This document shows, piece after piece, positions 1-32,966 of a stretch of 32,966 nt of DNA. Made by a program: the position numbers and the translations under genes. Within the stretch, counting starts at the first letter, position 1; each line of letters opens with the position of its first letter. This DNA is from Nitrospirota bacterium (GTDB lineage Bacteria; Nitrospirota; Leptospirillia; Leptospirillales; Leptospirillaceae), in contig JAKBXW010000012.1 in NCBI GenBank assembly GCA_021840555.1, positions 1-32,966 on the forward strand. Direction: 5' to 3'. The notes under the pieces were generated by a model. It did no database searches. It saw only the letters and a list, made by a program, of their open reading frames with translations, and was not told the origin of the DNA.

Positions 1-3000
1 TTTCCCGACAACCAGCCGCATTTCTGGCAGGTGGCCCTCCTTTCCCCCCCCGGATCGAACCCCCTTCATGCCACCTTCCAGGCCCGCACCCGCCTAGAGC
101 GGGACGGAATCCTGCACATCGCCTCCCTCTCTCCGACGGTCGTCGTCTACAAGGTCAAGGGAACGAGCTTCATTCTCGCCGACTATTTCCTGGATTTCCA
201 GGATCCCCAGTGCCAGGGGACGCTCGTTCTGGGCCACAGCCGCTATTCGACCAACACCCTTTCGGTGACGGAGCGCGTCCAGCCCTTTTCCGTTCTCGGA
301 CACAACGGGGAGATCAACACGATCGACAAGCTCCGGCGCGAGTCGGCCATGCTCGGAATTCCCCCCGTCGCGAGCGGCAGCGACTCCCAGGATCTCGACC
401 GGACCCTCGAGGGACTCATGGTCCAGTTCGGATTCAGCCTGATCGAGGCCATGGAGATCCTCTTCCCTCCCGTCACCCACATCATTTCGGCCCTCGACGA
501 CGAGCGGAAGGCCATGTACTTCCTCTACCGGCGATTTCTCGGCCCCCTGGCCCAGGGCCCGGCGGCCATCATCGCCCGATACGGAAACGAAGCGGTATTC
601 TCCGTCGACGCCCTGGGCCTCCGCCCCCTCTGGACCTTCGAAACGGAAAGCACCCTCTATTTTTCCTCCGAGCGGGGGATCATCCGGGCCCACCAGATGG
701 TCACGGAACCCAAGCCATTTGCCCCGGGGGAGAAAATGGCGGTCCAGATCGCCCCCGGCGGAGTCCGCATCCTGGGATACCCGGAAATCCAGAACACCCT
801 TTTCGAACGCTTCAACGAAAAGATCCGTCCCTCCATCAGCAGGACCCAGCACGAAACGAATCTGAAGGACCTGTCCGCCCGGGAATTCCTCGGCATCGCC
901 CCCGATGAGTCCGTCTTCGACCGTCCGGTCCAGACGCTCTGGAACCCCTTCGGCTTCGCGACTGAAGATCTGGACATCCTGGCGGGGATGGCGTCGATCG
1001 GGATGGATCCTGTCGGCTCCCTGGGTTTCGACGGCCCCATGGCCCCGCTCAATCCCGAACGCCAGAACATCCCTGACTACTTCAAGGAAAGCGTCGCGGT
1101 CGTGACCAACCCGGCCATCGACCGGGAACGGGAAATGGAGCATTTTTCCCCCCGGATCGTCCTGGGCCCCCGTCCCTACTTCGGACATTCGGTCCGCGTT
1201 CCCAAAGGGCTCGACATCTCTCTTCCCATCCTTCTGGGCGGGCATCTGTCAGGATCCCCTCTTTCCGGCGACCGCTATCGCGCCCTGGCGAAAAAACACG
1301 GCACCTATCTCCTCGAGGACCTTCCCCGGTACTTCCCCCGTACCGCCATCCGGATCCTGGACTCGACGATGGAGGAGGGAGCAAGCCTCCGGGCGGCACT
1401 CGAGGAGATGGGACGCACGGCGGTTGACGCCGCCCGCTCCGGAACCGAGATTCTCGTGATCGACGACAGCGCCGCCCTTCGCCCGGGCCGGATCTGGATC
1501 GAGCCCGCCCTGACCGTCGCGACGGTCGACCGGGCCCTCCGGCGCGCCTCCGTCCCTTCGGACTCCCCCAATCTGAGGCGGACCCTGTCCGTCGTCGTCC
1601 ACAGCGGGGCGCTCCGGAACCTCCACGACCTGATCTTCTATTTTTCGATGGGGGCGGACGCCATGTGTCCCTCCCTCATGATCGAATCGGTCCTCGTCCC
1701 CCCGAAGGGAACGGAGGCCTATTCGCCGGAGGAGACCGAGGCGCGCATGGACCGGACCGTCCTGGCGATGCAGAAGGGGATCGAAAAGATCATTTCGACC
1801 ATGGGGATCCACGAAATGCGGGGCTACGGCCGGCTCATGTCCTCGATCGGACTCTCGGTCGAGGTCTCCGAGCTCTTCGCGACCCCGAACTTCTTCACCA
1901 GCGAAAAGTCCGGACTATCATGGTCCCGGATCGAGGGAGAGGCGCATCTTCGGGCTCCCTTTTTCAGGTCTCCTAAAACCGACAAATCTTCCCGCGTCTT
2001 TCACCTCTACCCCAAGGTCTGGAAGCTGGCCCTCGACGTCGCCAACTCGAACGAACCCTACGCCAAGTACCAGGAAAAGCTCTCGGCGATCGAAGCGGAA
2101 AATCCCATTTCGATCCGCCATCTGCTCGACCTCGTTCCCCATGGATCCCCCGTTCCCCCGGACCGCGTCGATGTCTCGGTTCTCGACCAGGCCTATCCCT
2201 TCGTCATCAGCTCCATGTCCTTCGGATCCCAGGGCGAGGTCGCCTACCGGGCCTACGCCGAGGCGGCCGAGCAGCTCGGGATCCTTTCCCTGAACGGCGA
2301 AGGGGGAGAGATCCAGGACATGCTCGGAAAATATCAGAAGAGCCGGGGCCAGCAGATCGCCTCGGGACGGTTCGGCGTGAACATCCGTCTCCTGAACTCC
2401 TCGAACCTCCTCGAGATCAAGATCGGCCAGGGGGCGAAGCCCGGAGAAGGAGGCCATCTGCCGGGACGAAAGGTCTCCCAGAAGATCGCCCTGGCCAGGC
2501 GCGCCAATCCGGGGGTCGACCTGATTTCTCCCTCCAACAACCACGACCTCTACTCCATCGAGGATCTCGCCCAGCTGGTGGCCGAGCTCAAAAGCGCGAA
2601 TCCCAAGGCGCGCGTCAACGTCAAGATTCCGGTCATTCCCGGAGCGGGAACGATCGGAATCGGGATCGCGAAGGCCGGAGCCGACATCATCACCGTCAGC
2701 GGCTTCGATGGAGGCACAGGGGCGGCGCGCCTCCACGCCCTCAAGTATGTCGGCCTTCCCGTCGAGATCGGGGTTTCCGAGGTCCACCGGGCCCTTCTCT
2801 CCGCCGGCCTCCGGGACCAGGTCGAGGTCTGGGGGGACGGCGGGCTCAAATCCTCCCTCGACGTGGTCAAGCTCATGTGCCTCGGGGCCAACCGCGCCGG
2901 ATTCGGGACCCTTCCCATGGTTGCCATCGGCTGCACCATCTGCCGGGAATGCCAGACAGACACCTGCCATGTGGGAATCGCCACACAGATCGAAACGGAA

Positions 3001-4149
3001 GAGGACGCCGCCCGCCACGGCCTCAAGCGCTTCGTCCCCCGGGACTACGAATTTGCCGTCCGCCAGCTGGTCCACTTCTTCCGGGGCATGGGGGAGGATT
3101 TGCGCCGGGTCCTGGGAACCCTCGGGATCGACAACGCCCAGTCCATCGTCGGCAACACGAGCTATCTGGCCCAGATGCGCCATTTCGACCGTCTCGATCT
3201 CACGACCCTTCTGAATCCCCTGCCCTACGGCCTGGAAAACGAGGGAGTCTGCGGCATCGGAGGGCTCCCCGACGTCACGATGACGGAAAAGATCACCGAG
3301 GAGGTCTTCCGGGAGCTTCGCAAGCACCCTTCCTCCGTGGTGCTGAATGTCGCTTCGGTCAGCTCCCAGGACCGGAACATCGGAACCCATCTCTCCGGGA
3401 CACTCTACCGGGATTCCCCGTCCCATCCGCCCATCGACATCCGCCTCGGAACCGGGTCGGTCGCCGGAAATGGCATGGGCTCCTTCATCAAGGAGAACAT
3501 GACGATCCACGTCTCGGGAGGGGCCCAGGACGGCGTGGGGAAGAGCGCCATCGGGGGGAGGATCGTGGTCCTGAAATCCCGGAACCAGGAAGGGCGGTTC
3601 GTGGATGGCTCCGTCGGCAAGTCGCTGGGGTACGGCGCCCAGGGCGGCCTCTTTCTGATCCAGGGAAACTGCGACTCCCGGGCCTGCATTCGTCTGTCCG
3701 GGGCCGACGTCGTCATCGGAGGACGCATCACCGGTCCCGTCGACGACGGTGTAGGCCATCTGGGCCTTCACGCCAACCTGAAGGGCTTCGCCTTCGAATA
3801 CATGACGAACGGCCGTGCGGTCGTCCTGGGGGATCCCGGCCCCTGGATCTGCGCGGGCATGACCGGAGGATCGGTCTACCTGATGCCCCAGCCGGAGTTC
3901 GGCTTCGACGTCGCGGCGATCCGGCGGCGAATCGCCAAGGGGGCCAAGGTCGTTCTTTCAAAACTCCTTCCCGTCGACACCGAAGCCGTCAACAGGCTAC
4001 TCGGAGAATACGAAGGAGAGCTCAGACACTCCGGTCAGAATGAAGAGGCCGACTGGGTCCGGGGAATCCGGCTCTCCGATCTTCGGGAGCGCTTCATCCG
4101 GATCATCCCGGAATCCCAGCAGACCGAACAGGACATCTCCACCGAATGA
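1..4149 (+). CDS. gltB: Glutamate synthase large subunit (5' truncated by window edge)
   Basis: Makes glutamate from glutamine and 2-oxoglutarate, normally with the small subunit GltD, which is not in this window. The frame is open to base 1, and the first visible residues already lie inside the class II glutamine amidotransferase domain (HSRYSTNT, HNGEINT), so the catalytic N-terminal Cys and roughly 150-200 residues are missing. The GTG at 31 is therefore not the true start. Domains in order: amidotransferase (to about nt 1000), central domain (about 1200-1950), FMN/glutamate synthase barrel (about 2150-3080, with GQGAKPGEGGHLPG and SGFDGGTGA), and C-terminal GXGXG beta-helix (about 3430-4030). 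The 3Fe-4S motif C-x5-C-x4-C lies at about 2932-2975 with one extra Cys inside it (CTICREC). Stop TGA at 4147. yicC follows after 39 bases, possibly in the same transcript. Confidence 0.93.
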   Translation, partial: FPDNQPHFWQVALLSPPGSNPLHATFQARTRLERDGILHIASLSPTVVVYKVKGTSFILADYFLDFQDPQCQGTLVLGHSRYSTNTLSVTERVQPFSVLGHNGEINTIDKLRRESAMLGIPPVASGSDSQDLDRTLEGLMVQFGFSLIEAMEILFPPVTHIISALDDERKAMYFLYRRFLGPLAQGPAAIIARYGNEAVFSVDALGLRPLWTFETESTLYFSSERGIIRAHQMVTEPKPFAPGEKMAVQIAPGGVRILGYPEIQNTLFERFNEKIRPSISRTQHETNLKDLSAREFLGIAPDESVFDRPVQTLWNPFGFATEDLDILAGMASIGMDPVGSLGFDGPMAPLNPERQNIPDYFKESVAVVTNPAIDREREMEHFSPRIVLGPRPYFGHSVRVPKGLDISLPILLGGHLSGSPLSGDRYRALAKKHGTYLLEDLPRYFPRTAIRILDSTMEEGASLRAALEEMGRTAVDAARSGTEILVIDDSAALRPGRIWIEPALTVATVDRALRRASVPSDSPNLRRTLSVVVHSGALRNLHDLIFYFSMGADAMCPSLMIESVLVPPKGTEAYSPEETEARMDRTVLAMQKGIEKIISTMGIHEMRGYGRLMSSIGLSVEVSELFATPNFFTSEKSGLSWSRIEGEAHLRAPFFRSPKTDKSSRVFHLYPKVWKLALDVANSNEPYAKYQEKLSAIEAENPISIRHLLDLVPHGSPVPPDRVDVSVLDQAYPFVISSMSFGSQGEVAYRAYAEAAEQLGILSLNGEGGEIQDMLGKYQKSRGQQIASGRFGVNIRLLNSSNLLEIKIGQGAKPGEGGHLPGRKVSQKIALARRANPGVDLISPSNNHDLYSIEDLAQLVAELKSANPKARVNVKIPVIPGAGTIGIGIAKAGADIITVSGFDGGTGAARLHALKYVGLPVEIGVSEVHRALLSAGLRDQVEVWGDGGLKSSLDVVKLMCLGANRAGFGTLPMVAIGCTICRECQTDTCHVGIATQIETEEDAARHGLKRFVPRDYEFAVRQLVHFFRGMGEDLRRVLGTLGIDNAQSIVGNTSYLAQMRHFDRLDLTTLLNPLPYGLENEGVCGIGGLPDVTMTEKITEEVFRELRKHPSSVVLNVASVSSQDRNIGTHLSGTLYRDSPSHPPIDIRLGTGSVAGNGMGSFIKENMTIHVSGGAQDGVGKSAIGGRIVVLKSRNQEGRFVDGSVGKSLGYGAQGGLFLIQGNCDSRACIRLSGADVVIGGRITGPVDDGVGHLGLHANLKGFAFEYMTNGRAVVLGDPGPWICAGMTGGSVYLMPQPEFGFDVAAIRRRIAKGAKVVLSKLLPVDTEAVNRLLGEYEGELRHSGQNEEADWVRGIRLSDLRERFIRIIPESQQTEQDISTE

Positions 4150-4188
4150 GACCGGGAGGCTTCGTTCCGGCCGAGGGAGGATTGATCC

Positions 4189-5067
4189 ATGGCTGACCCG
4201 GTCACGGGACAGATCGCCAGCATGACCGGATATGCCGAATCCCTGACGGCCAACGGCTATCGGATCCAGCTCAGATCCTACAACCACCGCTCCCTCGAAA
4301 TCGTCCTTCGGATCCCCCCCGAATGGGAAGGCCTGGAGCCGTCGCTCCGGAAATCCGTCTCCCAGCGTCTCTCGCGGGGGAGAATCGACGCCTACATTCA
4401 CCGGACCGAAGGATCGGGGAAGAGCCTGAACTCCTTCATCGAAAAAGGGGTCAGGGCCTACCGGAACCTCTCACTCCTGAACCACCAGCTCGGTCTCTCG
4501 CGGGAGATCGAGATCTCCCACATCCTGCAGATGCTGGCGCTGGACAGCTTCGCCGAGTCCCCGCCCCTCGACGAGCGGACCGCTCTCGCCGACTTTTCCG
4601 GGGCACTGGAGGCCCTCGTCCTCTCCCGGGAAAGGGAAGGCCAGGCGCTCCTCCATCTCCTCAGGGAGTTCATTGCCTCCATCCGCAAGCTGGCAGACCA
4701 GATCGAAGAAAGGAAGAAAACGGCCCGCAAGGAGATCCGGAGAAAGTTCCTGGAACGGATGAAGTCCTATCTCCGGGAAATCGAGGGCGATCCCGGAAAG
4801 CGCTTCGAGGAAGAGGCGCTCCTCTATCTTGCCAAGAAAGACAACGAGGAGGAGTGGAAGCGCTTTCACATCCACCTGGCCCAGGCCGAGCGGGAAATCG
4901 AAAAGGGAGGACTCCTGGGACGGTCCCTGGACTTTCTGGCCCAGGAGATGAACCGGGAGCTGACGACCTTCATCTCGAAGGAGCCCTCCCCCGAACTCTT
5001 CCAGCCGGCGATGGAAATCCGAAACATCCTGTCGAGTTTCCGGGAGCAGATCCAGAATCTGGAGTGA
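4189..5067 (+). CDS. yicC: YicC family endoribonuclease-like protein
   Basis: 292 residues, the usual YicC length. The N-terminal YicC signature (SMTGYAES, then LRSYNHRSLEI) and the C-terminal DUF1732 part (ELTTFISKEP, then EIRNILSSFREQIQNLE) are both clear. The middle is charged and helical, probably coiled coil. YicC proteins act as endoribonucleases in RNA turnover; that role is from the family, not from visible catalytic residues. The start ATG has a strong GGGAGG Shine-Dalgarno site at 4175-4180. Placement just upstream of gmk and rpoZ is the classic conserved order, which supports the call. The gene lies 39 bases after gltB and 39 bases before gmk, so cotranscription is likely. Confidence 0.92.
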   Translation: MADPVTGQIASMTGYAESLTANGYRIQLRSYNHRSLEIVLRIPPEWEGLEPSLRKSVSQRLSRGRIDAYIHRTEGSGKSLNSFIEKGVRAYRNLSLLNHQLGLSREIEISHILQMLALDSFAESPPLDERTALADFSGALEALVLSREREGQALLHLLREFIASIRKLADQIEERKKTARKEIRRKFLERMKSYLREIEGDPGKRFEEEALLYLAKKDNEEEWKRFHIHLAQAEREIEKGGLLGRSLDFLAQEMNRELTTFISKEPSPELFQPAMEIRNILSSFREQIQNLE

Positions 5068-5106
5068 CCCGGGCGGTCCACCCCCAATGAAGAGCAAGGA
5101 CAACCC

Positions 5107-5817
5107 GTGAACAAAACGACAAGCGAGACTCCGTCCCTTTCCACCCAGACTTCAGGGCTTTCGTGGTTTTCTCTCCGGCCCGAAATGGGACGTCCCCTGC
5201 TCTATATTGTCTCGGCCCCATCTGGCGCCGGAAAAACGAGCCTCTGCCGGCGAGTCTCCTCCATGGTGGGCTGGATCACCTATTCGATTTCCTACACCAC
5301 GCGCTCTCCCCGGCCGGGAGAGGTCGACGGCGTCGACTACTTCTTCGTGACGCCGGATCTCTTCGCCGAGATGAAGGCGAAGGGGGAGTTTCTCGAAACG
5401 GCGGAGGTCTACGGAAACCATTACGGAACGGCGCGCAATCAGATCGAACGCTCCTTCTCCCAGGGCAAGGATGTCCTGGTCGACATCGACATCCAGGGAG
5501 CCCGGACCATGCGGCAAAGCGGGATCCCCAGCCTCTCCGTCTACATTCTTCCGCCCTCCTACGAGGTATTGCGGGAACGACTGTCGGGAAGGGCCCAGGA
5601 TTCCCCCGAAACGATCAAAAAGCGGCTCGAGCGCGCAAAAAAAGAAATAACCAGCTATAATGAATACGATTACCTTCTGATCAACCGGGAGTTCGACAGG
5701 GCGTCCCAGGATCTGCTGGCCATCATCCGGGCGGAGCATTACCGGAAGAGCGGTCTTCAGGAATTCATGGAAAAAACCTATTTGAAGGGGTTCGCGGGCA
5801 ACGGCTCATCCCTTTGA
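5107..5817 (+). CDS. gmk: Guanylate kinase
   Basis: Phosphorylates GMP to GDP with ATP in the cytoplasm. The Walker A motif SAPSGAGKTS and the GMP-binding stretch YTTRSPRPGE followed by GVDYFFV are intact, as is VDIDIQGA. The chosen GTG start has AAGGA at 5096-5100 with a 6-base spacer and adds about 26 Ser/Thr-rich residues before the usual N-terminus. The alternative ATG at 5185 (MGRPLLYIVSAP) gives a standard-length enzyme (210 residues) but has no good ribosome site. I favour the GTG on ribosome-site grounds only. It sits between yicC and rpoZ, the conserved neighbourhood, where GMP metabolism is linked to RNA synthesis and turnover genes. Confidence 0.95.
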   Translation: MNKTTSETPSLSTQTSGLSWFSLRPEMGRPLLYIVSAPSGAGKTSLCRRVSSMVGWITYSISYTTRSPRPGEVDGVDYFFVTPDLFAEMKAKGEFLETAEVYGNHYGTARNQIERSFSQGKDVLVDIDIQGARTMRQSGIPSLSVYILPPSYEVLRERLSGRAQDSPETIKKRLERAKKEITSYNEYDYLLINREFDRASQDLLAIIRAEHYRKSGLQEFMEKTYLKGFAGNGSSL

Positions 5818-5881
5818 CGGTCGGGACCGGACGAACCCCAGGAGGCTCGCCGGGGCCGAACACAATGAACGCACGGAGAAA

Positions 5882-6289
5882 ATGATGAACGATCTTATTT
5901 CCCAGCCCATCGAGTACACTGACGACGTGATCGACAGCCACTACAGGCTCGTCATCGCGGCGGCCAAGCGGACCCGCCAGATCATGGAAGGACATTCCCC
6001 CGTTCAGGACTGGCCCTACCACAAGGAAACAACCATCGGGCTCGCCGAAATTCTCGGCAAGAAGGTCCCCATTCTGACGGGTCAGGCGGCCGTCCTGGCC
6101 GAGCAGAAGCATCGCGAGGCGATCCGGGCCGCCCGAAAGCAGGAAGAATATCTTCCGGCTCCGCGTGGATACGCCCGCGAATCGACCGAGGCGATCCGGG
6201 CCGACCTCGACGTTTACCAGGAAGATCCCGCCTATTCCGCCGAACCGGGGGATGGCGGAGAAGATATCGAGGACGACAAGGAGATCTGA
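5882..6289 (+). CDS. rpoZ: DNA-directed RNA polymerase omega subunit
   Basis: Small accessory subunit that helps assemble the beta' subunit of RNA polymerase. The motif YRLVIAAAKRTRQI, then a segment ending in KVPILTGQAAVLAEQKH, matches omega. At 135 residues it is longer than many omegas; the extra part is an acidic tail (GDGGEDIEDDKEI) likely to be disordered. Two ATG codons lie in tandem at 5882 and 5885, with GGAG at 5875-5878. It lies 64 bases after gmk and 5 bases before coaBC, so translation of the two is probably coupled. This order (gmk, rpoZ, coaBC) is widely conserved in bacteria. Confidence 0.93.
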   Translation: MMNDLISQPIEYTDDVIDSHYRLVIAAAKRTRQIMEGHSPVQDWPYHKETTIGLAEILGKKVPILTGQAAVLAEQKHREAIRAARKQEEYLPAPRGYARESTEAIRADLDVYQEDPAYSAEPGDGGEDIEDDKEI

Positions 6290-6294
6290 GTCCC

Positions 6295-7572
6295 TTGCCG
6301 GATCGGTCCCCCTCCATCCTCCTGGGCGTCACCGGGAGCATTGCCGCCTACAAGTCCCTCGACCTCATCCGGCGGCTCGAGGGGGAGGGTATTTCCGTCC
6401 GGGTGGTCGCCACCCGGAACGCGCTTCCTTTTTTCCCGGTTCTGCCGGCGGAGGTCTTTTCGGGCCATCCGGTCGAAACGGACCTCTTCAATCCGCGCCG
6501 CCCTCGCGAGGAGGGAGGGGGACGGGTCTCCCATCTCGCCCTTCTGGACAAGTCCGACGCCGTGCTCGTGGCTCCCGCCTCGGCCGACTTCATCGCCAGG
6601 ATGGCCCTGGGCCTGGCGGACGACCTTCTCTCGACGCTCCTGCTCTCGGCCACCGTTCCGGTCCTGATCGCTCCCGCCATGGAGGAGGCGATGTATCACC
6701 ATCCCGCCTCGACGGGGCACCGTAAGACGCTTCTGGAGCGAGGGGTGGTCGAGATTCCCCCCGAGGCCGGTCCCCTGGCCTCCGGAAAGTCCGGCCTCGG
6801 CCGCATGGCCCCGGTCGACCGCATTCTCGAGGCCCTTCTTCCCGTTCTCAGGACGGTCCGGCCCCCGGACGGCCCCCTGTCGGGTCTCAGCGTCCTCATC
6901 TCCACCGGACCGACACGGGAACCGATCGACGCCGTCCGCTACATCGGCAACGCCTCCTCGGGACGGATGGGGAACGCCCTGGCCCGCGCCGCCCAGGCAC
7001 GGGGGGCCCGGGTGACGCTCGTCTCGGGGCCGACCGACCTCCCCCCTCCTCCGGGCTGCGACCTCCACCGGGTGACCACCGCCCGGGAGATGCAGGAGAC
7101 CCTCGAATCCCTCTTTCCCTCCCACCAGCTTCTGATCATGGCGGCAGCCGTCTCTGACTATCGCATGAAGGATCCCGTCACGGGAAAGCGGAAAAAGGAC
7201 GGCCGGGAATGGACCCTCTCCCTGGTGGAAAACCCCGACATCCTGAAGGGACTCGCCGCCCGGAAAAGACCGGGACAGTTCCTGGTCGGCTTCGCGGCCG
7301 AGTCCTCCCTCGACCCCTCCCTGCTCCTTGAAAAATGCCGCCACAAGAAGGTGGACCTCCTTGTGGCGAACGACATCTCGCGCGCCGACATCGGATTCTC
7401 CTCCCCCGACAACGAGGTGGTCCTCGTCACCCCCTCGGGAGAGTTCCGGACCCTCCCGAGGGCGGACAAGAGCGCCATCGCCGGACAGATCCTCGACGCC
7501 GTCGTCGCGGGGGGGTGGCCCGGCCATCCCGCGCCTTTCCAGGAAAATGCGGATGGTCATTCCCGACCATGA
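6295..7572 (+). CDS. coaBC: Bifunctional phosphopantothenoylcysteine decarboxylase / phosphopantothenate-cysteine ligase
   Basis: Two consecutive steps of coenzyme A synthesis. The N-terminal flavoprotein (CoaC) half begins LLGVTGSIAAYKS and carries the catalytic-type His (H80 in VSHLALL) and APASADFIARMALG. The C-terminal CoaB half has STGPTREPIDAVRYI, NASSGRMG, AAAVSDYR and KKVDLLVAND. Two CoaC positions differ from the E. coli pattern: PAMEEAMY where PxMNxxMW is usual, and LASG where the substrate-flap Cys usually lies. I recall similar Asp/Ser variants in other phyla, so this is probably a functional subclass. Start is TTG at 6295 with AAGGAG inside the end of rpoZ; no in-frame ATG fits the conserved N-terminus. 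Last gene of the left housekeeping block. Confidence 0.93.
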   Translation: MPDRSPSILLGVTGSIAAYKSLDLIRRLEGEGISVRVVATRNALPFFPVLPAEVFSGHPVETDLFNPRRPREEGGGRVSHLALLDKSDAVLVAPASADFIARMALGLADDLLSTLLLSATVPVLIAPAMEEAMYHHPASTGHRKTLLERGVVEIPPEAGPLASGKSGLGRMAPVDRILEALLPVLRTVRPPDGPLSGLSVLISTGPTREPIDAVRYIGNASSGRMGNALARAAQARGARVTLVSGPTDLPPPPGCDLHRVTTAREMQETLESLFPSHQLLIMAAAVSDYRMKDPVTGKRKKDGREWTLSLVENPDILKGLAARKRPGQFLVGFAAESSLDPSLLLEKCRHKKVDLLVANDISRADIGFSSPDNEVVLVTPSGEFRTLPRADKSAIAGQILDAVVAGGWPGHPAPFQENADGHSRP

Positions 7573-7579
7573 CGCCTTT

Positions 7580-7653
7580 CCCTTCCTCCTGACCCGTCAT
7601 CCTTGCCTCTCCAGCGACACAGCCTTCCGTTCACGAACCATATGGAGGAAGGG
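7580..7653. repeat. Inverted repeat between convergent coaBC and Nramp genes
   Basis: CCCTTCCTCC at 7580-7589 is perfectly complementary to GGAGGAAGGG at 7644-7653, with a 54-base loop. It fills most of the 95-base gap between the converging genes. No T-run follows, so a role as terminator is only a possibility. Confidence 0.35.
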
Positions 7654-7667
7654 TCGGTGTCAACCAT

Positions 7668-9323
7668 TTAACTGGCTTCTCCCGAAAAAGCCAGGCGAAT
7701 CAGCTTAAAGAACAAGAGCCCACCGGCCACTGCCAGATAGGATCTCAGAACAGTCATCCAGACCCGGCTTGAAAGGGAGAGCCTTCCCGGGGGAAGCCGA
7801 TCGAGCGGAGGCATTTTCCAATGCTCCCGAGAGGCGTCGACCGTCTCCTCCAGTGTGGGGGGTTCCGGGGAATTCTTTCGTTCAACGATCCGGACGACGA
7901 GGGCGGTCAGACTTCCGATCAGCAATCCCGCAGCGATCAACGTCACCATCGTTTTCCAACGGAGCGAGGGAAAGAGTTCGGAGACAGTCAGGATGGCCGA
8001 GAGCATCACGAGAATGGCGACGACGACGGCGGTGAAAATATTGACGGCACGCGAGTTGACCCACGGACCCAACACGGCCCTGTCGTTGCAGAGAAGCAGG
8101 AGAAAAACGGTCGCGCTGGGAAGGAGCACCCCCGCCAGCGTCTGGACCATGTTGGTCAAAAGTCCGAGGGGAACCCCGGGAGAGGTGACGAGAAGAGCGG
8201 CCAGAGCGATCAGCCCGAAAAAGAAGGCATAGAATCCCAGCGCCTCCGTCGGCTTTTTGTGGAGGGAATGGCCCATCGAAAATACATCTCCCAGCGCATA
8301 AGCGGTCGAGAGAGAGACTGCCGACGCGCCCACGATGCAGGCGTCGATCAGGGCGACGGCGAAAAGGACTCCCGCGAGATGGCCATGGTATTTTGAGATC
8401 GTCGCGGCCACCGCTCCGGCGTCCGTGAAATTCCCGAATTCGGGATGGCCGGCGAAGGTTTTTGCGGCGATACCCATCATGGCGGCGGCGCCGGCGACGA
8501 CCACCGCAATTCCGATCCACAGGTCGATCCGTTCGTATCGGATGAAGCGGGTGGTGATCCTTTTGTCGATGACGTAGCTTTGCTGGAAAAAGAGCTGCCA
8601 GGGAGCGATGGTGGTTCCCACGATCGCGATGACCAGAAGCAGGATATCTTCGGGATGGCCTCCTTTCGGAATCCCCGGAACAAAGAAATCGTGGCCCATT
8701 TGGTGCATCGGCGGATGGATCATGAAAAAGAGAGGAACGAGCAACAGGCTTCCGAAGACCAGAAAGAGCGTGAATCGCTCGAATCGCCTGAAATTCCCCG
8801 TACTCGCCGTCAGCATGATGAGGATTGCGGCAGCCCCCACCCCCAGGAGTTTGGGAATCCCCAGATACCCGAGGCCCAGGCTGATCCCGATGAACTCGGT
8901 GACGATCGTCAAGGCATTGAGAAGAAACAGGTCGATCACGCTGAAGGCCCCCCAGAACCGTCCGAAGCGTTCGAAAATGAGGCGGGCGTGTCCGACTCCC
9001 GTAACGGCCCCGAGCCGCAGAACCATTTCCTGGTTGATATAGATGACGGGCACAAGGAGAAGAAGCGTCCACAAGAGCGCGGTTCCGTAGTTTTGACCGG
9101 CTCGGGTGTAAATGGCAAAGGCTCCGGCATCATTGTCCCCGCTCATGACGATCAGTCCCGGCCCGAGAATGGCCAGAAGGGTCCGGACCCTTCTGGCCAG
9201 GGGAGAGGAAGGAAGGGGAGAATGGCGCGAAATGGTGCCCAGAGCCCCGCGAATTTCTCCGGCATGCGACTCTCCGGAGCCAGGGCTCCGGGAATTGGCC
9301 GCATGAAGGATCGGATTTTTCAT
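7668..9323 (-). CDS. Nramp (SLC11) family divalent cation transporter, NRMT-like
   Basis: About 551 residues: a hydrophilic N-terminal tail of about 45 residues, then some eleven hydrophobic segments of the LeuT fold. TM1 reads GDNDAGAFA (D63-N64-D65) where canonical Nramp has DPGN. TM6 reads GTTIAPWQ (around 236-243) where canonical Nramp has MPH. Loss of the metal-coordinating Met and this motif pair are, as I recall, typical of the Nramp-related magnesium transporter branch, so Mg2+ (or Mn2+) uptake is more likely than Fe/Mn. Substrate is inferred, not shown. The start ATG at 9323 is preceded by AAGGAG (9334-9329), which rules out the overlapping GTG at 9329. Single-gene unit, convergent with coaBC; two small hairpins lie in the leader. 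Confidence 0.88.
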   Translation of the reverse strand: MKNPILHAANSRSPGSGESHAGEIRGALGTISRHSPLPSSPLARRVRTLLAILGPGLIVMSGDNDAGAFAIYTRAGQNYGTALLWTLLLLVPVIYINQEMVLRLGAVTGVGHARLIFERFGRFWGAFSVIDLFLLNALTIVTEFIGISLGLGYLGIPKLLGVGAAAILIMLTASTGNFRRFERFTLFLVFGSLLLVPLFFMIHPPMHQMGHDFFVPGIPKGGHPEDILLLVIAIVGTTIAPWQLFFQQSYVIDKRITTRFIRYERIDLWIGIAVVVAGAAAMMGIAAKTFAGHPEFGNFTDAGAVAATISKYHGHLAGVLFAVALIDACIVGASAVSLSTAYALGDVFSMGHSLHKKPTEALGFYAFFFGLIALAALLVTSPGVPLGLLTNMVQTLAGVLLPSATVFLLLLCNDRAVLGPWVNSRAVNIFTAVVVAILVMLSAILTVSELFPSLRWKTMVTLIAAGLLIGSLTALVVRIVERKNSPEPPTLEETVDASREHWKMPPLDRLPPGRLSLSSRVWMTVLRSYLAVAGGLLFFKLIRLAFSGEAS

Positions 9324-9342
9324 AAACACTCCTTTTTCAGAT

Positions 9343-9385
9343 CTCTCCCTAAGGCGGAGAGGTGGGGGGATCGGGTCACAGACCC
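9343..9385 (-). promoter_or_regulatory. Two short hairpins in the Nramp leader
   Basis: Just upstream of the ribosome site are a 6-bp stem (CTCTCC 9343-9348 with GGAGAG 9356-9361) and a 5-bp stem (GGGTC 9373-9377 with GACCC 9381-9385). They could belong to a metal-responsive leader, but I do not recognise yybP-ykoY or M-box consensus sequences. Confidence 0.3.
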
Positions 9386-9854
9386 CTCTTGCGACAACGA
9401 ATCACCGGAATGGGCAAGGGGGAAGCAACCGATGGGTCCGAAGCGTGTCCGAGCAGGGACCGATTCGACCCAAAGGTCCGGGCTGGGTCAGGATCTCCCC
9501 CACGACATCAAGGAGAATTCTGATTTTCCGCAGAACGGCAAAGAGCGTGGATGAAGTGTGATGCGCTGGCATGAGACTGTCCTTTCCGTGTTTTTTGACA
9601 ATTTTTCTTCGCTTGGGCACGACACGAAAAACCTGAGGACCCGAGTCTGGCAAAGTCATCCGGATGTTCGAATTGTAAGCGTGTCAAAGAGGAAACAGCG
9701 GACAGGACAAAGGAAGGATGAAGCAGGAAAGAGGCGAGGGAGTTAACGGACGGCCTTCCCCTCCTTTCCTGTCCGCATGCGACTAGGGTCGCTTTCCATA
9801 AAACCTCCGAAGATGGTGGACTCCATCGCCCGCCGACAAGACTGACGGGCGCTC

Positions 9855-9873
9855 CTGGTCAAAGACTGACCAG
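9855..9873. repeat. Perfect 7-bp inverted repeat, possible operator
   Basis: CTGGTCA, 5-base spacer AAGAC, then TGACCAG. AGACTGAC occurs just before (about 9838) and again inside the repeat (about 9863), and AGACTGTC follows at about 9873, giving three spaced near-copies. This arrangement suggests a protein-binding site, but no promoter is clearly attached. Confidence 0.35.
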
Positions 9874-10000
9874 ACTGTCCAAAGTATTTCCAGATTGATC
9901 GGATTTGTCAAGAGGCGAGGAGCCATGTGCTGTCGAGAGGGTCTCTGCCCTCGCTGTTTCCGTTTTCCGATCCCGCAGCGGCGGCAGGAGAACCCGGCCC

Positions 10001-10048
10001 GGTCCGGAAGGGCCGACTGTCCGTTTGTGGATCATATCCTTCCGGACC
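10001..10048. repeat. Perfect 11-bp inverted repeat
   Basis: GGTCCGGAAGG (10001-10011) is fully complementary to CCTTCCGGACC (10038-10048) with a 26-base loop. It lies in the non-coding gap with no T-run after it. It could be the stem of a transcribed RNA or a remnant of mobile DNA. Confidence 0.45.
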
Positions 10049-10251
10049 TTTGCCGTGCATTCGAAGGTCAGGGCCAGCCACTCCGGCCCGGCCTTTAATA
10101 AAAAGGGGCGAGCTTAAAAAATTCCGCTCTTTTTCTCCTGAAAACCCTCAGGACAATGTCTCTATACGCAAAGAGGGGAACTTGCGCGGGGATTTTAAAT
10201 CATCGGGAATCCCCCCGCAAAACTCGGTGATTCAGGGAAGAGATGTCAGGC

Positions 10252-10280
10252 GTGATTTTTCCCTGCGCTTTTGCTATCCT
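10252..10280 (+). promoter_or_regulatory. Promoter-like site with extended -10
   Basis: TGC followed by TATCCT (10275-10280) forms an extended -10; a weak -35 (GTGATT, 10252-10257) lies 17 bases upstream. The same nonamer TGCTATCCT occurs before the glycosyltransferase gene near 31750. Predicted start about 10287, some 545 bases before the next gene. Confidence 0.4.
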
Positions 10281-10286
10281 CGACGA

Positions 10287-10708
10287 CGAGAGAAAGTGAT
10301 GTCCGGCAGAGACCGCAAAGATCTTCATTTTGTTCGTTGACAACCGAAGATATCGGGTTGGAAGAGGAAGTCTCTTCCGTAAAATCTCCGACGCAATCTC
10401 CGCACATTATGCAAACAGGGCCAGACAGGCCCGCAGAGCCTGTGGCAATGATCTTCACCGAATCTGGCGTCCGTCACAGGAACCCGCCGGAGGGCGCAAG
10501 CCCGGCCGGGATCCCCTTTTCTTCCGAAAGGGGAGGATGTCGACCTCTTCCCTGCAATGCTGTTCCCCAGCCTGCGAGACCGCAGAAACGGTTGTTTTTC
10601 GAAAATGGCGCGTCCGCAATAAGAGCGGCCGGAGATAACACCGCTGAGCGGCATCCTCTCCGGGTTCTTATGTGCCGAAGCGGCTTCCTCACGGAGGGGC
10701 GTTTTTTT
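10287..10708 (+). ncRNA. Candidate structured RNA or long leader (unassigned)
   Basis: Downstream of the promoter-like site, several stems are visible. GCCA-CAGGC pairs with GCCTG-TGGC (10420-10446, 2-base bulge). CCGG and GGGC close a GCAA tetraloop (10487-10509). CCCCTTT pairs with AAAGGGG (10513-10533). CCGGAGA pairs with TCTCCGG around an inner CCGCT/AGCGG stem (10629-10663). A weak stem (TTCCTC/GAGGGG with G-U pairs) is followed by seven T residues at 10702-10708, which could end the transcript. It could be a separate small RNA or an attenuating leader of the TPR gene. It matches no RNA family I can name; boundaries are guesses. Confidence 0.3.
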
Positions 10709-10831
10709 GGCAGAACACGGCGAAAGATCGGGATTTCATTCCGGAGGACGGGCGAAGCGGCCTGTCGCCGGCCCGCTTGCTTCTCCGGTCTTAGGAGCGG
10801 GACTTTCCGATCCGGTTTGTCATCCTTTCAC

Positions 10832-12289
10832 ATGGCGGTTTTAATGAACCAGGATGAACTGAAGGTTCTGGAAGAGCGAATCAAGGCCAATCCGAAAAGC
10901 CGCTCCTTTCTTCAGCTGGCGGAGGCCTACATCGAGGCCGGACGCCGCAAGGAAGCGCTCGAGCTCCTGAAGAACGGGGAGGAATACTATCCCTACTATC
11001 TGGCCGCGCGAATCGCCTACGGAAAGCTTCTCCGGGAAGAGGGGGAGACCGACCGGGCGATCGAACAGTTCGAGTTCGTGAACCGGACGATCCCCGACAA
11101 CCTGCTGGCCCTCAAGAACCTCGCTGAGCTTTATCTGGACAAGGATCGGATTGCGGAGTCGAAGGCCATGGCCGAGGCCGCCATGGCCCTCTCCCCCGGC
11201 GACCCGGAAATGACCGAGGTTTTGTCCAGAATCGAAGAGAAGAGCCAGGGAGCCACAGCCGCCCCTCAGCCCTCCGTCATGCGGGAGCAGGCTCCCCCGC
11301 TCCGGGAAGAGCCGGAAGAAACGATCGTCGAGATGCCGCACGAACTTTTCGCCCAGGATTCCGAAACGCCAAAGGCGCCCGCCGAACCGGAAACGTCCGC
11401 TCCTGTGGCGGCGACAGAACCGGAGGCGACCGCTCCTCCTGAAACCACCGAACCGGAACTCCTCCACGCCGCCGAGATCCCCATTCCCGAGGCCGAACCC
11501 GAGATCCAGACGGGTGCCTCCGCTTCAGCCTCCCATCTTCCCCGGACAGAGACGATGGGAGACCTTCTGTCCGACCAGGGCCACCTCGAAGAGGCCCTCG
11601 AAATCTACGAGGCGGTTTTCGAAAGGGATCCCGAAAGCGCCTCTCTTCCGGAAAAGATCCGCCAGGTGAAGACCCGGCTCGGATTAACCGGGCCGGACGT
11701 TTCCGAAACCGTCTCCGTTCCGGTTCCCGAACCGCTCCCTGTGGCTCCCCCGGCGCCTTTGCCGGATCTGGAAGAGCCGGAAGCGATGGAAACGGTTCCC
11801 CCGGTTTCCGCGAGGGAAATCCCGGAAGAGCCCGAAATGCAAGCCGAACCGGCCCGTTCAGTCGAGTCCCCGGGCCCTGCCGGGGAACCCGTTCGGGCAC
11901 CCTCCCCCGCCTCTCCCATCGTGGCCGAAGGTTTGACGGGGGCGATCATCGAAAGGATCCGGGACCGGATGGGACGGGATATGATCGGATACGTCCGGAT
12001 GACTCTGGACGGACTGTCCGCCGAGGCAAGCGACACCGGCCACTGGGCGGACGTTCTGGCCGCCGAGGGGGTCGAAATCGTCCGGGCCGTCACCGACATG
12101 ACACGCATGCTCAACTGGGGCGAACTTACGGGAACGGTCGTCTGGATGGAGCACGCCGTCCTCTACGGCCTTCCCGTCGACCAAAACGAGGCCCTCTTTC
12201 TGGCCTTGAAACCCGGCGCGAACGTGGGACTCTGCCGGCTTCTGGTCTCCCAGGCGATCCAGTCCTTCCGGAGGAGCGACCGAGTGTGA
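10832..12289 (+). CDS. TPR protein with C-terminal roadblock/LC7-like domain
   Basis: 485 residues from ATG 10832. The N-terminus (about 1-150) is tetratricopeptide-like helical repeats (FLQLAEAYIEAGRRKEALELL and related). A long Pro/Glu/Ala-rich linker follows, interrupted near the middle by one more TPR-like unit (MGDLLSDQGHLEEALEIYEAVF), then a second Pro-rich linker. The last 110 residues resemble a roadblock/LC7 fold, with AVLYGLPVDQNEALFLALKPGANVGLCRLLV near the end. Such domains are found in NTPase-regulating or scaffolding proteins; function here is unknown. The frame is open to 10271, but that part does not look coding. Neither ATG 10832 nor ATG 10844 has a good ribosome site. The stop overlaps the aroQ start by 4 bases (GTGA), so the two are translationally coupled. 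Confidence 0.8.
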   Translation: MAVLMNQDELKVLEERIKANPKSRSFLQLAEAYIEAGRRKEALELLKNGEEYYPYYLAARIAYGKLLREEGETDRAIEQFEFVNRTIPDNLLALKNLAELYLDKDRIAESKAMAEAAMALSPGDPEMTEVLSRIEEKSQGATAAPQPSVMREQAPPLREEPEETIVEMPHELFAQDSETPKAPAEPETSAPVAATEPEATAPPETTEPELLHAAEIPIPEAEPEIQTGASASASHLPRTETMGDLLSDQGHLEEALEIYEAVFERDPESASLPEKIRQVKTRLGLTGPDVSETVSVPVPEPLPVAPPAPLPDLEEPEAMETVPPVSAREIPEEPEMQAEPARSVESPGPAGEPVRAPSPASPIVAEGLTGAIIERIRDRMGRDMIGYVRMTLDGLSAEASDTGHWADVLAAEGVEIVRAVTDMTRMLNWGELTGTVVWMEHAVLYGLPVDQNEALFLALKPGANVGLCRLLVSQAIQSFRRSDRV

Positions 12290-12750
12290 GGCAGATATTG
12301 ATCCTCCAGGGCCCGAACCTGAGCCGCCTCGGAAGCCGGGAGCCCGACCAGTACGGAAGGAAAACCCTCGATGAGATCCATGGGGAGATCGTCCGGATGG
12401 GGGCGCGGGACGGCTTTTCCCCCGTCTTCTACCAGTCGAATCACGAGGGGGGCCTGATCGACCGGATCCACCAGGCCGGAGACGACGGGACCGACGGCGT
12501 CGTGGCGAACCTGGGAGCGTACACGCATACGAGCGTGGCGATCCGGGATGCTTTCCTTTCCGTGGGCCTCCCCGTTGTCGAAGTGCATCTGTCGAACGTA
12601 TACCGCCGGGAATCCTTCCGGCACAAAAGCCTGATAAGCGACATCGCCGTCGGCGTGATCGGAGGGCTGGGGCCCGCCGTCTATCGACTGGGCATTCTGG
12701 GCCTTCTCGACTGGCTCGAAAACCGGACGCCGAAGACCACGCTCCCCTGA
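12286..12750 (+). CDS. aroQ: 3-dehydroquinate dehydratase, type II
   Basis: Third step of the shikimate pathway: dehydroquinate to dehydroshikimate. 154 residues, the usual length. Active-site residues sit at the expected positions: Y23 (DQYG), N75 (ANLGAYTHTS), H101 (VEVHLSN) and R112 (ESFRHKS). The substrate-binding QSNHEGGLIDRIH is intact. GTG start overlaps the stop of the TPR gene by 4 bases. It precedes efp by 46 bases; aroQ-efp-accB-accC is a common bacterial gene order. The second residue of the usual NPGAY motif is Leu instead of Pro, a minor variation. Confidence 0.95.
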   Translation: MRQILILQGPNLSRLGSREPDQYGRKTLDEIHGEIVRMGARDGFSPVFYQSNHEGGLIDRIHQAGDDGTDGVVANLGAYTHTSVAIRDAFLSVGLPVVEVHLSNVYRRESFRHKSLISDIAVGVIGGLGPAVYRLGILGLLDWLENRTPKTTLP

Positions 12751-12796
12751 AGACCAACCAACCCTCCGGACGATCCGGAGAAATCAAGGAGAATGC

Positions 12797-13372
12797 ATGG
12801 CCGTTATTGTCACCAGCGATTTTCGCGGTGGAGCAAGACTCGAAGTGGACGGGGAACCCTATTTCATCGTCGAATTCCAGCACGTCAAGCCGGGAAAGGG
12901 CGGCGCCTTCGTCCGGACCAAGCTCAAAAACATGAAGACCGGCCTGGTCATCGAGCGGACCTTCCGCTCGGGCGAAAAATTCGACGTCCCCGATGTCGAG
13001 GAAAAGTCCATGCAGTTCCTGTACGCCCAGGGCGAGGACTACATCTTCATGGACACCGACACCTACGAGCAGACCACCCTGACGAAAAAGGAACTGGGTG
13101 ACCGGATCCTTTTCCTGAAGGAGCAGATGCCGGTCAGCATTCTCTTCTACAAGGACAAGCCAATCACGATCGACCTTCCGACCTTCGTGGAACTGGCCAT
13201 CGTCGAAACCGACCCCGCCCGGAAGGGGGATACGGCCTCGGGCGGCTCCAAGCCGGCCAAGGTCGAAACCGGGGCCACGGTCAAGGTTCCCTTCCATCTC
13301 CAGGAAGGGGATGTTATCAAGGTGGACACGCGGACGTCGGAGTACATCGAACGGGTTCGGGCCGCAAATTGA
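12797..13372 (+). CDS. efp: Translation elongation factor P
   Basis: Relieves ribosome stalling at polyproline stretches. 191 residues with the three-domain EF-P layout. The tip of domain I reads HVKPGKGGAF with Lys at position 34, the residue modified by EpmA-type beta-lysylation in many bacteria; the modifying enzyme is not in this window. C-terminal domain ends GDVIKVDTRTSEYIERV. AAGGAG at 12786-12791 is 5 bases from ATG 12797; the out-of-frame ATG at 12793 is rejected. The upstream TPR/roadblock and DUF3105 proteins are Pro-rich, so EF-P may aid their translation (inference). Confidence 0.96.
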   Translation: MAVIVTSDFRGGARLEVDGEPYFIVEFQHVKPGKGGAFVRTKLKNMKTGLVIERTFRSGEKFDVPDVEEKSMQFLYAQGEDYIFMDTDTYEQTTLTKKELGDRILFLKEQMPVSILFYKDKPITIDLPTFVELAIVETDPARKGDTASGGSKPAKVETGATVKVPFHLQEGDVIKVDTRTSEYIERVRAAN

Positions 13373-13400
13373 GGGCATCCTACAGCGAGGGCTCCATTCC

Positions 13401-13865
13401 ATGAACAATGAGGAAATCAGGGAGATCCTGGAGCTCGCCCGGGAGCACAACCTGCTCTCGTTCGAGTTCGAGCGGGACGGGGCCCGTCTCCGGATCCAGC
13501 GCTCCCCCTTCCAGGGATCCTTCCAGGCGATCTCCGAACCCGGAGAGCTTCCCATGACGGGGAGCAAGGCTCCCCTCCCCGTCGCGCCCCAGCCCGCCCG
13601 TCCGGGATCGGTGCGGACCATCACATCCCCCATCGTGGGCACCTTCTACCGCTCCTCCTCCCCGGATGCCGCCCCTTACGTGGAGGTCGGAAGCGCCGTC
13701 GCCAAGGGGCAGATCCTCTGCATCATCGAGGCGATGAAACTGATGAACGAAATCGAATCCGAGTTCGAGGGGACGATTCGGGCCTTCCTCGTCGAAAATG
13801 GCCAGCCGGTGGAGTATGGAACTCCCCTCATCGAGGTCGACACGAAGGCGGAAGAAGCCTCCTGA
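13401..13865 (+). CDS. accB: Acetyl-CoA carboxylase biotin carboxyl carrier protein
   Basis: Carries biotin for the first step of fatty acid synthesis. 154 residues: N-terminal helix (NNEEIREILELAREHNL), flexible Pro/Ala linker, then a biotinyl domain with VGTFYRSSSPD and the biotinylation motif EAMKLMNEI. The ATG at 13401 has GAGG at 13387-13390. It lies 28 bases after efp, and its stop overlaps the accC start by one base (TGATG), so AccB and AccC are made together. Confidence 0.96.
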   Translation: MNNEEIREILELAREHNLLSFEFERDGARLRIQRSPFQGSFQAISEPGELPMTGSKAPLPVAPQPARPGSVRTITSPIVGTFYRSSSPDAAPYVEVGSAVAKGQILCIIEAMKLMNEIESEFEGTIRAFLVENGQPVEYGTPLIEVDTKAEEAS

Positions 13866-15262
13866 TGGCCACCCCCGCCAAACGGCTCTTCAGAAAGGTT
13901 CTGGTGGCAAACCGGGGCGAAATCGCCGTCCGGGTGATCCGGGCATGCCGCGACCTCGGGCTGGCCACGGTCGCCATATACTCGACCGCCGACAGGAACG
14001 CCCTCCATGTCCAGATGGCCGACGAGGCCGTCTGCGTGGGCCCTCCCGAAGGGCACGGGAGCTACCGGAACATCCCCAACATCATCAGCGCCGCCGAGAT
14101 CTCCCAGGCGGACGCCATCCATCCAGGATACGGATTTCTCTCGGAAAATGCCCACTTCGCCGAAATCTGCCACGCCGCGGGGATCGTCTTCATCGGCCCC
14201 TCGCCGGAGACGATCTCCCTCATGGGGGACAAGGCGCGGGCCAAGGCGCTGATGAGGGAGGCGGGAGTCCCCGTTGTCCCGGGCAGCATCGGAACCATCT
14301 CCTCCGAATCCGACGGCCTCGACGTCGCCTCCGAAATCGGCTACCCCCTCATCATCAAGGCCTCCGGGGGCGGAGGAGGACGGGGGATGCGGATCGTGAC
14401 CTCCCCCGAGGAGTTCTCGAACGCCTTCCAGACCGCCCAGACCGAAGCCCTGCAGGCTTTCGGGAACAAGGAGGTCTACATCGAGCGCTTCTTCATCAAC
14501 CCGCGCCACATCGAGATCCAGGTGCTGGGGGACGGGAAAGGGGAGATCCTGACCTTCGGGGAGCGGGACTGTTCCATCCAGCGTCGTCACCAGAAGCTTC
14601 TGGAGGAGGCCCCCTCCCCCTTCATCACGGCGGCCCTGCGCTCGGCCATGAGCCAGGCGGCCATCGCCGCCTCGAAAGCGGCGGACTACGTGAACGCCGG
14701 AACGGTAGAGTTTCTTGTGGACCCGGAGGAGCGCTTCTTTTTCATAGAAATGAACACCCGCATCCAGGTGGAGCATCCGGTGACCGAATCGATCTTCCGC
14801 TACGATCTGGTGAAGGCCCAGATCCAGGTGGCGCTGGGGGAACCCATTCCCTCGCCCCCGGCCCGGCCCGAGGGCCACGCGATCGAATGCCGGATCAACG
14901 CGGAGGATCCCTGGACCTTCACCCCCTCGCCCGGAACCATCACCCGTCTCGTCCTGCCCGGAGGACCCGGGATCCGGATCGACACCGCCGCCTACCAGGG
15001 CGCGGTCATCCCTCCGCACTACGACAGCCTCGTGGCCAAGGTGATCGCCACCGGACGAAACCGGGAGGAGGCGATGGACCGCATGTTCCGGGCGCTCTCC
15101 GAGATGCGGGTCGAGGGGATCAAGACCACCATCCCCTTCCATCTGGAGGTGCTCCGGGATCCCACCTTCCGCTCCGGCCGCTACTCCACCTCCTTCGTGG
15201 AGCATTTCATGGAGAGGCGCGCCCAGGAATCCGCAAGCACCCCCGCCGACGCCGACGAATGA
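13865..15262 (+). CDS. accC: Acetyl-CoA carboxylase biotin carboxylase subunit
   Basis: ATP-dependent carboxylation of biotin on AccB. 465 residues; the usual length is about 450. It starts KVLVANRGEIAVRVIRAC (biotin carboxylase N-terminal domain), followed by HPGYGFLSENAHFAE. The ATP-grasp glycine loop is GGGGGRGMRIV, and the catalytic segment EMNTRIQVEHPVTE is intact. The C-terminal domain includes GHAIECRINAEDP. It begins inside the stop of accB. accA and accD are not in this window, as is usual for this arrangement. Confidence 0.97.
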   Translation: MATPAKRLFRKVLVANRGEIAVRVIRACRDLGLATVAIYSTADRNALHVQMADEAVCVGPPEGHGSYRNIPNIISAAEISQADAIHPGYGFLSENAHFAEICHAAGIVFIGPSPETISLMGDKARAKALMREAGVPVVPGSIGTISSESDGLDVASEIGYPLIIKASGGGGGRGMRIVTSPEEFSNAFQTAQTEALQAFGNKEVYIERFFINPRHIEIQVLGDGKGEILTFGERDCSIQRRHQKLLEEAPSPFITAALRSAMSQAAIAASKAADYVNAGTVEFLVDPEERFFFIEMNTRIQVEHPVTESIFRYDLVKAQIQVALGEPIPSPPARPEGHAIECRINAEDPWTFTPSPGTITRLVLPGGPGIRIDTAAYQGAVIPPHYDSLVAKVIATGRNREEAMDRMFRALSEMRVEGIKTTIPFHLEVLRDPTFRSGRYSTSFVEHFMERRAQESASTPADADE

Positions 15263-15277
15263 ATCGCCGGTAAGACG

Positions 15278-15928
15278 ATGACCGCCTTTCCCCGACTTCT
15301 CTATCTCGCTGGAACCCAAGACTTTTCGGATGCCGACGCCTTCGAGCGCCGCCTCCGGGATCTCCTCGACGCCGGACTTCCCTGGTTCCAGCTTCGCGAC
15401 AAGGCCCTCGACGACCGGGCCCTCTTCGACATCGCCGAAAAAATCCGCGGGTGGACCCGGGAGACCGGGTGCCTCTTCACCGTCAACGACCGGACCGATA
15501 TCGCCATTCTCTCGGGAGCCGACGGCGTTCACCTTGGACAGACCGATCTCTCGGCCCTGGAGCCCTCCTTCGTCCGCCCACGTCCCGGCTTCCATCTGGG
15601 GATCTCGACCCACAACCTCCCCGAAGTACAGAGAGCCCTCACCGTGGGTCCCGACTATCTGGGGGTGGGTCCGATCTTTCCCACCCGGACGAAGGAGACG
15701 GAAATCCCTTCACGGGGCCCCGGCGCCCTCGCAGAAACACGCGCGCTCACCCCCCTTCCCCTGGTCGCCATCGGCGGGATCGTCCCGGACAACGCCCGGG
15801 AGGTTTTCGCCGCCGGGGCCGACACCCTGGCCGTGAGCGGGGTTCTCACCCGGACCGGCGACCCGGTCGGGCTCCTCGGAGTCTTTCTCGGGCTTCTGGC
15901 TTCGGCGCCGCCCTCCTCCTTCGCATGA
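15278..15928 (+). CDS. thiE: Thiamine-phosphate synthase
   Basis: Couples hydroxymethylpyrimidine diphosphate with thiazole phosphate to make thiamine phosphate. 216 residues with the TIM-barrel signatures in order: FQLRDK, FTVNDRTDIA, GVHLGQTDL, GISTH, YLGVGPIFPTRTK and VAIGGI. These include the phosphate- and pyrophosphate-binding loops. TenI-like proteins share the fold, but the KxxD/VNDR and THNLPE regions support ThiE. The ATG has no strong ribosome site and sits 15 bases after accC. The stop overlaps the next start by 4 bases (ATGA). No other thiamine genes are nearby. Confidence 0.88.
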   Translation: MTAFPRLLYLAGTQDFSDADAFERRLRDLLDAGLPWFQLRDKALDDRALFDIAEKIRGWTRETGCLFTVNDRTDIAILSGADGVHLGQTDLSALEPSFVRPRPGFHLGISTHNLPEVQRALTVGPDYLGVGPIFPTRTKETEIPSRGPGALAETRALTPLPLVAIGGIVPDNAREVFAAGADTLAVSGVLTRTGDPVGLLGVFLGLLASAPPSSFA

Positions 15929-16695
15929 CACTCACCCTCGTCGTTCCCACCTTCAACGAGGGGGAGAACGCCGCCCTTCTCGTCTCGGCCGTCTGCCGGG
16001 AAATGCAAAAGGCCGGCAGACGCGACTACGAAATTCTCTTCATCGACGACAGCACCGACTCCACACCCCGTCTCCTCGAAGCCCTCGCCCGGGAGAATCC
16101 CGTCGTCCGCTTCCTCCACAGATCCGGCGAACGGGGACTCGGCTCGGCGATCGTCCGGGGCATGGCCGAAGCCCGCGGATCGGTGGTTGCGGTGATGGAC
16201 GGGGATCTCCAGCATCCCCCCTCCCTGATTCCCTCCATGATGGAGCGGATCGACCGGGGAGCCGATCTGGTCATCCCTTCGCGCTTCCTCCCAGGGGGAA
16301 GCGACGGGGGGCTCACCCTCCCCAGGAAGCTCGTCTCCCTCGTGGCGCGCCTCCTGGCCCGGATTCTCCTCTCCCGGGTCCGTCCCGCCTCCGATCCGAC
16401 CGGGGGGGTCTTCATGCTTCGCCGGGAGATTCTGGAGGGGCTCCGCTTCGACGCGGGGAGCTGGAAGATTTTGATCGAGATCCTCGTCCGGGGATGCTAC
16501 GGACGGGTCGTGGAAATCCCCTACCGCTTCCGGGCCCGGGACCTCGGAACCTCCAAGATGTCCGCCCGGGCCCAGGTCGATTACATCCTCCATCTTTTTC
16601 GCCTTTTCGCGGGACTCGGCCCCGGGGAAAGTACGACACCCTGCCGGAAGATCCCCGTCTTCGAACGGGACCTGTCCGTCGTCCGGGATTCGTGA
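15925..16695 (+). CDS. Family 2 glycosyltransferase, polyprenol-phosphate mannosyltransferase-like
   Basis: 256 residues, a DPM1-like GT-A enzyme: TLVVPTFNEGEN at the N-terminus, FIDDSTDST, the metal/sugar-nucleotide motif MDGDLQHPP, and DPTGGVFMLRREIL. No C-terminal membrane anchor is evident, so it is likely a cytoplasmic or peripheral enzyme that charges a polyprenyl phosphate with a sugar. The exact sugar is unknown. The start ATG overlaps the thiE stop (ATGA); the same frame runs upstream through thiE but that is a shadow. Last gene of the operon-like run that starts at the TPR gene. Confidence 0.88.
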   Translation: MTLTLVVPTFNEGENAALLVSAVCREMQKAGRRDYEILFIDDSTDSTPRLLEALARENPVVRFLHRSGERGLGSAIVRGMAEARGSVVAVMDGDLQHPPSLIPSMMERIDRGADLVIPSRFLPGGSDGGLTLPRKLVSLVARLLARILLSRVRPASDPTGGVFMLRREILEGLRFDAGSWKILIEILVRGCYGRVVEIPYRFRARDLGTSKMSARAQVDYILHLFRLFAGLGPGESTTPCRKIPVFERDLSVVRDS

Positions 16696-16830
16696 GTTCC
16701 TGCTTTCCGAGATCAGGCCCAAGCTCCCGGAGGATCCCGCCGAAGCGACAGAAGCTGGACCACAGGCCGCTCTCCGAATGGCGGGAAGAATTTTCCGCCC
16801 GGCCCCGACCCGGAGCGAGACCCGGGGTTC

Positions 16831-16859
16831 TTGCCGTCTTTTCCCCCGATCTGTAGACT
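16831..16859 (+). promoter_or_regulatory. Sigma-70-type promoter for the DUF3105 gene
   Basis: TTGCCG (-35, 16831-16836), 17-base spacer, TAGACT (-10, 16854-16859). Expected start of transcription about 16867, leaving a leader of about 60 bases to the preferred TTG start. Confidence 0.55.
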
Positions 16860-16929
16860 GATAGAAATTTGCGGGTTCCCGATGGCCCCGGACACCACCA
16901 CACCCCATACCACAATCCCGGAGAATGCC

Positions 16930-17595
16930 TTGAACAGATCTTCGACCCCTTCCTCCCGCTGGCCCCTGATCGCGGTTCTCCTGATCGTCGGAACCTTCGC
17001 GGCCTATGTCACCCACATTAAGAAGAGCGGCGAGGCTCCGACCGTCGCCCAATCCACTCCCCCGGCCCCTGCGGCTCCCGCAGCCTCCGCTCCGGCCCCC
17101 GCCCCCTCCGGGGGGGGCCAGGCTCCCGCGTCGGCAACCCCGACCATCCAGGGGCCCGGAACCTTCTACCCCTCCCAGGGACATGCCCACTGGGACGAGT
17201 CCCGCCTGAAGGACTTCAGGTACAACAGCAATCCCCCCACCTCCGGCCCCCACGAGGAGGTCTTCGCCGACGGCTATGTCTCGAAGACGCCCCTCTCCAA
17301 TGCCATCCAGGCCCACCTCCTGGAGCACGGCAATGTCCTGATCCAGTACAACTGCACCTGCCCCTCCCTCGTCAAAAAGCTCACGGAAATCTCCCGCTCC
17401 TTCGACACCTACAATCCCCAGATGGCCATGGAGATGGGCAAGGCGGTCCTGATCGCCCCCAATCCCACGATCGGAAAAAACAAGATCGCCCTCACCGCCT
17501 GGACCCGCCTCGAAATGCTGGACCGTTTCGACGAACAGGCCATCAAGGCCTTCATCACCGCCTGGCTCGGAAACGACCGGAACAGCCGCCAGTAG
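16930..17595 (+). CDS. Membrane-anchored DUF3105 family protein
   Basis: 221 residues from TTG 16930, which has GGAGA 5 bases upstream and puts a membrane anchor (WPLIAVLLIVGTFAAYVT) right at the N-terminus. The alternative ATG 16882 adds 16 residues and has no ribosome site. After the anchor comes a Pro/Ala-rich linker, then a soluble domain outside the membrane with the DUF3105 hallmarks PPTSGPHEEVF and LLEHGNVLIQYNCTCP. The His residues and Cys pair (C-x-C) could bind metal, but the family's function is not established to my knowledge. It has its own promoter candidate and is followed by two hairpins, so it is probably a single-gene unit. Confidence 0.82.
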   Translation: MNRSSTPSSRWPLIAVLLIVGTFAAYVTHIKKSGEAPTVAQSTPPAPAAPAASAPAPAPSGGGQAPASATPTIQGPGTFYPSQGHAHWDESRLKDFRYNSNPPTSGPHEEVFADGYVSKTPLSNAIQAHLLEHGNVLIQYNCTCPSLVKKLTEISRSFDTYNPQMAMEMGKAVLIAPNPTIGKNKIALTAWTRLEMLDRFDEQAIKAFITAWLGNDRNSRQ

Positions 17596-17609
17596 GCGGC
17601 TTTCCTCTT
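17585..17609 (+). terminator. Hairpin overlapping the DUF3105 stop codon
   Basis: GCCGCC (17585-17590), loop AGTA, GGCGGC (17595-17600), then TTTCCTCTT. The stop TAG (17593-17595) lies in the loop and first stem base. Short T-rich tail; plausible intrinsic terminator. Confidence 0.55.
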
Positions 17610-17613
17610 CCCC

Positions 17614-17635
17614 GGGGATCGGATGGCCGATCCCC
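17614..17635. terminator. Second strong hairpin after the DUF3105 gene
   Basis: Perfect 9-bp stem GGGGATCGG / CCGATCCCC with a 4-base loop, 5 bases after the first hairpin tail. It has no T-run, so it may back up the first terminator or be a protein site before the RND promoter. Confidence 0.5.
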
Positions 17636-17641
17636 CTCCTC

Positions 17642-17670
17642 TGGACCTCGCAGCCATGCGGGTATAGAAT
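17642..17670 (+). promoter_or_regulatory. Promoter candidate for the RND permease
   Basis: TGGACC (-35, 17642-17647), 17-base spacer, TAGAAT (-10, 17665-17670, five of six consensus bases). It starts right after the hairpins of the preceding gene and predicts a leader of about 93 bases. Confidence 0.5.
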
Positions 17671-17694
17671 GGTTTGAAAACAACTGAATTTTGG

Positions 17695-17712
17695 TTGATC
17701 AATCAATCAATC
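17695..17712 (+). repeat. Four-base tandem repeat in the RND leader
   Basis: TTGATCAA palindrome continuing into repeated ATCA units (about four copies). It lies between the -10 and the start codon. It is a candidate operator or a slippage-prone tract; no regulator gene is adjacent. Confidence 0.45.
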
Positions 17713-17769
17713 GAAGGAGAAGGGCCTTGTCCCGGTCTCCTCTCCCGATGACAAGGATCGCCTCCGGAT

Positions 17770-20700
17770 ATGTGGCTCGTACGCATCGCCATGAAACGGC
17801 CCTACAGCGTCTTTGTGCTCGCGGCCGTCATCTTCATCGCAGGCACCCTCGCCTTCTTCCGGATGAAGCTCGACATCTTCCCGGTGATCGACATTCCGGT
17901 CGTCAACGTCGTCTGGAACTACCCCGGCCTCTCCGCCCTCGACATGGAGGAGCGGATCGTCCTGATCGCCGAGAGGGCCTACTCGACCACCGTCAACGGC
18001 ATCAGCCGCATCGAGTCGGAGTCGATCAACGGCACGGGGCTGATCAAGGTCTATTTTCACCAGGGCCAGAGCATCGCGGGGGCCATCGCCCAGATCAACG
18101 CCGTCTCGGAGACCCTGCTCCGGATCGCCCCCCCCGGGACCGTTCCCCCCAACATCATCCAGTACAACGCCAGCAACGTCCCGATCGCCGAACTCGAGAT
18201 CGGAAGCCGGACCGTCTCCGAGCAGAAGCTCTACGACTACGGACTGAACTTCATCCGGGTCCGCCTCTTCACCATCCCGGGGCTCTCCACCCCCGCCCCC
18301 TTCGGCGGCAAGATGCGCCAGGTCATGGTCGACATCAACCCCGACGAACTCTACGGGTACGGACTCTCCCCCAACGACATCGTCCAGACCCTGACCAGCT
18401 CCAACATCATCGTCCCCGCGGGAACGGCGAAGATCGGAACCCAGGAAATCGACATCATGATCAACGGGAGTCCCTCGACTCTCAAGGGGCTTGGACTTTT
18501 GCCGGTCCGCGAGATCCAGGGGCGGATCGTCCGGCTTCGGGACGTGGCCACCGTCCACGACGGCTACGCCGTCCAGGAGAACATCGTCCGGGTGAACGGC
18601 CACCGCTCCACCTATCTGGCCATCTACAAGCACGCCGACGCCTCGACGCTTGCGGTGATCTCGAAGGTCCGGGCGCTGCTCCCGATGATCCAGGCCTTCT
18701 CCCCTCCGGGGATCAACCTGAAGCTCGTCTTCGACCAGTCGGTCTTCGTAAGAAACGCCCTTGAGGATGTGCTGAAGGAGGCCGGGATCGGCACGATCCT
18801 GGTCTCCCTCATGATTTTCCTCTTCCTGAGGGACCTTCGATCCTCCTTCATCGTCTTCCTCTCGATCCCGCTCTCGATCCTCTCGGCCCTCTTCTTCCTC
18901 AAGCTCCTGCACCAGTCGCTCAACATCATGACCCTGGGGGGTCTCGCCCTGGCCATCGGGATGCTGGTCGACGACGCGACCGTCGCCATCGAGAACATCG
19001 AACGAAACCGCGCCCTCTCTTCCGAGCCCCTCCGGGCGGTCTGGGACGGGGCAAACCAGGTGGCGGTTCCGGCCTTCGTCGGAACGATGGCCATCATCAT
19101 CGTCTTCTTCCCGGTGATCCTTCTCCGGGGCGTCTCCCAGTTCCTCTACACGCCCCTGGCCTACGCCGTGGTCTTCGCCATGCTGGCCTCCTACATCCTC
19201 TCCCGGACGATGGTCGTGACGCTGTCGATGATGATGCATCGCGGACACGGAGGCCCCCATGCCGAGCGTCCCCCTTCGCTCTTTCTTCGGGGATTCGAAC
19301 GGCTCCGGTCGGCCTATCGGGCCCAGCTTGCGAAGGCGGTGGCCCATCCAGGCCGGACGATGGGGCTCTCGCTTGCCGTCATTGCCCTCCTACTCATTCT
19401 TTTGACGCGGGTCGGCCTCGACTTCTTTCCCCAGACCGACGCGGGGCTCCTCGCCCTCCACATGCGGGCCCCGATCGGCTCCCGGATCGAGGTGACCGAC
19501 GCCTACGCCAGGGAGGTCGAACGGGTCATCCGGACGATCATTCCGCCCGACGAGATCGATTCCATCGACATCAACATGGGCCTTCCGGTCTATTACAACC
19601 TGGCCTTCTACCAGACCGACAGCATCGGGCCGGGGGACGCCGACTTCCTGATCTCCCTGAAACCCCGGCACCACTCGATCTTCGACTACCAGAAGAAGTT
19701 GCGGGAGGTGCTCTATACCCGCTATCCCCAGCTCTCCTTCTGGTTCAAGCCCCCGGACATCATCAGCCAGGTCCTTGACTTCGGCCTGTCGGCCCCCATC
19801 GACATCCAGGTCGAGGGGAGGGACCTCGAGACCTCGGACAGGATCGCCCGGAAAATCCGCCAGATCGTCCGGAATGTTCCCGGAGCGGTCGACGTGGCCA
19901 TCCCCCAGGTGCTCCATTATCCGGCGGTCTATGTCCGGACGAACCGCGACAACGCCATCCTGGTCGGAATGACACAGAACGACGTGGCGACCAACCTTCT
20001 GGTGTCGCTCGCATCGAGCTCGCTCATCGCCCCCAACTACTGGGTCAATCCCAAGAACACCGTCAACTACATCGTGGCGGTCCAGACCCCCACTCCAAAA
20101 ATCGCCACCATGGGCGAGCTCGCCCATCTGCCCCTGCGTCCGGCCCAGACCTCCGTCCCCAACCTCATGGCGGCTCTTGCGGCGCCCCAGCCCTCCCCCA
20201 CCGTCCAGTATCTCTCGAACATCGCGGACATCCGGCTGGGGACCACCCCCGGCTCCATCACCCACTACACCGTCCAGCGGGTGGAGGACGTGCTGGTCAA
20301 CACCCAGGGACGCTCCCTCGGGGCGGTCTACCGGGACATTCGGGCGGCGCTTGCGGGCTTTGCCACGCCGCCCGGAACGATCCTCCGGTTCCGGGGCCAG
20401 AGCGCCGAGATGTTCCACTCCTTCAGGAGCTTCGGGCTGGGACTGATCCTGGCCGCCCTTCTGGTCTATCTCCTTCTGGTGATGAACTTCCAGTCCTTCC
20501 TCGATCCCTTCATCATCCTCATGAGCGTTCCGGCCGGACTTGCCGGGGTGGCTCTCGCCCTCTTCGCGACCCATACGACGCTGAACGTCGAGTCGGCGAT
20601 GGGTGCGATCATGGTGGTGGGGGTGGCGACGGCCAACAGCATCCTGGTGGTGACCTTCGCGAACGATCTCCGGGGAGAGGGACTCTCCGCCGCGGAGGCC

Positions 20701-20964
20701 GCGGTCCGGGCGGGGGCCACCCGTTTACGTCCGGTGCTCATGACGGCCACCGCCATGATCCTGGGCATGCTCCCCATGGCGCTGGGGCTGGGGAGCGGCG
20801 GCGAGCAGAACGCCCCCCTGGGGCGGGCGGTGATCGGGGGGCTCCTGGTCGGGACCGTCTCGACCCTTTTCCTGGTGCCGACCCTCTACAGCGTTCTCCG
20901 GAAGCAGATCCCCAACCGCTTCCGCTTCGACGAGATCTTCCGAAGCGCCCTCGGCCACGACTGA
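17770..20964 (+). CDS. RND family efflux permease (orphan inner-membrane subunit)
   Basis: 1064 residues, the normal size for an AcrB/MexB-like proton-driven exporter: TM1 near the N-terminus (VFVLAAVIFIAGTLAFF), a large periplasmic loop, TM2-6, a second periplasmic loop, then TM8-12. TM4 keeps the proton-relay pair (GMLVDDATVAIENIERN, D401/D402). In TM10 the stretch ATANSILVV aligns by eye with AcrB AKNAILIV, placing Ala (about 955) where AcrB has the relay Lys. No membrane-fusion protein or outer-membrane channel is encoded in the window, so partners must be elsewhere. ATG 17770 follows an in-frame TGA at 17749; AAGGA lies 12 bases upstream. Substrate unknown. Confidence 0.92.
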   Translation: MWLVRIAMKRPYSVFVLAAVIFIAGTLAFFRMKLDIFPVIDIPVVNVVWNYPGLSALDMEERIVLIAERAYSTTVNGISRIESESINGTGLIKVYFHQGQSIAGAIAQINAVSETLLRIAPPGTVPPNIIQYNASNVPIAELEIGSRTVSEQKLYDYGLNFIRVRLFTIPGLSTPAPFGGKMRQVMVDINPDELYGYGLSPNDIVQTLTSSNIIVPAGTAKIGTQEIDIMINGSPSTLKGLGLLPVREIQGRIVRLRDVATVHDGYAVQENIVRVNGHRSTYLAIYKHADASTLAVISKVRALLPMIQAFSPPGINLKLVFDQSVFVRNALEDVLKEAGIGTILVSLMIFLFLRDLRSSFIVFLSIPLSILSALFFLKLLHQSLNIMTLGGLALAIGMLVDDATVAIENIERNRALSSEPLRAVWDGANQVAVPAFVGTMAIIIVFFPVILLRGVSQFLYTPLAYAVVFAMLASYILSRTMVVTLSMMMHRGHGGPHAERPPSLFLRGFERLRSAYRAQLAKAVAHPGRTMGLSLAVIALLLILLTRVGLDFFPQTDAGLLALHMRAPIGSRIEVTDAYAREVERVIRTIIPPDEIDSIDINMGLPVYYNLAFYQTDSIGPGDADFLISLKPRHHSIFDYQKKLREVLYTRYPQLSFWFKPPDIISQVLDFGLSAPIDIQVEGRDLETSDRIARKIRQIVRNVPGAVDVAIPQVLHYPAVYVRTNRDNAILVGMTQNDVATNLLVSLASSSLIAPNYWVNPKNTVNYIVAVQTPTPKIATMGELAHLPLRPAQTSVPNLMAALAAPQPSPTVQYLSNIADIRLGTTPGSITHYTVQRVEDVLVNTQGRSLGAVYRDIRAALAGFATPPGTILRFRGQSAEMFHSFRSFGLGLILAALLVYLLLVMNFQSFLDPFIILMSVPAGLAGVALALFATHTTLNVESAMGAIMVVGVATANSILVVTFANDLRGEGLSAAEAAVRAGATRLRPVLMTATAMILGMLPMALGLGSGGEQNAPLGRAVIGGLLVGTVSTLFLVPTLYSVLRKQIPNRFRFDEIFRSALGHD

Positions 20965-21478
20965 GACCCGCCGATGGCCGGACCGCGGGCCCCATGACGT
21001 TCTCCATATATGCTCAAATAACACGACATCCTCTTTTTTGGACTGCCTCCCCTACAGTGAGGAAGAGTCTCGCACGGCAGCAGGAGTCGATTCGTTCGCT
21101 ACGAATGCAAAATAGAGGGGACGGGAGGGAAGAAGAACGAACTTACCCGAGCGGCTTCGCTGTTTTCCTGGGATTTCTGAAGGAAATATTGTCGAAAAAC
21201 GGAAGGGAATGGGCAAGAAGGCTGCACCTCCGGCATCGTCCCGCCTCGGATGCGGATGTCGGGGGTAAGGGGAAAGGCGCTTGGGCGAGGAGGCCCCTCA
21301 GCCAAACTCGGAGCTAGGTTTGGTCAGTGTGGCGGACTTCTTTTTTGTGGGACAGGGCGTCAACTATCGAACCAAATAAAGGCTATGATTCCTTGAAAAA
21401 ATCAGGAAAAAACGACAAATCCGGTTAGTACTGGTAACAGGTGGTTCTCGCTGACGAGATTCTTCTGTCACCACATCG
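20965..21478. other. Intergenic region, no gene recognised
   Basis: Open frames on both strands are short and without recognisable motifs. A 6-bp stem (CCAAAC/GTTTGG) lies near 21302-21323 and short AT-richer tracts follow around 21360-21420. This marks the left edge of the accessory island with the toxin-antitoxin genes. No tRNA or clear insertion-sequence end was seen. Confidence 0.5.
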
Positions 21479-21787
21479 TCACGGCGTTTGTTGTGCCGCG
21501 TGTTTCACTCGCAAAATCTCCACGGTGCTCACCTCGTCCAGCACGCGATAGAACACGATGTAATGTCGATGTGCGACAATCTCGCGCACATCGTCCGGCA
21601 AGCCGGGGCGCCCGTTGCGGCCAAGCTCCGGATACTGTTCAAGGGGTAAAGTCTTTTCGTGCAGCTCCTGGACGAAGTTGCGAGCCCTTGTCGGATTGTC
21701 TTTGCCGATGTATCGGACGATGGCGGCCAAGTCCTCGCGGGCCTTCGGTCGCCACTCGATGCGGTAAGGAGGCTTCGCCTTCGCCAT
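21479..21787 (-). CDS. RelE/ParE family toxin
   Basis: 102 residues, typical of the RelE/ParE superfamily: RIEWRPKAREDLAAIVRYI at the N-terminus, LEQYPELGRNGRPG in the middle, and the C-terminal core VREIVAHRHYIVFYRVLDEVSTVEILRVKHA. ParE-like members poison gyrase and RelE-like members cut mRNA; sequence alone does not decide which, though the RPGLPDDVREIV region is ParE-like. It lies 17 bases after its antitoxin gene on the same strand, the usual antitoxin-first order. The module appears complete, with no frameshift. Confidence 0.9.
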   Translation of the reverse strand: MAKAKPPYRIEWRPKAREDLAAIVRYIGKDNPTRARNFVQELHEKTLPLEQYPELGRNGRPGLPDDVREIVAHRHYIVFYRVLDEVSTVEILRVKHAAQQTP

Positions 21788-21804
21788 AGATCAGCCGACC
21801 GCGC

Positions 21805-22272
21805 TCAAGCGCGCTTCCTTCCGGCCGGCTTGTGTTCGGCTTCCAAAGCGGCTATGTCAGCGTCCATCTCGGCCATTACTGCATCGTGCGAAATGCTCGG
21901 CCGGATGTCGTCGACGGCCTCCTGAATCTCGGCGGCCAGCCACTCGTTATAGGCGGCGGCTTCATGGGCCTTGCGCAGAGCCAGGGCGCGGCTGTCGCTG
22001 GAACGTGCCACCGGCTCACGCTCCGACGGGTTCCACTCGCTAGCATCAAACTGGCCGATGGTGATGCCCACGTCGCGCAGTACCTTCAAAGCAGCGGCCG
22101 GATTGCCGAAGCAGCGAGGCTCGCTGCTTCGGGCTTTCGCCAGTACGGCACCAGAGCCATTGCGAGTGGCGATCTGAACGAAGAACCCCCCGCCCTGCCC
22201 TTTCAGAGTCACACTGGAAACGCCACCGGCCTCGCTGGCCGTCCGAAGCTGTTCAAGGGTCATGTTTTGCAC
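21805..22272 (-). CDS. Antitoxin with N-terminal extra domain (StbD/PaaA-like)
   Basis: 155 residues, long for an antitoxin. Residues about 4-90 form a compact domain (LKGQGGGFFVQIATRNG, then a Gly/Asn-Pro segment and LRDVGITIGQFD) that I do not find in simple RelB/ParD proteins. The C-terminal third is antitoxin-like: helical, with YNEWLAAEIQEAVDDIRPSISHDAVMAEMD, likely the toxin-binding part. GTG start at 22272 with AAGGAG a few bases upstream. The toxin gene follows 17 bases later. Autoregulation is likely; an AT-rich promoter with a palindrome lies just upstream. The N-terminal domain's role is unknown and could be DNA binding. Confidence 0.78.
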   Translation of the reverse strand: MQNMTLEQLRTASEAGGVSSVTLKGQGGGFFVQIATRNGSGAVLAKARSSEPRCFGNPAAALKVLRDVGITIGQFDASEWNPSEREPVARSSDSRALALRKAHEAAAYNEWLAAEIQEAVDDIRPSISHDAVMAEMDADIAALEAEHKPAGRKRA

Positions 22273-22307
22273 GGTTCTCTCCTTCCGTATGAAACAAACC
22301 TATATTT

Positions 22308-22336
22308 ATTGTGCATGTTTTATTAATAATATGCAA
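22308..22336 (-). promoter_or_regulatory. Promoter of the toxin-antitoxin pair with palindrome
   Basis: Reading leftward: TTGCAT (22336-22331), 17-base spacer, CACAAT (22313-22308). The spacer contains the perfect palindrome TTATTAATAA (22320-22329), a fitting site for repression by the antitoxin complex. Confidence 0.5.
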
Positions 22337-22359
22337 ACGGTAATGACGAAAATTCCTCC

Positions 22360-22567
22360 ATAGACAACCGCGCCAACCCATCCGGATCGTTTGCGTAGTC
22401 CCGTTGAGGCTTTGCGGGAACAGAAACCTCCGTGCCAAGTAGATGAGACAGGTTGTGTTGGAGGGCATCTCAATCGAAGACAGTCGGGTGATTGTCGAAT
22501 CTCCCGCCGTCATGAAGGAGCCAAGACCCCGAGTTTCCGTGATCTGTCCAAATGTCGTCTCCACGGT
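22360..22567 (-). pseudogene. Decayed transposase C-terminus (IS1182-like DDE type)
   Basis: On the minus strand about 20 residues (TTVETTFGQITETRGLGSFM) match the hallmark of IS1182/IS5-group transposases, VE..FGQI...RG...F, which contains the catalytic Glu. The sequence after it (TCLIYLARR) loosely follows the usual C-terminal CTAHNL-type segment, then loses similarity. No N-terminal part, no start and no inverted ends are visible, so only a remnant remains. It fills most of the 470-base gap between the two toxin-antitoxin modules; the rest of the gap shows nothing else. Confidence 0.5.
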
Positions 22568-22742
22568 CGTTTTCGAGGACCAAAGCAGGCCTCCCCCCCC
22601 GGAGAACTTCCGGGAATCATCGTCCAAGCCCTGTCTTTTTTCTCCACCCTCCATAAAAAGGAAAAAACGAGTCTTTCGAGGTTTTTCCGAACTTAGCCGC
22701 TTCTCCTTCGAACCCGAACCTACAGCCATCGGGAGGATGCCC

Positions 22743-22961
22743 ATGCCAACCAATCTCATCGTTAGAAATGTGGACGAGGAAATTTCGAAAGCCCTCAAGG
22801 AAAGAGCCTTGTCCCATGGACGAAGTGCCGAGGCAGAGCACAGGGAAATCCTCAAGGAAGTCCTCCAGCGTCCAAAACGCCGATCAATCGCTGACGTTCT
22901 CTCCTCCATGCCCGATGTCGGCGTCGATTCGGACTTCGACACCCGTCATCGGAACGGCTGA
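22743..22961 (+). CDS. FitA/VapB-like ribbon-helix-helix antitoxin
   Basis: 72 residues. The N-terminal ribbon-helix-helix motif is clear (NLIVRNVDEEISKALKERALSHGRSAEAEHREIL), as in FitA-type antitoxins that bind DNA as dimers. The C-terminal tail (IADVLSSMPDVGVDSDFD) is the toxin-binding segment. GGGAGG at 22731-22736 is 6 bases from ATG 22743, which is preferred over ATG 22737. Its stop is 2 bases before the start of the PIN toxin gene, so they form one cotranscribed module. Longer open frames upstream are not coding. Confidence 0.9.
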   Translation: MPTNLIVRNVDEEISKALKERALSHGRSAEAEHREILKEVLQRPKRRSIADVLSSMPDVGVDSDFDTRHRNG

Positions 22962-22963
22962 GC

Positions 22964-23374
22964 GTGTACCTGATCGACACGAATGTCGTGAGCGAAGCGA
23001 GAAAGGGCGAAGGGGCCAATGCGGGCGTCCGCAAATTCTGGCAAAGATCCCGGGAAGAATCAATGTTTCTTCCTGTCCAGGCCAATGGAGAAATCCGTCA
23101 TGGGCTCGAAATGATCCGAAGGCGGGGAGATCTTTCCCAGGTTCGCATCCTTGGGGACTGGCTGGCCCAGCTGACCGAAGAATATGCCGACCGGATCCTT
23201 GCATTCGATGCGTCGTGCGCCCATGTTTGGGGGAAACTGATGGCGCTTGACCCGAACAATCCCGTCGACAAGCAGATCGCCTCCCTCGCCCTCATCTTCG
23301 ACCTGACGGTCGTGACGCGCGACACCGGGTATTTCGAGAAAACGGGAGTCCGGCTGCTGAACCCCTTCATCTGA
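22964..23374 (+). CDS. FitB/VapC-like PIN-domain ribonuclease toxin
   Basis: 136 residues, standard for PIN toxins. Conserved acidic residues for metal-dependent RNA cleavage are present: D5 (LIDTNVVSE), E43 (NGEIRHGLE), D102 (VDKQIASLAL) and D120 (VTRDTGYF). It ends GVRLLNPFI, as FitB proteins often do. GTG start 2 bases after its antitoxin's stop. All catalytic positions look intact, so the toxin is probably active. It converges with the unrecognised membrane-protein gene on the minus strand; the 58-base gap contains no clear terminator. Confidence 0.92.
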   Translation: MYLIDTNVVSEARKGEGANAGVRKFWQRSREESMFLPVQANGEIRHGLEMIRRRGDLSQVRILGDWLAQLTEEYADRILAFDASCAHVWGKLMALDPNNPVDKQIASLALIFDLTVVTRDTGYFEKTGVRLLNPFI

Positions 23375-23432
23375 CAGTTCCAGCCCTTTCTCCTCATCAC
23401 GCCCTGTCCCCTCCGACCTTCTTTTCCTGTGT

Positions 23433-24860
23433 TCAGTGGTCGATCACGCTCCCGATCTCGGGATGGCTTCGGAGACGTGCGAGATTCCCCCCGACGCGTT
23501 CGAGGAAGGATTCGATCCGGGAGGGGTCCGGATCCTCCCACCGCGTGTAGGCCACCAGAAGCTTGCGGTACCAGGGCCTTTCGAGGATCTCTGATTCCCT
23601 CTTTCCGGACTCCGGTCCAAGGCCGTCCGCGATCTTCCGGATGAGCGCCCCCGTCCGGACCTCGGACCACCCCCGGAGCACCAGATGAAAAATCCCCGGC
23701 GGCTCCCCGAAGACCGGCATGGACTCTCCGGCCAGCCGCTCCGCCTCCTTCACGACGAAGCTCCGGTCCCGGAACGCCTCCTCTCCCTCCTCTTCCAGGA
23801 GGCGATTCTTTCCGGGGTCGTCGAAGAAGAAGGAGATCACTCCGACCGCCTCCCGCTCCCCGCCATTCCCGGAGAGTTCGAAGAGGATCTCCTTCATCTG
23901 GACGAGGCTCCTGAGTCCCGAGAGATCCGGAACCAGAACGTCGATTTCGGGAAGGGCGAGCGCGTCGACCACGATGGCCCTCTCCTGCCCCTCCTCACCG
24001 TCCAGGGGAATAACCGCCCGGGTGCGGGTTTCGCCCTCCCCCAGGGGGGTCTCGATCCACGACTCCGTCAAAGCCGCCTCGAGGCGACCCTCCCCGAAGG
24101 TCCGGATCTGCCCCCCCTCGTCCGAGACGATTTCGTCGACCACCGTCCACCCGTCCTCCCCCGCACCTTTTTTCAGAAGCTGGGCCCGTAGGAGGACGAT
24201 TCCCCTTTCCCGGCCGAGCCGTTTCTTCATCGCCGCCAGGATCTCCTCTTTCGAGGACCGGAAACGGTCCCAGCGCTCCCCGAGGCGCCGGAGCGCCCCC
24301 TTCGGATCCTCGTCCGCTTCCGGGGACTTCTGAGCCGTGCTCAGGATGGTGCGCAAGGCCAGGAGGAGGACCAGGAGCCCCCCAAAAAGGACGAGAAGCA
24401 GGAGGAGCGGACGGCTCAGGGCTCCCCCCCCAGCCCTGGATTGTCCTTCTCCGGACCCGGTTGAGGGCGGGGGCGATCCTGGAAGTCCGGAAAAAAGCCG
24501 TTCGATCTCGGGATAGGCCGAAGCCGGAGCCGGAGAGGATTCGGGAGGAAGGGAGCGTTGCCGGGACAGTCGCCGGCGTATCTGGTCGAGGCGCCCCCGC
24601 AGAAGGAGATCCTGGCGAGAGCGGTCAGGGCCACCGCAGAGGGCCCATGCCTTTTCCCGGGCGCCGAACCGGTCAAGGAGAAAGTCCAAGCGATCGTAAT
24701 TGAAGGAAGGAGCGGTCCGGGCGGCAGACAGAAACTGCTGGATCTTTTCGATCGAGCGGCCAAGGCGGGCGTTCGCATCGGGAGGGCAGGCGGCCCCGGA
24801 GGCCGTCCCTGAAAGGGCGAGAAGGAAAAAGATCGTCGGAAGCGGTCCGGGCAGGCGCAT
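23433..24860 (-). CDS. Unrecognised membrane protein with signal peptide and large cytoplasmic part
   Basis: 475 residues; I do not recognise the family. A signal peptide (about 1-24, ending SGAAC) is followed by a helical Arg-rich periplasmic part with two Cys. One strong membrane helix (149-171, mostly Leu) follows, then a 300-residue acidic cytoplasmic part. Around residues 330-430 the order (VGVISFFFDD, then helices, then GIFHLVLRGWSE) loosely recalls a degenerate GGDEF/cyclase-like fold, but signature residues are absent, so this is only a guess. The start ATG 24860 has no good ribosome site. It lies 60 bases downstream of the siroheme reductase on the same strand and may share its transcript. 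Confidence 0.72.
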   Translation of the reverse strand: MRLPGPLPTIFFLLALSGTASGAACPPDANARLGRSIEKIQQFLSAARTAPSFNYDRLDFLLDRFGAREKAWALCGGPDRSRQDLLLRGRLDQIRRRLSRQRSLPPESSPAPASAYPEIERLFSGLPGSPPPSTGSGEGQSRAGGGALSRPLLLLLVLFGGLLVLLLALRTILSTAQKSPEADEDPKGALRRLGERWDRFRSSKEEILAAMKKRLGRERGIVLLRAQLLKKGAGEDGWTVVDEIVSDEGGQIRTFGEGRLEAALTESWIETPLGEGETRTRAVIPLDGEEGQERAIVVDALALPEIDVLVPDLSGLRSLVQMKEILFELSGNGGEREAVGVISFFFDDPGKNRLLEEEGEEAFRDRSFVVKEAERLAGESMPVFGEPPGIFHLVLRGWSEVRTGALIRKIADGLGPESGKRESEILERPWYRKLLVAYTRWEDPDPSRIESFLERVGGNLARLRSHPEIGSVIDH

Positions 24861-24920
24861 GGAGCATCGGTCCCAGGGTGAGGAGAGAACTCCGGAGCCC
24901 GTCCCGGGGGCCCGGAATTC

Positions 24921-26585
24921 TCAGGGACCGGAGAGGCTCTCGGCCAGAAGGGCGCACTCTTCGGCTGTTCCCTTGTCGAGAACGGAAACCCAGTCGAGCC
25001 CCGTGCGCTCGACGAAGGTGCGAAAGTCCTCCCCATTGTGGCAGGCGCTCTCGTAGAAGGCAAGAAGCCGCGTCAGGAATGGGGCCACCTGATCCTTCAG
25101 AAGCTTCACTCCCGTCCGGCGGTTGACGGTAAGCGTCCCCGTCATCGATCCCCCCAGGAGAAGTTCGAAGCCGTCCTCCGTGCCGTGGTCGCCATTCTTG
25201 CCCTGGATGCCCGTGAGCCCGATGTCGGCGATCCGCATCTGACCGCAGTCGTTGGGGCAGCCGGAAAGATGTATGTAGGGGACGGAGGAAAGGAGCGGGA
25301 AGCGTTCGGAAAGGGTTTCGGCCAGCCCCTTCCCCAGCTCCTTGGTCTCGGCCAGGGCGAGCCGGCAGAAGGTCTTGCCGGTGCAGGAAACGGTCCGGGC
25401 ATCGAATCCGGGATCGGGCGAGAGTCCGGCTTCCCGGGCCGAGAATTCCAGAAGGGCCGAATTCTCCTCAAGGATCCCCGGAATGATAAGGTTCTGCTGG
25501 GGGGTGAGACGGATCTCTCCGGAGCCGTAAGTCTCCGCCAGGGCGGCGATCCGGGCGATCCGCTCCGGGTCGAGGATCCCCTGGGCCACCGAAAAGCCGG
25601 CGAAGAGCCGCCCGTCCCGCTGGGGGTGGATCCCCAGGTGGTCCCTGCCGGTGCGTCCGATGAAAGAGGGGGTGACGGCCGGATGAAGGTCGGGAAGAGG
25701 CCGTCCCAGGAGACGCTCGAGCTCCGAGGCAAAGGAGTCGACGGTCCAGCCGTGCTCGAGAAAGAGAAACTTGAGCCGGGCCCGCTCCCGGCTCTGGCGG
25801 AGCTCGTTCCGGTCCCGAAAGAGGGTCGCGATGGCGATAAGCGCGGGGACCACCGCCTCCGGAGAAAAGAAGCGGGGAAGAAGAAGCGAGAGGTGGGGGC
25901 GCGTGGCCAGTCCCCCACCGACACGGAAGGCGTACCCCGGGCCGTGGAGAGGGTGGGTCACCGGAAGGATCCCCACGTCGTTGATCTCGGGATAGGTGCA
26001 GCCGCAGGGGCAGCCGGCAAAGGTGATCTTGAACTTCCGGGGAAGGTTGTAGAACAGGGGGTTCCCGTTCAGGGCGGCGTTGATCGCGAGGAGGAGCTCC
26101 CGGTCGGCCTCCCGCTCCTCCGTCAGGAGATCGGAGACAGGGCAGGAGGTGATGTTCCGGGTGTCGTCGCCGCAGGCGCCCCGGGTGGTGAGCCCCGCCG
26201 AGGCCAGTCCGTCGAAGAGGGGGCGGAGGTCCTGGGGGCGGACCCAGTGAAACTGGATGTTCTGGCGGACGGTGATGTCGGCCGTCCCCCGGGCGTAGAG
26301 GCGGGAGAGACTCCCGATCGCGGCCAGCTGGGAGGCCGAGAGCCGTCCTCCCGGGATCCGGATCCGGACCATGAAGAAATCCGTCCCGCCGCCCCGGACG
26401 CCAAGGCCGTCGCCCTGGGGATAGATCCCCCACCAGCGGGTCCTGACGTCGAGATCTTCCCGGCTCATTCCCCCGGGACCCCGGTCGGCATCGGCAAGGA
26501 TTTCGGGAAGGATCTCCCAGGGATTGACCGATCCCTTGATCCGTTCGTGGCGGGCGACCTTCGATTCCGTGGTCTGGGGTTCCAT
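24921..26585 (-). CDS. Assimilatory nitrite/sulfite reductase, siroheme and 4Fe-4S type
   Basis: 554 residues; six-electron reduction of sulfite to sulfide or nitrite to ammonia, probably with ferredoxin as donor. The duplicated NIR/SIR half-domains are visible. Cluster ligands: CTGKTFC (C-x5-C) and GCPNDC (C-x3-C). Substrate-binding basic residues occur in VRQNIQF, GDDTRNITSC and LPRKFKI. PEINDVG completes the first siroheme domain. Which substrate is used cannot be decided by eye; no nitrate reductase or cys genes flank it. The GGGAGG ribosome site is 4 bases from the ATG. It has its own strong promoter with a palindrome on the start site. Followed by an unknown membrane protein gene. Confidence 0.92.
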   Translation of the reverse strand: MEPQTTESKVARHERIKGSVNPWEILPEILADADRGPGGMSREDLDVRTRWWGIYPQGDGLGVRGGGTDFFMVRIRIPGGRLSASQLAAIGSLSRLYARGTADITVRQNIQFHWVRPQDLRPLFDGLASAGLTTRGACGDDTRNITSCPVSDLLTEEREADRELLLAINAALNGNPLFYNLPRKFKITFAGCPCGCTYPEINDVGILPVTHPLHGPGYAFRVGGGLATRPHLSLLLPRFFSPEAVVPALIAIATLFRDRNELRQSRERARLKFLFLEHGWTVDSFASELERLLGRPLPDLHPAVTPSFIGRTGRDHLGIHPQRDGRLFAGFSVAQGILDPERIARIAALAETYGSGEIRLTPQQNLIIPGILEENSALLEFSAREAGLSPDPGFDARTVSCTGKTFCRLALAETKELGKGLAETLSERFPLLSSVPYIHLSGCPNDCGQMRIADIGLTGIQGKNGDHGTEDGFELLLGGSMTGTLTVNRRTGVKLLKDQVAPFLTRLLAFYESACHNGEDFRTFVERTGLDWVSVLDKGTAEECALLAESLSGP

Positions 26586-26600
26586 TTTTCCTCCCGTTAA

Positions 26601-26617
26601 GTTATTAAATTAATAAC
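26601..26617. promoter_or_regulatory. Palindromic operator over the reductase start site
   Basis: GTTATTAA-A-TTAATAAC, perfect 8-bp arms around one base. It directly abuts the -10 and covers the predicted transcription start, the classic place for a repressor. The binding protein is not known; it does not fit FNR/CRP or NsrR patterns I recall. Confidence 0.65.
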
Positions 26618-26647
26618 TATATAACATAATACAAAACCTTCTGTCAA
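26618..26647 (-). promoter_or_regulatory. Promoter of the siroheme reductase
   Basis: Reading leftward: perfect -35 TTGACA (26647-26642), 18-base spacer, -10 TATATA (26623-26618). Transcription should begin near 26611, about 25 bases before the start codon. Strikingly AT-rich against its surroundings. Confidence 0.7.
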
Positions 26648-26739
26648 CGATGACACTCCCGCCTTCACAGGGCTCTCTGGAACCCTCGTCAAAACCCGGA
26701 GAAAATGCTGGGAAAACGGCGATTCCTGCCGTTTCTTTC

Positions 26740-26768
26740 TTGACTTTTCGGGGCTGTTTTAGGATAGT
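26740..26768 (+). promoter_or_regulatory. Promoter of the lipoprotein gene cluster
   Basis: TTGACT (-35, 26740-26745), 17-base spacer, GATAGT (-10, 26763-26768). Predicted start about 26775, giving a leader of about 165 bases before the preferred start codon. Divergent from the reductase promoter about 100 bases away. Confidence 0.6.
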
Positions 26769-26843
26769 GGGAAGACAATCGGATTAGAACGAAGGCCGCA
26801 AGGGAATCAAGGAGTCAAGGGATACGGGTGTCTAAGCTTTCCA

Positions 26844-26932
26844 TGGCGAGGGTTCGCCACGAATGCAGGAGCGGGTGGCGGGTTCTGGCTTGCGCGGTTC
26901 GGGCCGTGCCGTGGGGCCCCGGTAGTCCGGGG
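26844..26932 (+). promoter_or_regulatory. Hairpin-rich leader before the first lipoprotein gene
   Basis: Two perfect 6-bp stems with 4-base loops: TGGCGA/TCGCCA (26844-26859) and CCCCGG/CCGGGG (26917-26932). The second ends 6 bases before ATG 26939 and would bury the only G-rich ribosome-site candidate, suggesting control of translation. No known riboswitch consensus recognised. Confidence 0.4.
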
Positions 26933-26938
26933 ATCCGG

Positions 26939-28192
26939 ATGAAACGGACCCTGGTCCTTTTCTCCCTGGGTCTTCTGGCCTCCTGCGGCAATCCCCCCGC
27001 CAATTCGAACAACATCAACTTTCCCTACGGGATCGCGGTTTGCTCGACGGCCACGTGTAATGTTTCTCCGAGTCCTTCACCCGGCTCGACCACAACAGCT
27101 CGATTCGCCGCCGTGACCAGTTACGGATCCAAACAGATCCTGATCTTTGATTCCGGAAACTCTTCGAACCCTTACGGATTTCAGATCTCCAACTCTTCGC
27201 TCGCACCGACGACCTCTCTCTATAACGCACTCCAGGGACCGGACGGGCTATTGATCTCCTCCCAGGGATTCAAGTTCTGCTCCGCTCCGGTCCTCTACGG
27301 AGCAGACGGGATCGGGAACAAGATCGGGATCTGGTGCGGCTTCAATCCGGCAAACACCGCCAATCCTGCTCCGACGATCACGATCAGCTCCAGCGCCTTC
27401 CAGTCCCCGGAGGGGATGGCCCTCGACTGGGTGAACGCAAGCGGGAGAACGCTCTCCGCCCCCATCCTCTTCGTCGCCAATCCGGGATCTTCCAACATCC
27501 TGGCCTTCGACCTCCGCCAGATTACGGGCCCCGGAAGCGTGACGCTTTCGCCTTCGGGACAGCTTCTTCCGGGAACGAACGGGGGCCTTCCCTTCGGACA
27601 GCCGGCCAACAACACCTCCCTCAACGGGCCGGCCTTCGTGGCCTTTTCGAACTCGAAGAACACCCTCTTCGTCTCGAACACCGGCAACAGCCAGGTGAAC
27701 ATCTACGGAAACGGCTACTGCGTGGGGGTGAACCTCGAGTCCGGAACGGGATGCCCTTCCACCAGTCCGAACATCCCTCCCACGAACTGGATCAGCGGGA
27801 GCAACACCTTTCTCTCCTCTCCGGTGGGCCTCGCCTATTATCAGGGGGCGCTCTATGTCGCGGATTTTGCGGCCAACGGGGTCATGATCTGGGACAACAT
27901 CCTGGGCGGGGCGACGTCGGGCGGCAACCTCGCCCCCACCCGCAGGCTGAACGGATCGAACACGGGCTTCAACAATGTCTACGCGATCGCGATCGACAAC
28001 AATCCGAACGCCCCTCCGGGAAATATTTTCTATCTGACGCAGGTCAACAACGGGAATCTCCTGGGGTACAATAACGCGACGACCGTTTCGGGGAACGTCG
28101 CCCCGACCTTCACCATCAACGTCATCAATCCGACGCTGAGTTCTGGGAACGGATCCGGTGGCGGGACCACGGGCTATCCCGGCTTCCCGTGA
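26939..28192 (+). CDS. Lipoprotein with beta-propeller-like repeats
   Basis: 417 residues from ATG 26939, chosen because it begins a clean lipoprotein signal (KRTLVLFSLGLLASC, cleavage before Cys). The frame is open to GTG 26828, which would give an unlikely basic extension. The mature part is Asn/Ser/Gly-rich and contains spaced blade-like units ending in hydrophobic-V-A/S-N or D motifs (PILFVANPGSSNILAFD, NTLFVSNTGNSQVNIY, GALYVADFAANGVMIWD), as in NHL or similar propellers. Likely an envelope or surface-exposed binding protein; the ligand is unknown. It is first of three lipoprotein genes in a row and probably of one transcript, preceded by a promoter and structured leader. Confidence 0.75.
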   Translation: MKRTLVLFSLGLLASCGNPPANSNNINFPYGIAVCSTATCNVSPSPSPGSTTTARFAAVTSYGSKQILIFDSGNSSNPYGFQISNSSLAPTTSLYNALQGPDGLLISSQGFKFCSAPVLYGADGIGNKIGIWCGFNPANTANPAPTITISSSAFQSPEGMALDWVNASGRTLSAPILFVANPGSSNILAFDLRQITGPGSVTLSPSGQLLPGTNGGLPFGQPANNTSLNGPAFVAFSNSKNTLFVSNTGNSQVNIYGNGYCVGVNLESGTGCPSTSPNIPPTNWISGSNTFLSSPVGLAYYQGALYVADFAANGVMIWDNILGGATSGGNLAPTRRLNGSNTGFNNVYAIAIDNNPNAPPGNIFYLTQVNNGNLLGYNNATTVSGNVAPTFTINVINPTLSSGNGSGGGTTGYPGFP

Positions 28193-28221
28193 GGAGGGAA
28201 AGGGCATGAGAACGAAAAAGG

Positions 28222-29496
28222 ATGAAAATGCGACGGGATACGGAAGAGCGAACGAGAAATCCAGGGAGTGAGGACGGCGTGAGGGAGACAACCGGAAAAA
28301 CGATATCGGACAGAAAGTTCCTTTCGGGACTCCTGGGGCTCGGGCTCCTGGCTCTTTCAACCTGCGGCGGCGGCTCCAGCTCCTCGGGCCCCCCGCCCCC
28401 CCTTCCGAACGGCCAGACCGGCTCCATCGTGGCGGCCGAGGCCTCTTCTCCCGCGAATTGCTATATTTCGGATATTGCTGCCGCCTGCTCTTCTGCCTCT
28501 TACAAAGGAGCCGACGCCATCACCGCCCTGGCGGCGGCCACCGTCGGATCCACCAATGTTCTGTACTGGGGAGACGGAGGGGGGAATATCGAATCCCTTT
28601 CGTCTCCCTCCAGCACGCTTCCATCATCATCATCATCATTCCATTCATGTATGACCGGAACCTCTTCTTCTCTTTCCATAACATCCCTGACCGTGGTTCC
28701 GTTGTCCTCGGCTCCCCTTCTGTTCTATACGACTTCGGGGGGGATTTTTAAGGGGCAGCTGACCGCTTCAACGGGTGCATGTTCCTCCTCCTCCTTTTCA
28801 TCTTCTAACCTGTCAACCTCCCTGACGGGAGCGATCGCCTACAACAATGCCACCGGGCTCGTCCTCGGAGTGACGGCAAGCGCCCAATACTACTCCTGTA
28901 CGACGACCGGCTCGCCGTCCTGCATCTCTCAAGGGGCCCTCCCCGGCCTCGTCGACACCGCCCCCCAGATCACCGCCATCGGCTCCGATCCAAACTATGC
29001 GATCGTCTACGTGGTCGCAATCGGAGTCAACACGAGCCGGATCTATTTCTATCAGGTCGGAACGAACGGCGTCCTGACCTCGATCGGAAACTATTCGGGA
29101 ACCGAGCTGAACGGCCCCTCGGGAATCGCTCTCTTCGTCGGGAAGAACGGAACCTCGAACTTCTGCACCATCGGCCCCTGCACCTTCATGGACGTCGCCA
29201 ACGCCGGGAACACGACCGTCACCCAGTACGTCCTGACCTACTCTTACTCCGGAACCACGCCGAACGGAGTCTCAGTCAACCAGTTCAACAACGCCTACTA
29301 CAACTGCGATCTCATCAACCCGGACGCCATCGCGGCCTTCCCCCTTCCGGGCTCCTCAGGAACCCTGAACACGCCGGAGGTCTTCGTGGGGGAAAACGGA
29401 TTCTCCTCGGTCTCTTCTTCGGGGCCCGCCTGCTTCGGGCTCGCATCGGGCCCCTTCGGGAACAACATCACCGCCTACAACGTCAAGAACGAATAG
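28222..29496 (+). CDS. Ser/Thr-rich lipoprotein, paralogue A of tandem pair
   Basis: 424 residues. A basic start of about 30 residues precedes a lipoprotein signal (FLSGLLGLGLLALSTC) and a Gly/Ser/Pro linker. The mature part is rich in Ser, Thr, Gly and Asn with paired Cys residues. It shares block after block with the next gene: LPNGQTGSIVA, ACSSASYKGAD, ITALAAATVGSTN, IGNYSGTELNGPSGIA, GVSVNQFNNAYYNCDL, and a C-terminus FGNNITAYNVKNE. AAAAAGG lies upstream of ATG 28222/28228; GTG 28279 is another possible start. It contains a short TCA-codon tract. Family not recognised; probably an outer-membrane or extracellular beta-rich protein. Confidence 0.75.
   Translation: MKMRRDTEERTRNPGSEDGVRETTGKTISDRKFLSGLLGLGLLALSTCGGGSSSSGPPPPLPNGQTGSIVAAEASSPANCYISDIAAACSSASYKGADAITALAAATVGSTNVLYWGDGGGNIESLSSPSSTLPSSSSSFHSCMTGTSSSLSITSLTVVPLSSAPLLFYTTSGGIFKGQLTASTGACSSSSFSSSNLSTSLTGAIAYNNATGLVLGVTASAQYYSCTTTGSPSCISQGALPGLVDTAPQITAIGSDPNYAIVYVVAIGVNTSRIYFYQVGTNGVLTSIGNYSGTELNGPSGIALFVGKNGTSNFCTIGPCTFMDVANAGNTTVTQYVLTYSYSGTTPNGVSVNQFNNAYYNCDLINPDAIAAFPLPGSSGTLNTPEVFVGENGFSSVSSSGPACFGLASGPFGNNITAYNVKNE
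28624..28638 (+). repeat. In-frame TCA trinucleotide repeat
   Basis: Five tandem TCA codons encode Ser in paralogue A. TCA is otherwise uncommon here, where Ser is mostly TCC/TCG. Length changes would stay in frame. Confidence 0.7.
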
Positions 29497-29497
29497 C

Positions 29498-30718
29498 ATG
29501 GCCGAATCAGACCGCGCCCAGCGAATATTGTCGCCGAAAGGGACTCCGGAAGCGAACGATCGCGGAACCTTCCCCCGGACCGCGGGTCCGCGAAAAGCGG
29601 AGCGTCGCATCCTCCTCTCCTTTTTGGCAGGGATCCTTCTCGTGGTGGGAGGGTGCACCTCCGCCACAAGCTTCTCGGGGGCCACCGCCCCCCTTCCTAC
29701 GGGGCAGACGGGCTCTCTCGTGGCTTTAGGGGCGGCCGCGGGGAATTGCTACGTTCCGGACGGCACGACCGCGTGCTCCTCTTCCATCTACCAAGGGACC
29801 ACCGGAATCACCGCCCTGGCGGGGGTCACCTATGGATCGACGAATGCCGTTTTCCTGGGGGATCATAACGGGAACATCTACGACGCCGCGGTTTCCTCCG
29901 GGGCCCCAACCACAATAACTCAATGCGTTGCCGGTACCACCGGACCGCCCATCCTCTCCCTCGCGGTGATTCCCGGAACATCATCGGGCTCCGGAACCCT
30001 CTTCTATGCCACTTCGGGAGGGGTCTACTCGCTATCAATAACTTCTTCAACGACATGCTCATCTATAGTTTCCACCACAAATGGGGCCGCCTCCTCTTTT
30101 CTCGCCTACAGCGTCCCCTCGTCGCAGATCGTGGGGATGACCACCACCGGATCCTATTTCACCTGCACCACCAGCTCCTGCACATCTCCGACTGCCCTTC
30201 CAAACCTCAAGGGCACGACAGTGACGGCGATCGCCGCGGACCCCACCGCTCCGGTCGTCTATGTGGCCGCGACAACGAACGGCTCCTACGCCATCGATAT
30301 CTTTTCGGTCAGCGGATCGACCCTCTCCTACATCGGAAACTACACCGGAGGCGAGCTCAGCGCCCCCTCAGCAATCGCGGTCATACACGGGACGAACCCT
30401 GCCCAGAACTATTGCACTTCAGGGGGGTGCAACTTCCTCTACATCGCAAACGCGGGGGACGATGCCATCACCCAGTATGTTCTCACCTATTCGGGTCCGT
30501 CGACTGCTCCGACAGGTGTCTCCCTGAACCAGTTCAACGCCGCCTACATGGGGTGTGACCTCTTCCATCCATCCTCCCTTGCGGCCATCACCGATCCAGC
30601 GACCGGGACTCCAGCCGTCTTCATGGGAGAGGACGGCACCAGTCTGGGCCCCTGCATGGGGGTTCCCTCCGGGACCTTCGGCAACAACGTGACGGCCTAC
30701 ACCGCCCGGAACGAATAG
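29498..30718 (+). CDS. Ser/Thr-rich lipoprotein, paralogue B of tandem pair
   Basis: 406 residues; starts one base after the stop of paralogue A, so translation is coupled. A long basic N-terminus (about 36 residues) precedes the lipoprotein signal (LLSFLAGILLVVGGC). The mature part mirrors paralogue A: LPTGQTGSLVA, ACSSSIYQGTT, ITALAGVTYGSTN, IGNYTGGELSAPSAIA, GVSLNQFNAAYMGCDL and FGNNVTAYTARNE. This shows an old tandem duplication, with the middle strongly diverged. Conserved Cys positions may form disulfides outside the cell membrane. Function unknown. It is followed 32 bases later by the recombinase gene. Confidence 0.77.
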   Translation: MAESDRAQRILSPKGTPEANDRGTFPRTAGPRKAERRILLSFLAGILLVVGGCTSATSFSGATAPLPTGQTGSLVALGAAAGNCYVPDGTTACSSSIYQGTTGITALAGVTYGSTNAVFLGDHNGNIYDAAVSSGAPTTITQCVAGTTGPPILSLAVIPGTSSGSGTLFYATSGGVYSLSITSSTTCSSIVSTTNGAASSFLAYSVPSSQIVGMTTTGSYFTCTTSSCTSPTALPNLKGTTVTAIAADPTAPVVYVAATTNGSYAIDIFSVSGSTLSYIGNYTGGELSAPSAIAVIHGTNPAQNYCTSGGCNFLYIANAGDDAITQYVLTYSGPSTAPTGVSLNQFNAAYMGCDLFHPSSLAAITDPATGTPAVFMGEDGTSLGPCMGVPSGTFGNNVTAYTARNE

Positions 30719-30750
30719 GCCCCGCAACTCCGGGGCGCACGGAGGCTCCC

Positions 30751-31671
30751 TTGGCCCGAAGCTCTCCCCAAAATGTCGAATCCCTGCTCGACCGCTTCGA
30801 GGAAGAGCTCCTTCTGGCCCAGGGAAAATCCCAAAATACTGGCCAGGCCTACCTCTCCGACCTCCGCGCCTTCGCCCGATTTCTGGTCCCTTCCGGCAAG
30901 ACCCTTTTGACCTTCGACCAAGAGGATCCCGGCCGATACTTCTCGGAAAAAGGGGATCTCTCGGCCCGCTCCCGCTCCCGCATCCTCTCCTCCCTCAAGT
31001 CCTGGTCGCGGTTCCTCGAAGTGGAAGGAGTCCGGAAAGACCCCACCGAGGAGCTCTCCTCCCCTAAAATCCCCCGTTCCCTGCCTAAAGTCCTGAGCCA
31101 GGAGGAGATCGCCCGGCTCATCAGCGCTCCGGATGAAAAGCGGGCCGAAGGGATCCGGGACCGGGCGATCCTCTCCTTCTTCTACGCCTCGGGGCTCCGG
31201 GTCTCCGAGGTGGCGACCTTCCCCCTCGAGCGCCTGAACCTCGAGACGGGGGCGCTCGTGGTCACGGGAAAGGGCGCCAAGGAGCGGATCGCCTTCCTCG
31301 ACGCTTCCTCCCTCGTCCACGTCCGGCGCTACACGGAAACGGTCCGCCCGCTCTTTCGCCCCGCCGGCCCGGAGCTCTTTGTGGCCCGGGGCGGGGCGCC
31401 CCTCACCCGCCAGGCCCTCTGGACCCTGATCAAGAAGTACGGGAAGAAGGCCGGGATCACCTCCCCCCTCTCCCCCCATGTCCTCCGCCACTCCTTCGCC
31501 ACCCATCTCCTCGAAAAAGGCCTCGACATCCGCTCCATCCAGCTTCTCCTGGGCCACGAGGACATCCGCACGACAGAGATCTACACCCACGTCTCTCTGG
31601 CCCATCTCAAAAAAACCCTCGAAGAGCACCATCCCCGGGGGAAGTCCTCATCCCGGAACGGCACGACGTGA
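30751..31671 (+). CDS. xerD: XerC/XerD-type tyrosine recombinase
   Basis: 306 residues, the size of XerC/XerD, which resolve chromosome dimers at dif. N-terminal SAM-like DNA-binding domain (LLDRFEEELLLAQGKSQNTGQAYLSDLRAF), then the catalytic domain with all key residues: R150 (GLRVSE), K174 (GKGAKER), H243 and R246 (HVLRHSF), H269 (LLGHEDI) and nucleophile Y278 (EIYTHV). XerC versus XerD cannot be settled by eye; the symbol is provisional. TTG start with GGAGG at 30741-30745, 5 bases away; no in-frame ATG fits. Located just after three lipoprotein genes and followed by a terminator-like hairpin. Confidence 0.9.
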   Translation: MARSSPQNVESLLDRFEEELLLAQGKSQNTGQAYLSDLRAFARFLVPSGKTLLTFDQEDPGRYFSEKGDLSARSRSRILSSLKSWSRFLEVEGVRKDPTEELSSPKIPRSLPKVLSQEEIARLISAPDEKRAEGIRDRAILSFFYASGLRVSEVATFPLERLNLETGALVVTGKGAKERIAFLDASSLVHVRRYTETVRPLFRPAGPELFVARGGAPLTRQALWTLIKKYGKKAGITSPLSPHVLRHSFATHLLEKGLDIRSIQLLLGHEDIRTTEIYTHVSLAHLKKTLEEHHPRGKSSSRNGTT

Positions 31672-31672
31672 T

Positions 31673-31703
31673 TCCCCGGGCGGGGAGAAACGACCTCTTT
31701 TTT
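31673..31703 (+). terminator. Terminator-like hairpin after the recombinase
   Basis: TCCCCG / CGGGGA (31673-31686, very small loop; it can also fold as 5 bp with GGGC loop), then a T-run of six at 31698-31703. The T-run is 11 bases downstream, so efficiency is uncertain. A second 6-bp stem (AAAGCC/GGCTTT, 31713-31730) follows. Confidence 0.45.
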
Positions 31704-31727
31704 CGCGAACAGAAAGCCCAAAGAGGC

Positions 31728-31757
31728 TTTACCCGTTCTGGATGGCTCTGCTATCCT
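31728..31757 (+). promoter_or_regulatory. Promoter candidate for the glycosyltransferase
   Basis: TTTACC (-35, 31728-31733), 18-base spacer, TATCCT (-10, 31752-31757) with an upstream TGC, the same extended -10 seen at 10275. The -35 overlaps the end of a small hairpin. Confidence 0.5.
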
Positions 31758-31864
31758 GATCCGGATCGACTCACTTTCAACGGTCCGCCTGGATGCCGAA
31801 AGGAACCCATCGTGCGATTCTCCGCTCCAGCCCTTCCCCATTTATCTCTTTCGGACCGGTCGTG

Positions 31865-32647
31865 ATGGCCCTTTCCCTTTCGGTCTGCATTCTCACGTAC
31901 AACGAGGAGGAGAATCTTCCCGGGTGTCTGGACTCCCTCGTGGATCTTGAGAGCGAAATCGTCATCCTCGACTCCGGAAGCACCGACCGGACACGCGCCA
32001 TCGCGGAGGAGGCCGGAGCCTCCTTTCATATCCACTCCTTTGACGATTTCGGATCCCAGTACAATCGCCTTTTCAATCTGGCCACACGACCCTGGATCCT
32101 GAATCTTGATGCCGACGAACGGCTCTCTCCCGAACTCTCCCGATCGGTCCGGGAGCTCTTCAAGGATCCGGACCGCCTCGAAAGGTACCGGGGATTCTCC
32201 TTCAACCGGCTGAACTATTTTATCGGAAAGCCCATATACCATAGCGGGTGGGCGCCCGATCCTCTTGTCCGTCTCTTCCGGAAAGACTCGGGCGAAATGG
32301 AGCGCCGACAGGTCCATGTCCAGATCCTGGTCAAGGGAGAGATCGCATCCCTAAACGGGAATCTCATTCATTTCACTTATCGTTCCCTCGACGGATACCT
32401 CTCAAAATCGACAAAATATGCGAAGCTTGCCGCCCGTGAAATGCAAATCCGTGGACGATCTCCGTCCCTTTGGGCTCTTCTGGCCCATCCGGCCGGCATG
32501 GCAGTAAAGATGTATTTTCTGAGGCGGGGATTCCTCGACGGGAAAGAAGGCCTCTTTCTGGCGGGACTCTATGCCTATTACACATTTCTCAAATATCTCT
32601 ATCTTTATTATCCCGATGGAAGGTCTCCCTCCTCTCAAAAAGAATAG
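31865..32647 (+). CDS. Family 2 glycosyltransferase, LPS core (WaaE/LgtF)-like
   Basis: 260 residues from ATG 31865 (ALSLSVCILTYNEEENLPGCL), the natural GT-A N-terminus. ATG 31793 in the same frame would add 24 non-conserved residues. The nucleotide-sugar region IVILDSGSTDRTRAIAEEAG and the metal motif LNLDADERLS are clear, followed by GWAPDPLVRLFRK. The C-terminal part is basic, ending with aromatic-rich FLAGLYAYYTFLKYLYLYYP, probably a membrane-associated helix. The pattern matches WaaE/LgtF-type sugar transferases that extend the lipopolysaccharide core; donor and acceptor unknown. It has its own promoter candidate. The tail of the gene and the sequence after it are AT-richer than the rest of the window. 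Confidence 0.87.
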   Translation: MALSLSVCILTYNEEENLPGCLDSLVDLESEIVILDSGSTDRTRAIAEEAGASFHIHSFDDFGSQYNRLFNLATRPWILNLDADERLSPELSRSVRELFKDPDRLERYRGFSFNRLNYFIGKPIYHSGWAPDPLVRLFRKDSGEMERRQVHVQILVKGEIASLNGNLIHFTYRSLDGYLSKSTKYAKLAAREMQIRGRSPSLWALLAHPAGMAVKMYFLRRGFLDGKEGLFLAGLYAYYTFLKYLYLYYPDGRSPSSQKE

Positions 32648-32677
32648 GATCCCTTACCGGGATCTCTGCTTTCAGAT

Positions 32678-32966
32678 TCACAGGATAAAGCACTCGAGAA
32701 TCCTGGACGCGATCGCATCCAGAATAAAAAGCCCCTCTCCCGTCAAGACAAGAGCCTCGCAATTCGTACGATCTATCTTGGCAAGTCCTTTTCGTACGAT
32801 ATCATCAAGAACAATACGTACACTATCCGATTTCGTACGAATTGAAATCCATTCGACAGGAACCCCCGTGCAAAGGCGCAAATTCGTATAGAGGAACTCA
32901 ACATCATGGTCGCGGGCGGTGAGAGTTTCGGTTGAGACCACCGGATGCTTTCTCATGATTCGTACG
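32678..32966 (-). CDS. Possible partial gene of unknown function
   Basis: On the minus strand the frame is open from the window edge to 32678. The first ATG (32956) lacks a ribosome site, so the true start would lie outside the window. The visible 92-residue product (KHPVVSTETLTARDHDVEF, then CTGVPVEWISIRTK and LVLTGEGLFILDAIAS) has ordinary composition but matches nothing I know. The palindromic repeats run through it in different frames, which argues against simple coding constraint. It could be real and truncated, or non-coding. Confidence 0.3.
   Translation of the reverse strand, partial: VRIMRKHPVVSTETLTARDHDVEFLYTNLRLCTGVPVEWISIRTKSDSVRIVLDDIVRKGLAKIDRTNCEALVLTGEGLFILDAIASRILECFIL
32763..32966. 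repeat. Cluster of TTCGTACGAW palindromes
   Basis: Close copies at 32763-32772, 32791-32800, 32832-32841 (perfect TTCGTACGAA) and 32959-32966 (cut by the window end), plus weaker versions near 32814 (ATACGTAC) and 32883 (TTCGTATAGA). Spacings are 28, 41 and 127 bases. Confidence 0.65.

Follow-up and report, generated by a model that had tools for sequence, protein, structure and literature searches.

A HemW-like radical-SAM gene of the Leptospirillaceae carries in its final third an array of CGTACG palindromes, and comparison of homologous genes has shown that the array is kept by selection at the DNA level. It is present in every family genome where the hemW-like gene could be found and, to our knowledge, has so far not been described. 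That the CGTACG copies are DNA-level binding sites is a well supported prediction. With evenly balanced confidence we propose that they form an intragenic operator array, bound by the product of the divergent neighbour gene and regulating both that gene and hemW.

Location of the CGTACG array

The window, that is the whole stretch of 32,966 nucleotides that was analysed, is the entire contig C38 of assembly G000. A motif scan located exact TTCGTACGAW at 32763-32772, 32791-32800 and 32832-32841. The first two sites are both TTCGTACGAT and read on the minus strand as CGT-ACG (Arg-Thr) and GTA-CGA (Val-Arg), respectively; the third, TTCGTACGAA, is a perfect 10-bp palindrome with the codons CGT-ACG. 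A degenerate site, ATACGTACAC, with the core CGTACA (one mismatch) lies at 32815-32824, and a weak remnant with two core mismatches, TTCGTATAG, at 32884-32892. The fourth palindromic site, TTCGTACG at 32959-32966, is truncated by the contig end, and in contig C102 it is found whole as TTCGTACGAT. The cluster reported in a previous sequence-only reading of this DNA was hence recovered in place: three exact copies, the truncated fourth and the degenerate ones. When up to one mismatch is allowed the window holds 10 motif matches, against a mean of 2.5 and a maximum of 8 in 100 dinucleotide shuffles.

Over its final 150 bases C38 overlaps an end of C102 in reverse-complement orientation, with one mismatch, and the two contigs can therefore be joined. 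In the joined sequence CGTACG starts at 32765, 32793, 32834, 32961, 32991 and 33006, giving six exact copies within 247 bp, and occurs next only at 34171. The expectation that the array would extend past the window end was thus correct, the join adding the copies at 32991 and 33006.

The array occupies the final third of a gene that is encoded on the minus strand and ends at 32678; the 3′ end of this gene fills positions 32678-32966 of the window, and the gene runs on into C102. Overlap join and translation give an ORF unbroken across the join, of 391 amino acids from a plausible start. The protein matches Radical_SAM (PF04055) and by sequence resembles the HemW/HemN radical-SAM family, the closest NCBIfam model being the HemW equivalog TIGR00539; since its score of 158.6 bits lies under the cut-off of 205.4, the gene is named HemW-like. 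Homologues were detected in 39 of the 41 genomes searched, some of them only as weak paralogue matches. We know of no arrays of DNA sites in the HemW/HemN family. A second small repeat, AAACATGTTTTCAACATATTTTAAACATGTTTT, is located in the same ORF at codons 101-112 (about 33566-33600 of the joined sequence, G000:C102) and has two copies of the palindrome AAACATGTTT, in an AT-rich patch of the gene.

In several MAGs, namely the window's own genome, G005, G013 and G016, the hemW-like gene is located where a contig ends, and G013 has two differing versions of it (77% and 60% protein identity). Assembly at this locus (L041, L042, L043, L084) may break through strain variation or mixed populations.

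Frequency and distribution of the sites

There are 102 copies of CGTACG in the 2,117,502 bp of the window's own genome, a rate that predicts about 0.012 copies per 247 bp; the six observed are therefore far beyond chance. The genome-wide search that the sequence-only reading had asked for returned six rows for TTCGTACGAW. Five of them correspond to the hemW-like array, because the palindrome is counted on both strands and C102 continues the array, and the sixth is an exact TTCGTACGAT inside a biotin-synthase-like ORF on contig C40. The motif is thus concentrated in one array and is not equally frequent elsewhere.

In a search of 21 whole family genomes for two CGTACG copies separated by 6-36 bp, pairs were detected in 15, and in 13 of these every pair lay inside the hemW-like gene. 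G001 and G003 have one stray pair each, at the boundary of unrelated genes, and are without a good hemW-like match. The six pair-less genomes are also without such a match and are all incomplete (64-80%), MAG incompleteness leaving the locus missing from several family genomes. No second conserved CGTACG array was found across the 21 genomes. Outside the family, 18 hemW-type loci were counted in other families of the Nitrospirota, with 0-1 CGTACG in each.

These data bear on whether the hemW-like locus might be merely the densest target of a protein that acts widely, be it a regulator, a methylase or a nucleoid protein. Such a protein could account for the roughly 100 scattered copies and for the exact one in the biotin-synthase-like ORF, but the scattered copies occur at or below the Markov expectation and the pair search yielded only the two strays at unrelated genes, which makes this explanation distinctly unlikely.

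Selection on the DNA sequence

Fourteen homologous genes of the family were compared, some of them partial, the relatives being 38-77% identical in protein. Each contains 4-8 copies of CGTACG. Codon sampling from the window's usage predicts 0.1-0.7 copies per gene, a figure that is approximate for the more distant species, as the same usage was applied to all. Within-gene synonymous shuffles, free of the weakness of a borrowed codon usage, predict 0.5-1.9 copies, with p values of 0.0005-0.0025 in each of the 14 genes. In the codon alignment the sites fall in all three codon phases, encoding Arg-Thr, x-Val-Arg or x-Tyr-x, and their aligned positions differ between lineages while the total number is kept. 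Hence it is the DNA that is maintained and not a peptide, in agreement with the earlier suggestion, made from copies in different frames, that conservation acts on the DNA. The sites employ the valine codon GTA, which is rare: in the ORFs sampled it encodes 6 of 343 valines. Not only codon choice but amino acids too seem to have given way to the array.

A pure coding effect, in which the motif would arise from Val-Arg and Arg-Thr dipeptides conserved towards the C-terminus of HemN, is hardly credible. The region is indeed coding, and VR or RT is kept at some aligned positions in many relatives; however, neither codon model approaches the observed number of copies, the sites turn over in three phases, and other members of the phylum are without them. 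The coding explanation was accordingly rejected on the codon models and the phylum controls. The sequence-only reading had held that a conserved coding sequence whose codons explain the repeats would speak against a conserved DNA motif: the region does belong to the coding sequence of a HemW-like gene, at its 3′ end, but its codons fail to explain the repeats.

Site anatomy

The flanks are mostly Y-CGTACG-R followed by A/T, the core being invariant by construction of the search. Within the genus there is no clear enrichment of copies with one mismatch in the core, which shows that an exact core is important; such copies are somewhat more frequent in G015, G017 and G014. Site centres are never less than 15 bp apart, no helical phasing of the spacings was found, and the flanks of neighbouring copies are no more complementary to each other than those of random copies. 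Separate sites for a protein on double-stranded DNA therefore fit better than RNA stems.

An RNA element, in which the palindromes would pair in the hemW transcript to form hairpins controlling translation or decay, was nevertheless considered. Each copy is able to pair with any other, site-to-site pairing is frequent in predicted folds, and the folding energy is somewhat below that of synonymous shuffles (z −0.7 to −2.9), although any repeated palindrome yields this energy bonus. Together with the uncomplementary flanks, a core that is invariant and not covarying, copies that also precede both divergent genes and an Rfam search that gave no match render an RNA element very unlikely.

Gene neighbourhood and candidate binder

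In the orientation of the window the genus order is an XerC/XerD-type tyrosine recombinase (30751-31671, plus strand), a family-2 glycosyltransferase (31793-32647, plus strand), the convergent hemW-like gene, a gap and a divergent small gene, beyond which a MoxR-type ATPase gene lies in most members of the genus. In most of the relatives that were examined the recombinase gene has stayed close to the array, and it is regarded as context; the glycosyltransferase gene is missing at this place in several relatives. The gap between the hemW-like and small genes is AT-rich and about 350-450 bp long. It contains short blocks conserved in the genus (L041-L051), among them an A/T core and, close to the small gene, CATACG; these are perhaps two divergent promoters. 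Genus relatives with full upstream sequence have, with few exceptions, a single CGTACG before the divergent gene and another at the hemW start. In G015 and G017 these upstream copies are missing or degenerate, and the window's own genome has just a one-mismatch copy at the hemW start.

As far as the sequences indicate, the protein encoded by the divergent gene (G000:C102 ORF 15969-16415, minus strand) is the most likely candidate for the array binder. It begins with a helix of about 40 residues, which is followed by a linker variable in both sequence and length; the second half of its C-terminal domain, SRDLKNAIRVALIRRRPQVVS, is nearly invariant in the genus. AlphaFold2 predicted a 41-residue N-terminal helix and a C-terminal helix-helix-helix-strand-strand arrangement, that is a winged helix, which is far better conserved than the linker; with single-sequence input the full-length model is weak (pLDDT 61) and that of the C-terminal fragment usable (79). 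The nearest Pfam families, both sub-threshold, are WH_Rok and HARE-HTH, the former matching 5 of 9 members (best E 0.0024). The match to the PDB Rok sequence has an E of 0.67, and a fold search gave generic winged helices including Rok 5zuz (TM 0.67, E 0.37), none with E <0.001.

When 296 phylum genomes were searched, the small protein was found in 12 of the 12 family genomes in which the upstream hemW flank is visible, and there was no convincing match among about 275 other Nitrospirota, where remaining matches have E >1e-4. This co-occurrence is weak proof of a functional link, because protein and array are both family-wide and together represent a single evolutionary event.

Rok, a xenogeneic silencer of Bacillus subtilis (PF23159, PDB 5zuz/5zux), resembles the neighbour protein in having an N-terminal helix, a linker and a C-terminal winged helix. 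It prefers AACTA/TACTA in AT-rich DNA, and the genome in which it resides is depleted of these words (PMC6212790), much as the G015 sample is of CGTACG. Rok sites are distributed genome-wide, whereas the array sites, CGTACG with a central TpA, are concentrated at one locus. Membership of the Rok family is not claimed, the match being sub-threshold and many unrelated winged helices scoring equally well or better.

Proposed model and alternatives

CGTACG is over-represented and conserved at the orthologous loci, as would be the case for a transcription-factor operator array. In the operator model the neighbour protein, as a dimer or oligomer, would occupy the promoter-proximal sites and the intragenic array together, with dimerisation taking place via its N-terminal helix. 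The bound protein would bridge or loop the DNA of about 1-1.5 kb between promoter sites and array, and this would lead to repression and autoregulation of the divergent pair; the array could also serve as a store for the regulator. We infer that the neighbour protein is the binder and that it oligomerises, loops the DNA and represses. Operators had been among the roles suggested previously and are plausible; in most genus relatives candidate sites lie near both divergent promoters. It is unusual for simple repression that the sites are more numerous in the 3′ end than at the promoters. In lac O2 and gal OI a promoter-proximal site is combined with sites in the regulated gene, and looping is possible. 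What sets the array apart from these is that 4-8 copies lie within the gene, in its 3′ third and thus about 1 kb downstream, and that they turn over in three frames.

The main rival to the operator model is a chromosome-organising or segregation site of the parS, NBS, matS or SBS kind, served by a protein of its own, either the neighbour or a different one, the position in hemW being historical. The sites of ParB (parS), Noc (NBS), MatP (matS) and SlmA (SBS) are, like those of the array, short palindromes, several per chromosome and allowed in genes, and the TTC-NNNN-GAA layout resembles those of parS and NBS. One array per genome, copies tolerated in coding sequence and a number kept despite turnover would all suit such a role. 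In G015, a one-contig relative, the array is terminus-proximal, 135 kb from a dif-like site, and outside the array CGTACG is among the most depleted palindromic hexamers of the G015 sample (O/E 0.55). However, the terminus-relative position comes from one genome, the depletion is absent in the other sample (O/E 0.95), ParB is already accounted for by its own parS, and the copies near two promoters suggest gene regulation. A chromosome site is therefore considered unlikely.

ParB itself was rejected as the binder of the array. There is one ParB per genome except in G002, and the parS TGTTCCACGTGGAACA was present in 7 of the 7 genomes tested, adjoining parB where linkage is visible, as in several relatives; ParB is disfavoured for this reason. 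The array does not match the parS pattern TGTTNCACGTGNAACA, its core being CGTACG with GTAC at the centre, and differs from parS also in that all strong sites lie at one locus. No match to ParB_N (PF02195) was found at the array locus in the seven genomes searched. G002 encodes two extra weak ParB_N-like proteins (G002:C73:21372-21569 and G002:C43:36-242), and there is no CGTACG in the 7 kb around the C73 gene.

Two further roles raised in the sequence-only reading, replication-origin iterons and a site for a recombination protein, find no support in G015. Its skew places the origin near coordinate 0 while the array is at 1.10 Mb. The best dif-like site, AATAATGTATATTATGTAAACT at C1:1236015 (4 mismatches in 23), is near the skew flip, and no dif-like sequence coincides with the array, which lies 135 kb away.

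An undescribed site-protein system was also envisaged, in which a family-specific winged-helix protein with an N-terminal helix would assemble on palindromes in the coding sequence of a metabolic gene. Beyond repressing one promoter, the complex would organise or anchor the terminus-proximal chromosome, or would silence the locus as a local chromatin island; we regard it as rather unlikely.

Concluding remarks

No literature on such sites in Leptospirillum surfaced, and the titles listed among the matches for the string TCGTACGA were unrelated. It is difficult to prove that protein-binding sites within a coding sequence are under selection. In the array the number of sites is kept while they shift reading frame, as in enhancer turnover, and this makes it a convenient case in which to test dual-use coding DNA of bacteria. 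Moreover, the array points to an uncharacterised family of DNA-binding proteins in Leptospirillum-type bacteria and connects a gene of the heme-chaperone-like type with either a dedicated regulator or a chromosome-organising site.
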